A stretch of DNA of 41,457 nt from NCBI GenBank assembly GCA_022768375.1, contig JALEMG010000004.1, positions 1-41,457 on the forward strand, read 5' to 3'. Origin of the DNA: Lentisphaeria bacterium. Lineage in GTDB: Bacteria > Verrucomicrobiota > Lentisphaeria > Victivallales > Victivallaceae. Below the pieces are notes generated by a model, which saw nothing but the letters and a program-made list of their open reading frames with translations, searched no databases and was not told where the DNA came from. Positions 1 to 41,457 of this stretch are shown piece after piece. The translations under genes were made by a program, and so were the position numbers. Each line of letters opens with the position of its first letter. Positions within the stretch are counted from its first letter, which is position 1.

Positions 1-545
1 ACCTGAATGACGTCCACTTCGTCGAAAAATTCCAACTGGGAGAGGTCCATGATCTCGGTCACGATCGGCAGTCCGGAGGCTTTTTTCGCTTCCAGCAGCA
101 GCCGGATGCCCTCCTCGCGCAGCCCCTGAAACGCATAGGGGCTGGTGCGGGGTTTGAACGCCCCGCCCCGCAGCAGTTTGGCCCCCGAAGCCTTGACGCT
201 CTGCGCGATGGCGACGATCTGCTCCTCGCTCTCCACCGAACACGGCCCGGCGATCACCGTCAGCGTCCCCCCGCCGATGACGGCATCCCCCACCCGGATC
301 TCCGTGTCCAGCGGATGAAATTTGCGGTTCGCGTTTTTGAACGGCTCCTGCACCCGCTTGACGTCCTCCACGATCTCCATCTGGAGCAGCAGTCCGATGT
401 CGATTTTCGCCGTGTCGCCCACCAGTCCGAGAATCGTCTGATGCGCTCCGTGCGTGATGTGGGGCGTCACGCCCTGCGCCGCGATCCACGCCAGCAGGTT
501 ATCCAACTGCCGCTGTTCGGGATTTTCCTTGAGAATGACTACCAT
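1..545 (-). CDS. aroF: 3-deoxy-7-phosphoheptulonate (DAHP) synthase, partial (3' end outside window)
   Basis: Catalyses condensation of phosphoenolpyruvate and erythrose 4-phosphate to DAHP, the first step of the shikimate pathway, in the cytoplasm. The visible 181 residues start MVVILKENPEQRQLDNLLAW, a small N-terminal ferredoxin-like regulatory region as in the AroF/AroA(I-beta) type. The catalytic barrel follows with the hallmark stretches TVIAGPCSVESEEQ and GGAFKPRTSPYAFQG, which hold PEP-binding residues. The start is the ATG complementary to 543-545, preceded by a GGGAGG ribosome binding site. The gene runs off the left edge, so its C-terminus and downstream partners are unseen. Upstream lies a complete amino-acid attenuator (leader peptide 662-751, terminator 593-633), so expression is probably tuned to charged tRNA-Phe. 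The family is clear; the isozyme letter is a convention. Confidence 0.93.
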   Translation of the reverse strand, partial: MVVILKENPEQRQLDNLLAWIAAQGVTPHITHGAHQTILGLVGDTAKIDIGLLLQMEIVEDVKRVQEPFKNANRKFHPLDTEIRVGDAVIGGGTLTVIAGPCSVESEEQIVAIAQSVKASGAKLLRGGAFKPRTSPYAFQGLREEGIRLLLEAKKASGLPIVTEIMDLSQLEFFDEVDVIQ

Positions 546-592
546 GATATGTCCTCCCTGATGATGTTTCGCATAAACCGTTTACCGAAGAT

Positions 593-633
593 ACACAAAA
601 GGCCCCGCGAACGACGATGCCGTCTGCGGGGCC
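593..633 (-). terminator. Intrinsic terminator of the aroF attenuator
   Basis: Read on the minus strand, GGCCCCGC (633-626) pairs perfectly with GCGGGGCC (608-601). An inner GACG/CGTC stem with a GCAT loop lies inside, and TTTTGTGT follows. It sits between the leader peptide and the aroF start, so it is the 3:4 terminator of an attenuator. The 5' arm can instead pair with the GC-rich segment 685-697 inside the leader ORF. Confidence 0.85.
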
Positions 634-661
634 GTGGAATGATCCGTCCTGCCGCCGTCGG

Positions 662-751
662 TCATGAAATCACGACGCCGGACACCCCGCCCCGCCGAAC
701 GTACCGGCGGGCGAAACTGAAACTAAATCGGATGCGGGCGAACGATTTCAT
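662..751 (-). CDS. Phe-rich leader peptide of the aroF attenuator (29 aa)
   Basis: A 29-codon ORF starts at the ATG complementary to 749-751, with an AGGA ribosome binding site 7-8 nt upstream, and ends at TGA (662-664). It begins MKSFARIRFSFSFARRY: four Phe codons within codons 4-13 (TTC, TTT, TTC, TTC) and a Tyr at 17. Immediately after the last Phe codon lies RNA segment 1 (713-704, CGCCCGCCGG). It can pair with segment 2 (697-685, CGGCGGGGCGGGG), which in turn can pair with segment 3 (633-626), the 5' arm of the terminator. A ribosome stalled at the Phe codons would cover segment 1, free 2 to pair with 3, and prevent termination. This is the classic attenuation layout of pheA and trp. The peptide itself probably has no function. 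Confidence 0.8.
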   Translation of the reverse strand: MKSFARIRFSFSFARRYVRRGGVSGVVIS

Positions 752-782
752 TTTTTTTCCTGATCCTTTCAATCCTGCAACT

Positions 783-811
783 AATATACACCGCGCCCGG
801 CGGCTTTGCAA
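783..811 (-). promoter_or_regulatory. Promoter of the aroF leader transcript
   Basis: On the minus strand TTGCAA (811-806), 17 bp, TATATT (788-783). The predicted start lies about 25 nt upstream of the leader-peptide ATG. It uses the same TATATT -10 as most promoters in this window. Confidence 0.75.
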
Positions 812-875
812 CCCGCGGAGAAAAAGAAAACCCGTTTTTTGCCCCCCGTCCGCCGAAATTCCCCTTTCCGCGAGA

Positions 876-948
876 TAGTAAAAACAGGACGGCCATGCTA
901 TATTATAAGGGAGAGGCGCCGCTTTCGTTGAAAAAAAGGGGAGCGGCG
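876..948 (+). promoter_or_regulatory. Putative promoter and 5'-leader hairpin of the ADP-ribosylglycohydrolase gene
   Basis: A TATATT -10 lies at 899-904, with a poor -35 match (TAGTAA, 876-881) at 17 bp. The leader then holds a hairpin with a 7-bp stem (CGCCGCT 917-923 with AGCGGCG 942-948) and a purine-rich loop. The function of the hairpin is unknown. Confidence 0.45.
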
Positions 949-980
949 GAGAGTTCGATCATTTTTGACGAAAGGCGAGT

Positions 981-2480
981 ATGGAGCGGAAATTTTTTGC
1001 GGACAAGGTACGCGCCGGGTGGTTCGGCAAGTGTCTGGCCGGTGCGGTGGGCATGCCCTACGAGGGGGTGCCGTTCGCGTTGAATCTGACGGAAAAAGAC
1101 CTCAGAGCGGTCAACGTTCCCAACGACGATCTGGAACTGCAGTTGGTCTGGCTGGAAGCGCTGGAACGCCGCGGCACGGCGCTCTCCTGCCGGGACCTCG
1201 GCGACATCTGGAAGCGGCGCATCCCCCACGGCTGTGACGAATACAGCATCGCCATCTACAATCTTCAGCACCGACTGACGCCCCCCGCCACCGGATATTA
1301 CAACAATTACTTCGCCGACGGCATGGGCGCGGCCATCCGGTCGGAGATCTGGGCGCTGGTCTTTGCCGGACGTCCCGACGCCGCCGCGTACTTCGCCCGG
1401 CAGGACGCGGAGGTCGATCACTGGGGCGACGGCGTGCGCGCGGAGTGCTTCATGGCCATGGCCGAAGCCCACGCCTGCGTTCATTCCGACATCGAAGCCG
1501 CGGTGCGTTTCGCGCTGAAGCGCACCGCGCCGGAGAGCCGGCTGTACCGGACGCTGTCGGAGGTGCTGGCGCTGTACGACCGGGGAACGGACGACGAATC
1601 CGCCCGCCGGGAGATCATGCTCACGTTGCAGAACCACCCGAATTTCACCGACTGCGTCATGAATCTCGCTTTTGTCATGGACGCGCTGCTGCGGGGCGGC
1701 GGCGATTTCCGTAAAACCATTCTGCGGGTGGTCAACTTCGGACGGGACACCGACTGCACCGCCGCCAGTTGCGGCGCGTTCCTCGGCATCGCCCGGGGCA
1801 TGGCGGCATTTCCGGAGCAGTACCGTTCCGCCGTGGCGGACGAAATGGCGCTGAGCGATTTCGTGCTGGACATCCCGGGGGTGCCCCGTACCATTTCCGA
1901 ACTCACCGCCCGCACGGTCGATCTTCACGACCGGCTGTTCCCGCAACTGGCGGCGGCGGAATATCCGGCGTACACCCCCTATCGTCCCGCGCCGGACCTG
2001 CCCGTGCTCTACACCGCGAAGTGGCTCATTCTCGACGGGGAAAACGCGGATGCCGCCGCCGTGGAAGCCGCCCTGCGCGCCGAAGGCCGGTGCCCGGAGC
2101 CGTACCGGGCGGATATCGTCACATTTCATTCGCCGTACCTTGACCTGAGCCGGTTCGCCGGGACCGCCCATCTGCATCTGTTCTGCTTCCTTGAGGCGGG
2201 CGATCTGCCGGAAGACACGGTCTTCATGGCCACCGCCGATGTCGGTCTGCGGGTGCATCTGGACGGGAAACTCATTCTGAACAACCACTCCCGGCACAAA
2301 ATGCTTCCGGCGTTTCACCGGGTGCAGGGCGGCGCGGCATTTGCCCTGCCGCTGCGGCCGGGGCGGCGATATCTGCTCCATCTGGAACTTTTTCACTGTT
2401 CCGCCGATTGCAAGGCCTGCGTCATGCTGGGCAACTCCTGCAACGACATCCTCGACGGTTATACCCTCGGCATGGCCTGA
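981..2480 (+). CDS. ADP-ribosylglycohydrolase family protein with C-terminal beta-sandwich-like domain
   Basis: 499 residues. The N-terminal two thirds match the ADP-ribosylglycohydrolase (DraG/ARH) fold, all-helical enzymes that use two Mg2+ ions to hydrolyse ADP-ribose linkages. Visible are the N-terminal AGAVGMPYEG motif, an acidic motif PNDDLELQ where the family usually has T/S-DD-T/S, a central DHWGDGVRAECF, and the C-terminal metal motif GRDTDCTAASCGAFLG. Residues from about 330 onward form an extra domain (for example TADVGLRVHLDGKLILNNH) that looks like a PA14/galactose-binding beta-sandwich as found on PVC carbohydrate enzymes. There is no signal peptide, so the protein is probably cytoplasmic. 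The start has a GAAAGG ribosome binding site. It is monocistronic. The substrate may be a nucleoside or sugar derivative rather than ADP-ribosyl-protein; that cannot be decided from the sequence. Confidence 0.82.
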   Translation: MERKFFADKVRAGWFGKCLAGAVGMPYEGVPFALNLTEKDLRAVNVPNDDLELQLVWLEALERRGTALSCRDLGDIWKRRIPHGCDEYSIAIYNLQHRLTPPATGYYNNYFADGMGAAIRSEIWALVFAGRPDAAAYFARQDAEVDHWGDGVRAECFMAMAEAHACVHSDIEAAVRFALKRTAPESRLYRTLSEVLALYDRGTDDESARREIMLTLQNHPNFTDCVMNLAFVMDALLRGGGDFRKTILRVVNFGRDTDCTAASCGAFLGIARGMAAFPEQYRSAVADEMALSDFVLDIPGVPRTISELTARTVDLHDRLFPQLAAAEYPAYTPYRPAPDLPVLYTAKWLILDGENADAAAVEAALRAEGRCPEPYRADIVTFHSPYLDLSRFAGTAHLHLFCFLEAGDLPEDTVFMATADVGLRVHLDGKLILNNHSRHKMLPAFHRVQGGAAFALPLRPGRRYLLHLELFHCSADCKACVMLGNSCNDILDGYTLGMA

Positions 2481-2498
2481 CCTGCCTGACCCGGTGAC

Positions 2499-2529
2499 AA
2501 AAAAACGCCCGGAACCGAAATTCCGGGCG
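2499..2529 (-). terminator. Strong minus-strand intrinsic terminator
   Basis: CGCCCGGAA (2506-2514) pairs perfectly with TTCCGGGCG (2521-2529), a 9-bp stem. In the minus direction it is followed by seven T (complement of 2499-2505). In the plus direction no T-run follows. No minus-strand protein gene lies upstream of it, so it most likely ends the non-coding transcript proposed at 2499-2812. Confidence 0.75.
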
Positions 2530-2812
2530 GAGAAGTTCCGGATTGGCGATTTTCGATTTGTGTGTGAGATTCCCGAATATAACGATACTGCTCAAAGCGA
2601 TCCCGTCTTTCCATCAATCATTTTAGATTTCCGTTTCATCATGGGAGCAACGGCAGCCACGCTGTACAAGAGATCGCCGGGCATGTACCCGGCGCCCCGA
2701 CGGTCTCCTTCCCCGGCGGGAGCAAAAAAAGGGGAAACGTTTCTTCCCGGTGTCGAAAATCTCCGGTTTCGGGGATATATTAACCGCGAACCGGCGGGTT
2801 GATTTTTTCCGC
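2499..2812 (-). ncRNA. Candidate small non-coding RNA of unknown family
   Basis: The 380-bp space between two plus-strand genes has, on the minus strand, a good promoter (TTGTCG-17-TATAAT, 2847-2819) and a perfect terminator about 310 nt downstream, but no convincing ORF. The segment folds: for example a 7-bp CGCCGGG/CCCGGCG hairpin with loop TACATG (around 2678-2697), enclosed by a GAGATCG/CGGTCTC pairing, and a GGAAACGTTTC dyad near 2732-2742. I do not recognise SRP RNA, tmRNA, RNase P or a known riboswitch. A structured 6S-like or lineage-specific RNA is possible. The call rests on promoter, terminator and lack of coding potential. Confidence 0.4.
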
Positions 2813-2826
2813 CGTCCGATTATATT
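2801..2826 (+). promoter_or_regulatory. Promoter of the mscS-methyltransferase operon
   Basis: TTGATT, about 16 bp, TATATT (2821-2826), 37 nt upstream of the mscS start. It overlaps the minus-strand promoter of the candidate ncRNA, so the two transcripts probably interfere. Confidence 0.55.
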
Positions 2827-2847
2827 GACGGCAAAGAGTCCCGACAA
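2819..2847 (-). promoter_or_regulatory. Minus-strand promoter of candidate ncRNA
   Basis: On the minus strand TTGTCG (2847-2842), 17 bp, TATAAT (2824-2819). It points away from mscS, toward the terminator at 2499-2529. Confidence 0.5.
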
Positions 2848-2862
2848 CGAAAGGAACGGTAT

Positions 2863-3906
2863 ATGAGAATGGCGTGGATCGACACGCTGACGGCATGGAC
2901 GCTGATCGCGCTGATCGCGCTGATCCTGTGGCGAGTCGGGCGTCACCTGCTGAGTTGGGCGGCCCGCCGTCGGGGAACGGGGTGGCAACTGCAGTTGGCG
3001 GATGTGTTTCTGCCGCCGCTGGTGAGCTTCGCGGCGATCCGGGCGGCGCAACTGGCCGCGTCTCCGTTGTTCCGGGAGTGTCTGCCGGAGTGGGAAAACC
3101 TCGGGCTGAAGACCTTCGCTTCTCTGGAAGCGGCCGTCATCGGCTGGGGCGCGCTGCGGATCGCCGACCGGCTCGACCGGAATCTCCGGCAGTTGTCCCG
3201 CCACGGGCACGGCGCGCTGGATTCCCTGACTTCGGGGATGCCGATCCGGGTGCTGAAAATCGCCATCGCGCTGGCGACGGCGCTGTTCATCGGGCAGCGC
3301 ATTTTCGACTTCAACATCACCGCGCTTCTGGCCAGCGCCGGAGTGGTCGGCCTCGCGGTGGCGCTGGCGGCCAAAGACACGGTTTCCAATTTTTTCGGTT
3401 CGCTCATCATCCTCGCCGACACCCCGTTCAGGATCGGGGACCGCATCGAATGCGGCAAGGTCTGCGGCATTGTGCGGAGCGTCGGCGTGCGCAGCAGCCG
3501 GATCGTCACCGACGACGAATCCGTCTGCATCATTCCCAACAGCATGCTGACCGGCGCGGTGGTGTTTCAGCGCAACCTCCGGGGGCATCTGAAGCGGATC
3601 ATCGACCTGGCGCTGACCTACGACACCACGGCGGAACAGATGGAACAGGCAATGAAAATTCTGCACGGGATCATGGACAACTTTCACGGGCCGGACCGAC
3701 CGGGCTTCGAGCCGCGCATTTTCTTTTCGGAACTCGGAACATACTCCCTCAACCTCCGGGCGATCCTGTTTTTCAAAACGGAGTCGTTCGCGGAGGAGGA
3801 AGCGCTGCTGAGCGAACTGAATTTCGCCATTCTCCGGCAGTTCAACGCCGCCGGACTGAAGTTCGCCTACCCGACCCAGACGCTTCAGGTGGAACATCCG
3901 GCATGA
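2863..3906 (+). CDS. mscS: MscS-family small-conductance mechanosensitive channel
   Basis: 347 residues, inner membrane. Channels of this family open under membrane tension to release solutes during hypo-osmotic shock. N-terminal hydrophobic segments (about 8-25, 45-60, 110-130) lead into the pore-lining helix and MscS beta domain: LLASAGVVGLAVALAAKDTV, then FGSLIILADTPFRIGDRIE and the VRSVGVRSSRIVTDDESVCIIPNS strand, with the C-terminal alpha/beta region after about residue 245. The glycine/alanine-rich pore helix is the family signature. The start ATG has an AAGGA ribosome binding site. The stop overlaps the start of the next gene (ATGA at 3903-3906), which implies translational coupling to a DNA methyltransferase; the functional reason is not apparent. 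Confidence 0.92.
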   Translation: MRMAWIDTLTAWTLIALIALILWRVGRHLLSWAARRRGTGWQLQLADVFLPPLVSFAAIRAAQLAASPLFRECLPEWENLGLKTFASLEAAVIGWGALRIADRLDRNLRQLSRHGHGALDSLTSGMPIRVLKIAIALATALFIGQRIFDFNITALLASAGVVGLAVALAAKDTVSNFFGSLIILADTPFRIGDRIECGKVCGIVRSVGVRSSRIVTDDESVCIIPNSMLTGAVVFQRNLRGHLKRIIDLALTYDTTAEQMEQAMKILHGIMDNFHGPDRPGFEPRIFFSELGTYSLNLRAILFFKTESFAEEEALLSELNFAILRQFNAAGLKFAYPTQTLQVEHPA

Positions 3907-4826
3907 GCAGTCCGCGCAACCGCACCATCCGCACCCCGCTGGAGGCGGGCCGGGAGTATCTCGCCCGTTGTCTGAACCTCCCGGAGACGCCGCTGGGCCC
4001 GGAGGACGCGCGGGACAGAATCATCTGCGGCGATCTTTTCGCCGCGGCGCCGAAACTGCCGGAGCGATCGGTGGATCTGCTGATCGCGGACCCGCCCTAC
4101 AACCTGACGAAATCTTTCAACGGCAGCGTATTTCACTGCCGCGACACGGCGGAGTACGAGGCGTACACCCGGACTTGGCTTTCCGCCGTGCGCCCGCTGC
4201 TCAAGGAGACCGCCAGCATCTACGTCTGCTGCGACTGGACCAGTTCTCCGGCGGTGGCGCGGGTGCTGGGGGAGTTCTTTCCGGTGCGCAACCGGATCAC
4301 CTGGCAGCGGGAGAAAGGCCGGGGAGCCGGAGCCAACTGGAAAAATTCCGCCGAGGACATCTATTTCGCCACCGCGGGCAAACGTTACACCTTTCATCTG
4401 GATGCGGTGAAAATCCGCCGCCGGGTCGTCGCGCCCTACCGGGAAGCCGGAGTGCCCAAAGACTGGCGTGAAACGGCGGCGGGGAAGTTCCGGGACAGTT
4501 GTCCGGGAAACTTCTGGGATGATATCACCATCCCCTTCTGGTCGATGCCGGAAAACACCGGCCACCCGACCCAGAAACCGGAAAAACTCCTGGCAAAACT
4601 GATTCTGGCCAGTTCCGATCCGGGAGATCTGGTGTTCGATCCTTTCGCCGGTTCGGGAAGCACGGCGGTGACGGCGAAAAAACTTCACCGCCGCTTTCTC
4701 GCCGTGGAGATCGACCCGCAGTACTGCGTCTGGGCCCAGCAGCGGCTGGAGCAGGCGGAACTCCACCCGGAGATCCAGGGATACCGCGACGGCATTTTCT
4801 ACGAACGCAACAGCGCGCCCCGGTGA
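3903..4826 (+). CDS. DNA (adenine-N6 or cytosine-N4) methyltransferase, beta class, orphan
   Basis: 307 residues. Motif IV DPPY (63-66, in LLIADPPYNLTKSFNG) precedes the target-recognition region, and the SAM-binding motif I FDPFAGSG (245-252) is C-terminal, followed by EIDPQYC. This IV-TRD-I order defines the beta class (CcrM, M.HinfI, DpnA). The enzyme transfers a methyl group from S-adenosylmethionine to a base in a specific DNA sequence. No endonuclease gene is adjacent, so it appears to be a solitary methyltransferase with a possible epigenetic or replication-linked role. It is translationally coupled to mscS. Target sequence cannot be read from the protein. Confidence 0.88.
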   Translation: MSSPRNRTIRTPLEAGREYLARCLNLPETPLGPEDARDRIICGDLFAAAPKLPERSVDLLIADPPYNLTKSFNGSVFHCRDTAEYEAYTRTWLSAVRPLLKETASIYVCCDWTSSPAVARVLGEFFPVRNRITWQREKGRGAGANWKNSAEDIYFATAGKRYTFHLDAVKIRRRVVAPYREAGVPKDWRETAAGKFRDSCPGNFWDDITIPFWSMPENTGHPTQKPEKLLAKLILASSDPGDLVFDPFAGSGSTAVTAKKLHRRFLAVEIDPQYCVWAQQRLEQAELHPEIQGYRDGIFYERNSAPR

Positions 4827-4848
4827 AACGGCGCGGGCCGGGCCGGAT

Positions 4849-5844
4849 CTATTGCACCCCGGAAGCGAGCGCGGCGGCGATTTCGGGCAGGATCAGCGCC
4901 TCCACCGCGGAAAAATCCGGCACCTCAAGGGTGCATCCGGCGGCCATTTCGTGACCGCCGCCGCCGAATTTGCGGGCGATGGGACCGACCGGGCAGCGGC
5001 GGTCCTTGCTTCGGAGCGAAACCCGGAAGCCGTCGGGCCGCCGGTGGGAGAGCATGGCGATGACCGCGCCGCCGACGCTCCGGGCGATGTCGATCAGCCC
5101 CTCGTCCTCTTTCGGATTGAAGTCGTACTTGCGCATCAACTCCTCCGGGACGAAAATGTACGCGAACTTCCCGCCGCAGGCGACGGTCAGATGGCGCTGG
5201 ACCAGTTCGGCCTCGAACTGCAACTGCCGCAGGGGTTTGTTGAAAAACAGCGCGTTGGTGATCGTTTCCACTTCCGCGCCGTGATCGGCCATCGCCGCCG
5301 CCGTGCGCAGGGCGCGTCCGTCGGCGTTGGAGAAGCAGAAACACCCGGTGTCGGTCATCATCCCGGCCAGCAGCAGTGTGGCGCATTCCGGGGAGATCAC
5401 GCCGCCGGCGCTCAGCAGAATCTCCGCCACGAGAGTGCAGGTGCTGGCCGCACTGCCGTCGATCCACGCGGCGGTGATGTCCAGCGAATTGCCCCGGTGG
5501 TGGTCGATGTTGACCGGACGGGGGTGCCGCCGGAGCAGTTCCGGCGTCAGTTCCGGACCGCATCCCAGCCGTTCGGGATTGGCGCAGTCCAGCGAAACGA
5601 CGAGGTCGAACCGGCCCAGTTCCTCCGGGGTGACGGCGGCAAGACCGTCCCGGCACAATGTCGTATAACGCTCCGGCAGCGGCCCGGGGACCAGCACCTC
5701 GGCCGTGGCTCCGTTGTCCCGGAAGTACCGCCGCAGTCCGAAGGAACTGCCCAGCGCGTCGCCGTCCGGCCGCAGATGGGTCATGATCAGCGCCCGATGT
5801 GCGGAACGGAATGCTCCGGCGATCTGTTCCGGAACCGCGCTCAC
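4849..5844 (-). CDS. nrnA: DHH/DHHA1 phosphoesterase, NrnA-like (oligoribonuclease / pAp phosphatase)
   Basis: 331 residues, cytoplasmic. The DHH domain carries THLRPDGDALGSS (metal ligands H, D, D), SLDCANPERLG and the signature NIDHHRGN. The C-terminal DHHA1 domain ends in GGGGHEMAAGC, the substrate-binding loop. Family members degrade short RNA oligomers to mononucleotides and dephosphorylate 3'-phosphoadenosine 5'-phosphate. Its ATG overlaps the rbfA stop (5841-5844), and it is the last gene of the nusA-infB-rbfA-nrnA operon, an arrangement known from many bacteria. Its end converges on the methyltransferase gene with a 22-bp gap. Confidence 0.92.
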   Translation of the reverse strand: MSAVPEQIAGAFRSAHRALIMTHLRPDGDALGSSFGLRRYFRDNGATAEVLVPGPLPERYTTLCRDGLAAVTPEELGRFDLVVSLDCANPERLGCGPELTPELLRRHPRPVNIDHHRGNSLDITAAWIDGSAASTCTLVAEILLSAGGVISPECATLLLAGMMTDTGCFCFSNADGRALRTAAAMADHGAEVETITNALFFNKPLRQLQFEAELVQRHLTVACGGKFAYIFVPEELMRKYDFNPKEDEGLIDIARSVGGAVIAMLSHRRPDGFRVSLRSKDRRCPVGPIARKFGGGGHEMAAGCTLEVPDFSAVEALILPEIAAALASGVQ

Positions 5845-6194
5845 GACTCCGGGTCCCCGTTCAGCAGTTCCAGCACCCGGTCGCCCATCTCCAGCCGCCG
5901 GTCCGGTTTGAAACTCAGCACCGGGGTATGCTTGAAGCCCAGCGTGCGGGCCAGATGCTTCTGAAAATCGACCCGACGGGCGCCGAGCATGCGGAAGACC
6001 TCCGCCCGGTCGCCGGGAGCGCCGCCGAAAATACTGATGCCCACCGCCGCGCTGCGCAAATCCACGCTGGCGGAAACTTCCGTCACCGAGATCAGCATAT
6101 TGGGCGCCGGCGGCGTCATCCGCTCCAGCAGTCCCGCCAGTTCCCGTTTGAGCAATTCATTGACCCGGGTCAGCCGGTCGCACCGTTCCGCCAT
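5841..6194 (-). CDS. rbfA: Ribosome-binding factor A
   Basis: 117 residues. A KH-fold protein that binds the 30S subunit during late 16S rRNA maturation. Typical family segments are RVNELLKRELAGLL at the N-terminus, ISVTEVSASVDLRSA in the middle and the C-terminal region ARTLGFKHTPVLSFKPD, the RbfA equivalent of the R-x-P-x-L-x-F-x-x-D pattern. Its start shares one base with the infB stop (TGATG) and its stop overlaps the nrnA start, so the three genes are translationally linked. Confidence 0.92.
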   Translation of the reverse strand: MAERCDRLTRVNELLKRELAGLLERMTPPAPNMLISVTEVSASVDLRSAAVGISIFGGAPGDRAEVFRMLGARRVDFQKHLARTLGFKHTPVLSFKPDRRLEMGDRVLELLNGDPES

Positions 6195-8257
6195 CAGAGG
6201 GTCGCCTTCTTGAATTCGATCTCGTAGGCCTCGATCTCGTCACCCTCGACGAAATCCGCGAAGTTGTCCAGCCGGATGCCGCACTCCAGTCCCGCCTTGA
6301 CCTCCCGCACATCGTCGCGGAAGTGCCGGAGACTGACCACTTCCCCGTTGTAAATGAGTTCGCGGTTGCGTCGGACCCGGGCTTTGGAACCGACCCGGAC
6401 GCTGCCGCTCTCCACGCGGCAGCCGCAAATTTTCGGGCCTTTGCTCAACTCGAAAATCTGCAAAATGCGGGCCTGCCCGGTGACTTTTTCCTTGCGTTCA
6501 GGCTCCAGCCGGCCCGCCAGCGCGTCGGTGATATCCTCCAGCAGTTCGTAGATGATGCTGTACAGCCGGATCTCCACGCCCTGCTTTTTGGCAAGGTCGT
6601 TCACACCGGGGTTGACCCGCACATGGAACCCCACCACCAGCGACTTGGTCGCGGCGGCAAGGTCGATGTCGCTCTCGCTCACCGGACCGACGCCGTTGGC
6701 CACCACCACCGCCTTGATCTTGTCGTGTGGCAACTGCTCCAGCGACTGGGCGATGGCCTCGCCGGAACCGCGGACATCGGATTTGATGATGATGTTGAGC
6801 GTGTCGATCTCCTCTTTGTTCAGTTTGCTGAAAAGGTCCTCCGCCGAACTGATGGCGGACCCCGCCAGCGTCTCCTGCCGTTTGGCGGCGGTACGTTCGG
6901 CGGCGATCTGCCGGGCTTCCCGGTCCGAAGCGCAGGTCTCCAGATGGTCGCCCGCTTCGGGGATTCCGGAGAGCCCGACGATCTTGACCGGGAACCCGGG
7001 CGGCACGGACTTGACCCGCTCGCCCTTGTCGTTGATGAGACTGCGGATCTTGCCGTGATACTCGCCGCAGAGGGCGAAATCCCCGACTTTGAGAGTGCCG
7101 TTCTGCACCAGCACGTGCGCGGTGGGCCCGAGCCCCTGCTCCAACTGCGCCTCCAGCACCACGCCCTCGGCGGAGGCTTTGGGGTCGGCCTTGAGTTCCA
7201 GCATCTGAGCCTCCAGAAGGATCCGCTCCAGCAGGTCCGGGATGCCCGCGCCGGTCTTGGCGCTGACCCGGACGGTGCCGATGTCGCCGCCCCAGTCCTC
7301 GCTGGTCAGGCCGTTCTGCTGCATATTGAGCAGGACCTTGTCCGGATCGGCATCCGGCAGATCGATCTTGTTGATGGCCACGATGATGGGAACTTTGGCG
7401 CTGAGGGCGTGATTCATCGCTTCGATGGTCTGAGGCTTGAACCCCTCGGCGGCGGAAACCACCAGCACCACGATGTCGGTGCAGTTGGCGCCCCGGGCGC
7501 GCATCTTGGAAAAGGCCGCGTGGCCCGGAGTGTCGATGAAGGTGATGTCCTTGCCGTTGAATTTCACCGTGGACGCGCCGATGTGCTGGGTGATGGCCCC
7601 GGCTTCCCCGGCGGTGACGTTGGTGTGCCGGATTTTGTCCTGCAATGAAGTCTTGCCGTGGTCCACATGCCCCATGAATGTGACCACCGGCGGGCGCTCG
7701 CGCAACTGCACCGGATGAACGACCGGGGCTTTTTTCGCCGGAGGAGGCGCGGATTTCTCCGGCGCCGGCGCCGCGCCGAAGACCAGTTCCACTCCGCAGG
7801 CGGCGCAGATTTTTTTGGCGTTGGCGTTGCTGACGGCCTGATTGATCCCGGCCAGTTCGCCGAGTTTGATGAGTTCGGTGATGACCTCATTGGGCTTTTT
7901 GCCCAGCGCGGCGGCCAGGTCCTTGACCACCACGGGGGCGGGCAGGGTGATCTTCGCCGCCGCGGGCGCGCCGGCGCGGGCCTTTTTCTCCGGGCCGCGG
8001 GGCAACTCTTTCTCCGTCTGGGCCTTCCCCGGTTTGGCGCCCTTGCCGGATTTGCGGCCGCCCTTGGGCGCGGCGGCCGGTTCGTCCCGGTCGTAGAGGT
8101 CGCTGAAGTAGGACTCCACCAGTTCCACGGAATCCGGATCGATGACATCATCGACGGCGGAGATGGTCTCAAACCCCTGATCGTTGAGTTCGCGGATGAT
8201 GTCCCGGGCGGAGACACCGTATTTCTTGGCCAGACTTTTTACGGTCAAATCGCTCAT
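6194..8257 (-). CDS. infB: Translation initiation factor IF-2
   Basis: 687 residues. GTPase that places initiator fMet-tRNA on the 30S subunit and promotes subunit joining. An IF2_N module lies at the N-terminus ([20 protein letters not shown]), then a short Lys/Ala/Pro-rich linker (about 60-105) and a second IF2_N-like module (about 108-160). The G domain has G1 GHVDHGKT (196-203), G3 DTPGHAAF and G4 NKID. Domain II and the C-terminal fMet-tRNA binding domain follow ([20 protein letters not shown]). The linker is short compared with many bacterial IF-2 proteins, giving a compact protein. The ribosome binding site is GGAGGTGAAGC before the ATG; it starts 20 nt after nusA. Confidence 0.97.
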
Positions 8258-8277
8258 GCTTCACCTCCGGGTCCGTC

Positions 8278-9519
8278 TTATGCCAACTTCTCCAGCGCGG
8301 CGAACAGCGCGTCGGTGTCGATGCCCTCCACCGCGGCCAGAGTTTCGCGGTCGGCGGCCTTGAGCCCGTCGACGGTGACGAAACCGCTGGCCACCAGTTT
8401 GGCGGCGTCCGCCTCGGCGATCCCGGCGGCAACGGACAGTTTGGCGGCGGCAATTTTCATCTGCTCCTCGATGGACGGCGCCCGCTCGGTGCTGGTCTCA
8501 TCGCAGAGTTTGACGGTCCAGCCCACGAGTTTTCCGGCCAGACGGACGTTCTGGGCCTTGCGGCCGAATGCGATCTTGGACTGGTCCTCCTTGACGACGA
8601 CCCGCAACTCGTGCTTCTCGTCGTCGACTTCGACGCTCTGGACTTTGGCCGGAAGCAATGCGTTGCTGACGTAAACGGCGATATCGGCGCTGTACGGCAC
8701 GATGTCGATCTTTTCCGTGCCGAGTTCCTCGGTGATCCGCTTCACCCGGGCGCCGCGGATGCCGACGCAGGAACCGACCGGATCGACCCGGGGATCGGCG
8801 GACTCCACGGCGATCTTGGTGCGTTTGCCCGGTTCCCGGGCGATGCCCCGGATGGTCACGACGCCGTCGTGGATCTCGCTGACCTCGCGTTCAAAAAGCC
8901 GGAGAACGAATTCCGGCGCGGTCCGGGAAACGATCAGCCCGGGACCGGAAGTGTTGGCGTCGATTTTCACCAGCAGCGCGTTGATGTGATCGCCGGAAGC
9001 GTATTTCTCCTCGCGGATCTGTTCGCGCAGCGGCATGATGCCCTCGGCCTTCTGAAAGTCGATGACCACGTTGCCGAGATTGTCGATCTTGCGGACGGTG
9101 CCGTAGAGGATCTGACCGATGCGGCCGGTGAATTCGTTCTGGATGTTCTCCTTCTCCGCCTGACGGAGCGCCTGCGTGAAGTTCTGCCGGGCGGCGGAAG
9201 CGGCGATGCGGCCGAAGTTGCTCGGCGTCACCTCCCACTCCACCTTGTCGCCGACTTTCACGTCCGGGAACCTCTCCCGGGCCCGGTCGATGACCAACTG
9301 ATCGCTGTTTTCGGGCACATGGTCCACCACCTCCAGCACCGCCCAGGCCTTGATGGTGCCGGTGGGCGGATCGATCTTGATCTTGAGTTCGCTGGCGGGA
9401 TGGATGCTTTTGCGTGACGCGGACAGAATCGCATTCTCCAGCGCCTTGAGCAAGGTCTCCTTGCTGATGCTCCGGCTCTGTCCGATATACTCGATAAAGG
9501 TCATCAGTTCGTTACTCAT
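8278..9519 (-). CDS. nusA: Transcription termination/antitermination protein NusA
   Basis: 413 residues. Binds RNA polymerase and nascent RNA, controlling pausing, termination and antitermination. The N-terminal RNAP-binding domain (MTFIEYIGQSRSISKETLLK) is followed by an S1 domain, two KH domains (VGIRGARVKRITEELGTEKI; KSKIAFGRKAQNVRLAGKL region) and a C-terminal helix-hairpin-helix segment (ASGFVTVDGLKAADRETLA). The start was set at 9519 because AGGAGG lies 8 nt upstream; an in-frame ATG at 9591 lies inside the leader terminator and lacks a good site. The usual upstream partner rimP is absent: the neighbouring gene on that side is a divergent ferredoxin. A terminator lies between the promoter and the start codon. 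Confidence 0.95.
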   Translation of the reverse strand: MSNELMTFIEYIGQSRSISKETLLKALENAILSASRKSIHPASELKIKIDPPTGTIKAWAVLEVVDHVPENSDQLVIDRARERFPDVKVGDKVEWEVTPSNFGRIAASAARQNFTQALRQAEKENIQNEFTGRIGQILYGTVRKIDNLGNVVIDFQKAEGIMPLREQIREEKYASGDHINALLVKIDANTSGPGLIVSRTAPEFVLRLFEREVSEIHDGVVTIRGIAREPGKRTKIAVESADPRVDPVGSCVGIRGARVKRITEELGTEKIDIVPYSADIAVYVSNALLPAKVQSVEVDDEKHELRVVVKEDQSKIAFGRKAQNVRLAGKLVGWTVKLCDETSTERAPSIEEQMKIAAAKLSVAAGIAEADAAKLVASGFVTVDGLKAADRETLAAVEGIDTDALFAALEKLA

Positions 9520-9564
9520 CGCCAAATCCTCCTGTTCTTCCCAAAAAACCCGTGTCCCAGAGAC

Positions 9565-9588
9565 GAAAAAAGCGGGCAGACCCGCTTC
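9565..9588 (-). terminator. Intrinsic terminator in the nusA 5' leader (candidate attenuator)
   Basis: Minus strand: AGCGGG (9586-9581), loop TCTG, CCCGCT (9576-9571), then a run of six T including the last stem base (9571-9566). It sits between the nusA promoter (9632-9660) and the start codon at 9519. No other minus-strand gene ends here, so it probably limits read-through into nusA-infB-rbfA-nrnA. NusA autoregulation by leader terminators is known in E. coli. Confidence 0.7.
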
Positions 9589-9631
9589 CAAAAACCAAAA
9601 CTTTTTCCGGTCTGTAGAACCTCACAACTAT

Positions 9632-9660
9632 AATATATATGCGATTTTTCCGATTATCAA
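9632..9660 (-). promoter_or_regulatory. Promoter of the nusA operon
   Basis: On the minus strand TTGATA (9660-9655), 17 bp, TATATT (9637-9632). Its -35 is only 19 bp from the -35 of the divergent ferredoxin promoter, so the two share one regulatory region. Confidence 0.7.
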
Positions 9661-9679
9661 GTAAAAAATCGAAACAGAC

Positions 9680-9708
9680 TTGATATTTGTCCGTTGACAA
9701 GTTATATT
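9680..9708 (+). promoter_or_regulatory. Promoter of the ferredoxin gene
   Basis: TTGATA (9680-9685), 17 bp, TATATT (9703-9708). An alternative TTGACA at 9694-9699 is too close to the -10 to serve. Confidence 0.7.
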
Positions 9709-9742
9709 AGGAACCGTCACCCAAACAAAAGGAGTTGTGAAA

Positions 9743-9913
9743 ATGGCTGCGAAAGTGAACAAAGACACCTGCGTGGGCTGCGGAAGTTGCGTGGACGCCT
9801 GCCCGGTCACCGCGATCAAACTTGAAAACGACAAGGCGCAAGTCTCCGAAGGCGACTGCATCGAGTGCGGCGCCTGCGTCGGCACCTGCCCCTGCGAAGC
9901 GATTTCGCTCTGA
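9743..9913 (+). CDS. 2[4Fe-4S] ferredoxin
   Basis: 56 residues, cytoplasmic electron carrier of the clostridial type. Two complete cluster motifs, CVGCGSCVDACP (Cys 10, 13, 16, 20) and CIECGACVGTCP (Cys 39, 42, 45, 49), each CxxCxxCxxxCP. There is an extra Cys at 51. The start is preceded by AAGGAG. The length is that of the classic 55-residue low-potential ferredoxins of anaerobes, consistent with a fermentative host. The gene has its own promoter and is closed by a strong terminator, so it is probably transcribed alone at a high level. Confidence 0.95.
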   Translation: MAAKVNKDTCVGCGSCVDACPVTAIKLENDKAQVSEGDCIECGACVGTCPCEAISL

Positions 9914-9928
9914 GTTCCCATGCGGGAG

Positions 9929-9964
9929 AAAAAAGCCGGAGGAAGCGATTTCCCCCGGCTTTTT
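9929..9964. terminator. Bidirectional intrinsic terminator after ferredoxin
   Basis: AAAAGCCGG (9931-9939) pairs with CCGGCTTTT (9955-9963), with an inner GGAA/TTCC extension. An A-run precedes and a T-run follows, so it can act on both strands. It lies directly before the glycosyltransferase gene, which must either use read-through or a promoter I could not identify. Confidence 0.85.
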
Positions 9965-9982
9965 GCTTTGTTCGCCGCCCGA

Positions 9983-11311
9983 ATGAATCTTTTCGCATTC
10001 CTGTCGGCGGGAATGGCGGCGTTCTGTTCCGCCCTGCAATATTTTTTCCGTCCGCTCTGGTTCGACGAAGCACTGACGTTGAATTTCGCATACCTGCCGG
10101 ACCCGGCGGCGATCTACCGCGCCTACGTGATCCCCAACAATCAGATCCTCCATACCGTCGCGTTGCATTACCTTCATCTCCGAGCGGAAATTCCCGTGCT
10201 TTGGCTCCGGTTTTTTCCGCTGATCTGCGCGGTGCTGCTGCTCGTTCTGCTGGTCCGGGGCTTTGGCCGGGAGTGCGGACATCCGTCCCTGCCGACGGTG
10301 CTGGGCGCGCTGGCATTCTCGCCGCCGTTTCTGCTTTACGCCACCGCGCTGCGCGGGTACATGCTCGCGGCACTGCTGGTGACTTCGGCGTGGCTCTGCG
10401 GGCGCAAGTTCGCCGTCTCCGGGAAGTTCACGGCGCTGGCGGGCTGGTGCGGCTTCGCGGCGGCGGCTTTGGGGGTGATGCCCTCGGCGCTGGCGGGACT
10501 GGCCGGAGCGGGGCTGATGATCCTGCCGCTTTTCGGAAAATATTTTTGGAAAAAGCGGCGGTTCTATTTGCTGGCGGCGGCGGTCCCGGCGGCCTTCGCG
10601 CTTTTCTACGGACCGATCCTGCCGCAACTGCAGCGGGCCTTCGCGCTGAAAGAAGGGTGGCACGATCCGGGCGCGGCGCTGCTGGCGCTGGGGATCGCGC
10701 TGGCGGCGACATTCAACGTGCTGTTCATCGCGGCGGCGGTCCCGGCGGGGAAACTCCGGTTCCGCACGTTCTGTTACGCGGCGGTTTGGCTCCTGCCGCT
10801 GGGCGGCTCCCTCCTGCCGGTCGCTCCGTTTCCGAGGGTATGGTTCGTGCTGTTCCCGATATGGGCGGTCCTGCTGGCCAAAGGGGTGCGGCACTGCCGG
10901 AGCCTGCGGTGGTGGTGGGGGGTTCCGGTGCTGATCGCGGCGATCTGCGGTACGCTCCGGGTACGGGAAGCGCTGTCGCCGTACTGCGCCCGATCCGGGC
11001 AGGACGACTTTTTCGCTCCGTACTTTCTGCGGCAGGAGTTCGTCCCGTACCGGACGGCGGCGAAACTGCGGGAACTGCGGCCCCCCATGATCTACGCCTC
11101 GCTCTCCGCCGACCCATGGTCCCTGCTGGCATTCGGAACGGAAGTCGTTTTCGACGGGCCGAGGAGCCGGGTCGCGGCACTTCACGACGGTGCGGCGGTG
11201 GTCCTGGGGCGGGATGAAAACCCGGCGGATATGGAAAAACGGTTCGGCGGCCGCCTGATCCCGGTCGCCCCGATGGGATATCAGACGGTCTATCAATGGA
11301 GGTCGGAATGA
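9983..11311 (+). CDS. Membrane protein resembling GT-C glycosyltransferases (GT39/ArnT-like)
   Basis: 442 residues with about ten hydrophobic segments. After the first transmembrane helix comes FRPLWFDEALTLNF, the D-E motif in the first outer loop that is the catalytic signature of GT-C enzymes, followed by IPNNQILHTVALHYL, the matching N-N segment. Enzymes of this superfamily move a sugar from a polyprenyl-phosphate donor to lipid, protein or glycan on the outer face of the inner membrane. The start at 9983 puts a normal first helix before the motif. An upstream in-frame ATG at 9920 is less likely because it would lie within the ferredoxin terminator; neither has a clear ribosome binding site. 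The stop overlaps the next start (ATGA, 11308-11311). Confidence 0.72.
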   Translation: MNLFAFLSAGMAAFCSALQYFFRPLWFDEALTLNFAYLPDPAAIYRAYVIPNNQILHTVALHYLHLRAEIPVLWLRFFPLICAVLLLVLLVRGFGRECGHPSLPTVLGALAFSPPFLLYATALRGYMLAALLVTSAWLCGRKFAVSGKFTALAGWCGFAAAALGVMPSALAGLAGAGLMILPLFGKYFWKKRRFYLLAAAVPAAFALFYGPILPQLQRAFALKEGWHDPGAALLALGIALAATFNVLFIAAAVPAGKLRFRTFCYAAVWLLPLGGSLLPVAPFPRVWFVLFPIWAVLLAKGVRHCRSLRWWWGVPVLIAAICGTLRVREALSPYCARSGQDDFFAPYFLRQEFVPYRTAAKLRELRPPMIYASLSADPWSLLAFGTEVVFDGPRSRVAALHDGAAVVLGRDENPADMEKRFGGRLIPVAPMGYQTVYQWRSE

Positions 11312-11973
11312 AAAACCTGCTGTGCCTGAGTATGCTGATCCTGACCGGCGGATGTCTCGTGCCCCACGAGGACCCGGCGGCGGACGCGGCGGTGAACCAA
11401 TGGAACGCGCTGGAGCGGCGGGATCTGCCGGAGATTCTGACGCCGGACAGCGCGGCGGTTCGGGTGTCCCGAGTCGGACAGGCCAACCAACTGCGCCGGG
11501 AATTCGCCCGGCTGCATCGGGCGCGGCAACTGGAAAAATTGTACCGCGATCCACTGCGGCCGAACGAACTGCGCGCGGCCATCCTGGAGGCGGAGTGCGC
11601 CCGCATCCGGCTCAACGCGCTGCTGGGAGTGCGTCCCGACATCCGCGTGAATTACGACACCGCGGAATCCTTCGCCGTTCCACCGGAACTGCCCGACCCG
11701 ACCGGCACGGTCAAGGCGGCGCTTTTCGCCGCGCCGGATGCCGCGCCGGATGCCGCCGCGCTGACGCACGCCCGGGCGGTGGCGGCCTATGACGCGGCGG
11801 CGCACGCCGCAACGCCGGAGGAGAAGATCGAGCGGGAGTGCGCCCGCGTCCTCGCGGTACTGGACCTGGCCGACGCGCTGAATCTGCCTTTCCCCGCGCT
11901 GGGCGAAACGGAAGTGCTGGCCCGCCGGTTCGACAAACAACTCCGCGACCGGGAACGCCTCACATCTCGCTGA
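11308..11973 (+). CDS. Small alpha-helical lipoprotein, weakly TolC-like
   Basis: 221 residues. A signal peptide MKNLLCLSMLILTGGC ends in a lipobox (LTGGC, Cys16), so it should be lipid-anchored. The rest is rich in Ala, Arg, Glu and Leu and predicted helical. The stretch RAAILEAECARIRLNALLGV resembles the coiled-coil repeat of outer-membrane efflux (TolC-family) proteins, but the protein is half their length and I do not claim efflux function. The start at 11308 was chosen for its GGAGG site and ATGA coupling to the preceding glycosyltransferase-like gene, which suggests an envelope-glycan role. Its 3' end overlaps the convergent repressor gene by 14 bp, at the left edge of the phage-derived cassette. 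Confidence 0.6.
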   Translation: MKNLLCLSMLILTGGCLVPHEDPAADAAVNQWNALERRDLPEILTPDSAAVRVSRVGQANQLRREFARLHRARQLEKLYRDPLRPNELRAAILEAECARIRLNALLGVRPDIRVNYDTAESFAVPPELPDPTGTVKAALFAAPDAAPDAAALTHARAVAAYDAAAHAATPEEKIERECARVLAVLDLADALNLPFPALGETEVLARRFDKQLRDRERLTSR

Positions 11974-12862
11974 TTTTTTTGACCACGATCCCGATCCATG
12001 CGACCGCCGCCGGGTCCAGCGGAATGATCCGCCCCTCCGGATTGTCGCTGGTCAGCAGGATGGTGCTGCCGTTCTGCCGCCGGAACCGCTTGCACACCAC
12101 CCGGTCGTCCTGACCGGACCCCTCGGCGAAACAGACCACCACGATCTTGTTGTCGGGCACGGCGTCCAGCGAATCCGCCGGTTCCACCAGTACCACGTCG
12201 TCGTCCACGATGCGGGGTTCCATGGAGATCCCGTGTACCCGGAAAGCCCGGGTGTCCCGCCGGGAACCCACCGGCACCGGCACCGTCTCGGTATTCTCCA
12301 CATCCCAGCGCCCCATGGTGACGCGGTCGGATTCCACCGCGGCCAGGTGACTGGCGGCATTGGCCCAGTCCACCACCGGCACCGGACGGACCAGCAGCGC
12401 CCCGTCCCGATACAGATTGCGGGGAGCGAGCAACTCCTTTTCCGACTCCGGAACAGGCACGCTCTCCCGGTCGCACCCCAGCGCGTCCAGGACCGCCGAC
12501 AACACGTCCGGGAACCAGTTCAATTCCCCGGAAAACAGCCGCCGCATGGTGGCCGCCGAGTCGTATCCCGCCAGGTGCCGCAACTGTTCGCAGTCCGCCA
12601 CGCCCTGTTTCTCCATCGCGGCGCGCAGATACCGCCGCAGTTCCGGCGTGTTGGTGACGGTCCCCGCCGCGCGGCGGGGGGACAGACTCAGTTCCGGGAG
12701 CAGTTTCTCCCAGCAGTCGTCGGTGATGGAGCGCACCTTGCCGCTCAAGTAGCGCGAGATGTTGGATGCGCTCACGCCGCAGCGGGAAGACAGTTCCTTG
12801 GCCCCGCCCGCTTCGAGCACCGCCGCTTTCAGCGCATGCCGGATGGTTTCGTCGATTCTCAT
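11960..12862 (-). CDS. Phage-type repressor: HTH N-terminus plus S24 (LexA/CI-like) peptidase domain
   Basis: 300 residues. The helix-turn-helix is at about 22-42 (KELSSRCGVSASNISRYLSG). A second helical block (75-130) is followed by the S24 domain with catalytic Ser213 (RVHGISMEPRIVDDD) and Lys258 (RVVCKRF). In CI/LexA relatives RecA-stimulated self-cleavage occurs at Ala-Gly before the domain, often in a VPxISWVQAG context. Here the matching segment is VPVVDWANAAS (162-171), Ala-Ala instead of Ala-Gly, so response to DNA damage may be altered. The ATG at 12862 has a GAGGG site; a TTG two codons upstream is an alternative. It is divergent from the capsid genes and probably binds the three TTGCA-N4-TGCAA operators between them, including its own promoter. 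Confidence 0.88.
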   Translation of the reverse strand: MRIDETIRHALKAAVLEAGGAKELSSRCGVSASNISRYLSGKVRSITDDCWEKLLPELSLSPRRAAGTVTNTPELRRYLRAAMEKQGVADCEQLRHLAGYDSAATMRRLFSGELNWFPDVLSAVLDALGCDRESVPVPESEKELLAPRNLYRDGALLVRPVPVVDWANAASHLAAVESDRVTMGRWDVENTETVPVPVGSRRDTRAFRVHGISMEPRIVDDDVVLVEPADSLDAVPDNKIVVVCFAEGSGQDDRVVCKRFRRQNGSTILLTSDNPEGRIIPLDPAAVAWIGIVVKKISEM

Positions 12863-12909
12863 TTCCAATCCCTCGATCTTAATTCCGCTCCGCCGGATTC
12901 ACGGAGGAT

Positions 12910-12938
12910 AATATACATGCCGGACTGCATGCATGCAA
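12910..12938 (-). promoter_or_regulatory. Promoter of the repressor gene
   Basis: Minus strand: TTGCAT (12938-12933), 17 bp, TATATT (12915-12910). The -35 is part of operator O1, so the repressor should regulate itself. Confidence 0.75.
12925..12938. promoter_or_regulatory. Operator O1 (CTGCA-TGCA-TGCAA)
   Basis: One base from the perfect dyad TTGCA-N4-TGCAA. It overlaps the -35 of the repressor promoter. Confidence 0.7.
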
Positions 12939-12971
12939 GCAATTTTTTCAAAAAAAAGCGGTTTTCCGGGG

Positions 12972-12999
12972 TTGAAAATTGCATCCGTGCAATTATATT
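12972..12999 (+). promoter_or_regulatory. Promoter of the capsid/packaging cassette
   Basis: TTGAAA (12972-12977), 16 bp, TATATT (12994-12999). Operator O2 lies within the spacer, so repressor binding should exclude RNA polymerase. Confidence 0.75.
12979..12992. promoter_or_regulatory. Operator O2 (TTGCA-TCCG-TGCAA)
   Basis: A perfect dyad between the -35 and -10 of the cassette promoter, with the same half-sites as O1 and O3. Confidence 0.75.
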
Positions 13000-13041
13000 G
13001 GGATTTTGTCGCTGGAAAGGGCGAGTGCCCGCGAACATCAA

Positions 13042-13055
13042 TTGCATTAATGCAA
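13042..13055. promoter_or_regulatory. Operator O3 (TTGCA-TTAA-TGCAA)
   Basis: A fully palindromic copy about 36 bp downstream of the predicted cassette transcription start, where it may act as a roadblock or support looping to O1/O2. Confidence 0.7.
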
Positions 13056-13100
13056 CAAATCAACATCCAATTCAACACGGGAAAGGCAAAGGAGACATTC

Positions 13101-13337
13101 ATGAGACGAAACGGCTGTGCGGCGAGTGATCCGGTCACTTCGGCGTCGGGAAAAATCTATTCGTGGAAAGGGCTGAACCTGCTGGCATTCGTGCTTCAGG
13201 TGGTTGACAAACCGGGGCAAGGGTGTGATGACAGGAGGCACGAATATGAAACCGCGGAAAGACGCTGTTCCGGACGACGTTCGGGACGACCAGGTGGAGG
13301 ACGCGCTGCTGCGGCGGGCCGTCGGCTACGAGGATGA
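13101..13337 (+). CDS. Doubtful small ORF at the head of the phage cassette
   Basis: 78 codons beginning MRRNGCAASDPVTSASGK, with a good AAAGGAG site 6 nt before the ATG. No family is recognised. The second half overlaps the better-supported gene at 13246 for about 90 nt and turns into low-complexity Arg/Gly, as expected for out-of-frame reading of a GC-rich gene. Only the first 45 or so codons could matter. It may be a short leader peptide that initiates translation of the cassette. Confidence 0.3.
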   Translation: MRRNGCAASDPVTSASGKIYSWKGLNLLAFVLQVVDKPGQGCDDRRHEYETAERRCSGRRSGRPGGGRAAAAGRRLRG

Positions 13338-13479
13338 GTCGGGGAAATCGGTGCCGCCGGATGTCCGCGCCGCGATGTACTGGCTGGAAAACCGGCGTCC
13401 CGACCGCTGGAAACGGCGGCGGATCCCGGCGGAGAAAGAACCGGAAATCGGTTTCTCCGAGACGGAGAAAGAACTTTGA
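13246..13479 (+). CDS. Small phage protein resembling the C-terminal part of a terminase small subunit
   Basis: 77 residues with an AGGAGG site before the ATG. The segment VEDALLRRAVGYE, followed by PPDVRAAMYWLENRRPDRW, matches a pattern I know from phage terminase small-subunit-like proteins (ALLKRALGYE ... AxxFWLKNRxPxxW). The usual N-terminal DNA-binding helix-turn-helix is missing, so this is either a short variant or a remnant. It is directly followed by the portal gene. In phages the small subunit recognises the packaging start on the genome. A second candidate for that role is the gene at 17000, next to the large terminase. Confidence 0.5.
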   Translation: MKPRKDAVPDDVRDDQVEDALLRRAVGYEDESGKSVPPDVRAAMYWLENRRPDRWKRRRIPAEKEPEIGFSETEKEL

Positions 13480-13521
13480 CCCCGCGGCGGCCGCCGCTCA
13501 AATCATCCACACAGGAGGACT

Positions 13522-14922
13522 ATGAACAACTACATCTTTTACCGCCGACATCCGGAATACGCCGCCCAGGAACGCCGCTGGCGCCGGGCCGCCGAAGCGT
13601 ATTCCGGCGGCCGGGAGTACATCGAACAGGCGCTGATCCGGCATGTATCGGAGATCGACCTGGAGTTCGCGGAACGCAAACGGCGGGCTTACTACTTCAA
13701 CTACCCGCGGGCCATCGCCCGGCGGATCACCCAGTACGCGCTGAGCGTGGACCCGGTCCGGCGCAACGCCGACCCGGAACTGCTGGAGGACTGGAGCCGG
13801 ACCGGTCTGCGCACCAACGAGGTCATGCGGCAGTTGTCCACGCTGCTCAACGTCTACGGCCGGGCGTGGCTGCTGGTGGAGATGCCGTTTTTCACCGGCG
13901 CGCCGTCCAAAGCCGAAGCGCAGCGCCGCCGGCTGCGTCCTTATGCCCGGGCGCTGTCGCCGCTGCGGGTGGTGGACTGGGCCTGCGGCGAAGACGGGCG
14001 TCTGCAGTGGGCGCTGACCGCGGAGGAGGAGTTCTGGGCCGCCGACCCCTTCTCGCCCCCGGTACGGCGGAGACGCCGCCGGTTGTACGACCGCAACTGC
14101 TGGCGGCTCTACGAGAGCGAAAACGGCGTGCTCAAGGAGGTGGACAGCGGCATCAATCCCACCGGGATGGTCCCGCTGATCCCGGTGACCGAGCCGGACG
14201 GCTTCGGGCTGGAGGCCAACCACTGGTTCGAGGACGTGGTGCGGATCAGCGAAGCGATCCTCAACAACGAGTCCGAGGCGCAGATGAATACGGTGAAGCA
14301 GATGTTCGGCATGCTGGTGGTCTCGGACAGTTTCGCCCGGAGCGCGCGGAAACTCTCCGCCGCCGGGGAAGCGGAGAACTTCTCCGCCACCGTCGCCCGG
14401 AGCGCCGCCATCGTGGAAACGGTGGAGGAAAAGGGCATCAGCCGGTTCATCAGTCCCTCCGGCGTGGCCACCGCCACCATCCGCGAGGAGAACCGCTGCC
14501 TCAAGCAGGAGTTGTACGACATCGTGGGTCTGGCAGTGCAGGGCAATCTGCATCGCAATCAGAGCGCCGAATCCAAGGCGTGGGATTTCCAGAATGTGAG
14601 CCAGTTCCTCGCGGGCCGGGCCGATTTGCTGGAGCAGACCGAACTGGAGGCGTGGAAACTGATGCGCCGCTACGATCTGGAACTGCCCATGCCCGAGGTC
14701 CGCTACAACCGCAAATTCGCGGTGAGCGATCTGGCCGCCGGGATCGCCGGACTGCTGCAACTCTCGGAGATCCCCGCCGGCGGCGCCTACCGCCGGGCCG
14801 TCGGCCGCACCGCGGTGGAACTGCTCTCCCACATCGGCCCCGTGACCAATGAGGAGAAAACTTCGATCATCAAGGAAATGGAAAAGGAATCCGCTCATGA
14901 ATCTCAAAGCCCTGATCGGTAA
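13522..14922 (+). CDS. Phage portal protein
   Basis: 466 residues. Portal proteins form the dodecameric ring at one capsid vertex through which DNA is packaged. Supporting features are the position before scaffold and capsid genes, the size, and the sequence: an N-terminal YIEQALIRHVSEID region, a membrane-proximal-looking RRITQYALSVDPVRR, a central GMVPLIPVTEPDGFG, and the helical VRISEAILNNESEAQMNTVKQ followed by IREENRCLKQELYDIVGLAV and QSAESKAWDFQNVSQFLAGR, as in DUF4055-type portals. AGGAGG lies 6 nt before the ATG. It is intact, with no frameshift. Its 3' end overlaps the scaffold gene by 26 nt. Confidence 0.75.
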   Translation: MNNYIFYRRHPEYAAQERRWRRAAEAYSGGREYIEQALIRHVSEIDLEFAERKRRAYYFNYPRAIARRITQYALSVDPVRRNADPELLEDWSRTGLRTNEVMRQLSTLLNVYGRAWLLVEMPFFTGAPSKAEAQRRRLRPYARALSPLRVVDWACGEDGRLQWALTAEEEFWAADPFSPPVRRRRRRLYDRNCWRLYESENGVLKEVDSGINPTGMVPLIPVTEPDGFGLEANHWFEDVVRISEAILNNESEAQMNTVKQMFGMLVVSDSFARSARKLSAAGEAENFSATVARSAAIVETVEEKGISRFISPSGVATATIREENRCLKQELYDIVGLAVQGNLHRNQSAESKAWDFQNVSQFLAGRADLLEQTELEAWKLMRRYDLELPMPEVRYNRKFAVSDLAAGIAGLLQLSEIPAGGAYRRAVGRTAVELLSHIGPVTNEEKTSIIKEMEKESAHESQSPDR

Positions 14923-15355
14923 GATCCTGCGCGCCGAACCCCTCAACGCGCTGGAGAAAGCGGAACTGGAAAATCTGGACTGCGACAGATTCTCCGAAGA
15001 AAAACTGGCGGACCTGCAACGGGAGAAGGACTCCCTGCGGCAGGAACTGGAGGCGCTCCGGCAGCGGCAGCACATGGAGAAACTTTGCGCGCAACTCCAT
15101 TGCTCCGACCCGGATTACCTCGAATTCCGCGCCCGCCGGAGCCGGATCGACCCCGGCGACGAGGCGGCGATGCGCGAATTTGCCGCGGAACTGGCCAAAC
15201 ACTCTCCCGGCTGTTTCACCGCGCCCATCGCCCCCGGCAGCAGTGCCGGCACGCCTCCGGCCTCCGCGCCCGCTTCCGGCGGGCCGGAGGGATATCCGTG
15301 CGACCGGATCGGTGCTCTCGCCGCCAGCATCGGCGAAGCCCCCGACGCACGTTGA
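14897..15355 (+). CDS. Putative capsid scaffolding protein
   Basis: 152 residues starting MNLKALIGKILRAEPLNALE. Residues 33-62 (EEKLADLQREKDSLRQELEA and onward) form a coiled coil, and the C-terminus is Pro/Ala/Gly-rich. A short coiled-coil protein between portal and major capsid genes is the usual place and form of a scaffold, which directs capsid assembly and leaves the head. No protease motif is visible. The start has AAAGGA upstream and overlaps the portal gene. The role is inferred mainly from position and composition. Confidence 0.55.
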   Translation: MNLKALIGKILRAEPLNALEKAELENLDCDRFSEEKLADLQREKDSLRQELEALRQRQHMEKLCAQLHCSDPDYLEFRARRSRIDPGDEAAMREFAAELAKHSPGCFTAPIAPGSSAGTPPASAPASGGPEGYPCDRIGALAASIGEAPDAR

Positions 15356-15397
15356 AATACCAAAAAAATTCATGTCTGACAAGGAGAAAAACAAGAG

Positions 15398-16549
15398 ATG
15401 CTTTACAGTTACAGTTTCGCCGACCGCAAACGCGACCTCGCCGAAGTGATGTCCACGGTCATCAAGGATGAACCGCGCTTCATCTCCGATTTCCGGCGCA
15501 CCGCCGACGCCGTCGGCAGAAAGCACGAATACTGGGAGGACCAGTTGGCCGGTCGCGGCATCACCGCCACCGCCATCGCCTCCGGCGTGCTGACCGTTTC
15601 CGCCGCCGACGCCGCCAAACTGCGGGTCGGGACCCTGATCGCGCTGAAAAGCGACCCGGGGCTGTTCGCGGTCAGCGCCATTGCCGGCACGTCCGTGACG
15701 GTGACGCTGGCGGCGGCCAACGGGTCGAGTCTGACCGCGGCCACGCTGCCCGAAGCCGGCGGCAGTTTCATCATCGTCTCCACCCCCATGGCCGAAGGCA
15801 GCGCCAACGGCGACGGCGACGAGAACTACTCCCTCGGCCATACCGAGTGGAACGCCACCCAGATCTTCCGCAAGGAGATCGTTCTCTCCGGCAGCGCGCT
15901 GGCGGTGAGTCTCTACGGCAGCGCCGACAACCAACTCAACCGCCAGACCGCCTTTGCGCTGGCGGACCTGGCCCGGGACCTCAACCGGGTGGCGCTGTTC
16001 GGCCGCCGGGTGGAAGCAACCGCCGGCGTCCGGGGCGAAGCGGGCGGGCTCTATTACTTCGGCACCGCCGCCGGAGTGCCGTCCATCGACGCGGACGGCG
16101 CGGCGCTGGATTCCTTCCTCATCAACGACGGCGCGCAGGCGCTGCTGGGCGAGGGCGGGGACCCCATGCAGATCCTCTGCTCGCCGGGACAGGCGCGGGT
16201 GATCTCCCATGAGTTCCGCGACCGGATTCAGGTGCTGCGTTCCGACGACCGGCGCGGTGCGTATGTCGCGGTCATCGTCAACGAGATCAACGGCCGGGGC
16301 ATGACCATTCTGGCCGACCCCGACGTGCCGGACACCGACGCGTGGGTGCTCGACCCCGCCTGTTTCGCGCTGGCCAATCTGGCCGGACGGGCGATCACCG
16401 ACACCGACGCCACGCCCAGGGGATTCGACGGCATCCGCCGGGTCGCCATCGGCGAACTCACCTTTGAGTTCAGGAACGTGAAACAGCGCTGCTGCCGGAT
16501 CAGGAATCTCAAAGGCAGCACGGCGGCCATCACCGCGCTGCGCGGCTGA
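15398..16549 (+). CDS. Major capsid protein, SU10-like (DUF5309 type)
   Basis: 383 residues. The N-terminus (YSFADRKRDLAEVMSTVIKDEP) and the following EYWEDQL resemble the SU10-type major capsid family. An inserted beta-rich domain (about 50-125: ITATAIASGVLTVSAADAAK) matches the family, as do NYSLGHTEWNATQIFRKEIV, then NRQTAFALADLARDLNRVALFG, and the C-terminal ILADPDVPDTDAWVLDPACF. HK97-fold proteins of this kind build the icosahedral head. The start has an AAGGAG site. A strong terminator follows directly, so the gene may be the main product of the cassette transcript. Confidence 0.8.
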   Translation: MLYSYSFADRKRDLAEVMSTVIKDEPRFISDFRRTADAVGRKHEYWEDQLAGRGITATAIASGVLTVSAADAAKLRVGTLIALKSDPGLFAVSAIAGTSVTVTLAAANGSSLTAATLPEAGGSFIIVSTPMAEGSANGDGDENYSLGHTEWNATQIFRKEIVLSGSALAVSLYGSADNQLNRQTAFALADLARDLNRVALFGRRVEATAGVRGEAGGLYYFGTAAGVPSIDADGAALDSFLINDGAQALLGEGGDPMQILCSPGQARVISHEFRDRIQVLRSDDRRGAYVAVIVNEINGRGMTILADPDVPDTDAWVLDPACFALANLAGRAITDTDATPRGFDGIRRVAIGELTFEFRNVKQRCCRIRNLKGSTAAITALRG

Positions 16550-16571
16550 CCGCGAAACTTCAACCATCCGA

Positions 16572-16604
16572 CCGCCCTCCCGGACCTCTCCGGGAGGCGG
16601 TTTT
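16572..16604 (+). terminator. Intrinsic terminator after the major capsid gene
   Basis: CCGCC-c-TCCCGG (16572-16583), loop ACCTCT, CCGGGAGGCGG (16590-16600), then TTTT. It probably reduces transcription of the downstream connector and terminase genes relative to capsid. Confidence 0.8.
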
Positions 16605-16617
16605 CCGGGAGATCGCC

Positions 16618-16992
16618 ATGCTGAATCTCGAAAACATCGACGGATATTTCCGGCGGCACCCGTTGCGCGCCAAATACTTCCGTTTTGCCGAGGCCGACCG
16701 CTCCGGCGCCGCCGCCGTAGCGGAACGGGACGTCTCCGCCGCGCTGGATTACGCCGCCGTGCCGGAAGCGCAGGCGGATATCTTTCTGGCGGCGACCGCC
16801 GAACAGACGTTGTTTCTTCTGCTCAATCCGGCCCGTCTGACCGGCGCGACCGACGGCGTCGCCGCCGAAAGTTCCGCGGGGGAACACCGGAGTTACCGCA
16901 CCGCGCGTCATCCGCTCTGCCTGCGGGCCGCCGCACTGATCGCACCGCTGCAACGCGGCGGAAACGCCGCACTGAAACTCAACCGAGGATAA
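16618..16992 (+). CDS. Hypothetical phage protein, head-completion/connector candidate
   Basis: 124 residues beginning MLNLENIDGYFRRHPLRAKY, with a CGGGAG site. It is predicted mostly helical: DRSGAAAVAERDVSAALDYA, then QADIFLAATAEQTLFLLLNP and a basic C-terminal stretch. No specific family is recognised. Small proteins of this size right after the major capsid gene are often head-tail connectors (gp6-like adaptors that bind the portal), and the helical make-up fits. The assignment rests on position only. Confidence 0.45.
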   Translation: MLNLENIDGYFRRHPLRAKYFRFAEADRSGAAAVAERDVSAALDYAAVPEAQADIFLAATAEQTLFLLLNPARLTGATDGVAAESSAGEHRSYRTARHPLCLRAAALIAPLQRGGNAALKLNRG

Positions 16993-16999
16993 GACCACC

Positions 17000-17524
17000 A
17001 TGCTCAAACGTGAATGCAACACCGCCTGTCCGGAGTGCTACGGAAAATTCCGGACCGGAGAACCCCGCTGCCGCCAATGCGAATACCGCCTCTCCTGCCG
17101 CTACTACAAACTTTCCGGCAGACACGTGGAGTCCCGGGACCACTTCGTCAGTTTCGAGGCGGCGCAGGAGGTCCGGGAGTGTGCCGATTTCGACCACATT
17201 CCCGGATGCGAGAGCGAGGCCGACCGCAGTCAGGAAATGGTTTCGGCGCTGGGACGGTTTTTCCGCTACATGCTGGACCTGGACGGCTACACCCTCGGCA
17301 TCATCGCGGAAGTCGTTTCCCCCAGCGTGCCGGGCGCTCACTGCACGGTCCACCATCTGGGCGATCTGCACGGCTGTTCCCGGCAGGCGATGCACCGCAA
17401 ACTGATGAAGATCATCGGCGCCCGGCCGGAACTGGCGGGACTGTTCCGCAACACCCTCTACAAACTCTCGGAGGCGCGACGGAGTTTCCTGCGCCGCCGG
17501 GCGGCGGGCGTCGCCGCCAAATGA
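17000..17524 (+). CDS. Cys-rich N-terminus plus HTH-like phage protein (possible terminase small subunit)
   Basis: 174 residues. The first 35 contain six cysteines (6, 10, 13, 24, 27, 33, as C-x3-C-x2-C and C-x2-C-x5-C), suggesting a zinc-binding module. A helix-turn-helix-like segment follows near residue 125 (VHHLGDLHGCSRQAMHRKLM). Its stop overlaps the start of the large terminase (ATGA, 17521-17524), the usual place for a small subunit, so a DNA-recognition role in packaging is plausible. A transcription regulator of the late genes is the alternative. No named family is recognised. Confidence 0.5.
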   Translation: MLKRECNTACPECYGKFRTGEPRCRQCEYRLSCRYYKLSGRHVESRDHFVSFEAAQEVRECADFDHIPGCESEADRSQEMVSALGRFFRYMLDLDGYTLGIIAEVVSPSVPGAHCTVHHLGDLHGCSRQAMHRKLMKIIGARPELAGLFRNTLYKLSEARRSFLRRRAAGVAAK

Positions 17525-18783
17525 GACCGTTCGCCTACACCGCCGCCCAGTGCGAAGCCCTGCGGCTGCTCGCATCCCCGGCGCATCACATCATGCTGTT
17601 CGGCGGCTCGCGTTCCGGCAAGAGTTTCGTGCTCTGCTGCGCGCTGACCGTCCGGGCCCTGCGGGTCCCGGGCAGCCGCCATGCGGTGATCCGGCGTTAC
17701 TGCCGCAGTTGCCGCAACTCCATCGGCAATGACACCATGCCCCGGGTCCTGGAGCGGCGGTTCGGCGGACGCGTCCGCTGGGAGTTCAACCGGTCCGAGA
17801 ACTTTTTCCGCTTCGGCAACGGCGCGGAGATCTGGCTCATCGGACTGGACGACGCGGAACGGGCGGACAAGATTCTGGGCAAAGAGTTCGCCACCATCTA
17901 CTTCAACGAATGCTCCGAACTGGAGTATTCCGGCGTGCAGACCGCGCTGACCCGGCTGGCCCAGAACGCCCCGCCGCTGGTGAACAAGGCTTTCTACGAC
18001 TGCAATCCCCCTTCCCGGCGGCACTGGACCTACCGGGTGTTCATGGAGAAGTGCGACCCGGCGGACCGGAAAGCACTCGCACACCCGGAGGACTACGCCG
18101 CCATGCGGATCAATCCGGCGGCGAATCAGGCCAATCTGCCGGCCGGTTACATCGAAAACACCCTCCGTTCCCTGCCGCGCCGCCAGCGGGAACGGTTTCT
18201 GGAAGGCCGCTGGCTGGACGAAGACGGTGCCGCGCTCTGGCGCCCGGACACCATCGCCGCGTCCCGGGTGACCGCTCCGCCGGAACTGCTCCGCATCGTC
18301 ATCGGCGTCGATCCGGCCGTCACCGGCGGCGGCTCCAGCGACCTGACCGGCATCGTGGCCGCCGGAGCGGGGATCGACGGCGAGTACTACATTCTCGCGG
18401 ACCGGAGTTTGCGCGGGTCCCCGGAACAGTGGTTGCGCCGGGTGGACGCTCTCTACCGGGAACTGGCCGCCGACCGCGTGGTGGGCGAAGTCAACAACGG
18501 CGGCGAACTGATCGCCGCGCTGCTGACCGGATTCAACCGGACGCTGGCGTTCAAGGCGGTCCGGGCCTCCCGGGGCAAACTGGTGCGTGCCGAACCGGTG
18601 GCCGCGCTCTACGAACGGGGCGTCGTCCATCATGTGGGGGAGTTCCCCGAACTGGAGGACGAGATGTGTTCCTACGCTCCCGGGCGCGCCGCGAAATCCC
18701 CGGACCGGATGGACGCGCTCGTTTGGGCCGTCACCGAATTGTCCGGTGGAGAAAATCCGGGCGAGAAGTTCTTTTTCGCTTGA
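17521..18783 (+). CDS. terL: Phage terminase large subunit
   Basis: 420 residues. ATPase-nuclease that cuts and pumps DNA into the capsid through the portal. Walker A is GGSRSGKS (28-35) and Walker B IYFNECSE. A coupling region QTALTRLAQ follows. The C-terminal RNase-H-like nuclease has its acidic residues in VIGVDPAVTGGGSSD, VGEVNNGGE and SPDRMDALVWA. All catalytic motifs are present and the frame is intact, so the motor could be active. It is unusual that the large terminase is the last gene of the cassette, after capsid. Its stop codon lies within the -35 of the next gene's promoter, leaving no room for tail genes. Confidence 0.88.
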   Translation: MRPFAYTAAQCEALRLLASPAHHIMLFGGSRSGKSFVLCCALTVRALRVPGSRHAVIRRYCRSCRNSIGNDTMPRVLERRFGGRVRWEFNRSENFFRFGNGAEIWLIGLDDAERADKILGKEFATIYFNECSELEYSGVQTALTRLAQNAPPLVNKAFYDCNPPSRRHWTYRVFMEKCDPADRKALAHPEDYAAMRINPAANQANLPAGYIENTLRSLPRRQRERFLEGRWLDEDGAALWRPDTIAASRVTAPPELLRIVIGVDPAVTGGGSSDLTGIVAAGAGIDGEYYILADRSLRGSPEQWLRRVDALYRELAADRVVGEVNNGGELIAALLTGFNRTLAFKAVRASRGKLVRAEPVAALYERGVVHHVGEFPELEDEMCSYAPGRAAKSPDRMDALVWAVTELSGGENPGEKFFFA

Positions 18784-18808
18784 AAAACCGTCCATCCGAG
18801 TGTATATT
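18780..18808 (+). promoter_or_regulatory. Promoter of the MFS transporter gene
   Basis: TTGAAA (18780-18785), 17 bp, TATATT (18803-18808). The -35 overlaps the terL stop codon. Confidence 0.75.
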
Positions 18809-18889
18809 ATACGCAACGGCTGTGCGGTGACACTCCACTGGTGTGCACAAAGGCCAACGGAATTTCGGAACGATGGAAGGGCCATTATC

Positions 18890-20179
18890 ATGATCCGTCC
18901 CACCGCCCTGACGGGCGAACAGAAACGGCGCAGCCGGTTCTTCTACAATCTGTTCTCCTTCATCAACGGCATCTCCTACATGTGTCTCGGCGAAACGGTG
19001 TTGATTTTGCTGGCGGTGAAAATCGCGGTCCCGGACTGGGGCATCTCCGCCATCGCCGGCATGAGTTACACCGGATACCTCATGCTGACGACGGGCAAAG
19101 CCATCACCGCCAGAGTCGGCGCGGCCAAAACGCAGGAGGTCTGCTGGGTGATCCGCAATTTCGCCGCGCTGCTGGTGGCCTCGGCGGTGCCGCTGTATTT
19201 GAGCGGCCACCCCCATTGGGTCACGGCGGCGGTGCTGACGGGGGCGTTTCTGTTTTACGGGTTCCGGGCGGCGGGAGTAATCATGGCCCAGCCGTTGATC
19301 GGAGAGATTTCGGACGCGGAGAACCGGAGCGGCTTTCTGGCGCTCAGTACCGCGGTGTTCTTTTTCAGCAACGTGGTGACGCTGGTGGCGGTGACGCTGC
19401 TGCTGAAATTCTCGTCCTCGGTCTGGATGCTCGCGGGGATCATCACGTTCGGCGCGGTCTGCGGTTTGGGCGCCGCCCGATGTCTGACGCGGATCGACGA
19501 AACCGCGGCGCTGCGGGATTCCGCCCGCAAACCGCTGTGGCCGGACCTGATCTACACATTGAAATCGGATTCGCTCCGGCGGCAGATCACAGCCGGATTC
19601 GCCACCAATCTCGCGCTGATCATGACCATGCCGATGTCGATGCTGGCGCTGAAGCAGGGATACGGAGTCAGCGATATGACGGCGATGGTCTACGCGCTGG
19701 TGCAGTTCGGTTCCAGCGCGGTGATGTCGCTGCTGACGGCGCGGATCTCGGAGAAGTTCGGCCCGCGCAAACTGCTGATCTGGAGTTGCGAAGCGCTGCT
19801 GCCGGTGGGATTTTTCTGGTGGTTCGCCCCGGCGGAGTTCCATCCGATCTACTGTGCGCTGCCGTTCCTCGTGACGGGGGCGTCCAGCGTGGCTGTCTTG
19901 AACGCCACGATCCACTATTTCCTCCAGAATGTGGAACAGGAACGCCGGGTGTCGGTCTCCGTTTTCGTCTCGGTGGCCACCGGCGCGGGCGCGGGGCTGG
20001 CCGGAACGCTCGTCTGCGCGCTGCTGCTGCGTTTCGGCGCGGCCTGCGCGGACCCGGCACTGCCGTTGAGCCAGTACCGGATCTTCTTTCCGGGGGTGCT
20101 GATCCTGCTGATCCCCTGCATTCTCCTGACGGCCCGGCTGAAGCCCCTGCCGCCGGAAAAACGCAAACTGCCCCGCTGA
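18890..20179 (+). CDS. Major facilitator superfamily transporter
   Basis: 429 residues with about twelve hydrophobic helices and short loops, an inner-membrane secondary transporter. The cytoplasmic loop in the second half, ARISEKFGPRKLLI, corresponds to the MFS loop motif (G-x-x-x-D-R-x-G-R-R variant). GGAAGGG precedes the ATG at 18890. The convergent neighbour, 21 bp away, is a GH78-like rhamnosidase, so a rhamnoside or oligosaccharide substrate is plausible but not shown by sequence. Confidence 0.75.
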   Translation: MIRPTALTGEQKRRSRFFYNLFSFINGISYMCLGETVLILLAVKIAVPDWGISAIAGMSYTGYLMLTTGKAITARVGAAKTQEVCWVIRNFAALLVASAVPLYLSGHPHWVTAAVLTGAFLFYGFRAAGVIMAQPLIGEISDAENRSGFLALSTAVFFFSNVVTLVAVTLLLKFSSSVWMLAGIITFGAVCGLGAARCLTRIDETAALRDSARKPLWPDLIYTLKSDSLRRQITAGFATNLALIMTMPMSMLALKQGYGVSDMTAMVYALVQFGSSAVMSLLTARISEKFGPRKLLIWSCEALLPVGFFWWFAPAEFHPIYCALPFLVTGASSVAVLNATIHYFLQNVEQERRVSVSVFVSVATGAGAGLAGTLVCALLLRFGAACADPALPLSQYRIFFPGVLILLIPCILLTARLKPLPPEKRKLPR

Positions 20180-20200
20180 TCCGCTTCGCCGCTTCGCCGG

Positions 20201-22591
20201 TCAGACGCGCCACGCAAGTTCATGATCGCCGGCGGGGTATTCCCCGGTCGGGGTCACGGCGACGCAGGCTTCCGGGACATGCAGAAAGGCGGTGATGCGG
20301 CCGTCCCGCGCCGTCCAGTGACAGCGGATCGCGCCGTGGGGTGTGGGCACCCGGCCGCGGGCGAAGCGGAGTTCCGGGCACTTGGGCGCGAACGCGAAGC
20401 GGACGAATCCCGGCTCCAGCGGGACGATCCCCAATACCGCCGTCTGCAGAAAGGACGCCGGCGCGGAACTGAACCCGTGACAGAGACTGGCCGACCCGCC
20501 GAATCCGGCTTTGCCGATCTTGTGTACGCCGTTCTCCCACAGCGTCGGGGTACCGGAATCCAGCATGGCGCCCCAGTGCCGGCGGATGAGTTTCAGCGCG
20601 GCGGCGGTGTCGCCGGTCTGTTCCATGGCGTCCAGCAGAAAGATGCAGTAATAAAGTTCGGGGGTGAGCCGTTTCTCGTCCGCCATCGGTTTGCAGAGGT
20701 CCCGGTCCGCTCCGGCCAGCGCCGCCAGCGCGTGAGTCAGACGGCTGGTCCGGGTGATGTCGAAGGGGCCCTCCGGCGGCACGCCGAGGGATTTCAGCAT
20801 CGCCGCGGTCGCGGCGGGGTCCTCGTCGGTATCGAGGATCACCCCCTGCGCCGGGGAATGGAACACCCGGAGCGTCTGTTCCAGCATCCGCGCAAGTTCC
20901 GCTTCGGAGATGAAGCACTCGACCCCCGCGGCGCCGGCAAGGACCCGCAGCGCCCGGGCGGAGAGGATGAAAAGGAAGTTGAGCAGACTGGTCCCCTTGC
21001 CGGAAAATCCCATCCCGTTGAGTTCAAATGACCAGTCGATGAAGTTCCAGTACTTTTGCGGCGGCCGGATGACGCCGGACCCGTCCCGCCAGGCGGCGAA
21101 TGTTTTCAGCATATTCTCCATTTGCCCGTAGCATTCGCGCACCAGTTCCGCGTCTCCGGTGTGCAGATAATAATCCCGCAGGGTCATGGTCAGCGTCAGG
21201 TCGCCGGAGAGGATGACGTGGAAATCGGTTTTGCCGTTGTCCAGCGCGCACGGGCAGTTCTCGTCCGCAATGGAGGGCGAACAACTGGTGAAAAGTCCGT
21301 CCCGCCGGTGCTGGGAAACGATCATCCGAAAGGCCCGCCGGTGGATGCGGGGGTCGCCGAAAATTTTCAGCGCGGTGCGGTTCTCGATGTAGAAATCGTT
21401 GCAGTAGAAAAGCCGTTCCCGCCACGGGCAGTCGGTGAAAATATCCGTGGTGCAGGCGGAAACCGTCTCCCGCGCCGTCTCCCAGAGCCGGTTCAACTGG
21501 TAGTCGCCGCAGAAGAAATCCCCCCGCTCCGCGAAGGGATACCGGCGGTCCACGGCCCGGACCCGGTGGATGACCACCGGACCTGTCACATTGCGCAGCG
21601 TCAGTTGAATGAGCCGGAAGCCCCGCTCCTGAAGCACGTTCCCGCACTGCTGGCGTCCGGCGCGCAACACGCAGCGGTCCGCCATTTTGTAGTTGGGGTT
21701 GGTGCGGGTGTGGTCGGCCCGGAGCCGGTCGCCGCGGTACAACTCCTCCTCATAGGTGAAATCCGCCGCAACGCCCGCATTTCCGGTCGTGAGGTCGACT
21801 TCCGCAAAGCCGCTGATTTCCTTGCCGAAGTCGATCACCAGCGTGATGCCGCCCCCCTCCGGCGGCACGGGCAGCGTCACATCCGCATCCCCGCCGGACG
21901 CCAGCGCGGACAATGCCGTTTCCGCGCCGGGAGGCAGGGGGGAATGGGGTTCGGCGGTGGAGATTCGGGCAAACTCCGGGTCGTTCAGATCGCATCGCGG
22001 CACGAAGGCCGCGGCCGGAACGTCCGCCGGCAGCCGGAGCGTCTCCAGCGGCAGCGGGATGTCCCGTTTGCGCACTTCCTTGCTCTGCAGCGGCGAATCC
22101 GCGGGGACGATCACCGTTTCCGCCGGTTCCGGCGCGGCGGCGAAATTCAAATTCCGCCACTCGGCGTAACCGGACTGAGGCGTGTAGAGCGGACCGTGTT
22201 CCGGCCACTCCCGCGAACAGAGAAACGCGGACCACGACCGGTCGGTGACCGCCAGATCCCCGATGGCCATGCGCACGGCGGGCGTGATGGGCTGGGTGGC
22301 TTCGGCGGGGAAATTCATGCAGACGCTCAGCACCGAGAACCGGTTCTCCCCGACGTGAAGCCACGGAGATACGTCGTATTCGTCGTAATACGCGATCTCC
22401 CGGGTCCCCCGGGCCGGACCGCGGCCGACGCGGACGCCGTTGACCTCCAGAAGATAGTTGCCGTCGCAGGTGATCTGGACGGTCAGAGTCGGGGGGACCT
22501 GCTCCAGACGGAGCGTTTTCTCCACCCGGAAGTGGCAGGGTTCATGCTTTTCCGCCCCCGCCGGAGCGATCCATTGTGCGTGCTGAATCAT
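20201..22591 (-). CDS. Glycoside hydrolase, GH78-like (alpha-L-rhamnosidase family)
   Basis: 796 residues. N-terminal beta-sandwich modules (VNGVRVGRGPARGTREIAYY at about 50-70) are followed by an (alpha/alpha)6-barrel. The barrel has the family signature TDIFTDCPWRERLFYCNDFY, with DCPWRE at 387-392, the region holding the general acid in GH78 enzymes. Such enzymes release terminal alpha-L-rhamnose from glycans or glycosides. No signal peptide is seen, so the enzyme probably acts in the cytoplasm on imported oligosaccharides. The start at 22591 has a GGAAAG site. It lies 303 nt downstream of waaP on the same strand, behind a hairpin-dense region. Another inverting clan GH-L/M family is an alternative. 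Confidence 0.78.
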   Translation of the reverse strand: MIQHAQWIAPAGAEKHEPCHFRVEKTLRLEQVPPTLTVQITCDGNYLLEVNGVRVGRGPARGTREIAYYDEYDVSPWLHVGENRFSVLSVCMNFPAEATQPITPAVRMAIGDLAVTDRSWSAFLCSREWPEHGPLYTPQSGYAEWRNLNFAAAPEPAETVIVPADSPLQSKEVRKRDIPLPLETLRLPADVPAAAFVPRCDLNDPEFARISTAEPHSPLPPGAETALSALASGGDADVTLPVPPEGGGITLVIDFGKEISGFAEVDLTTGNAGVAADFTYEEELYRGDRLRADHTRTNPNYKMADRCVLRAGRQQCGNVLQERGFRLIQLTLRNVTGPVVIHRVRAVDRRYPFAERGDFFCGDYQLNRLWETARETVSACTTDIFTDCPWRERLFYCNDFYIENRTALKIFGDPRIHRRAFRMIVSQHRRDGLFTSCSPSIADENCPCALDNGKTDFHVILSGDLTLTMTLRDYYLHTGDAELVRECYGQMENMLKTFAAWRDGSGVIRPPQKYWNFIDWSFELNGMGFSGKGTSLLNFLFILSARALRVLAGAAGVECFISEAELARMLEQTLRVFHSPAQGVILDTDEDPAATAAMLKSLGVPPEGPFDITRTSRLTHALAALAGADRDLCKPMADEKRLTPELYYCIFLLDAMEQTGDTAAALKLIRRHWGAMLDSGTPTLWENGVHKIGKAGFGGSASLCHGFSSAPASFLQTAVLGIVPLEPGFVRFAFAPKCPELRFARGRVPTPHGAIRCHWTARDGRITAFLHVPEACVAVTPTGEYPAGDHELAWRV

Positions 22592-22894
22592 CGGTATTCT
22601 TTCCCTGTTGTCGTTTGCGGCGTTTCCCTCGCCGGCTGTTGTCTCTATATGGCTTTTGTCCTGAACTTTGCCTGATTTTCCTGCCAACGTTGTCAGCCGC
22701 CTCCCGCTCAACCGTCCCGGAAAAATTTCCGGGACATCGCTCCCGGCGGGACGTGTCGGCTTGCGCCGACCTGAACGCTTCGCTTATGTTTCGCCGCGTT
22801 AAACGGCGACCGGCGTTCCGCCGCTGGACCACGTCCGGCGAAGCCGCCGGTGGCAGATTTCTTTTTATTTTTTTTGCATTGTCCGGTCTTCCTC
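22592..22894. other. Hairpin-dense intergenic region without a gene
   Basis: There is no supportable ORF. Several hairpins lie in a row: GTCCCGGAAA/TTTCCGGGAC (22714-22735, 10-bp stem, 2-nt loop), GTCGGC-TTGC-GCCGAC (about 22757-22772), TCGCCG/CGGCGA (about 22793-22810) and CCGGCG-AAGC-CGCCGG (about 22837-22852). On the plus strand the last is followed by a T-rich stretch, as in a terminator. The long palindrome could be an operator for the rhamnosidase gene or a transcript-end structure. No clear promoter is seen. Confidence 0.5.
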
Positions 22895-23752
22895 TCAGCG
22901 CGGCGCCCCGCCTCCCGCTTCCGCCGGGGGTATCTTCACCGGCGGCGGCAGTTGCCGGAAGCGGCGGCGGCGCAGTTCGGATTCCACCGCGGCGACCAGC
23001 GCGGATTCCGGGGGCGGATCGTGGCGGCGGGCCGCCAGATACCCCCGGAGAAACTCCCGCCGCGCTTCGGCGTCGAAGTCGAAACAGCGGAAATACTCCG
23101 TCAGGTCCCGGGCCGTCTGACGCAGTTTTCTGCCCCATCCGAATGAACGGCAGTCCGCTACGTCGATCCACAGTGCCCGGGGCCCGGCGCTTCCCCCGGT
23201 CAGCAGATTGCCCGGATGAAACCCCTTGTGCCGGTATCCCGCGTCATGCAGCCGTGCCAGCAGACGCAGTTGCTCCCGGGTGAAATCGTCCCGCGCCGCC
23301 GTATCCCCGGCCCGTTCGCCGTCGGGAGTGAAGACCCGGCCGTCCACGCTGCCTTCGACGTAGCGGGTGATCAGAAACGCGCCGGTCAGTCTCCCCCGGC
23401 GCCGGGTCTCGCCCGCCCCCAGCACCTCCGGCGTCGGAATGCCCAGCGAAGCGGCCAGCATGTAGTTGACCGCTTCCCTCGTGCTCGGCGCGAATCGGAA
23501 CCGCGTGCGGAAGACCGCGCTTCCCGCCCGGAAACTTTTGTACACCGCCCGCGTGCCGTCCGCGGCGGTCAGCAGCAAAACGAACTTGGAACACGTTCCC
23601 CAGATCGAGGGAAAACTTCCCCCCTCCGTCACCCCTCCCGGCGCCGCCTCCATCGCGCGGAACGCCGGAGCGAAATCCCGGCGCAGAAACCGCCACGAGC
23701 GGAACCGGCTGCGCATGGCCGCGTTGAAACCGTCGGTACAGAATTCCCGCAT
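22895..23752 (-). CDS. WaaP/Kdo-kinase-like lipopolysaccharide core kinase
   Basis: 285 residues with a protein-kinase-like fold. Visible are VYKSF (Lys72, ATP-binding), ITRYVEG (hinge), the catalytic loop HKGFHPGNLL (175-184, equivalent of H-R-D-x-x-x-x-N) and WIDVADC (Asp197, the D of DFG). The family phosphorylates Kdo or heptose of the LPS inner core at the inner face of the inner membrane. GGAGG precedes the start, 17 nt after rnr. It is the last gene of the long minus-strand unit. It indicates an LPS-bearing outer membrane. Confidence 0.8.
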   Translation of the reverse strand: MREFCTDGFNAAMRSRFRSWRFLRRDFAPAFRAMEAAPGGVTEGGSFPSIWGTCSKFVLLLTAADGTRAVYKSFRAGSAVFRTRFRFAPSTREAVNYMLAASLGIPTPEVLGAGETRRRGRLTGAFLITRYVEGSVDGRVFTPDGERAGDTAARDDFTREQLRLLARLHDAGYRHKGFHPGNLLTGGSAGPRALWIDVADCRSFGWGRKLRQTARDLTEYFRCFDFDAEARREFLRGYLAARRHDPPPESALVAAVESELRRRRFRQLPPPVKIPPAEAGGGAPR

Positions 23753-23769
23753 CCGTCCTCCCTCCCTTG

Positions 23770-25725
23770 CTACCGGGCCGGGAGGAACAGCGCGCTCCCC
23801 CGGGCGAAATCAATGCGGCTCAGCCGCAGACAGATGTAGTCCCCGATCTTCCACGCCGAATCGCGGGGATCGCCGGCACGTAACCCGTCCCGGCGGCGCC
23901 GGGGCAGCCGCTCCTTCTCCACAAAGCCGTAAATGCCGAACTCCGCCACCTCGACCTGCAGTCCGCCGGAGGTGATTTTCGTCACGATCCCGTCGTACAG
24001 CCGGTCGGCGCGGGCCGTCAACTCCTCCTCCAGCAGCCGGAGTTTGAGCCGGTCGGCGGCGGCAAAGCAGGCGGCGTCGATATTCTCCTCCTGCTCTCCG
24101 GCCCACGCCGCGATGCTCTCCAGCGTCCCGCCGCCGCGGGTCCGGGTCCGGCGGTCGAAGTTCCACAACTGCTGATGCACCGTCAGATCGGGATACCGCC
24201 GGATGGGACTGGTGAAGTGCGCGTAAAACGTCTTGCCCAGCGCAAAGTGAATGTCCCCCTTGACGCTGTACGACGCCCGGGCCAGCGACCGGAGCAGCAG
24301 ATTGAGGATGACCTCCTTTCGGCCGTCGTCGGGCAGCGCGGCGATGAATTCCCGGCAGGTCCCGCGATCGGAAATATCGCCCACGGACAGATGGAAATTC
24401 TCGTGCATCATATCGGAAAATTCCATGGTCTTCTCCGGTTCCGGCGCGGGATGGACCCGGTAAATTCCGGCGATCCCGGCGCGGGCCATTTCCAGACCCA
24501 CCGCCTGATTCGCCGCCAGCATGCACTCCTCCACCAGTTGTTCGGATTCCCGGGAGACCCGGCGTTCCAGACCGACGATGCGGTTTGCCGTTTCGTCGCA
24601 GAGGACCCGGATCTCCGGCAGGGGCAGGTCGATGAACCGCTCCCGCTCCGAGCGGAACTTGCGCATGGCCCGCGTCACGGCGGCCAGTTCGCGCAGCGCG
24701 GCGGCGGTGCCGGGACGCCACGCGGGGTCTTCGGTCCCGCCGTCCAGAAACTTCTGCACCTCGTCGTAGTTCAGCCGCCGGGTCACCCGGACAAGCGTGT
24801 GGCGGCGAACGCTTTTCCGCACTTCCCCGGCGGGCGTCACGGTGAGAAAGACCGAGTGGGCCAGCGAATCGGCGTCCTGCCGCATGCTGATCTTCGCGGT
24901 CAGCGCCGGGGGGAGCATCGGCAGCGTCCGCCCGGGCAGATAACAACTGAACGCCCGGAGCCGCGCCGCTTCGTCGAACCGGGTCTTCGGCGCGATGTAC
25001 GCCGCCACGTCCGCGATATGCACGCCGACGACCCAGTTGCCTTCTCCGTCCCGTTCGAGAGAGAGCGCGTCGTCGAAATCCTTGGCGTCGCCCGGGTCGA
25101 TGGTCAGGACCAGTTTGTCCCGGCAGTCCGTCCGCCCGATCTCCCGGGGCGCGATCGCCGCCGCCGCCTGATCGTCGGCGGCACCGTACCGCGGCGGCAG
25201 ATCGTATTCCGCCATCACCGCGTCCAGATCGGCGGTGATGTCCCCCGCCCGGCCGATGACACCGGCAATGGCGCCGCTCAGTCCGCCGCGGCCGGCGAAA
25301 TCGTACCGGACCCGAACCCAGTCGCCCCGCTTCGCGCCCTTGCGGGCGCCGTAAATTTTCACCTCATCCGGCAGTCGGGGATTGAGAGGGCGGACCACCG
25401 AACCGGCCAACAGTTCGCCCACGAATCCGGTGCGGCCGCGGGAGACGACCTCCTCCACTTTGCCCACATCGCCCTTTTCCAGGTCTTCGGGGTGGTCCTT
25501 GCGGGGAGGCAGCAGCCGGAGCCGCACCTGATCGCCGTCCAGCGCGTCGGCGGTGAATTTAGCCGGGACGAAGATCTCATCCCCGCCGCCGTCCGGGGTG
25601 ACGAACCCGAATCCGCCGACCGTGATCTTGATGGTCCCGGTGACTTCGGCGGTCCGCTTCCGCTCCTTCCGGGCCAGAACCCGCTCCGCCAGACGTCTCA
25701 AACGCTGTTTGCGCTGTTTTTTCAT
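23770..25725 (-). CDS. rnr: Ribonuclease R (RNase II/R family 3'-5' exoribonuclease)
   Basis: 651 residues. Hydrolytic, processive degradation of structured RNA from the 3' end. A basic N-terminus (KKQRKQRLRR) is followed by cold-shock domains (TGTIKITVGGFGFVTPD). The RNB catalytic domain has the metal motif TIDPGDAKDFDDAL and HIADVAAYI, with AHFTSPIRRYPDLTVHQ near its end. A C-terminal S1 domain (GIVTKITSGGLQVEVAEFGI) follows. It is slightly shorter than E. coli RNase R, without the long basic tail. The start at 25725 has a GGAGGT site and overlaps the stop of the upstream gene (ATGA). Confidence 0.94.
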   Translation of the reverse strand: MKKQRKQRLRRLAERVLARKERKRTAEVTGTIKITVGGFGFVTPDGGGDEIFVPAKFTADALDGDQVRLRLLPPRKDHPEDLEKGDVGKVEEVVSRGRTGFVGELLAGSVVRPLNPRLPDEVKIYGARKGAKRGDWVRVRYDFAGRGGLSGAIAGVIGRAGDITADLDAVMAEYDLPPRYGAADDQAAAAIAPREIGRTDCRDKLVLTIDPGDAKDFDDALSLERDGEGNWVVGVHIADVAAYIAPKTRFDEAARLRAFSCYLPGRTLPMLPPALTAKISMRQDADSLAHSVFLTVTPAGEVRKSVRRHTLVRVTRRLNYDEVQKFLDGGTEDPAWRPGTAAALRELAAVTRAMRKFRSERERFIDLPLPEIRVLCDETANRIVGLERRVSRESEQLVEECMLAANQAVGLEMARAGIAGIYRVHPAPEPEKTMEFSDMMHENFHLSVGDISDRGTCREFIAALPDDGRKEVILNLLLRSLARASYSVKGDIHFALGKTFYAHFTSPIRRYPDLTVHQQLWNFDRRTRTRGGGTLESIAAWAGEQEENIDAACFAAADRLKLRLLEEELTARADRLYDGIVTKITSGGLQVEVAEFGIYGFVEKERLPRRRRDGLRAGDPRDSAWKIGDYICLRLSRIDFARGSALFLPAR

Positions 25726-26528
25726 CGTTGCACCTCCCATATCGGCAGCAGTCCGGTCTCCGGCAGCATCCGGCGGCTTTCCGGAGAAAACACCGTGTTC
25801 AGGAACTCCGACAGCAACGGAGAATCGGATTTTCCGGTCACGATCCAGTAGTGCAGCGCCAGCGGGTATCGGCCGGAGACCACACTGGCGGTATCCGGCG
25901 CGACATCACCGACCGGCAGGGCGATGATCTCCGCGCTTCGCTCCGGGAGGAAGGGCCCGAAGCCGGCGGCGGCGGGATTGAGAAAGGTGAACATCTGAGC
26001 GACGGACCCGACCCGGAACACCTCCGGCGCATAGTTTCTTTCCCCGAAGACCCGGCGGATCAGCGTCGTCTCCGGCATGTCGCTTTTCAGCGTGATCCGC
26101 TGGACGTCCGCGGCCCGCGGCCCGAATTTGCTCCAGCGCGGCCGGGCCTCCGTCAGCAGATTCAGCACCTCCGCCGGGGTCAGGGAACCGGAGGGGTTGC
26201 CGGGATGGACGTAAACGCACAGCGCCTCGGCCGCATAGGGCCGCGTCCGCAGTCCCGCGTCGGCGGGCGGCCGGAACCGGGCGTCCAGCACGATCAGATC
26301 GAACTCCCCCTCGCGCAGCGCCGCCGCCGCCCGGGAGGGCAGGACCCGCTTCATGGTAACTTTTCCCCGCCCGGCAAGAGCCAGGTCCAGCGCCTGCTTC
26401 TGAAACAGAGTCAGCGGCGCGCCGTTGGATCCGTCGCCGATGCGCAGGATCGCCTCCGCCGCGCCGACGAAATTCCCGGCGGCGCATGACAGCCATGCGA
26501 AAAGGAGGACGACGAACCGCTTCAGCAT
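25722..26528 (-). CDS. Periplasmic substrate-binding protein, PstS-like
   Basis: 268 residues. The signal peptide MLKRFVVLLFAWLSCAAG ends around residue 24. The mature part has the pattern of a two-lobed phosphate-type binding protein (PBP-like): a central EALCVYVHPGNPSGSLTPAE, as in PstS-like proteins, then LKSDMPETTLIRRVFGER and SGRYPLALHYWIVTG. No ABC permease or ATPase is adjacent, so it may act alone, for instance as a sensor or in phosphate scavenging. Its start overlaps the hisC stop and its stop overlaps the rnr start. Confidence 0.68.
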   Translation of the reverse strand: MLKRFVVLLFAWLSCAAGNFVGAAEAILRIGDGSNGAPLTLFQKQALDLALAGRGKVTMKRVLPSRAAAALREGEFDLIVLDARFRPPADAGLRTRPYAAEALCVYVHPGNPSGSLTPAEVLNLLTEARPRWSKFGPRAADVQRITLKSDMPETTLIRRVFGERNYAPEVFRVGSVAQMFTFLNPAAAGFGPFLPERSAEIIALPVGDVAPDTASVVSGRYPLALHYWIVTGKSDSPLLSEFLNTVFSPESRRMLPETGLLPIWEVQR

Positions 26529-27580
26529 GGGTACTTCCGGGTGAGGACTTCCAGCAGCCGGTCGTTCTCCGCCGGAGTGCCGACGGTGATGCGGACGCCG
26601 TGCCCGGTGACTTTCCCCGGGAAATACCGCACCACCACCGCGTGTTCCCGCAGATGCGCGAAACACCCCGCGCCGTCACCGTCCGGCGGCACGGCGAAAA
26701 CGAAGTTCGCCTGCGACGGCACCACCGTGAAACGCCGCAAGAGCAGTTCCCGGATCAGCCGTTCCCTTTCGGCAATGATTTTGGCCACGCAGTCGGCCCG
26801 GTGGGATTTGTCGGCGTAATTGGCTTTGGCCACCTCCTGCGAGAGCGTGTCCAGATTGTAGGAGTCCTTGAGTTTCATCAGCCCCGTGATCAGCGCCGGG
26901 TGGCCGAAGGCGTACCCCAGCCGCACTCCGGCCATGGACGAACTTTTGGAAAACGTCCGCATCACCAGCACATTGGGGAACTCCCCGGCGAAATCGGCGC
27001 AGTGGTCCGCCGCGAAATCGGCGTAGGCCTCGTCGATCAGCACGATCCCGTCGAATTCTTCACAGTACCGGCGCGCCGTTTCCCGCGGCACGCAGTTGCC
27101 GGTGGGAGCGTTGGGCCGGGTGAGAATGAGCAGATTGGCGTCCTTCGCCTGCCGCACCGCGTCCGCCGGATAGGAAAAATCCTTTCCCTCCAGCGCAATG
27201 CGGTACACCGGCGCACCCTGCATCGCCGCCAGCACCGGATAGAGGGAGTAACTCGGTTCAAAAACCGCCACCGGCCGGTCCGGAGCGGTGAACGCCCGGA
27301 ACACCATGGTCAGCAGATCGTCCGAACCGTTGCCCGCGATGAGATTTTCCCGTTTCAGCCCCAGATCGGCGGCCAGCAGGTCCCGCAGCGCGTCCGCCGT
27401 CGGGTCCGGATACCGCCGCAGCCGGGCGATGTCGAAATTTTTCAGCACTTCCGCCACTTTCGGCGATGGCGGATAGGGGTTTTCGTTGGTGTTGAGTTTG
27501 ACGAGATCGGCCATTTTCGGCTGTTCGCCGGGGACGTACCCCGCGATGGCGTCGATTTCGGGACGGAAATAGGATTTCAT
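26522..27580 (-). CDS. hisC: Histidinol-phosphate aminotransferase
   Basis: 352 residues, pyridoxal-phosphate enzyme of fold type I. It converts imidazole-acetol phosphate and glutamate to histidinol phosphate in histidine synthesis, and often also acts on aromatic amino acids. Motifs are LVKLNTNENPYPPSP, then AGNGSDDLLTMVFRAF (cofactor phosphate), TRPNAPTGN and VLIDEAYADF. The lysine that binds the cofactor is in MRTFSKSSSMAGVRLGYAFG. GGAGGG lies 8 nt before the ATG. It sits alone among unrelated genes; no other his genes are in view. Confidence 0.93.
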   Translation of the reverse strand: MKSYFRPEIDAIAGYVPGEQPKMADLVKLNTNENPYPPSPKVAEVLKNFDIARLRRYPDPTADALRDLLAADLGLKRENLIAGNGSDDLLTMVFRAFTAPDRPVAVFEPSYSLYPVLAAMQGAPVYRIALEGKDFSYPADAVRQAKDANLLILTRPNAPTGNCVPRETARRYCEEFDGIVLIDEAYADFAADHCADFAGEFPNVLVMRTFSKSSSMAGVRLGYAFGHPALITGLMKLKDSYNLDTLSQEVAKANYADKSHRADCVAKIIAERERLIRELLLRRFTVVPSQANFVFAVPPDGDGAGCFAHLREHAVVVRYFPGKVTGHGVRITVGTPAENDRLLEVLTRKYPC

Positions 27581-28137
27581 ATACTTGACCCTCCGGCAAG
27601 AATTGTCATGATCAGCACATACAGCGACGTGACCGCCAGCACCCCGGCGAAACCGCCGCCGACCAGCCGGGCCGTCCGCCGGGCCGCCGCCCGCCGCAGC
27701 GCGTCCCGCAGCAGATACGGTTTGGCCGAAAGCCATATCCCCGCGATCCCCCCCAGCCAGCAGACGACCGTGACCGCCGTCGCCCCGGGGATGCGGCAGT
27801 CGAACGCGGTGTGGATCTGCCCGTAAGCGGCGACGATCAGCCACAGCGCCAGCCCCCGGGCGGCGTAGGCGTCGATGTGAAAAAAGCACAGGATCGGCAG
27901 TACGACCGCCAGCGGCAGCAGCCACGGCGCCAGAAACTCCGGCGACACCGGAAGCGCCAGCGGCACACAGCGCAGCACGGCGGGCAGCGTCAGCAGCAGT
28001 CCCGCCCATTTGTGGCGGCACCACGCCTCCCGCCTTCGGAGGTTGTCCGGGGTCGTTCGCAGAAAAATCACCGCGACCGCCGCGAAAACCCCGAAGGAAA
28101 GCAGGGCTTCCAGTTCATTGAAATACAGTTCCGTCAT
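27577..28137 (-). CDS. Hypothetical membrane protein
   Basis: 186 residues with about five predicted transmembrane helices (near 12-27, 45-60, 70-88, 92-105, 115-135 and a C-terminal one at 160-180). It begins MTELYFNELEALLSFGVF. I recognise no family. The stop overlaps the hisC start (27577-27580), so it is translated as part of the tightly packed unit. Confidence 0.7.
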   Translation of the reverse strand: MTELYFNELEALLSFGVFAAVAVIFLRTTPDNLRRREAWCRHKWAGLLLTLPAVLRCVPLALPVSPEFLAPWLLPLAVVLPILCFFHIDAYAARGLALWLIVAAYGQIHTAFDCRIPGATAVTVVCWLGGIAGIWLSAKPYLLRDALRRAAARRTARLVGGGFAGVLAVTSLYVLIMTILAGGSSI

Positions 28138-28143
28138 GTCCGA

Positions 28144-28956
28144 TCATCCTATGTTGTAGAACCGTTTCCCGTTGGCGGTGAATGCCGCCGCCGCCTCCTC
28201 CGGCGTCATGCCCCGGTCCGCGCCGAGCCGTTCCGCCACCAGCCCCACCATGGCGGGAGTGTTGGGCCGTCCCCGGTACGGCACCGGGGTCAGGTACGGC
28301 GAATCGGTTTCGATGAGCAGCCGCTCCGTCGGGATGCGGGCGAGCGCCTCCCGGACGTTGGATGCCGCTTTGAACGTATACAGTCCGGTCACGCCGAAAT
28401 ACCCGCCCAGTTCCAGAAATTTCTCCGCGAAACCGGCGTCCCCGGCGTAACAGTGGACGACGAACCGTCCGCCCGCCGCCGCGAAATCCCGCAAATACTC
28501 CAGCGCGTCGCGGTACGCTCCGTCCGCGCCGTCCCGGTCCCGCAGATGCAGCATCGCCGGCAGATCCCACTCCAACGCCAGCGCCAGAAACTCCGCCAAC
28601 ACCTCCCGCTGAATTGCCGGTTCGGAGAAATCGTAGAAATAATCCAGCCCGATCTCCCCCACGGCTTTCAGTTTCGCGTGTCCCCGGAACTCCGCGAACT
28701 CCCCGCACCGCCGACGATTCGCGGCGGCTTCATGCGGATGGATCCCGGCGGCAAAATACCCGTCCGGCACCGCTTCGGCAAACTTTCGCGCCCGGGAACT
28801 TTCCTCCGGCGTTCCTCCGGCACAGAGCAGATACAGGCGCGTCAGCGGTTCCCGGAAACGCTCCGCGATCCGTGCCCAGTCCGCCCGCATCGCCGCCAGC
28901 GCGGTCTCCGCCCCGACGTCCCCGTCGAGGTGGAAATGCGTGTCAAACAGTTCCAT
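28144..28956 (-). CDS. tatD: TatD-family metal-dependent hydrolase (3'-5' DNase)
   Basis: 270 residues, TIM barrel. Metal-binding residues are in LFDTHFHLDGD (H-x-H), GEIGLDYFYDF (catalytic Glu and Asp), MLHLRDRD, VVHCYAGD and LIETDSPYL, followed by RGRPNTPAMV. Members remove nucleotides from DNA 3' ends in repair and degradation. GGAGG lies before the ATG, 23 nt after the LptF/G gene. Confidence 0.92.
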   Translation of the reverse strand: MELFDTHFHLDGDVGAETALAAMRADWARIAERFREPLTRLYLLCAGGTPEESSRARKFAEAVPDGYFAAGIHPHEAAANRRRCGEFAEFRGHAKLKAVGEIGLDYFYDFSEPAIQREVLAEFLALALEWDLPAMLHLRDRDGADGAYRDALEYLRDFAAAGGRFVVHCYAGDAGFAEKFLELGGYFGVTGLYTFKAASNVREALARIPTERLLIETDSPYLTPVPYRGRPNTPAMVGLVAERLGADRGMTPEEAAAAFTANGKRFYNIG

Positions 28957-28979
28957 GCTCCGGCCTCCGGGCGTTCGTT

Positions 28980-30320
28980 TCAGTTGCGGTCGCGGAGCAG
29001 TTTCCCCGCGCCCGCCGCGATGAATGCGATCGTCGGCGCCAGACCGCAGAGCGCCGGATTGAGCGCTCCGCTTTTGCCCAGCATCAGAAAAATCTCCGCT
29101 ACGATGATGTAGACCACGATCAGCCCGATGGCGGAAATGATTGCCAGCATACTGCCGGTGCGTTCGTTTTTCGTCGCCAGCGGAATGCCGAGAAACACCG
29201 CCAGAAAACAACTCCACGGAAACGCGATGCGGTAGAAAAACACCGTTTCGTAAATGCACCGCGCCCGCTCCGGCATATTCGGATTGCGCCGCAGGATCCG
29301 CCAGATCACCGGCGTGGAGAGGTTGTCCTTCTCCTGGACCGCGTTCAGGATATCTTCCGGACGCTCGCCGATCTCATCGGCGGGGAAATGCAGGTCCCGC
29401 ACCGGCAGGTCCGGGTGCAGTACCATCGTCCCCTGCGACGCCTGAAACATCGTCTCCTCCATGCGGTCGTAACTCACGAAGGTCCCGGACACGAACACCC
29501 ATTCCCGCGCCCGGTCGTCGTAACGGACCTCCTCCAAATTGAAATCCAGTTTCCTGCCGGCCAGCAGTCGGCTCACCGCCCGGAAGCGGGCGTCGCCGTC
29601 ACCGAGTTCCGGCAGTTTGGCAAATCGCGGACCCAGCACATTTTTCACCGCCGCCTCGAATTCCGGCGTTCCCGGTTCGCCCAGCAGCCGGACGATCATC
29701 CGGTCGTCCCACTCCGTGCGCAGCGTCACATTCTTCTGCCGTTCGCCGCTGACGAACAACTGAAACAGCCACCGCCGCCGGCCGTCGTCGCTCTTGTAGG
29801 TCAGCAGCGACTTGGCGAACCGCCGCTTGTCCGCGCCCAGATCGAACAGCCGGTCCGCTTCCACCGAGGTCCACGGCACCAGCACTTCGTTGAAATACAC
29901 GTTGACCGCGGTGACGCAAAGCCCCACCGCGAAGATCGCCCCGCCGCACCGGAACAGCGACACCCCGGACGCCCGCATCGCCGTGACTTCCTGATTCTTG
30001 CCGAATGTCGCCATCGTCCACATGCATCCCAGCAGCATGGAGATCGGCAGGATGAACCGGATGTTGCCCGGGAGCCGGTAGAGCAGATAGGAAACGATCA
30101 CCCGCCATGATGCCTTCGCCTCCAGAAACGCTCCGATGTCCCGGTAAACGTCGTTCAGCACGAAAAGGATCACGAAAACCAGCAGCAAAATGGCGTACTT
30201 GATGAGAAATTCCCGCAAAATGTAGCCGTCCAGGACCCACAGCGGGAACCAGCGGCGCGGCGGTCGTTTCCCCTCTCCGGGCCCGATGATGCCGGGTTTC
30301 ACTTCCATATCGTCAGGCAT
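28980..30320 (-). CDS. LptF/LptG-family LPS export permease
   Basis: 446 residues. An N-terminal block of three helices (near 33-55, 78-100, 125-145) and a C-terminal block of three (near 365-440) flank a large periplasmic beta-jellyroll region, the layout of LptF/LptG. These proteins, with the ATPase LptB, extract LPS from the inner membrane. Typical is DGYILREFLIKYAILLLVFV and, between helices, GCMWTMATFGKNQEVTAMRA with the coupling helix. Whether it is LptF or LptG cannot be told from one copy. The start at 30320 has only a weak site; M5 at 30308 is an alternative. It starts 6 nt after cstA. Confidence 0.85.
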   Translation of the reverse strand: MPDDMEVKPGIIGPGEGKRPPRRWFPLWVLDGYILREFLIKYAILLLVFVILFVLNDVYRDIGAFLEAKASWRVIVSYLLYRLPGNIRFILPISMLLGCMWTMATFGKNQEVTAMRASGVSLFRCGGAIFAVGLCVTAVNVYFNEVLVPWTSVEADRLFDLGADKRRFAKSLLTYKSDDGRRRWLFQLFVSGERQKNVTLRTEWDDRMIVRLLGEPGTPEFEAAVKNVLGPRFAKLPELGDGDARFRAVSRLLAGRKLDFNLEEVRYDDRAREWVFVSGTFVSYDRMEETMFQASQGTMVLHPDLPVRDLHFPADEIGERPEDILNAVQEKDNLSTPVIWRILRRNPNMPERARCIYETVFFYRIAFPWSCFLAVFLGIPLATKNERTGSMLAIISAIGLIVVYIIVAEIFLMLGKSGALNPALCGLAPTIAFIAAGAGKLLRDRN

Positions 30321-30326
30321 GATCGG

Positions 30327-31781
30327 TCATCCGTTGACGTTCACCGACCCGGACCGGACCCGGGCCCAGCCGAAAACCGCCAGCGAAACGAATCCGGCGA
30401 TGAGATACGCGTACCGCAGTTCCAGCCCCAGCCCGATCGGACCGCCGTGTTCCGGGCTGGTCCACAGAATGTACGTCGTCACCACAAACGTAATGAACAT
30501 CCCCGGGATCACCGTGATGAATGCCGGACGCTTCAAATGGAAAAGATAAATGGACCCGGCCAGCAGTGCGAATGCCGCGATCACCTGATTGGCCCACGCG
30601 AAGTACGTCCACAGCACATTGAAACTGCCGGCGTCCTTGTTGCTCCAGAGCAGCAGTCCCGCCACCGCCGCGATCAGCGGCCCCGTCAGCATCAGCCGGA
30701 GCAGGATCGGCTTCTGGTCCACATGGAAACTCTCCGCCAGACTCAGCCGCAAACTCCGCATCGCCGTGTCCCCGCTGGTGACCGCCAGAATAATCACACT
30801 GATGACCACCACCGTGGAGATGTGATCGTGCAGAAACGTATCGGCGATCCGGGCCAGCACGCCGTTGGGGTTGGTGCCGATGAGTTCGGGGAACTTGTTG
30901 TACACCGCCAGCGCTCCGGCCGCCCAGATCATGGCGATGCCCCCTTCCACCGCCATCATCCGGAAAAATACGCCGAAGCCCTGCTTCTCGCTTTTCATCG
31001 TCCGGGCCACAATCGGCGCCTGCGTCGCGTGAAACCCCGACAGAATGCCGCAGGCGATGGTGACGAACAGCATCGGCACCAGCGGCATGTTGTTGGCCGC
31101 CGTGAACTTTTTGGCGGCGAAAGCCGCGCTCTCCGTCAGCAGACCCGGCTCCCGCCAGTTGTCGACCAGCAGCGCCGCCAGCAGCGCCGCCGTTCCCAGC
31201 AAAAGCATCATCCCGAACAACGGATAGATCCGCCCGATGATCTTGTCCACCGGGAACAGCGTCGCTATCACATAATACGCGAAAATCACCAGCACCGTCA
31301 GGAGAAATTCATGGGGCAGTTCCACCAGCGCCGTCGCCAGTTTCGCCGGCACGTTGACGAACACCGCCACCACCAGCAGCAGCGCAATGCAGAGAAACAC
31401 CGAAAATATCCGGGCCACATGCCGCCCCGCCGTCAGCCGCACCAGTTCCGGCAGGTTGGCCCCGTTGTGGCGGATGGACATCATCCCCGCCACATAGTCA
31501 TGCACCGCGCCCATGAGAATGCACCCCGCGGGGATAATCAGAAACACCGCCTCTCCGAACCGGATCCCGATAATCACTCCGATCACCGGACCGATGCCGG
31601 CGATGTTCAGCAGTTGGATCAGCATGTTCTTCCAGTTCGGCAGGATCACGAAGTCGACTCCGTCTCCGTTTTTCACCGCCGGAGTGATCCGGTCGTCCGG
31701 CGCGAGGATCGTCCGCACCACCTTGCCGTACAGGAAATACCCGGCGATGAGCACGGCCATCCCGGTCAGAAAAAGTTTCAT
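30327..31781 (-). CDS. cstA: CstA-family carbon starvation protein (putative pyruvate/peptide transporter)
   Basis: 484 residues with about thirteen transmembrane helices. The N-terminal family block has DGVDFVILPNWKNMLIQLLN and IAGIGPVIGVIIGIRFGEAV, a hallmark of CstA. It continues with GAVHDYVAGMMSIRHNGANL and HATQAPIVARTMKSEKQG. In E. coli, relatives import pyruvate or peptides. The length is nearer to the short Gram-positive-like CstA than the 700-residue E. coli form. AAGGAG precedes the ATG. It is the first gene of the eight-gene minus-strand unit and has a clear promoter 50 nt upstream. Confidence 0.88.
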   Translation of the reverse strand: MKLFLTGMAVLIAGYFLYGKVVRTILAPDDRITPAVKNGDGVDFVILPNWKNMLIQLLNIAGIGPVIGVIIGIRFGEAVFLIIPAGCILMGAVHDYVAGMMSIRHNGANLPELVRLTAGRHVARIFSVFLCIALLLVVAVFVNVPAKLATALVELPHEFLLTVLVIFAYYVIATLFPVDKIIGRIYPLFGMMLLLGTAALLAALLVDNWREPGLLTESAAFAAKKFTAANNMPLVPMLFVTIACGILSGFHATQAPIVARTMKSEKQGFGVFFRMMAVEGGIAMIWAAGALAVYNKFPELIGTNPNGVLARIADTFLHDHISTVVVISVIILAVTSGDTAMRSLRLSLAESFHVDQKPILLRLMLTGPLIAAVAGLLLWSNKDAGSFNVLWTYFAWANQVIAAFALLAGSIYLFHLKRPAFITVIPGMFITFVVTTYILWTSPEHGGPIGLGLELRYAYLIAGFVSLAVFGWARVRSGSVNVNG

Positions 31782-31833
31782 TTCATTCTCCTTGTTTCTC
31801 CCGCCCCTCGGCATGAGGGCGCGCGATCATCAT

Positions 31834-31862
31834 AATATACCACCGGTGCGGCGATTATGCAA
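31834..31862 (-). promoter_or_regulatory. Promoter of the cstA-lptF/G-tatD-hisC-rnr-waaP unit
   Basis: Minus strand: TTGCAT (31862-31857), 17 bp, TATATT (31839-31834). The genes downstream are spaced by at most 24 nt or overlap, so this may serve all eight. Confidence 0.7.
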
Positions 31863-31865
31863 CTT

Positions 31866-32579
31866 TTACCGCACCATCTCCGTGCCGTCCGCCCCGGCGC
31901 TGTACAACTCGTAACGTTTTCCGTCCGGCGCGCATTGATAGCGATACTCCGCGCCCCACGGGTCCCGGGGAATTTTTTCGAGGTACGGACCATTCCAATT
32001 GCCGCGTTCCGAAAACCGGACATGCAGTTCGGCCAACGCCCGCGGATAGACGCCATTGTCGGTGAAAAAGTGTTCCAGCGCCTCCTCCAGCAGCATGATC
32101 TCCTCCCGGGCGCGTTCCGTCCTGCGGCGCAAATCGACCTCGGGCCGGGCGTTCTCCCGGGCGAAAATCTCCGCGGCGGCCTTGTCCGTCACCCGGACTC
32201 GCACCCCGCGCGGCCCCCGGTCGTAGGCCGGCATGACCTCCACCGTACTGCCCGGTAATTCCCCCCGGCCGCCGGACAGCCGGCAGTGCCACTTGCGGAG
32301 AACCGTCGCCTCCGCTGCGGCGCGATCCCACGATGCGGCGACGAAATCCGCCCGCCACACCGTGAAACTTCGGGGCGTAGCGAAAATCTCCGCCATCCCC
32401 GATACGCCGTCCCATGTTGCCGGAACGCTTCGGAATTCCCGCCGCACCGCCGCCGACGCGCCCAATTCACACTCCGGCATCCGGACGATCCGTTCCGGCG
32501 GGGCGTCCGAACCGCACCCGATCCCGGCGAGCATCAGCGCCGCCGCAAGGTTCCGCCAAATCTTCTTCTGTCTCATCAT
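31866..32579 (-). CDS. Secreted protein, probably lipoprotein, with GspG-like C-terminal domain
   Basis: 237 residues. The N-terminus MMRQKKIWRNLAAALMLAGIGC is a signal peptide with a possible but atypical lipobox at Cys22. Residues from about 160 onward (EEALEHFFTDNGVYPRALAE, then GPYLEKIPRDPWGAEYRYQC and YELYSAGADG) match the C-terminal domain of type II secretion major pseudopilin GspG, with the usual Y-P and D-P-W-G pattern. The N-terminal pilin helix is absent, replaced by an unrelated domain of 130 residues. It may be a pseudopilin-derived surface protein. There is no ribosome binding site; the -10 box ends 7 nt before the first ATG, so the mRNA may be leaderless. Confidence 0.7.
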   Translation of the reverse strand: MMRQKKIWRNLAAALMLAGIGCGSDAPPERIVRMPECELGASAAVRREFRSVPATWDGVSGMAEIFATPRSFTVWRADFVAASWDRAAAEATVLRKWHCRLSGGRGELPGSTVEVMPAYDRGPRGVRVRVTDKAAAEIFARENARPEVDLRRRTERAREEIMLLEEALEHFFTDNGVYPRALAELHVRFSERGNWNGPYLEKIPRDPWGAEYRYQCAPDGKRYELYSAGADGTEMVR

Positions 32580-32586
32580 GTCAGAT

Positions 32587-32615
32587 AAGATACACGCTTT
32601 CCCCGAAAAAAGCAA
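32587..32615 (-). promoter_or_regulatory. Promoter of the GspG-like lipoprotein gene (leaderless candidate)
   Basis: Minus strand: TTGCTT, 17 bp, TATCTT (32592-32587). The expected transcription start coincides with the start codon at 32579. Confidence 0.5.
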
Positions 32616-32625
32616 GATTCCCGCC

Positions 32626-32654
32626 TTGACAAATCCCGCATGCGGGGATATATT
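32626..32654 (+). promoter_or_regulatory. Promoter of tRNA-Lys
   Basis: Consensus TTGACA (32626-32631), 17 bp, TATATT (32649-32654), the best -35 in the window. The spacer holds a perfect 12-bp palindrome CCCGCATGCGGG (32635-32646). Confidence 0.8.
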
Positions 32655-32684
32655 ATCCGAAAGTTCGGTATTTCGCCGATCAGT

Positions 32685-32760
32685 GCGCCCGTAGCTCAGT
32701 CGGTAGAGCAAGTGACTCTTAATCACTGGGTCCACGGTTCGAGTCCGTGCGGGCGCACCA
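32685..32760 (+). tRNA. tRNA-Lys (anticodon CTT)
   Basis: 76 nt with encoded CCA. The acceptor stem GCGCCCG pairs with CGGGCGC. The D arm has GCTCAGTCGGTAGAGC, the anticodon stem-loop is GTGA-CTCTTAA-TCAC with anticodon CTT, and the T arm is CACGG-TTCGAGT-CCGTG. All stems are intact. A T-run (32761-32769) follows and may end the transcript. Confidence 0.97.
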
Positions 32761-32916
32761 TTCTTTTTTAAAGGGTCCGCGCCGAAAATACCCGCCGAGC
32801 AACGGCGATCGCGACCGTTTGCCGAAGGCGGAGGGACGGCGCGTACTGCTTCCGCAGCCAGATCAGCAAGGAATGCAGCCGTGCCGGTGCGGAAATACAC
32901 GTGTCGGCGACCGCGG
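32761..32916. other. Spacer downstream of tRNA-Lys, no gene recognised
   Basis: 155 bp. A minus-strand frame reads through it, but with no start site or known motif. tRNA 3' ends are common phage integration sites, yet I see no repeat of the tRNA end elsewhere in the window. Confidence 0.4.
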
Positions 32917-33699
32917 TTACCGTGTCTGCGAAGGACCGTGCCTGTCCGCTTCGGCGTTTCCCGCGACGTTCAGCAATTCGGGGTGTTCTCTGAATGTCTT
33001 CGCCATATCGGCAATCGCTTCGTTCATGATGCTCTGCATCAGTTCCGAGTACGCCTGCACGTCGTATCCCCAATGGTAAAGCCACCCATGCCAAATCTTG
33101 TCAGACTTGGAGAATGTCCGTTCCCAGACGACTTTTTCCTGATGTTTTAGGGTCAATTCAATACCCAGTTCATTCCTGGAGTTTGCAGCCGGAAGCCCCA
33201 GCAGCCACAGAGACGAACCCAAAATCGAGAGCCCGTAGGACAACTGGTGCCCGAGGTATTTTGTCGACTTTACGGCGCCATACAAAACAAAATCGGCCCT
33301 GTCCTTCTCCCCGCCGAAAGTAAAGAACGCGTCGGCAAAAAGCCGGGACCGCCGCAAACTCAACGCCGCCGCTTTGGGCAGGTCTTCCGACGGGGTAAAA
33401 TCGAACTGGTGCACCGTCATGAAATCTCTGGCCGCCTCCGGACGGTTGTACTCCACCCAGCCGAAAGGAACCAGAGGGATGTAGACCAAAAATATCGGAG
33501 CAAAAGTATTCGTCGCATCCCGGTAATCGTCGAAGGGAACGACCGCGACCTTTTTATCGAAAACCGGGGAATGATTCACTTGAACCATGGTTTCCATTTT
33601 CGCCGGGTAAACGAACTTCCCGGTGGTCCCGCACCCGCACAAAAGCAACCCGGATGTTACGGCAACAGCGGCAAACCATTTTCCTGCCTTCGCTCTCAT
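32917..33699 (-). CDS. Putative lipoprotein of unknown function
   Basis: 260 residues. The signal peptide ends in lipobox LLCGC with Cys23. The body begins GTTGKFVYPAKMETMVQVN and includes KKVAVVPFDDYRDATNT, a pattern found in small outer-membrane-associated lipoproteins (VAVxPFxDxR), and later RADFVLYGAVKSTKYLGHQL. It ends in a charged tail. I recognise the general lipoprotein type but no function. GAGGAAA lies just before the ATG. A promoter lies about 210 nt upstream, giving a long leader. Confidence 0.7.
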   Translation of the reverse strand: MRAKAGKWFAAVAVTSGLLLCGCGTTGKFVYPAKMETMVQVNHSPVFDKKVAVVPFDDYRDATNTFAPIFLVYIPLVPFGWVEYNRPEAARDFMTVHQFDFTPSEDLPKAAALSLRRSRLFADAFFTFGGEKDRADFVLYGAVKSTKYLGHQLSYGLSILGSSLWLLGLPAANSRNELGIELTLKHQEKVVWERTFSKSDKIWHGWLYHWGYDVQAYSELMQSIMNEAIADMAKTFREHPELLNVAGNAEADRHGPSQTR

Positions 33700-33900
33700 T
33701 TTCCTCTCTGCTCTCCTGAAAAATATTTCCGTTCAAACGGTCCTATGCTTCTCATCACGTCAATCGCATCTCGCGGCGCCAAAAGGCCCGCGGCAATGGC
33801 GGAAGCAGTTTGACCGCAGTTGCAACTTCCCCGCCGAAGCGGTCGCCTCCCTTGAATGCCTTTGATGCATACATTCTTTCGGCTTTGTCCAGTTTGAATT
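33700..33900 (-). other. Long 5' leader of the lipoprotein gene with possible small ORF
   Basis: About 200 nt between the promoter and the lipoprotein start. A 39-codon ORF (33865-33746, MYASKAFKGGDRFGGEV...) has only a weak ribosome binding site. Another frame stops exactly over the lipoprotein ATG (ATGA at 33696-33699) but its only ATG lies upstream of the promoter. Neither is convincing. Confidence 0.3.
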
Positions 33901-33907
33901 TCGGTCC

Positions 33908-33935
33908 TAATATAGCAAAATTTCATGTTTTTTCA
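33908..33935 (-). promoter_or_regulatory. Promoter of the lipoprotein gene
   Basis: Minus strand: TTGAAA (33935-33930), 16 bp, TATATT (33913-33908). It lies just beyond repeat copy 1. Confidence 0.6.
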
Positions 33936-33961
33936 ACCCGGGTTCTCAAAAAACTTTCTCA

Positions 33962-34044
33962 GGTTGCTTTCTTTCGGCAAAAGAAAGTAACGCAGTCGCC
34001 TTTTCCTGTCTTACTTCTTTTCCCGCGAGAAAAGAGCGGCAACG
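33962..34044. repeat. Palindromic repeat unit, copy 1 (degenerate)
   Basis: About 83 bp and closely similar to 34110-34195. The shared core is AAGTAACGCAGTCGCCTTTT followed by TGTCTTACTTCTTTTCCCG. The unit has two hairpins: one formed by GTTGCTTTCTT/AAGAAAGTAAC, the second now degraded at its outer arm (CTTTT/AAAAG only). Confidence 0.85.
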
Positions 34045-34109
34045 TGCCGCCGCGAAACAACGGACCGGTTCCGTTGTCGCCGGTCCGGTTGCGATCACAC
34101 GTTTTCTTT

Positions 34110-34195
34110 GGTTACTTTCTTTTGTTGTCAAAAGGAAGTAACGCAGTCGCCTTTTCTTGTCTTACTTCTTTTCCCGTGAGAAAAGAAGTAAGACG
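34110..34195. repeat. Palindromic repeat unit, copy 2 (intact)
   Basis: About 86 bp. The first hairpin is GTTACTTTCTTTT/AAAAGGAAGTAAC. The second is GTCTTACTTCTTTT with AAAAGAAGTAAGAC, a perfect 14-bp stem with an 8-nt loop. It forms the 3' end of the AraC gene and encodes its last 27 residues. The structure suggests a mobile REP/MITE-like element. Confidence 0.85.
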
Positions 34196-35044
34196 GCGCG
34201 AACGCATCCCGGGAACCGCTCCGCCGATCCCCGCCAGCGTACGGCGGAATTCGCCGGGCGTCTTGCCGAAACTGTCGCGGAAAACCCGGTTGAAATAGTT
34301 CTGGGCATTGAAACCGCAACTGGCCGCAACCTCTTTGATGTTCATGTCGGTGGCCAGCAGTTCCATCGCCTGCTGCATGCGGTAACGGCTCAGATAATCC
34401 TGCGGCGACACCCCGCATTTCGCGGAGAATATCCGGTACAGCGTCGAGCGGTGCACTCCGAGCATATCCGCGGCCGTTTGCAGGGAAAAGTCTCCGTCGC
34501 TGAAATTCTCGGCGACAAGCGTCTGAAAACGCTCCGCGAAATCGTGCTCCCCGGGATCGCCGGACAGCGGATTGACGGCCCGGGTAAATATCCCGTAAGC
34601 CGCCATTGAAGCCTCCATCGCCCCCGTCGCATCAATTTTTCTGATGGCGTCGATCGCGGAGTTGAAGAGGTTCTCCGGCGGGGGGCCGGGATGAAGCAAT
34701 TCCTGACGAAATCCGAATGCCCGGATCACCGCCTCCATGTCGGGCCCGTCACAGGTCAGCCAGTAATAGTCCCAACCGCGCTTGTCACTGTAGATCGCAT
34801 GCGTGCTTCCGGGCAGATAGCAGAAGAAGTCTCCGGACGACATTTTTATCTCTTTCCCGTGACTGTGCAGAGTTCCTTCCCCGCCGCAGCACCAGAATAT
34901 CTCCAAAAAATCCTTCTTGCCGCCGTTGTCGAAAAAATCGCCGTAAGTAACATAATGTCCGGCAGACCGGACATTTATGAAACTGTGGATCGGACTTGTC
35001 CTGCCGACCCGATACGCCACTCGGTAAAAATAGTGCGTCATCAT
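34112..35044 (-). CDS. AraC-family transcriptional regulator
   Basis: 310 residues. The N-terminal cupin-like sensing domain (about 1-140: [20 protein letters not shown], then [19 protein letters not shown]) is followed by two helix-turn-helix motifs: [20 protein letters not shown] and [20 protein letters not shown], ending [12 protein letters not shown]. Residues 284-310 ([20 protein letters not shown] and on) lie inside the palindromic repeat and are not part of the family. The start at 35044 has AAAGGAG 9 nt upstream; TTG at 35050 or ATG at 35041 are alternatives. It is divergent from the pseudopilin/hydrolase cluster, with interlocked promoters, and very probably regulates it in response to a sugar. 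Confidence 0.92.
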
Positions 35045-35080
35045 ACTCAAAAACTCCTTTGTGCAACATTCCTATCATTA

Positions 35081-35109
35081 ATAATACATCCGTTCTATTG
35101 CAAAGTCAA
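35081..35109 (-). promoter_or_regulatory. Promoter of the AraC gene
   Basis: Minus strand: TTGACT (35109-35104), 17 bp, TATTAT (35086-35081). Its -35 lies inside the spacer of the divergent plus promoter. Confidence 0.7.
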
Positions 35110-35126
35110 GCGGTCCCGAGTATATT
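35098..35126 (+). promoter_or_regulatory. Promoter of the pseudopilin-hydrolase cluster
   Basis: TTGCAA (35098-35103), 17 bp, TATATT (35121-35126). Its -35 lies in the spacer of the AraC promoter, so the two polymerases exclude each other. The leader 35133-35329 is purine-rich and holds no ORF or clear structure. Confidence 0.7.
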
Positions 35127-35329
35127 TTATCACAATTCGCGGAAAAAAATTGAGAGGACGGACGAAAAAAAACGACGGTCCCGCCCTCCCTCGGAACGGG
35201 CGAACGAAAATTCCGCCGCGGGGACGGACGGAAAAACGGTTCCGGGGAGATACCGGGCGGGGCGAAGGTGAAATCGGCGTGGCCGGGAATCATAACCGGA
35301 ATCCAAAAAACAAACGCGGGAGGCACATC

Positions 35330-36097
35330 ATGACGCAAAAAAGATTTTTCCGACATCCAAACCACAAATTCACGTTGATCGAACTGCTGGTGGTGATCGC
35401 CATTATCGCCATTCTTGCGGCGATGTTGCTGCCGGCGCTGCAGAGTGCGAGGAGACGCGCCAAAACGACCGACTGTATGAGCCGCCTCAACAATCTGGGC
35501 AAGATATTTGAATTTTACGGCGGCGATCACAACGATTACTTCATCCAATCCGGAGCCGAGGAATACTGGCTCACCAATGTCGTTCCCATGAATTCCGTCT
35601 ACGCGCCCGACATCGCGCCCTACGCTCCGATCGCCTCGTACATCGTCGGCTACCGCTACACGGGAAGCAACGATCAGAAATCGGTCCTCGCCTACGATTT
35701 GAAACTGCAGCAGATCGTCTACTGCGACAACGATCCGGAATACGACGGACTCAACGGGGGCGATGTGGTCAGCCAAAGCGCGGTCTGCACAAGTTATATG
35801 TTGACCCGGGCCTCCCAGGTCAACAACGAGGTCCCCTATGCCCCCCGGCGGGGCCGCGTCCGCAATCCGGGCAAGGCGATGCTGATGAACGAACGCTATG
35901 TCAGGACCAAGACCCCGGTCCACGGCTCCAATCCCATGAGTCCGGATATGAATGTCCTCTGCGTCGACGGTCATGTGGTCCTCGACCGGAGCGTCAACGA
36001 TCATTCCTGCGAACGCGGCGAATACGGACGCTGGGCGCCTTTCGGCAGTTCGGACGTTTCCCCCAATATTCAGCGTCAGGCGTGGGGATTGGATTGA
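35330..36097 (+). CDS. Pseudopilin-like protein with prepilin-type N-terminal cleavage/methylation domain
   Basis: 255 residues. A basic leader ([13 protein letters not shown]) is followed by [17 protein letters not shown], the prepilin peptidase site and hydrophobic helix, then a globular domain. Near the C-terminus a His (198) is followed by CVDGHVV (211-217), the DUF1559/H-X-DG type tail of PVC pseudopilins. Such proteins occur in large numbers in Lentisphaerota and Planctomycetota, beside sulfatases and glycoside hydrolases, and are thought to sit on the cell surface; their function is unknown. GGGAGG precedes the start. The next gene begins 53 nt downstream. Confidence 0.9.
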
Positions 36098-36150
36098 CGG
36101 ATTCCCGGGATCGGACTTTGAACGACAACTGAAAATACGGAAAGATTGAC

Positions 36151-38469
36151 ATGAAAAGGATTCTTTACGCGCTTGTCGCGGGCCTCGGCCTTGTGACATC
36201 CGACCTGCCGGCGGCCAATGTTGCCGTCATCTACAGCAGTTGGCCGGAAGGCAATAAGAGTTATTGGGAAGAATTCGACTCGACGCTCGGGAAACTCGGG
36301 TACGGATTCCAAAAATTTGAGAACACCAAAATCCCCGAATTGACCCGAAAATTGGCCGATTTCGACATGGTTGCAATTACCAGTGTGGGGAATTTGGAAC
36401 ACACCGTCGAAATGAAGCCTTACGCCGAGGCGTGGAAAGAATATATCAAAAACGGCGGCATGCTGTTCATCTGCGATGCGAACTACACCTCCGTCCTCCA
36501 GAGTTTCGTCAACCATTTCGGTCCCGAATTCGCCCTGTACGCCGAACACTGCACGGCACACACCAAGCCGTCGCCCCGGAACAAGGTCTCGTACACCGGC
36601 AATCATCCGCTGCTCACGTTTCCCGCCCCCGCTTATGAGACGGCGACCACGGTTGGGCACTGGTCGCACCTGACCAAACTTCCCCGAGGCTGGATCGCAT
36701 TGGAAACGTGTGTGGACAACAAGCCCATCACCGTCGCCAAACCCTACGGCAAGGGGCTTATTGTCGTCACCGTGCACAGCGGACTCAAAGATACCGCGTC
36801 CGGACCCTACGCCAAAGACATCTTCACGAATATGGCCGCGTTTACGGCCTTGAAAAAACAGGGGCTTTCGGTCGTCTACGCGCAAATGCCCTCCGGCATC
36901 GCCCGAAACACCGCATTGATCCGAATCGTCGCCGAACGACGGGATCTGGCGCGACAGGTCGGCCTCAAAGTGAGATACACCGTCAAAAACGGGGTGAAGG
37001 AAACCGCGGCCGCCGCAGAGGTCAACGGCAGGACCGTCACGCTGAAAGCGCCCGTCGATTTCGACTGCCGCGGCGCGATCGCCGTCGAGACGATCATTAC
37101 CCTGCGCGGGGAACCGGTCATGGCCGGCTCCACCTTGTTGCAACTCCCGGAGTATCTGGGCTTCAAGGCCCGCCGGGTCCACCTCTACCCCGACAATCCG
37201 GTCTTGTCCCTCTCTTTCACCGCCGCTCCGAAGGACCCCGGCGCGAAACAGACGGTCCGATGGAACATCGACGGCGGCACCGCCCGGGAGATCGCCGTCG
37301 CCCGCAACGAGTTCCGTCACGATTTCGATGTATCGTCCCTGGCTCTCGGGAAACACATCCTCAACATGGAATTTACGGAAAACGGAAAAACGGTCGGTTC
37401 GTACGCGCTGGACTTCTTCCGGCACGACACGCCGGCAATCGCCGTTCGCGCCGACGGGACGCTGACCAGAAAGGGCAAACCTTTCTTCCCGATGGGATTC
37501 TATCACGTCTCCCGGGGATTGTCCCTCCAAAGCCGCATGGATATGATCCGGGATATCGCCCGGTACGGCTACAACTGCGTGCATGTCGCCATCAAGGATG
37601 AAGAAGCGAAAACCGAGACCTACACGGAGTTTCTGAACGAGTGCGAACAGCGCGGCATTCTGGTCATCTCGGAATTCGGCAGCGATGCCCTGGCGGTCAT
37701 CCGGCGCTATAAAAACCATCCCGCCGTCCTCGGCTGGAATCCGGGCGACGAACCCGCGGGAAACGGCGTCACCCCCGAAGAGATGTTCCGGCGCTATTCC
37801 GGTTTCAAGCAGGAAGACCCCGATCACATCGCGTATACGGTCATCTGCGTCGCCAAACAGTACAAGAACTACGCCTCCGGCTCCGACATTCTGGCGCCCG
37901 ACCCGTATCCCATCCCCGACGGCCACGTCGATGATGTCTTCAAAATATACCTTTCCGCTTACGCCGAGGCGCGCAAATACGGGACTACGCTCTGGGGCGT
38001 TCCCCAATGCTTCGGCAACTTCGCCAGTTGGACCCGCGTACCGACCGGCCGCGAGTACCGGGCCATGGTGTATCTGGCGATCATGGCCGGGATCAAGGGC
38101 TTCATCAACTACACCTACAACGACGGCGGCTTTTTCCTTCCCTCGAACGCCGAACTGTACGAGGCCTGCAAGACATTCCCCGCCGAACTCAAGGAGTTGA
38201 TCCCCTTCATCCTCGACGGGAAACGGACCATTCTCCGAAGCAACGCCAGAGGCATATACGCCGCCGTCTGGGAGATGAACGGCCGACGCGCCTATGTGGT
38301 CGTCAACGCCTCCGACAAGGAACTTGCCAGGCCGCTTTCCTTCCGGCTTCCGGGGGATTTCAAGGGATGTCGGGTTCCCGTCGGAAAATTGGACGGCATG
38401 TCGGCGTCCGGGACAGGTCTGACAGCCACCCTCGCCCCCATGGAACGCGTGCTGATCTTCTGCAAATAG
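36151..38469 (+). CDS. Secreted multi-domain protein with glycoside-hydrolase-like barrel
   Basis: 772 residues with a signal peptide (cleavage after PAA, about residue 22). Residues 23-235 look like a ThuA/GATase-like flavodoxin fold (NVAVIYSSWPEGNK, then ADFDMVAITSVGNLEHTV). About 240-425 are beta-sandwich modules. A TIM-barrel-like domain (about 430-700) starts FFPMGFYHVSRGLSLQSRMD and contains NPGDEPAG with Glu534, placed like the acid/base of clan GH-A enzymes. A small C-terminal beta domain follows. This suggests polysaccharide or glycoside hydrolysis in the periplasm or outside the cell. The GH family number cannot be assigned from sequence alone. Confidence 0.65.
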   Translation: MKRILYALVAGLGLVTSDLPAANVAVIYSSWPEGNKSYWEEFDSTLGKLGYGFQKFENTKIPELTRKLADFDMVAITSVGNLEHTVEMKPYAEAWKEYIKNGGMLFICDANYTSVLQSFVNHFGPEFALYAEHCTAHTKPSPRNKVSYTGNHPLLTFPAPAYETATTVGHWSHLTKLPRGWIALETCVDNKPITVAKPYGKGLIVVTVHSGLKDTASGPYAKDIFTNMAAFTALKKQGLSVVYAQMPSGIARNTALIRIVAERRDLARQVGLKVRYTVKNGVKETAAAAEVNGRTVTLKAPVDFDCRGAIAVETIITLRGEPVMAGSTLLQLPEYLGFKARRVHLYPDNPVLSLSFTAAPKDPGAKQTVRWNIDGGTAREIAVARNEFRHDFDVSSLALGKHILNMEFTENGKTVGSYALDFFRHDTPAIAVRADGTLTRKGKPFFPMGFYHVSRGLSLQSRMDMIRDIARYGYNCVHVAIKDEEAKTETYTEFLNECEQRGILVISEFGSDALAVIRRYKNHPAVLGWNPGDEPAGNGVTPEEMFRRYSGFKQEDPDHIAYTVICVAKQYKNYASGSDILAPDPYPIPDGHVDDVFKIYLSAYAEARKYGTTLWGVPQCFGNFASWTRVPTGREYRAMVYLAIMAGIKGFINYTYNDGGFFLPSNAELYEACKTFPAELKELIPFILDGKRTILRSNARGIYAAVWEMNGRRAYVVVNASDKELARPLSFRLPGDFKGCRVPVGKLDGMSASGTGLTATLAPMERVLIFCK

Positions 38470-38594
38470 TTTTCGGGTTTTCAATATGGCGTCACCGTCG
38501 AAATCGTCTTCCGCCGTTCGCGGGGAAATCCCCCGCGCGGCGGGACGTTTGAAGCGGTCGTGCGGTCAACAGATTCAGTGATAGGGATTCGAGT

Positions 38595-40763
38595 ATGTCG
38601 TTCCGGTACATTCTCCGCTACTACATCGATCCGGGGTTTCATGAGGATGAACGCATCCCCGAGTTGGTCCGCCTGTGTCAAAACGGGCAAATCGAAGAAG
38701 TCATGCTGTTTCAAAACCCCGAGGAACTTTTTCAGGGATATCCCGACGACGACGAGGTCGAACGCTGGTTCGCCATGGCCCGCAAAGTCAAGGAAGCGCT
38801 GAATCAGGCCGGGATCGCCATGAGCATCAATCCGTGGTGCACCACCGTCCATGTCAGCCGCGGGCGTTCCTTCGGAGAAAAACAGCGTTCGTTTCAGCCG
38901 ATGATCGGGGAAACCGGCGCGGTGTCGCCCATCGTGTCCTGTCCGCTGGACCCGGGGTGGCGGCGGCAACTCTGCGATTTCTGGGCGCGCATCGCCGCGG
39001 AATTGTGCCCCCGCGCCATATGGATCGAAGACGACTGGCGACTGCACAACCACGGCGACGACCTCGGTTTCGGCGGATGTTTCTGTCCTCGGCATCTGAA
39101 ACGTTTTGCGGAGATGACGGGGGAAACCGTCGATCGGGAAACGCTGCTGGCGAATATCCTGGCCCCCGGCCCGCCCCATCCCTGGCGCGCCGCGTGGCTT
39201 GAACTCTGCGGAGCAACGCTTCTGGAACCGGCGCGGGCGCTCTATCGGTGCGTCCGCAAAGCCAATCCCGAGGTCCGTCTGGGATTGATGTGTTCCGGCC
39301 CCGGAGAGCACAGCGCCGAAGGCCGCGACTGGGACCTGCTGAAACAGGCGATCTCTCCGGATCGGCCCCTGCTGCTGCGCCCCCACCTGCCGCCCTACAC
39401 GGAGAGCAGCGCCATGTTCACTCCGCCGTCGACCGCCCGGCATACGATCTGTTCGGTAAGCGGGGAGTTGGAGATATATCCGGAACTCGAAAACTCCCCC
39501 CGGTGCGGAATTTACTCCAAAAGCGGCACGTTCAGCATTTATGAATGTCTCGAAGCCGCGATGTTCGGCTCACGGGGGATCACCATCAATCACTTCGACA
39601 TGATGGGCAACGGATTGGCTCTGGACGACACTTTTCCCGGGGAACTGCGCCGCGCCAAGGCCCGTCTGGACGCCATCGCGGACCTCGGGCTGCATGATTC
39701 CCGCGCCGTCGGGGTGAAAATCCTGTTCAAAACGGATGTCGCCCGGCACATTCCCTCGAACGATCCGCATTCGATATTCGGTCTGGTCAATCGGTCCGAA
39801 CTCTGGTCATCCGTATTTTATGTTCTCGGCATTTCCCACGCGTTCACGCAAAATCCGACTCGGGAGGGAACTTACGCCGTGTCGGACCGGACCGTCGCGG
39901 CTTTGAGCGACGATGAAATCGAAATGCTGCTTTCCGGTCAGGTAATCCTGGACGCTCCGAGCGTGGAACTGCTGACCGCGCGCGGATTCGGCGAACTCAT
40001 CGGAGTCAACGCGGCCCGCTGGAACGAGCAGCAGGACACGGGATTCGCCTATGAGGAGATCGTATGGGGCGATGTTTCCGACTGGCGGGTGGATAAGCCG
40101 CGAATGACCGCGTCGCGCTGCAGCCCCCGGGTGCTGTTCGCGGACTTGGCTCCGACGGCGCTTCCGGTAACGCGGATCATGAAATACGACCGGACGCCCC
40201 TGTGCCCGGGTTCGTTCTTCACCAAAAACCGTCTGGGCGGAGAGATCTATGCCATCGCGTATCCCATCGGCAAGTTGCAGTTCTTCCCCGGATTTTTCAA
40301 CCCGTTCCGCCGGTTGCTCTTCCGCAACATACTGCGGAAACAGTTTCGGAATACCGCCATTCTGTTTTCCGATTGCGAAGCACTGCAATGCGACTGCAAC
40401 GAATCGCCGGAACAAACCGTTCTCTCATTCAGAAATCCGGTTTCGGACGCCCGTCCGTACCTGCGATTTACCTATGCCGGCATCCAGGACCCCCGGGTCG
40501 AGATGCTGCAGTCCGACGGTTCGTGGAGCGGCCGTACCCTGACCGCCTGCGGCCGCGATTCATGGCTGCTGGAGGAGAACATTGCCCCGTTGGATGCGGT
40601 CATTCTGCGGCAGAAGAAAAGTTCCGCGACTGTTCCCAATATCAATCAACGCGGGGCGGAGCGCTTCATCCCGACCGGGAAAGACGAGGCGGTCCGTCGC
40701 AGTCCCCGCATTGCAAATATCTCCGAACCGTTGGATGGCATCAAAAAAACAAAGGAGGAATGA
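38595..40763 (+). CDS. Large hypothetical protein, possibly GH-A-like (GH42-like) hydrolase
   Basis: 722 residues without a signal peptide. The N-terminal half looks like a TIM barrel: INPWCTTVHVSRGRSF, then PRAIWIEDDWRLHNHGDDLG with Glu145/Asp146/Asp147, a position matching catalytic residues of GH42-type beta-galactosidases. FGGCFCPRHLKRFAEMTG follows, as in GH42-like proteins where a Cys-rich patch binds zinc. Residues about 350-520 resemble the trimerisation/GATase-like domain. The C-terminal 150 residues are beta-rich. The substrate is unknown. The 125-nt gap before it holds a small hairpin (CGCGGGG/CCCCGCG, 38519-38537) but no terminator T-run, so it is probably co-transcribed with the upstream genes. 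Confidence 0.55.
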   Translation: MSFRYILRYYIDPGFHEDERIPELVRLCQNGQIEEVMLFQNPEELFQGYPDDDEVERWFAMARKVKEALNQAGIAMSINPWCTTVHVSRGRSFGEKQRSFQPMIGETGAVSPIVSCPLDPGWRRQLCDFWARIAAELCPRAIWIEDDWRLHNHGDDLGFGGCFCPRHLKRFAEMTGETVDRETLLANILAPGPPHPWRAAWLELCGATLLEPARALYRCVRKANPEVRLGLMCSGPGEHSAEGRDWDLLKQAISPDRPLLLRPHLPPYTESSAMFTPPSTARHTICSVSGELEIYPELENSPRCGIYSKSGTFSIYECLEAAMFGSRGITINHFDMMGNGLALDDTFPGELRRAKARLDAIADLGLHDSRAVGVKILFKTDVARHIPSNDPHSIFGLVNRSELWSSVFYVLGISHAFTQNPTREGTYAVSDRTVAALSDDEIEMLLSGQVILDAPSVELLTARGFGELIGVNAARWNEQQDTGFAYEEIVWGDVSDWRVDKPRMTASRCSPRVLFADLAPTALPVTRIMKYDRTPLCPGSFFTKNRLGGEIYAIAYPIGKLQFFPGFFNPFRRLLFRNILRKQFRNTAILFSDCEALQCDCNESPEQTVLSFRNPVSDARPYLRFTYAGIQDPRVEMLQSDGSWSGRTLTACGRDSWLLEENIAPLDAVILRQKKSSATVPNINQRGAERFIPTGKDEAVRRSPRIANISEPLDGIKKTKEE

Positions 40764-40766
40764 TTG

Positions 40767-41457
40767 ATGGCTACCATTCACACAGAACACAGCGACGTTG
40801 TCTCGCGCGAGGAAATCCTGATCGCGGGAGACACCTACTCCGTGGGGCTTTACGGCGACAACGGGGCCGTTTTCAACGTGGGAAGCGGCGGGACCGTTTC
40901 CGGCGTCGGCGCCGGCAATGACCGGGCGCTTTTCAGCGACAACAGCGCCACCGGTCACGGCGGCGCGATCTACAGCGTCAGCGGCGTACTGGACCTCGGC
41001 GGCGTCGATTTCCGCAACAACAATGCGTCCGCCAACGGCGGCGCGGTTTATGCGCTGTGGGGCGGCGCCACCGTCGACGACGTGATTTTTGCGGGCAACA
41101 CCGCCGTCAGCAACGGCGGCGCGGTCTGGAACGGGACCGGCACGACGATCACCGGAGCGACCTTCTCCGGCAACACCGCGGGTTATCGCGGCGGCGCGAT
41201 CTTCAACGACGACAACACGGCGCTCTCGCTGACCGATTCGCTGATCGTCGGGAATCGATCCGGCTCCTTTTCCGGTGCGCTGCATCTCATGACCAACGCG
41301 GCGCACGCGACGGTTTCCATCGCCGGGAATACTTTCGCCGACAACTTTGCCTCCAGCCACGGCGGGGTCGTTTTCAATCAGAACGACGACGCGGTCCTTT
41401 CCGGCAATACCTTCTCCGGCAACCGTGCCGACGGCACGGGCGGCGTGGTCTACAACG
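40767..41457 (+). CDS. Pmp-like parallel beta-helix repeat protein, partial (3' end outside window)
   Basis: The frame is open from ATG 40767 to the window edge (230 residues seen), with AAAGGAGG 7-8 nt upstream. After MATIHTEHSDVVSREEIL the sequence consists of about seven repeats of 20-25 residues, each with F-x-x-N followed by G-G-A-(I/V): FSDNSATGHGGAIY, FRNNNASANGGAVY, FAGNTAVSNGGAVW, FSGNTAGYRGGAIF and so on. F-x-x-N and G-G-A-(I/L/V) are the defining tetrapeptides of chlamydial polymorphic outer membrane proteins, which are autotransporter adhesins. No signal peptide is seen at this start. A C-terminal beta-barrel or sorting domain, if present, lies outside. It follows the hydrolase gene by 3 nt, so it is in the same operon. 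Confidence 0.82.
   Translation, partial: MATIHTEHSDVVSREEILIAGDTYSVGLYGDNGAVFNVGSGGTVSGVGAGNDRALFSDNSATGHGGAIYSVSGVLDLGGVDFRNNNASANGGAVYALWGGATVDDVIFAGNTAVSNGGAVWNGTGTTITGATFSGNTAGYRGGAIFNDDNTALSLTDSLIVGNRSGSFSGALHLMTNAAHATVSIAGNTFADNFASSHGGVVFNQNDDAVLSGNTFSGNRADGTGGVVYN

What the first reader, a model, noticed from the sequence alone, without database searches (positions are those of the whole stretch)
593..811. Phenylalanine-leader attenuator on a DAHP synthase gene
Promoter, 29-residue leader peptide with four Phe codons in ten positions, and RNA segments that form 1:2, 2:3 (antiterminator, 7 bp GCGGGGC/GCCCCGC) or 3:4 (terminator) pairs are all present and in the right order. Segment 1 starts right after the last Phe codon. 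Attenuation by Phe is known for pheA and pheST, but for an aroF-type gene in a PVC bacterium I know of no description.
Basis: partly seen in the sequence, partly recalled or inferred. Interest (0 to 1): 0.85.

Follow-up and report, generated by a model that had tools for sequence, protein, structure and literature searches.

The report
Phenylalanine-sensing attenuator before DAHP synthase
Upstream of the first gene of aromatic amino acid synthesis, a bacterium of a little-studied phylum carries a small phenylalanine-rich decoy gene and an RNA switch that should turn the gene down when phenylalanine is plentiful; the switch looks like textbook attenuators and is shared by about thirty relatives.

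Summary
The same layout was read in 34 aroF upstream regions of 31 genomes of the order; 24 of 59 aroF starts read show none. 1:2 plus 3:4 covary beyond all 500 shuffles; the antiterminator is well supported in 14 close leaders, weaker in 32. A covariance model over 137 genomes gave 31 matches at E<=5.1e-4, all just upstream of aroF (14 of them built the model). pheA follows directly in 21 of 30 readable cases. A ribosome-blocking calculation gives the expected switch, less cleanly in the window than in some relatives. Response to Phe is inferred. It is a new member of a known kind: C. glutamicum aroR-aroF is reported as Phe-responsive. New here: the phylum, segment 2 inside the ORF, and leader codons that range from Phe-mostly through Phe+Tyr to one Tyr-mostly case. 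Clostridial aroF genes also carry Phe/Tyr-rich leaders with terminators, but my antiterminator test was negative there.

The parts
783..811 (-). Promoter-like site TTGCAA (811-806), 17 bp spacer, TATATT (788-783)
   Evidence: best site scores >=9 in 29 of 34 leaders against 12.6% of 680 shuffled regions; not experimentally mapped
759..769 (-). Shine-Dalgarno-like AAAGGATCAGG before the leader ATG
   Evidence: sequence
662..751 (-). Leader ORF, 29 codons, Phe codons 4 (742-740), 9 (727-725), 11 (721-719), 13 (715-713); Tyr codon 17 (703-701); stop TGA 664-662
   Evidence: Phe/Tyr-rich ORF in the same place in 33 other leaders, chosen by eye
704..713 (-). Segment 1 (inner arm), pairs with 698-688
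   Evidence: MFE of the ORF; homologous hairpin covaries in relatives, (helices 4 and 5, helix 4)
730..740 (-). Outer arm of segment 1 (735-730 and 740-737), pairs with 687-682 and 679-676
   Evidence: homologous outer helix: 3 of 7 pairs changed on both sides (helix 2), 6 of 7 (helix 2; alignment fitted to the structure)
676..698 (-). Segment 2, inside the ORF: pairs with segment 1, or (GCGGGGC 695-689) with segment 3
621..633 (-). Segment 3 = 5' arm of the terminator; GCCCCGC 632-626 also pairs with 695-689
601..613 (-). Segment 4 = 3' arm of the intrinsic terminator
   Evidence: covariation of the homologous stem
593..600 (-). U tract TTTTGTGT after the terminator
   Evidence: 6 T of 8, less than in most relatives shown
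1..545 (-). aroF, DAHP synthase (ferredoxin-like N-domain + DAHP_synth_1), cut off by the contig end
   Evidence: Pfam PF18152 and PF00793; best NCBIfam PRK08673 (below its cut-off, protein truncated)

Best explanation
A ribosome-mediated transcription attenuator of the trp/phe type that senses charged tRNA-Phe and controls aroF, and probably aroF-pheA. Transcription starts near 776. If Phe-tRNA is scarce the ribosome stalls at Phe codons 9-13, covers or displaces segment 1, and segment 2 pairs with segment 3; the terminator cannot form and aroF is transcribed. If Phe-tRNA is plentiful the ribosome runs to the stop codon at 664-662 and covers segment 2; segment 3 pairs with segment 4 and transcription ends near 595. 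With no translation, 1:2 forms and termination also follows. Shown by sequence and comparison: ORF, Phe codons, covarying alternative helices, terminator, position before aroF, operon in relatives. Inferred: start site, translation, stalling, response to Phe, the join of this aroF copy to pheA.
For: Anatomy. 34 leaders with Phe/Tyr-rich ORF and terminator: 198 Phe, 105 Tyr, 2 Trp among 1023 residues (the leaders were chosen for Phe/Tyr, so this total is no independent test). Covariation: 1:2 + 3:4 on 14 leaders 88.9% paired, 0 of 500 shuffles reach any of the five measures; on 32 leaders likewise 0 of 500 (alignment fitted to that structure). 2:3 on 14 leaders: percent paired and score 0 of 500, pairs changed on both sides 1 of 500; on 32 leaders score 10 of 500, percent paired 6 of 500. 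Duplex of segment 3 with the ORF: mean z -4.4 against dinucleotide shuffles and -2.2 against random synonymous codons, n=34. Ribosome-blocking model: probability that segment 3 is paired upstream before segment 4 exists is 0.73 (first Phe/Tyr codon of the cluster), 0.82 (middle), 0.23 (stop), n=34; in the window 0.77-0.78 at codons 9, 11, 13 and 0.19 at the stop. Position: 31 of 31 model matches at E<=5.1e-4 in 137 genomes lie just upstream of aroF; 14 of them built the model, 17 did not. pheA follows directly in 21 of 30 readable cases.
Against: No expression data. The U tract is short. At equilibrium the full RNA prefers the terminator in the window at every codon (P(2:3)=0.00), so the switch must be kinetic. 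In the window the modelled probability is as high at codons 2-8 as at the Phe codons and stays 0.51-0.69 at codons 18-29, falling to 0.19 only at the stop; in L012 it falls right after the Phe cluster. Stalling at the last Phe/Tyr codon does not relieve termination in the model (0.19, n=34). Single-leader tests miss 5%: duplex, dinucleotide 3 of 34 (L014, L022, L037), synonymous 7 of 34; ORF fold 5 and 7 of 34. For 2:3, the number of pair types is not above shuffles (148 of 500, 258 of 500), and sliding the partner by +1 gives as many or more changed pairs, cells or types on some measures, though lower percent paired and score. Outer 2:3 helices are poorly kept over 32 leaders (45-62% paired). 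pheA downstream of the window's copy is inferred by synteny. 24 of 59 aroF starts read in the order, some in congeners (G006, G009, G018, G026, G028), show no leader.
Confidence: 0.9

Rival explanations
1. Same attenuator, but it senses Tyr as well as Phe, because DAHP synthase feeds both.
For: Tyr is the second commonest residue in the 34 leaders (105 of 1023); the leaders of the 19 genomes with one aroF copy hold 3-5 Tyr codons each.
Against: The window's leader has 1 Tyr (codon 17) and 4 Phe; stalling at codon 17 gives P=0.55 against 0.77-0.78 at Phe codons 9-13. Its genome has a second, leaderless aroF. In C. glutamicum Tyr availability has no effect according to PMC11802643 (passages).
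Confidence: 0.15
2. Translation-independent RNA switch (T-box or riboswitch) with a chance ORF.
For: Terminator and alternative pairing are what such switches also show; aromatic genes are under T-boxes in some bacteria (recalled).
Against: No Rfam family at gathering score in the window except a tRNA; ORF and Phe/Tyr codons recur in 34 leaders; the synonymous-codon test shows pairing on top of a kept peptide.
Confidence: 0.03
3. The leader peptide or plain terminator acts otherwise (peptide product in trans, or a constitutive partial terminator).
For: Short upstream ORFs can have other roles; a leader peptide acting in trans is reported for Sinorhizobium peTrpL (PMC7298713, search listing only).
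Against: Does not account for mutually exclusive covarying helices or for codons of the pathway's end product.
Confidence: 0.03

Closest known systems
Corynebacterium glutamicum aroR-aroF attenuator (Neshat et al. 2014, known to me only through PMC11802643, passages; aroF leader also in PMC4046766, passages)
   Same: Leader peptide with Phe-Tyr-Phe before a DAHP synthase gene; Phe limitation raises transcription
   Different: Other phylum; only Phe-Tyr-Phe is named as control codons; homology of the RNA not tested here; no pheA operon mentioned in what I read
Escherichia coli pheL-pheA and pheST attenuators (details recalled; both mentioned in PMC11802643)
   Same: Phe-rich leader peptide, terminator/antiterminator choice by ribosome position; pheA follows aroF in most relatives here
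   Different: aroF comes first; the best partner of segment 3 lies within the leader ORF in 34 of 34; many relatives add Tyr codons; no Rfam match
uORFC-13-1 motif of Acholeplasma (PMC8632094, passages)
   Same: uORF with Phe and terminator before aroF, attenuation proposed
   Different: Described with at least one Phe; other phylum; sequences not compared here
Escherichia coli trpL attenuator (recalled)
   Same: Three-way choice 1:2, 2:3, 3:4
   Different: Amino acid and gene differ; there segment 2 follows the stop codon (recalled)

Membership tests
Ribosome-mediated (leader-peptide) transcription attenuator | Short translatable ORF with SD and several codons of the pathway's end product | tested here: met
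   translation itself not shown
Ribosome-mediated (leader-peptide) transcription attenuator | Intrinsic terminator between ORF and structural gene | tested here: met
   covariation of the stem; short U tract in the window
Ribosome-mediated (leader-peptide) transcription attenuator | Antiterminator exclusive with terminator and with a 1:2 helix, conserved with compensating changes | tested here: met
   core helix well kept, outer parts and some counts weak
Ribosome-mediated (leader-peptide) transcription attenuator | Stalling at control codons frees segment 2, completion covers it | tested here: inconclusive
   folding calculation with blocked nucleotides agrees, but in the window the fall comes only at the stop codon; no experiment
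Ribosome-mediated (leader-peptide) transcription attenuator | Read-through rises when the amino acid is limiting | not testable with these tools
   needs an experiment
Rfam families, Phe leader included (that Rfam holds such a family is recalled) | Match at gathering score | tested here: not met
   one match in the window, a tRNA
T-box riboswitch | Match to a T-box model at gathering score | tested here: not met
   (window); also none in 20 clostridial aroF loci
C. glutamicum aroR-aroF attenuator | Phe-responsive leader before a DAHP synthase gene | tested here: inconclusive
   leader and target present; response not testable; the sequences were not compared
DAHP synthase with ferredoxin-like N-domain | PF18152 + PF00793 in one protein | tested here: met

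The most novel reading that the evidence does not exclude
The window's element belongs to a widespread family of aromatic-leader attenuators on aroF in these Lentisphaerota, with Clostridia using a related or parallel version. Within the family the control codons have been re-tuned between Phe-mostly, Phe+Tyr and, in one case, Tyr-mostly, following which amino acids depend on that DAHP synthase copy. Leader codons would thus do what separately regulated isozymes do in E. coli, and a Tyr-specific classical attenuator would exist.
Probability: 0.45. Interest if true: 0.68.

Novelty: new member of a known kind. Interest (0 to 1): 0.5.

Why it matters
It carries classical leader-peptide attenuation into a phylum for which my paper searches showed no report (listings seen in part), on the entry enzyme of aromatic synthesis. 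Because aroF copies in neighbouring genomes differ in leader codons, it offers a natural series for testing how codon content and placement set the amino acid that a leader senses. It also points to many Phe/Tyr-rich leaders before clostridial aroF genes.

Tried and rejected
Chance ORF plus terminator: rejected by shuffles and conservation. T-box or other catalogued RNA: no match. First idea that segment 1 lies wholly before the Phe codons: dropped; duplex predictions and alignment show an inner hairpin over or after the last Phe codons and an outer helix that starts before most of them. The MAFFT alignment of the first 26 leaders (A1) misaligned the leader types; covariation was counted on 14 close leaders (A2) and on a model-fitted set of 32 (A4), in which some leader types are still poorly aligned over 2:3. 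The 32 leave out L025 and L037 of the 34, which the model does not find. L222 (same place as L036) has only a partial leader, is not found by the model and is not among the 34. The 49-row alignment A3 held spurious matches and was not used for counting.

Weak model matches (9 of 40, E 0.0026-0.0074) were read: none is upstream of aroF; two lie before what I read as an acetolactate synthase gene with a Val/Ile-rich frame; the rest look like plain terminators. An ilv leader in the window's own genome was looked for at the one TPP-enzyme hit; I saw no leader in the stretch before it.

Clostridial and other aroF loci: leader ORF + SD + terminator in 50 of 73 against 0 of 296 control windows drawn from the same loci, which are mostly coding; other residue pairs in the same 73 regions reach at most 10. 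The antiterminator test was negative there (mean z 0.14, -0.07, n=53 after dropping 20 of 73), so I do not claim the same switch for them.

Tyr content against number of aroF copies: one-copy genomes mean 3.6 (n=19), two-copy 2.5 (n=15), rank-sum p=0.015. The sharper contrast (10 leaders of two-copy genomes, mean 1.4, p=7e-6) drops five leaders chosen after seeing the data (L019, L040, L048, L202, L221) and ignores kinship. L048 speaks against it: it precedes pheA in a two-copy genome and has 4 Tyr. It is a lead, not a test. Copy numbers come from draft genomes.

Full report
WHAT IS THERE. The window is contig C58 of a 2.25-Mb draft genome in 64 contigs. On its minus strand a DAHP synthase gene starts at 545 and runs off the contig at 1; the 181 residues present match PF18152 and PF00793. 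Upstream, in order: TTGCAA-17-TATATT at 811-783, an AAAGGATCAGG stretch, a 29-codon ORF at 751-662, and a terminator at 633-601 followed by TTTTGTGT, its last arm ending 55 nt before the aroF ATG. The ORF reads MKSFARIRFSFSFARRYVRRGGVSGVVIS. The antiterminator core is GCGGGGC (695-689) with GCCCCGC (632-626); a second register (690-684) is also possible. The inner 1:2 hairpin is 713-704 with 698-688 and continues into outer pairs.

CHANCE. For the window alone, the duplex between ORF and segment 3 is matched by 3 of 200 dinucleotide shuffles and by 0 of 200 ORFs with synonymous codons drawn at random from the leaders' pool; the fold of the ORF by 1 of 200 and 0 of 200.

RELATIVES. The protein search over 60 relatives and over 137 genomes of the order gave aroF orthologues. 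I read the upstream region of 59 aroF starts of at least 50% identity: 34 have a Phe/Tyr-rich leader ORF and terminator, chosen by eye, in 31 genomes (listed); one (L222) has a partial one; 24 show none (one of these, L024, is probably an assembly join). The leaders vary strongly, for example MKNFNSIRFSFFSSFAFYFRKRGGMLVAVK, MSLFIGKFFNFISFYYYFRGGVCRAMI, MNKFYYGSFYFTGFAFSKRSRSLRAVRFH. Compensating changes can be read by eye: in L018 segment 2 GCAGGGC faces GCCCTGC; in L035 GGGGCTTGC faces GCAAGCTCC where L026 has GGGGTTTGC and GCAAACTCC; in the inner hairpin L023 has CCGCTT/AAGCGG and L027 CCGTTT/AAACGG.

COVARIATION COUNTS. On 14 close leaders aligned by MAFFT, 1:2 + 3:4 is 88.9% paired with 12 of 31 pairs changed on both sides, 0 of 500 shuffles on all five measures. 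2:3 is 82.4% paired with 6 of 18 such pairs: 0 of 500 for percent paired and score, 1 of 500 for that count, but 148 of 500 for pair types. On 32 leaders fitted to the model, 1:2 + 3:4 is 87.3% paired, 22 of 31 pairs changed on both sides, 0 of 500 (this alignment leans towards the structure). 2:3, not part of the model, is 68.0% paired (6 of 500), score 10 of 500, pair types 258 of 500; its core helix is 85.6% paired, the outer ones 45-62%. The shuffles do not keep kinship. Slid partners are lower in percent paired and in score, but a slide of +1 equals or exceeds 2:3 on some counts of changed pairs, cells or types.

PER-LEADER TESTS. Over the 34 leaders the duplex of segment 3 with the ORF has mean z -4.4 (dinucleotide) and -2.2 (synonymous), the ORF fold -2.7 and -2.5. 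More than 10 of 200 shuffles are as good for 3, 7, 5 and 7 of 34 leaders respectively.

POSITION. Model R1, built from the 14, was run over 137 genomes of the order: 34 have a match at E<=0.01, 40 matches in all. All 31 at E<=5.1e-4 lie just upstream of aroF (29; the other two are L040 and L048). 14 of the 31 are the building sequences; the other 17 are not. None of the 9 weaker ones is upstream of aroF. Over 387 genomes drawn from the phylum, with strict filters, 16 have a match at E<=1e-4, all in the same order. In 42 loci taken as leaderless or distant (L036 with its partial leader among them) the model gave nothing at E<=0.01 and two matches near E 0.1.

TARGET. Of the 34, four run into a contig end (the window's own among them). 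Of the other 30, 21 are followed directly by a chorismate mutase-prephenate dehydratase gene (pheA; in L017 the match lacks the mutase part), three by aroA (one of them, L040, with a chorismate mutase-like stretch first), three by what I read as aroK-aroC, and three by none of these directly (Pfam for pheA of G014 and of this genome). In the window's genome pheA sits at one end of contig C48 beside the C-terminal part of an aroF; the other end has an aroF end followed by what I read as aroA and aroB. A second aroF, without leader, starts on C30. In G014 the leader copy precedes pheA and the leaderless copy precedes aroA, so I infer that the window's copy runs into pheA.

HOW IT SHOULD WORK. 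I blocked the nucleotides under a ribosome at each codon and folded the free RNA downstream. Before segment 4 exists, segment 3 is paired upstream with mean probability 0.73 at the first Phe/Tyr codon of the cluster, 0.82 at the middle one, 0.19 at the last and 0.23 at the stop (n=34). In the window it is 0.77-0.78 at codons 9, 11 and 13, 0.55 at the Tyr codon 17, 0.51-0.69 at codons 18-29 and 0.19 at the stop; in L012 it falls to 0.01-0.24 from codon 19 on. With the whole RNA at equilibrium the terminator wins in the window, as in a kinetic switch. The best partner of the terminator's 5' arm is centred inside the ORF in 34 of 34, median 31 nt before the ORF end, with z under -2 in 28. Stalling and response to Phe are inferred.

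PHE AND TYR. The 34 leaders hold 198 Phe and 105 Tyr in 1023 residues. One-copy genomes have 3-5 Tyr per leader (19 of 19). Of 15 leaders in two-copy genomes, ten have 1-2 (the window 1), three before aroA have 3-5, L048 before pheA has 4, and L221 (contig end) has 6 Tyr and 1 Phe. The grouping was made after seeing the data and ignores kinship.

WIDER. The best 80 of 576 relatives kept in a scan of species genomes are mostly titled Clostridia or other Bacillota, some Lentisphaerae. In a tree of 139 sequences the Lentisphaerota genes lie among or beside clostridial ones, far from seven other aroF genes of the same order; transfer between the groups is likely, its direction not resolved. 50 of 73 such upstream regions hold a Phe/Tyr-rich ORF with SD and terminator, against 0 of 296 control windows (mostly coding) and at most 10 for other residue pairs. 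The antiterminator test is negative there, and no Rfam family was found in 20 of them.

KNOWN. Phe attenuation of a DAHP synthase gene is described for C. glutamicum (PMC11802643, passages; PMC4046766, passages) and proposed for Acholeplasma (PMC8632094, passages). A Shewanella study lists aroF with an attenuator sensing Tyr-tRNA after a 1980 E. coli paper (PMC2659441, passages). A 2005 study of Actinobacteria and a 2010 terminator survey do not mention aroF (PMC1262725 and PMC2965389, term searches in the main text). For Lentisphaerae and Victivallales no listed paper holds the name together with leader peptide and attenuator or attenuation; of papers with two of the three terms I saw 20 of 149 and 8 of 398. 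Wider searches. Most subscription papers are not in that library, so an earlier report may exist.

VERDICT. Real, well supported, ordinary in principle: a new member of a known kind in a new phylum, with an interesting spread of codon content among relatives.

Noticed in passing
L077-L155 (clostridial and other aroF loci), in the 300 nt upstream of aroF: 50 of 73 upstream regions hold a Phe/Tyr-rich leader ORF with SD and a terminator (0 of 296 control windows), for example Oscillibacter valericigenes L100 MSTFTFAAEYRYFSFTYYFGKAYFGLAENECV. No significant antiterminator by my test and no Rfam family in the 20 scanned.
   Followed up: partly
L221 (G127:C183), upstream of a second aroF: Tyr-dominated leader MKRFVNNNYCAYDYAYYYRMRAVACCCANQI (6 Tyr, 1 Phe) with a strong 2:3 pairing (z -5.1, 0 of 200): a candidate Tyr attenuator.
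   Followed up: partly
L190 (G017:C49:43389-43499) and L191 (G127:C170:13649-13758): Val/Ile-rich reading frame ending in ..IIISVIIITPPGMA / ..IIISVIIITPPGTV plus terminator just before what reads as an acetolactate synthase gene: a candidate ilv attenuator in the same bacteria.
   Followed up: no
G000 contigs C58, C30 and both ends of C48: The two aroF copies break the assembly at the same place, so their middle or 3' parts are probably near-identical although the N-terminal 181 residues are 78% identical: possible gene conversion.
   Followed up: no
L024 (G025:C71): Leaderless aroF start followed by a pheA 93% identical to that of G014; probably an assembly join of the two copies.
   Followed up: no
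L200, L203, L204, L213-L220 (11 genomes of one genus of family f4): aroF orthologues in which I recognised no leader; a promoter-like site lies shortly before the gene.
   Followed up: partly
window 32685-32760 +: tRNA-Lys (anticodon ctt), the only tRNA found in the window.
   Followed up: no
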